Positions 1 through 6,746 of a stretch of 6,746 nucleotides of DNA are shown in pieces. The translations under genes and the position numbers were made by a program. The stretch is from Muribaculaceae bacterium (lineage in GTDB: Bacteria > Bacteroidota > Bacteroidia > Bacteroidales > Muribaculaceae): positions 1-6,746 of the forward strand of contig JAIDTS010000030.1 of the NCBI GenBank assembly GCA_029060585.1. The letters are read 5' to 3'. The notes under the pieces are model-generated. The model made no database searches, was not told the DNA's origin, and saw nothing but the letters and a program-made list of their open reading frames with translations. The first letter of the stretch is position 1. Each line of letters opens with the position of its first letter.

Positions 1-102
1 GCTATTGAATCGGGAGCAAATTATAAAATTGGGAAAGGCCACGGTCCCGTAAACCACTTCCATCATAGAGATATTCAATTGCCTGCTTTTGATCAGATAT
101 GA
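1..102 (+). CDS. 3' end of an unrecognised protein gene (partial)
   Basis: An open frame runs from the first base of the window to a TGA stop at 100-102 and gives the last 33 residues of a protein whose start lies outside. The tail is rich in His and Gly (GKGHGPVNHFHHRDI), which could suggest a metal-binding or nuclease-like C-terminus, for example the end of a secreted or polymorphic-toxin-type protein. That is only an impression from composition, and I do not recognise the family. An AT-rich 8-bp stem with a TTTT loop (99-118) overlaps the stop codon. The gene converges on the ABC transporter operon. The frame could also be a chance opening, because only 33 codons are visible. Confidence 0.4.
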   Translation, partial: AIESGANYKIGKGHGPVNHFHHRDIQLPAFDQI

Positions 103-135
103 AAATTTTTATTTTCATCGACACCCGATGAGACC

Positions 136-203
136 TTAGACCCCATCTCATAAAATTTCAGAGCCACTCGGACTGTTTTGTTATTTTTTGAGATGGGGTC
201 TAA
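136..203. repeat. 15-bp perfect inverted repeat at a convergent gene junction
   Basis: The arms TTAGACCCCATCTCA (136-150) and TGAGATGGGGTCTAA (189-203) are exact reverse complements, separated by 38 bases. After one mismatch a further five pairs can form (152-156 with 183-187), giving a stem of about 21 positions around a 26-base loop. It lies between the stop of the partial rightward gene and the end of the leftward operon; the stop codon of the small ORF at 200-277 falls inside one arm. Neither side has a strong T-tract after the second arm, so it is not a textbook intrinsic terminator. It could be a bidirectional stem-loop protecting 3' ends, or the remnant of a small inverted-repeat element. 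The repeat is certain and its role is open. Confidence 0.75.
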
Positions 204-277
204 TTCATAAGAGTACCGAAAAGCAGCATCAATATAGCCGCGATTCCCATCATTATGCTTATTATTACACTTACCAT
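200..277 (-). CDS. Possible 25-residue single-span membrane peptide
   Basis: An ATG at 277-275 opens a 25-codon frame ending at TAG (202-200). The product is almost wholly hydrophobic: it starts MVSVIISIMMG, continues through Ala, Ile, Leu and Phe, and ends FGTLMN, so it would form one transmembrane helix with almost no soluble part. It starts 18 bases after the stop of the GntR regulator on the same strand, so it would be the fourth gene of the operon. An AAAGG lies one base before the ATG, too close to act as a standard ribosome site, but Bacteroidota starts often lack one. The stop codon sits inside the inverted repeat at 136-203, so the frame may have been shortened by that element. No family is recognised. 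The uniform hydrophobicity and the operon position are the only support. Confidence 0.45.
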   Translation of the reverse strand: MVSVIISIMMGIAAILMLLFGTLMN

Positions 278-295
278 ACCTTTGTGATGTGATGA

Positions 296-667
296 TTAAA
301 TTTTACTATCGTCTGTCTTTGCGAGCATCAAGGCCACTTCTTCCGGTGATATTCCAAGAATCCTCATCTCCTCTTTTAGTTGCGGAACGGTATTCTTAAA
401 AAACTCCCGTTTCCTTTCATTTCTGATAATCTCGACTCCATTCCGTGCCAGCAGGAATCCAAGCCCCCTACGCGATTCTATCACATGAAGATTCTGAAGT
501 TCATCAAAAGCCTTTAGCACCGTTCGGTTGTTGACTCCGAGCTCACAGGTCAGCTCCCTTACGGAAGGTATCGTTTCTCCCGCCCGCCAGGCACCGGTCA
601 GAATACAGTTGAACGCATAGTCCAGTATCTGTCGATAGATAGGTTTATTGTCATTAAACTCCATCAT
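296..667 (-). CDS. GntR-family transcriptional regulator, short YtrA type
   Basis: This 123-residue DNA-binding protein has an N-terminal winged helix-turn-helix of the GntR family: residues 9-28 are the leading helix (PIYRQILDYA), 33-39 the conserved IPSVREL, 44-60 the recognition region (GVNNRTVLKAFDELQ) and 64-73 the wing (ESRRGLGFLL). Only about 50 residues follow, too short for the ligand-binding domains of FadR or HutC types, which fits the YtrA subfamily. YtrA regulators usually control a neighbouring ABC transporter, and here the ATPase and membrane genes lie directly upstream in the same operon. The ATG at 665-667 is 4 bases after the membrane gene's stop, and a second ATG follows at once at 662-664, so either could be used. 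The palindrome at 2304-2327 is its likely target. The effector is unknown. Confidence 0.9.
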   Translation of the reverse strand: MMEFNDNKPIYRQILDYAFNCILTGAWRAGETIPSVRELTCELGVNNRTVLKAFDELQNLHVIESRRGLGFLLARNGVEIIRNERKREFFKNTVPQLKEEMRILGISPEEVALMLAKTDDSKI

Positions 668-671
668 TGCA

Positions 672-1448
672 CTAAAGATTACTTCTATATAGCGACCTGT
701 AGCTCAAGAAGATCAGCAAGAAGATTAATCCTACGTTGATTGCCAATGCAAAAAATGAAAAGTACAGGTGATCATTCAAGGCGCTGCTCACCATTTCAGT
801 TATTTCCGTTTCGCTGGCTGCGCTCCCCTGGGAGGCTGCTTCTCTATATCCGGCTACTATAGCTTCCTTTACTCCATAAAAGGTATTGATGGTAGAAAGA
901 AAAATCGATACCCCTATCGAAATCAGATAAGCTTTCACGAGTCTATTGCGTTTTGCAGCAATCACAAAGTAAAAGCATGTCAACATGGCCGCTATGGTAG
1001 AAAGATATGTCGACCATTCAAATACCAGCGGTACACTTACACTTTGAATTGTTGAGCCATCATTCATTTCCGAAGGATATAGTTCCGGAGATATTTTTTC
1101 AGCCATCCAAGGAAAAAGATAACAGGCCAAACCGATTACTATAAGAAGATAGCTCAGATAAAACATTAATTTCTCAAGCGCACTTGCTGGAATAAGCCTG
1201 TCTACTACTCTGGTATCCCCTCCTTTAGTGAATACAATCGGTGCCCATATGAACATAAACAGCAGGATTGTTCTGCATGGACTATATATTCCCATACGTA
1301 TTGTCTGCGAAGGAATCAGAAGGTATACGAGCGAAGTTACAATAGAAAAGAGAAAATATATTATCGTCTGTTTCTTGATCCACGGAGCATTGTATTGATA
1401 TAACATTGCCACTCTCTGCCACGCAAAGGATGCATTCTGTGTTTTCAT
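672..1448 (-). CDS. ABC transporter membrane subunit, six-helix hydrophobic protein
   Basis: This 258-residue integral membrane protein has about six predicted transmembrane segments, near residues 27-47, 58-74, 93-114, 145-165, 170-190 and 227-249. A polar loop between 115 and 142 and another between 195 and 226 separate them. The stretch after the second helix (VVDRLIPASALEKLMFYLSY) resembles the linker commonly seen in ABC-2-like permeases next to YtrB-type ATPases. Its ATG overlaps the ATPase stop by one base (TAATG at 1450-1446), which indicates translational coupling. It presumably pairs with that ATPase to form an exporter or an envelope-stress-type transporter. The substrate cannot be read from the sequence. 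Confidence is good for membrane subunit and low for any specific substrate. Confidence 0.85.
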   Translation of the reverse strand: MKTQNASFAWQRVAMLYQYNAPWIKKQTIIYFLFSIVTSLVYLLIPSQTIRMGIYSPCRTILLFMFIWAPIVFTKGGDTRVVDRLIPASALEKLMFYLSYLLIVIGLACYLFPWMAEKISPELYPSEMNDGSTIQSVSVPLVFEWSTYLSTIAAMLTCFYFVIAAKRNRLVKAYLISIGVSIFLSTINTFYGVKEAIVAGYREAASQGSAASETEITEMVSSALNDHLYFSFFALAINVGLIFLLIFLSYRSLYRSNL

Positions 1449-2281
1449 TATTTTTGCAGTTGATGTATTATACGTTCTGATTTATCCGAGTGTAAGGCCA
1501 TATAGAGGGCTTTCCAATCGACTCTGGTTTCATCATGTCCATCAGCGGGATAAATATTGATGAATCTGCCTGCGGCATTCTCCGAATAGAGCGATTCAGG
1601 ATCGCTTGAATTCGAATACTCAAACGTTAGCCTCTCCGCAACTTCCTCTTCAGTACCCGCAAAGACAAGCCTTGACCTGTGCATTATCATCGCGCCGTCA
1701 AAAAGCCTGTCAAGATCACCCACGGTGTGTGTGGACACCACTATTGTCTGGTCATCGCGTATATCTGCGGCAATCAGCCTTCGTAATGTCTCGCGCCCTT
1801 CTATGTCAAGTGCGTTCGTCGGTTCGTCCATAAGTAAAACCTTCACGCCCAAAGCGAGGACGTAGGCCAGCTGGGCCTTCTTGCGGTTTCCCAATGAGAG
1901 GGACTCCATCGGCTCATTCCCGGTCTGTCCGAACGCCTTCAGGTTCTCCTCAAACATGTCTTCGGAAAAATCGGGATAAAAACGTGAATGAAGATCCTTG
2001 AAGATCCTAATGGTCTTGCCGGGGAAACACATGTTTTCTTCCAGCAGGAATACTTTTCCCATCTCCGCGGGATTGGTTGTAGCTGAAGGATATGAGTCAA
2101 TCTTGCTTGTACCCGTCTGCGGACGTGAAAGGCCTGCTATGACATGAAGCAACGTCGTCTTGCCGGCTCCGTTCTCACCGGCAAGCAGATACAGTCCTGA
2201 GCCGATCCTGCCCGAAACATCCGACAAAGCCGGTGTTTTAGCCTTCCTGTAAGTAAATGTCACGTTCTTTAGTTCTATCAT
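1448..2281 (-). CDS. ABC transporter ATP-binding protein (YtrB-like)
   Basis: This 277-residue ATPase powers the transporter whose membrane subunit follows immediately. From the chosen start it shows Walker A (GENGAGKTT, residues 35-43), a degenerate signature (LSLGNRKKAQ, 128-137, where LSGGQ is usual), Walker B with the catalytic glutamate (VLLMDEPTNALD, 148-159; E153) and the switch histidine H185 (STHT). The Q-loop region reads VFLLEEN (77-83), with Glu where Gln is typical. After about residue 215 comes a C-terminal extension of some 60 residues with no motif I recognise. The frame is open up to 2326, but the start at 2281 (MIELKNVTFTYR) is preferred: the family begins there, and the upstream ATGs lie at or in front of the predicted transcription start around 2323. 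First gene of the operon. Confidence 0.93.
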   Translation of the reverse strand: MIELKNVTFTYRKAKTPALSDVSGRIGSGLYLLAGENGAGKTTLLHVIAGLSRPQTGTSKIDSYPSATTNPAEMGKVFLLEENMCFPGKTIRIFKDLHSRFYPDFSEDMFEENLKAFGQTGNEPMESLSLGNRKKAQLAYVLALGVKVLLMDEPTNALDIEGRETLRRLIAADIRDDQTIVVSTHTVGDLDRLFDGAMIMHRSRLVFAGTEEEVAERLTFEYSNSSDPESLYSENAAGRFINIYPADGHDETRVDWKALYMALHSDKSERIIHQLQK

Positions 2282-2303
2282 ATGCTCTAAGTATTGTCGT
2301 TTA

Positions 2304-2327
2304 AGTGTTGCACTCATGTACAACACT
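2304..2327. promoter_or_regulatory. Palindromic operator, probable GntR/YtrA binding site
   Basis: Arms AGTGTTG (2304-2310) and CAACACT (2321-2327) are perfectly complementary around a 10-base centre, and two further symmetric pairs (2312-2313 with 2318-2319) lie within it. The TGT...ACA outer pattern fits the two-fold sites used by GntR-family dimers. It begins one base downstream of the -7 box of the ABC operon promoter and covers the expected transcription start, where a bound repressor would block initiation. The only regulator in the operon is the YtrA-type protein at 296-667, so autoregulation is inferred. Confidence 0.65.
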
Positions 2328-2328
2328 G

Positions 2329-2359
2329 CAAAGGTAGTTATTTTTTTCGGAACAACAAT
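2329..2359 (-). promoter_or_regulatory. Promoter of the ABC transporter/GntR operon
   Basis: Read leftward, TACCTTTG at 2336-2329 is an exact match to the Bacteroidota -7 consensus TAnnTTTG, and ATTG at 2359-2356 matches three of four bases of the -33 TTTG with a 19-base spacer. Transcription should start near 2322-2324, giving a leader of about 40 bases before the ATPase start. The palindrome at 2304-2327 overlaps this start. Confidence 0.7.
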
Positions 2360-2387
2360 AAATTTTCTAAAAAAAATTCAGCTATAA

Positions 2388-2419
2388 TTTGGAAGTCTCA
2401 ACCTTATGCATTATCTTTG
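2388..2419 (+). promoter_or_regulatory. Strong Bacteroidota-type promoter driving the unassigned RNA region
   Basis: TTTG (2388-2391), a 20-base spacer and TATCTTTG (2412-2419) form a full match to the primary sigma factor consensus TTTG-N19-21-TAnnTTTG. The DNA before it is very AT-rich (2337-2387). Transcription should start near 2424-2426. It is back to back with the operon promoter at 2329-2359, with the two start points about 100 bases apart, and no annotated protein gene begins within 400 bases downstream. Confidence 0.75.
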
Positions 2420-2424
2420 CGTTA

Positions 2425-2710
2425 TAAAAGCAGAGCTGAGGAGAGCCGAGGCTCACAAAAAGAGGATTACCCATCACCACATCAGAGTAATTTGGGAAAC
2501 TCATCAAACTTTAATGAAATACCGAGACCATCTGCCGGATGCGATGGCGGGCCCCCCACTTTCGGGTGGCGTCTTCCCTTCGGGGGAGCACAGGCGGATT
2601 ACAAAGCGCCGGTGGAACTCAAATCCTGTCTATCGGAGTTTCATCACAAAACCTTTGGTGTGGTCCTTATAAAGGAGGCATAAGGCGATTTGCCTTATGC
2701 CTCCTTATTT
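2425..2710 (+). ncRNA. Unassigned structured RNA: non-coding RNA gene or long leader of the nitroreductase
   Basis: About 285 bases lie between a consensus promoter and a terminator-like stem-loop with no convincing protein frame. The predicted transcript folds well by eye. CTTCCC (2573-2578) pairs with GGGGAG (2583-2588) under a TTCG loop. CCACT (2556-2560) pairs with GGTGG (2565-2569), also under TTCG. ATCTGCC (2530-2536) pairs with GGCGGAT (2593-2599) and encloses both. GGTGGAACTC (2611-2620) pairs over 10 bp with GAGTTTCATC (2636-2645), including two G-U pairs. GAGC/GCTC (2443-2446, 2451-2454) and GGATTAC/GTAATTT (2464-2470, 2487-2493) may form near the 5' end. It does not match RNase P RNA, tmRNA, SRP RNA or the cobalamin, TPP or FMN riboswitches as I know them. 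It may be an independent small RNA or an attenuating leader for the gene at 2826. Start and end are predicted, not measured. Confidence 0.6.
2672..2710 (+). terminator. Stem-loop terminator ending the unassigned RNA
   Basis: AAGGAGGCATAAGGC (2672-2686) and GCCTTATGCCTCCTT (2692-2706) form a perfect 15-bp stem with a 5-base loop, followed rightward by ATTTAG, a modest T-rich tail. It lies 115 bases before the nitroreductase start, so it either ends an independent RNA or attenuates transcription into that gene. A smaller hairpin, TCCTT/AAGGA (2664-2668, 2672-2676), would compete with the base of the stem. Confidence 0.7.
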
Positions 2711-2720
2711 AGTAAACACT

Positions 2721-2792
2721 CCCCTAAGACCTTAAAGACTTTAAGGACTTTAAGGACCTTAAACACCTTAAGGACCTTAAACACCTTAACCC
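2721..2792. repeat. 9-bp tandem repeat array, eight units
   Basis: From 2730 to 2792 seven consecutive 9-base units follow one another without a gap: CCTTAAAGA, CTTTAAGGA, CTTTAAGGA, CCTTAAACA, CCTTAAGGA, CCTTAAACA, CCTTAACCC. A more degenerate unit (CCCCTAAGA) precedes them at 2721. The shared core is YTTAA, and the CCTTAAGG version is a self-complementary octamer. The array lies between the terminator-like stem-loop and the nitroreductase start, and no protein frame uses it. It could vary in copy number by slippage. A regulatory role is possible but not shown. Confidence 0.85.
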
Positions 2793-2825
2793 TCTAAAAA
2801 ATCATAAACTTCAAACACCCAAAAT

Positions 2826-3578
2826 ATGAAAGACGTAAGACAGACCCTGCTTGACAGGGTATCCATCCGCCGCTACGAGAGAGAGGCGATTCCGCAGGAG
2901 ACAATGGACTTCATCTACGACGCTGTCCGAAACACTCCGACAAGCTACAATGGCCAGCAATATTCTGTAATCGATATAGACGATCAGGAACTCAAGGAAA
3001 AACTCTATGAACTCACAGGCCAAAAGCAGCTCAAGACCTGCAACCGCCTGCTCATCTTCTGCTCAGACTACAACAAGATGACACTTCTCGCCGAAAAGAA
3101 AGGCGTCACCATGCCCCCCTTCACCGACACAATGGACGGCACGATCATCGGCATCATCGACGCCTCGCTCGCTATGATGAGCGCTGTGGTGGCCGCTGAA
3201 GCCTGTGGGCTCGGATGCAACTGCGTAGGATATCTCCGCACCGTAGACCCTAAGGCTGTAGCTGAGCTTCTCAAGCTCCCCAAGGGTGTGTTTGTGGTTT
3301 GCGGCCTTGCCCTCGGCATTCCCCGCGAGCATCCCGACCTCAAGCCCAAGCAGCAGCGCGACCTCGTATTTATGAAGAACTGCTACTCGCAGGATCCGGA
3401 GAAGCTCACCGAGGAACTCGTGGAATACGATAAGGTTGTCACAGAATACAACCAACACCGAGCCGGCGGAACGTCCGACAATGATTGGTGTGCCCACATC
3501 GTCAACTACTATGATCACGCGATGGAATACAACATCCTCCAGTATCTGAAAGACCAGGGCTACGACATCAAAAAATAA
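2826..3578 (+). CDS. Nitroreductase-family flavin oxidoreductase
   Basis: This 250-residue cytoplasmic FMN enzyme should reduce nitro compounds, quinones or free flavin with NAD(P)H. The N-terminus has the flavin phosphate-binding SIRRYE (residues 13-18), then PTSYNGQQ (38-45), which corresponds to the family's PSxxNxQPW loop. GLGCNCVGYLR (128-138) and VCGLALGIP (158-166) are the two conserved glycine-rich segments that hold the isoalloxazine ring. The long C-terminal part (about 170-250) resembles the NfsA/FRP branch more than small NfsB-like enzymes. The physiological substrate is unknown. The ATG follows A-rich DNA (ACCCAAAAT) without a Shine-Dalgarno sequence. I see no clear promoter between 2711 and 2825, so the gene may depend on read-through from the promoter at 2388-2419. 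It converges on ffh and shares a terminator with it. Confidence 0.9.
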   Translation: MKDVRQTLLDRVSIRRYEREAIPQETMDFIYDAVRNTPTSYNGQQYSVIDIDDQELKEKLYELTGQKQLKTCNRLLIFCSDYNKMTLLAEKKGVTMPPFTDTMDGTIIGIIDASLAMMSAVVAAEACGLGCNCVGYLRTVDPKAVAELLKLPKGVFVVCGLALGIPREHPDLKPKQQRDLVFMKNCYSQDPEKLTEELVEYDKVVTEYNQHRAGGTSDNDWCAHIVNYYDHAMEYNILQYLKDQGYDIKK

Positions 3579-3583
3579 AAAGA

Positions 3584-3617
3584 GGAGCCCCCTTCCAATT
3601 TCTTGGAAGGGGGCTCC
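3584..3617. terminator. Intrinsic terminator between nitroreductase and ffh
   Basis: GGAGCCCCCTTCCAA (3584-3598) and TTGGAAGGGGGCTCC (3603-3617) form a 15-bp GC-rich stem around a TTTC loop. Read leftward, it is followed by CTCTTTTTATTTTTT, an excellent T-tract for ending ffh transcripts; that tract overlaps the last codons and stop of the nitroreductase gene. Read rightward the tail is only CTTATTCG, so it acts more weakly for the nitroreductase. Confidence 0.92.
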
Positions 3618-3628
3618 CTTATTCGTGC

Positions 3629-4972
3629 TTACCGACGTCCGCCGGCTTTCTGACGCATCTGGCGCATCATAGCCATAGGATTCTTCATGCCTCCCGTGGC
3701 CATACGCATCATCTTGCGGGTCTCCTCAAACTGCTTCAGAAGGCGGTTCACCTCCTGCAGTGTCGTGCCGCTGCCCTTTGCTATACGCTGACGGCGCGAG
3801 GCGTTGATCACCTCCGGATTCTGGCGCTCGTAGGGAGTCATAGAGTATATGATTGCCTCTATTCCCTTAAATGCGTTGTTGTCGATGTCTATGTCCTTGA
3901 TGGCTTTTCCTACACCCGGAATCATCGCTGCGAGATCCTTGATGTTGCCCATCTTCTTGATCTGCTGAATCTGCTTCAGGAAATCGTCGAAGTCAAACTT
4001 GTTCTTGCGGATCTTCTCCTGCAGACGCTCGGCTTCCTTCTGGTCGTAGAGGTCTTGCGCGCGCTTTGCCAGCTCCACGATATCGCCCATGCCCAGGATT
4101 CGGCTCGCCATACCTTCAGGATTGAACTCCTGCAGATCCTCCATCTTCTCGCCAATGCCGACAAACTTGATGGGCTTGTCTACTACCGAACGGATTGAAA
4201 GGGCGGCACCGCCGCGGGTGTCACCGTCGAGCTTTGTGAGGATCACGCCGTTGAAGTCGAGGCGGTCGTTGAATTCCTTTGCGGTGTTGACTGCGTCCTG
4301 ACCCGTCATCGAATCCACCACGAAGAGTGTCTCGTCAGGATTGACGGCTTTCTTGATGGCGGCGATCTCCTGCATCATCTCCTCGTCTACGGCGAGGCGG
4401 CCGGCCGTATCGACGATCACAAGGTCGAGCTTGTTGTCTTTGGCGTATTTTATAGCGTTCTGAGCTATCTCCACAGGATTCTTATTCCCTTCTTCGGTAT
4501 AGACAGGCACGTCGATCTGCTCGGCGAGCACCTTCAGCTGCTCGATGGCGGCGGGACGGTAGACGTCGCCGGCCACGAGAAGGGGCTTGCGGCCCTTCTT
4601 CTTGAGCCTGAGGGCAAGCTTGCCTGAGAAAGTGGTCTTACCTGAACCCTGCAGACCCGACATCAGGATGATTGCGGGCTTACCCTCGAGCACGAGCGGC
4701 GACTCGGTGCCTCCCATAAGGGCAGTGAGCTCGTCGTGCACGATCTTCACCATCAGCTCTTTCGGCTTCAGGGCATTTATGACGTTCTGGCCAAGCGCCT
4801 TTTGCTTTACGGTGTCGGTGAAATTCTTCGCCACCTTATAGTTGACGTCGGCGTCGAGCAACGCGCGCCTGACGTCTTTCATCGTCTCGGCGATGTTGAT
4901 CTCGGTGATGCGACCCTCACCCTTTAGGATCTTAAACGATCGCTCGAGTCTTTCGGAAAGGTTGTTAAACAT
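3629..4972 (-). CDS. ffh: Signal recognition particle protein Ffh
   Basis: Ffh is the GTPase that, with SRP RNA, binds signal sequences of nascent membrane proteins and delivers ribosomes to FtsY at the inner membrane. The 447 residues are normal full length. The N-domain spans roughly 1-90. The G-domain shows the P-loop GLQGSGKTT (106-114), DVYRPAA (136-142), DTAGR (188-192), TKLDGDTRGG (246-255) and the closing GIGE (272-275). The C-terminal M-domain holds the RNA-binding SRRQRIAKGSG (392-402) and a methionine-rich end (RKMMRMATGGMKNPMAMM, 419-436) that lines the signal-peptide groove. The start is 18 bases after the panD stop, so the two are probably co-transcribed. No separate promoter or SD is visible in that gap. 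The strong terminator at 3584-3617 ends the unit. Confidence 0.98.
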   Translation of the reverse strand: MFNNLSERLERSFKILKGEGRITEINIAETMKDVRRALLDADVNYKVAKNFTDTVKQKALGQNVINALKPKELMVKIVHDELTALMGGTESPLVLEGKPAIILMSGLQGSGKTTFSGKLALRLKKKGRKPLLVAGDVYRPAAIEQLKVLAEQIDVPVYTEEGNKNPVEIAQNAIKYAKDNKLDLVIVDTAGRLAVDEEMMQEIAAIKKAVNPDETLFVVDSMTGQDAVNTAKEFNDRLDFNGVILTKLDGDTRGGAALSIRSVVDKPIKFVGIGEKMEDLQEFNPEGMASRILGMGDIVELAKRAQDLYDQKEAERLQEKIRKNKFDFDDFLKQIQQIKKMGNIKDLAAMIPGVGKAIKDIDIDNNAFKGIEAIIYSMTPYERQNPEVINASRRQRIAKGSGTTLQEVNRLLKQFEETRKMMRMATGGMKNPMAMMRQMRQKAGGRR

Positions 4973-4990
4973 ATATATCGTCTTATTTTA

Positions 4991-5341
4991 TTATTTCAAA
5001 AGATTTGTGGCGGTGTCGGGGAATATGACCTTCGGCTCGAATGTCCTCGCTTCCTCCGGAGTCATCGAGGCATACGCTATGATGATGATTATGTCGCCGA
5101 CCTGGGCCTTCCTTGCCGCTGCCCCGTTGAGGCATACGATTCCGCTGTTTCGTTTTCCGGCGATCGTGTAGGTCTCCAGACGCTCGCCGTTATTGTTGTT
5201 GACCACCGACACCTTCTGGCCCGGGAGTATTCCCGCCGCGTCCAGAAGAGCGGAGTCTACCGTTATGCTTCCGATATAATTGAGGTTTGCCTCTGTGACG
5301 TGCACCCTGTGTATCTTCGAGGCCAGCATTTCTATCTGCAT
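4991..5341 (-). CDS. panD: Aspartate 1-decarboxylase proenzyme
   Basis: PanD converts L-aspartate to beta-alanine, the precursor used by PanC for pantothenate. The 116-residue proenzyme has the full family pattern: K9, H11, Y22 and the self-cleavage site G24-S25 (YIGS), where Ser25 becomes the catalytic pyruvoyl group. R54, T57 and Y58 (GERLETY) belong to the active site, and N72 (LNGAAA) takes part in processing. Length and N-terminus ([15 protein letters not shown]) are standard, so the start is secure. It lies 237 bases downstream of panC on the same strand and 18 bases upstream of ffh. I see no TAnnTTTG box in the panC-panD spacer, so expression may come from the panC promoter. Confidence 0.97.
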
Positions 5342-5417
5342 TGCTTTCGGGATATGATTGCTATGTCTTTATTTATTTAAGTTTCGCTTGTTCTTATAGA
5401 TTTAATCGCAATCCCTT

Positions 5418-5550
5418 AGCGCAGGAACTGCGCTTTTGCTCTGCGCTCTCCGGGCGACGCGAAGCAGCCCGTAATCTTTACGTGCTCGCTCCGGTCGTGA
5501 CGCGAAGCTTACTTAAGCATTGATTCTTTGCCCCTCTGCGCCCTCTGCGT
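5418..5550. repeat. Cluster of short repeats and hairpins in the panC-panD spacer
   Basis: The 237-base spacer (5342-5578) holds no credible gene but several repeats. AGCGCAG/CTGCGCT (5418-5424, 5428-5434) is a 7-bp hairpin with a GAA loop and a TTTT run beginning at its last base. CGGGC/GCCCG (5451-5455, 5467-5471) can pair. The decamer GACGCGAAGC occurs at 5456-5465 and 5499-5508, each preceded by a CTCCGG-like stretch. CCCTCTGCG is duplicated in tandem at 5532-5549, and CTCTGCG also occurs at 5439-5445. The rest of the spacer is AT-rich. This looks like a degenerate dispersed intergenic repeat. Whether it affects panD expression cannot be seen. Confidence 0.6.
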
Positions 5551-5578
5551 GAGATTCTTAGAGCTTGCGAAAGTTGAG

Positions 5579-6427
5579 TTACTTATATCTTATGTTGTCG
5601 ATGAGACGCACTTTGCCGCAATAGACGGTGATGCAGCCAACGATGTCGGGCGATTCCGACCATTCCTCCACCGGAAGGAGCGTGCGCCCGTCTACTATCT
5701 CGAAATACTCTACGTTCATGTGCGGAATGGCGTCGATACGCTCTACCACAGTGTCGTGGGTAGCCTGAACTGAGTGATCCTTGGCATATTCGACGCTGTA
5801 GGCGAGGGCCTCGTGGATTCCGGGGGCTACATTACGCTGCTCTTCAGTCAGAAGCGCGTTGCGTGAGGAAAGCGCGAGCCCGTCGTCTGCCCTCTTGATG
5901 GGCACCGGGACTATCTCGACGTCGATATGTTCCGACTCCACCATGTTCCTGATCACGGCTATCTGCTGGAAGTCCTTCTCGCCAAAATAGGCGCGGGTAG
6001 GACGACAGAGGCGGAACAGTCGGCTGACCACCTGCGCCACTCCCTGGAAATGACCGGGACGGAACTTTCCTTCCATAACTTCCGCCGCCGTTCCGAGCTG
6101 GAACTCATGATCCGGATCAGTTCCATCGGGATACATCTCCTCGACCGTTGGAGCGAACACTGCCGTAGTGCCCTCTCCGGCGAGGAGACGGAAGTCCTCT
6201 TCCTCGTTTCGCGGATAGGTAGCGAGGTCGTTGGGATTATTGAACTGGGTAGGATTGACGAATACGCTGACCAGAGCCACATCGTTTTCCGAGACGGCCC
6301 TTTTGACGAGCGACAGGTGCCCGTCGTGCAGGGCTCCCATTGTCGGGACAAACCCTATCGTCTTTCCTTTGCCGAGCGCTCCGGCCACGAAAGACTCCAG
6401 ATCGCCGACACTTCTAATTATCTGCAT
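5579..6427 (-). CDS. panC: Pantothenate synthetase (pantoate--beta-alanine ligase)
   Basis: PanC condenses pantoate with beta-alanine using ATP, via a pantoyl-adenylate, to make pantothenate. From the chosen start the 282 residues carry [10 protein letters not shown] (28-37; the HxGH nucleotide-binding motif), VNPTQF (57-62), GHFQGV (125-130), YFGEKDFQQ (147-155) and LALSSRN (184-190, the KMSKS-like loop). The frame is open 26 codons further upstream to 6505, but those residues are basic and unlike the family. The predicted transcription start is also close to 6505, so [10 protein letters not shown] at 6427 is preferred; the ATG at 6431-6433 is the alternative. panD follows on the same strand after a repeat-rich spacer. 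The gene is divergent from the one at 6721. Confidence 0.97.
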
Positions 6428-6509
6428 TGCCATTGCTTTAGAATGATTGTCTTTTCTTTTTTTCCATCTCCGAAAAGGAGACATACTACGCATTTGTAGT
6501 TTCAACTTG

Positions 6510-6541
6510 CAAAGTTAATAAATAAGTCAGAAACTGACCAA
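6510..6541 (-). promoter_or_regulatory. Promoter of panC (panC-panD-ffh unit)
   Basis: Read leftward, TAACTTTG at 6517-6510 matches the Bacteroidota -7 consensus TAnnTTTG exactly. TTGG at 6541-6538 is a partial match to the -33 box with a 20-base spacer. Transcription would begin near 6503-6506, giving a leader of about 75 bases before the preferred panC start. The -33 element is weak. Confidence 0.6.
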
Positions 6542-6654
6542 GCATTTCCGTCAAAAAACACAACTCTATGTTAAAAAAAACGAAAATCGGCGCCACGAAA
6601 TGCAAAAGAATCAAAAAGCGGAGCCGATTTAAGGCCTATATGGAATTTTTTTTG

Positions 6655-6662
6655 TAATTTTG
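6655..6662 (+). promoter_or_regulatory. -7 promoter element of the rightward gene at 6721
   Basis: TAATTTTG is an exact TAnnTTTG match placed 58 bases before the ATG at 6721. No good TTTG lies at the usual distance; GATTTAAG (6626-6633) is the nearest candidate and is poorly spaced. Transcription would begin around 6667-6669. Confidence 0.55.
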
Positions 6663-6674
6663 CACTCCGGCATG

Positions 6675-6692
6675 TCGCTTCGCGCGAAGCGA
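6675..6692. repeat. 18-bp perfect palindrome in the 5' leader of the gene at 6721
   Basis: TCGCTTCGCGCGAAGCGA is fully self-complementary and lies 6-8 bases after the predicted transcription start. In RNA it would fold into a stem at the extreme 5' end, which could protect the mRNA; as DNA it could be a dimer binding site. Its CGCGAAGC half also occurs in the panC-panD spacer repeats (5458-5465, 5501-5508). Its function is unknown. Confidence 0.7.
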
Positions 6693-6720
6693 GGTGGCAT
6701 ACGGATAAAGAATCAAAGAT

Positions 6721-6746
6721 ATGGCCAAGAAAAAATTCCTATTCGT
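6721..6746 (+). CDS. 5' end of a probable glycogen/starch synthase (partial)
   Basis: An ATG at 6721 opens a frame that runs off the window and reads MAKKKFLF. Lysines followed by a hydrophobic beta-strand fit the first strand of a GT-B glycosyltransferase. In Bacteroidales a glycogen/starch synthase with a very similar start commonly sits divergent from panC, and this context is the main reason for the call. Only eight residues are visible, so the identity is an inference from position. The -7 box at 6655-6662 and the leader palindrome at 6675-6692 precede it, and no Shine-Dalgarno sequence is seen before the ATG. Confidence 0.55.

Follow-up and report, generated by a model that had tools for sequence, protein, structure and literature searches.

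What is encoded in the interval between an ABC ATPase gene and a nitroreductase gene in a Muribaculaceae genome (Bacteroidales)? The window, the whole 6.7-kb stretch analysed here (6,746 nucleotides), carries, as judged by Pfam domains, a GntR-type regulator, a protein without a Pfam match, an ABC ATPase, Ffh, PanD and PanC, and its nitroreductase is up to 96% identical to relatives encoded in Muribaculaceae MAGs. An earlier note had placed between the ABC ATPase and the nitroreductase a structured RNA gene with its own promoter and terminator, had found no RNA class for it, and had suggested either a new RNA or a leader controlling the nitroreductase. Our results bear out a real stand-alone RNA gene at those coordinates, and they identify it. 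We regard it as very probable that the element is the 6S RNA gene of this bacterium, of the family Bacteroidales-1, and that its product acts as a 6S RNA on RNA polymerase. The gene itself is already known and classified, an ordinary, conserved, stand-alone RNA gene.

Elsewhere in the window, the GntR-type regulator, a 258-aa protein with no Pfam or NCBIfam match and the ABC ATPase likely form an operon (296-2326, minus strand). Near the left end, inspection by eye found a 15-base perfect inverted repeat, TTAGACCCCATCTCA / TGAGATGGGGTCTAA (136-150 / 189-203), which is either a terminator or what remains of a small mobile element. About seven tandem copies of a 9-base unit of the AAGACCTTA type lie at 2726-2789, between the RNA terminator and the nitroreductase. 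A long GC-rich hairpin at 3577-3625, between the convergent nitroreductase and ffh genes, is probably a two-way terminator.

The identity of the RNA comes from a cmscan search against Rfam, in which RF01693 (Bacteroidales-1) matches the plus strand over its full length (model positions 1-179 of 179) with 93.6 bits, the cut-off being 60, and an E-value of 5.5e-15. The claim that the RNA is new or fits no known class is thus wrong. Neither the general 6S family RF00013 nor the family RF01685 (6S-Flavo) matches the window at E-values up to 5. The other ten Rfam matches in the window (E up to 5) were rejected as they fall below their gathering scores; five of them lie on or across the hairpin at about 3577-3625 behind the nitroreductase, which attracts such weak matches on both strands. 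Our own full-rod covariance model, R1, gives 166.4 bits on the window, which was among the sequences used to build it. Rfam describes RF01693 with the words "6S-Bacteroidales RNA suggested". Ryan et al. 2020 report a 6S RNA and two classes of product RNA in Bacteroides thetaiotaomicron and, in the same text, credit Wehner et al. 2014 with the prediction of the Bacteroides 6S RNA (PMC7366714). From the wording of Rfam and the distribution of the family, we infer that the B. thetaiotaomicron 6S RNA is the RF01693 RNA. The features of the locus are listed in Table 1.

Table 1. Coordinates of the RNA locus and the downstream gene (window numbering)
Feature	Position	Strand	Remarks
Promoter of the Bacteroidetes primary sigma factor	2388-2419	+	-33 element TTTG 2388-2391, 20-nt spacer, -7 box TATCTTTG 2412-2419
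Precursor 5' leader	2422-2474	+	From the putative start site up to the RF01693 match
Leader hairpin, AGAG loop 2442-2445	2433-2454	+	GAGCU-GA-GG-AGAG-CC-GA-GGCUC; leader fold z -2.38
Bacteroidales-1 / 6S-type RNA, presumed mature body, 197 nt	2475-2671	+	RF01693
Closing stem P1 (10 bp), 5' strand	2477-2486	+	Pairs with 2654-2663
Helix P2 (7 bp), 5' strand GAAACTC	2496-2502	+	Pairs with 2636-2642
Central bubble, 5' strand (21 nt)	2503-2523	+	No pairs here in the RNAalifold consensus (95 sequences)
Apical arm	2524-2620	+	GAG/CUC pairs 2524-2526 with 2618-2620, then an interrupted stem and a variable terminal loop
Central bubble, 3' strand (15 nt)	2621-2635	+	RNAalifold consensus
Helix P2, 3' strand GAGTTTC	2636-2642	+	Pairs with 2496-2502
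Closing stem P1, 3' strand	2654-2663	+	Pairs with 2477-2486
Intrinsic-terminator-like hairpin, 15 bp, then ATTTAG	2672-2706	+	-28 kcal/mol, z -8.68
Nitroreductase gene	2826-3578		

The signals that delimit the unit are those that the earlier note had read by eye. Its full-consensus promoter, TTTG-N20-TATCTTTG, is the sole match in the window to TTTGN{19,21}TANNTTTG, where 0.02 matches are expected by chance, and it fits the primary-sigma consensus for Bacteroidetes given in PMC7366714. TAnnTTTG is found within 130 nt upstream of the RNA in 87 of 98 homologous loci, the window included (88 of 99 before a same-genome duplicate was removed), as against 6.6% in shuffles, and in 64 of these 87 the -33 position is occupied by TTTG or TTGG. 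Before the promoter and length counts we had removed L057 and L059-L064 as same-genome duplicates, and L035 and L040 for their identical cores. From the position of the -7 box, transcription would start at 2422-2425. The region from 2425 to 2710 is indeed foldable (MFE -109.7 kcal/mol, z -5.92), better than all 200 dinucleotide shuffles, and the core from 2475 to 2671 alone has a fold z of -2.72 against such shuffles. The proposed stem-loop terminator is present as 15 bp without interruption; the tail directly 3' of the stem is T-poor, and a simple terminator scan of 2200-3000 with a criterion of 5 T in 8 listed no terminator, this hairpin included. Our own terminator detector fired in 39% of shuffles, and its count of 67 of 99 loci was therefore set aside.

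Two open reading frames, of 88 aa (2406-2672) and 57 aa (2539-2712), raise the possibility that the region is a small protein gene. The longer frame starts inside the promoter, ahead of any start site, and matches nothing in Pfam. Ten of 12 relatives have this start as well, but in eight of them only 16-37 aa can be read from it; the full 88 aa survive in L005 alone among these ten, and L002 reads 103 aa. An internal frame varies in length and sequence, and the RNA lengths of 100 loci (the window included, L042 and L089 being one genome) are spread evenly modulo 3, with 37, 32 and 31 loci. The absence of a Pfam match and the broken frame in relatives led us to reject a protein gene, to which we assign a next to negligible probability, in agreement with the earlier view that the unit holds no credible protein.

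The other suggestion made for this locus, that the RNA acts in cis on the nitroreductase gene as a leader or riboswitch, has the gene order on its side. In 44 of the 52 nitroreductase loci from Muribaculaceae the RNA directly precedes the gene in the same orientation; L008 and L009 in this count are two loci of a single contig, and in L008-L010 just the 3' part of the RNA is present. Against it, the terminator-like hairpin stands between RNA and gene, and the gene is missing from the fetched flank in 59 of the 60 loci collected with the RNA; that flank was up to 1.5 kb long and, in 4 of the 60, held less than 500 bases downstream. The sole exception, L089, comes from the same genome as L042, which was found through the gene. 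Conversely, the RNA is absent upstream of six nitroreductase genes for which over 3.3 kb of upstream sequence was available (L017, L023, L048-L051). Either the gene order around the RNA varies within the family or, in the case of L048-L051, these genes are paralogues; the nitroreductases of L048-L051 are 58-62% identical and may be so, and the genome of L049 (G008) has the RNA on another contig. Because only 1 of 60 RNA-found loci has the gene in the fetched flank, and that one duplicates a gene-found genome, we conclude that the RNA is not a nitroreductase leader. On the terminator and on synteny that reading was rejected, its probability being very small, and the adjacency of RNA and nitroreductase is local gene order.

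A 6S-type RNA gene is consistent with how the family is distributed. Exactly one RF01693 match, always over the cut-off, was found in each of 138 of 149 Muribaculaceae genomes; the 11 genomes without a match perhaps reflect MAG incompleteness. All 8 genomes reached through named loci have one match each, and among 14 control genomes only Bacteroides ihuae has one. In a sample of 149 genomes from the order, RF01693 matched 36 at E <= 1e-3, 27 of them over the cut-off, while R1 matched 46, once each: 34 of the 36 and 12 more, with two weak ones lost (G260, G286). The family and order surveys, as searches of more than 40 genomes, were run with stricter filters that miss weak matches. In the same 149 order genomes, RF01685 matched 17, none over its cut-off, and RF00013 gave two matches over its cut-off (L134 in G206 and L135 in G278), neither in a genome that RF01693 matched in the order survey. 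Either foreign contigs in the MAGs or a separate 6S lineage would explain these two.

The 6S assignment also has structural support. We aligned 95 homologues without structure information (alignment A1) and folded the alignment with RNAalifold. The 95 come from 100 loci, of which L089 (the genome of L042) and L118 and L121-L123 (cut off or below the cut-off) were dropped; L008-L010, whose RNA is cut by a contig end, had been dropped when the loci were collected. The consensus is a 6S-like rod consisting of a closing stem, an internal loop, a 7-bp helix, a central bubble and an apical arm, and a rod with a central bubble between closing and apical arms is the 6S architecture as set out in PMC8876501 and PMC8414754. 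The earlier note had named a lack of covariation among homologues as a ground for refutation; covariation is in fact strong. With one RNAalifold pair within the 3' bubble strand omitted (columns 180/191), 34 pairs were counted, of which 95.4% of cells are paired as against 85.1% in shuffles, 24 are changed on both sides as against 15.0, and the covariation score is 0.330 as against 0.148; none of 500 shuffles reaches any of these values, and slid versions of the structure score at most 0.081. These figures are to be read with the structure derived from the same alignment and with shuffles that ignore relatedness.

In P1 all 10 pairs show compensatory changes on both sides, with 96.2% of cells paired, and in the apical arm (helices 3-5) the main apical helix, helix 4, has both-side changes in 11 of 12 pairs. 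In P2 six of the seven pairs are invariant in the 95 sequences; the seventh is G-C in 82, with both-side changes in 5, a one-side change in 2 and no pairing in 6. Since these six P2 pairs and the three GAG/CUC pairs never vary, covariation says little for either element. Folded alone, the window sequence has the closing stem and P2 in its minimum free energy structure, but a different fold of the apical arm. The structure line of RF01693 in Rfam pairs only the apical part and leaves P2 and the 5' and 3' ends unpaired, whereas our data support the closing stem and P2 in addition.

A rod of this shape might also belong to a trans-acting structured small RNA, one that works on mRNAs or on another protein and is merely 6S-shaped. 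RF00013 does not match the window, polymerase binding is deduced from the likeness to 6S RNA, and Weinberg et al. 2010, in their Table 1 (PMC2864571), class Bacteroidales-1 as a clear RNA with a '?' for both cis-regulation and switch; all of this would fit such an RNA. Yet the rod has a two-sided central bubble and a covarying closing stem, there is a single match per genome, a bridge leads to 6S-Flavo (see below), and product RNAs have been reported for the Bacteroides 6S RNA (PMC7366714). We therefore consider a trans-acting RNA of this kind improbable. The 6S reading accounts for a stand-alone, single-copy gene of about 200 nt (197 matched) that occurs across a clade with no fixed neighbour and folds into a rod with closing stem, central bubble and apical arm.

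If the RNA is a 6S RNA, its life may be pictured as follows. Transcription from the primary-sigma promoter would yield a transcript of about 280 nt, starting near 2422-2425 and presumably ending at the terminator-like hairpin. This precursor would probably be trimmed to the body of about 197 nt, so that the mature RNA most likely begins near 2475 and not at the start site. The rod most likely mimics an open promoter and binds the primary-sigma RNA polymerase; its most likely function, by analogy with 6S RNA, is to sequester that polymerase and so to restrain it at nutrient shortage. When nucleotides return, the polymerase would copy the 5' strand of the bubble, which is most likely the template for product-RNA initiation, into a short product RNA, and this synthesis would open the downstream duplex P2 and release the complex.

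In Bacillus subtilis 6S RNA the bubble has a release helix, and a similar alternative helix can be drawn here between the distal 5' bubble and the 3' strand of P2. It is conserved, but its covariation score of 0.060 does not exceed the 0.065 of shuffles and thus lends it no support. When the 5' strand of P2 is masked, its mean probability rises from 0.27 to 0.55, and at least half of it is present in the minimum free energy fold of 59 of the 95 sequences, compared with 31 when unmasked and with 25, 10 and 31 under control masks. The window's own masked fold has a 3' hairpin in its place. A release helix of the B. subtilis type is not common to all 6S RNAs; in the RF01693 RNA we offer it as possible, as no more than a hypothesis.

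The 5' leader of the presumed precursor may hold a second structure. Leader length among family members ranges from about 10 to about 100 nt. We surveyed 170 loci, same-genome duplicates (including L089 and L177) having been removed, of which 156 have a -7 box. Of the 156 leaders, 52 have a hexaloop (A/G)AG(A/C/G)GA closed by a stem of 3 bp or more, with 28 different stems among them, compared with 0.4% in shuffles. Under a wider AG(A/C)G definition the hairpin is found in 68 of 103 leaders of at least 35 nt and in 6 of 53 shorter ones, the controls being 1.2% in shuffles, 4 of 156 reversed leaders and 2 of 170 downstream stretches. Before L089 and L177 were removed, the counts were 54 of 158 for the hexaloop, and 70 of 105 and 6 of 53 for the wider definition. 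The stem of the window's own hairpin is interrupted and fails the detector. When 84 distinct sequences are anchored on the loop, the four pairs nearest the loop are present in 59, 66, 53 and 51 of them, as against 39, 37, 36 and 31 in shuffles, and none of 1000 shuffles reaches the observed values; the size of the effect is uncertain, as the shuffles ignore relatedness. Pairs five to seven are not significant in the same 84 sequences.

Short leaders, under 35 nt, make up 19 of the 24 in the order sample once the two genomes known to belong to the family are set aside. A genome-wide search for the hairpin behind a promoter, with a strict pattern and a large minimum gap, matched in 4 of 149 genomes, always at the RNA. 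A looser pattern matched in 100 of 149, mostly noise, and a backward control also matched in many; by eye, among the matches listed, the rows starting with TTTG[CT]GTT[AG]TA adjoin the RNA, just upstream of it. The parts of the literature searched hold no description of a leader hairpin on a 6S RNA, which is weak evidence of novelty, and the hairpin, with its AGAG-type loop and covarying stem, is possibly new.

A bridge from Bacteroidales-1 to 6S-Flavo appears in the order sample, where in two genomes (G195 and G233) RF01693 and RF01685, the latter below its cut-off, hit one and the same site. Of the 17 loci found with RF01685, 10 were fetched, and R1 matches every one of these on the same strand, with E-values from 4.4e-11 to 0.0099, which are rough, the two weakest matches being marginal; it matched neither of the two RF00013 loci. 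We argue from this that Bacteroidales-1 and 6S-Flavo are one family, with a common closing stem that the RF01693 structure omits. Taken together, the full proposal is that the Muribaculaceae 6S precursor has a dedicated maturation or control hairpin in its leader and that Bacteroidales-1 and 6S-Flavo form one family with a closing stem. We hold this double claim tentatively and put its chances slightly below even. If it is true, the leader hairpin would be a cleavage signal, or the site of a protein that decides when 6S RNA becomes active. The hairpin offers a testable handle on 6S precursor maturation in Muribaculaceae. The pair counts improve the family structure in Rfam and join RF01693 to 6S-Flavo, an aid to annotation, and a gene left unassigned by eye turns out to be the 6S-type RNA, likely a global transcription brake, of a major group of gut bacteria.

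Among known systems, the closest is Bacteroidales-1 (RF01693), which by its full-length match of 93.6 bits and its presence in 138 of 149 family genomes is the same RNA; the Muribaculaceae precursor differs from it in often having a longer leader with a hairpin. The RNA is unlike 6S-Flavo (RF01685) in that this model fails to match the window at E-values up to 5, and the same is true of canonical 6S RNA (RF00013), represented by E. coli 6S RNA and B. subtilis 6S-1. With canonical 6S RNA, as defined in PMC8876501, it nevertheless shares a length of about 200 nt and a rod built from a closing stem, a central bubble and an apical arm.
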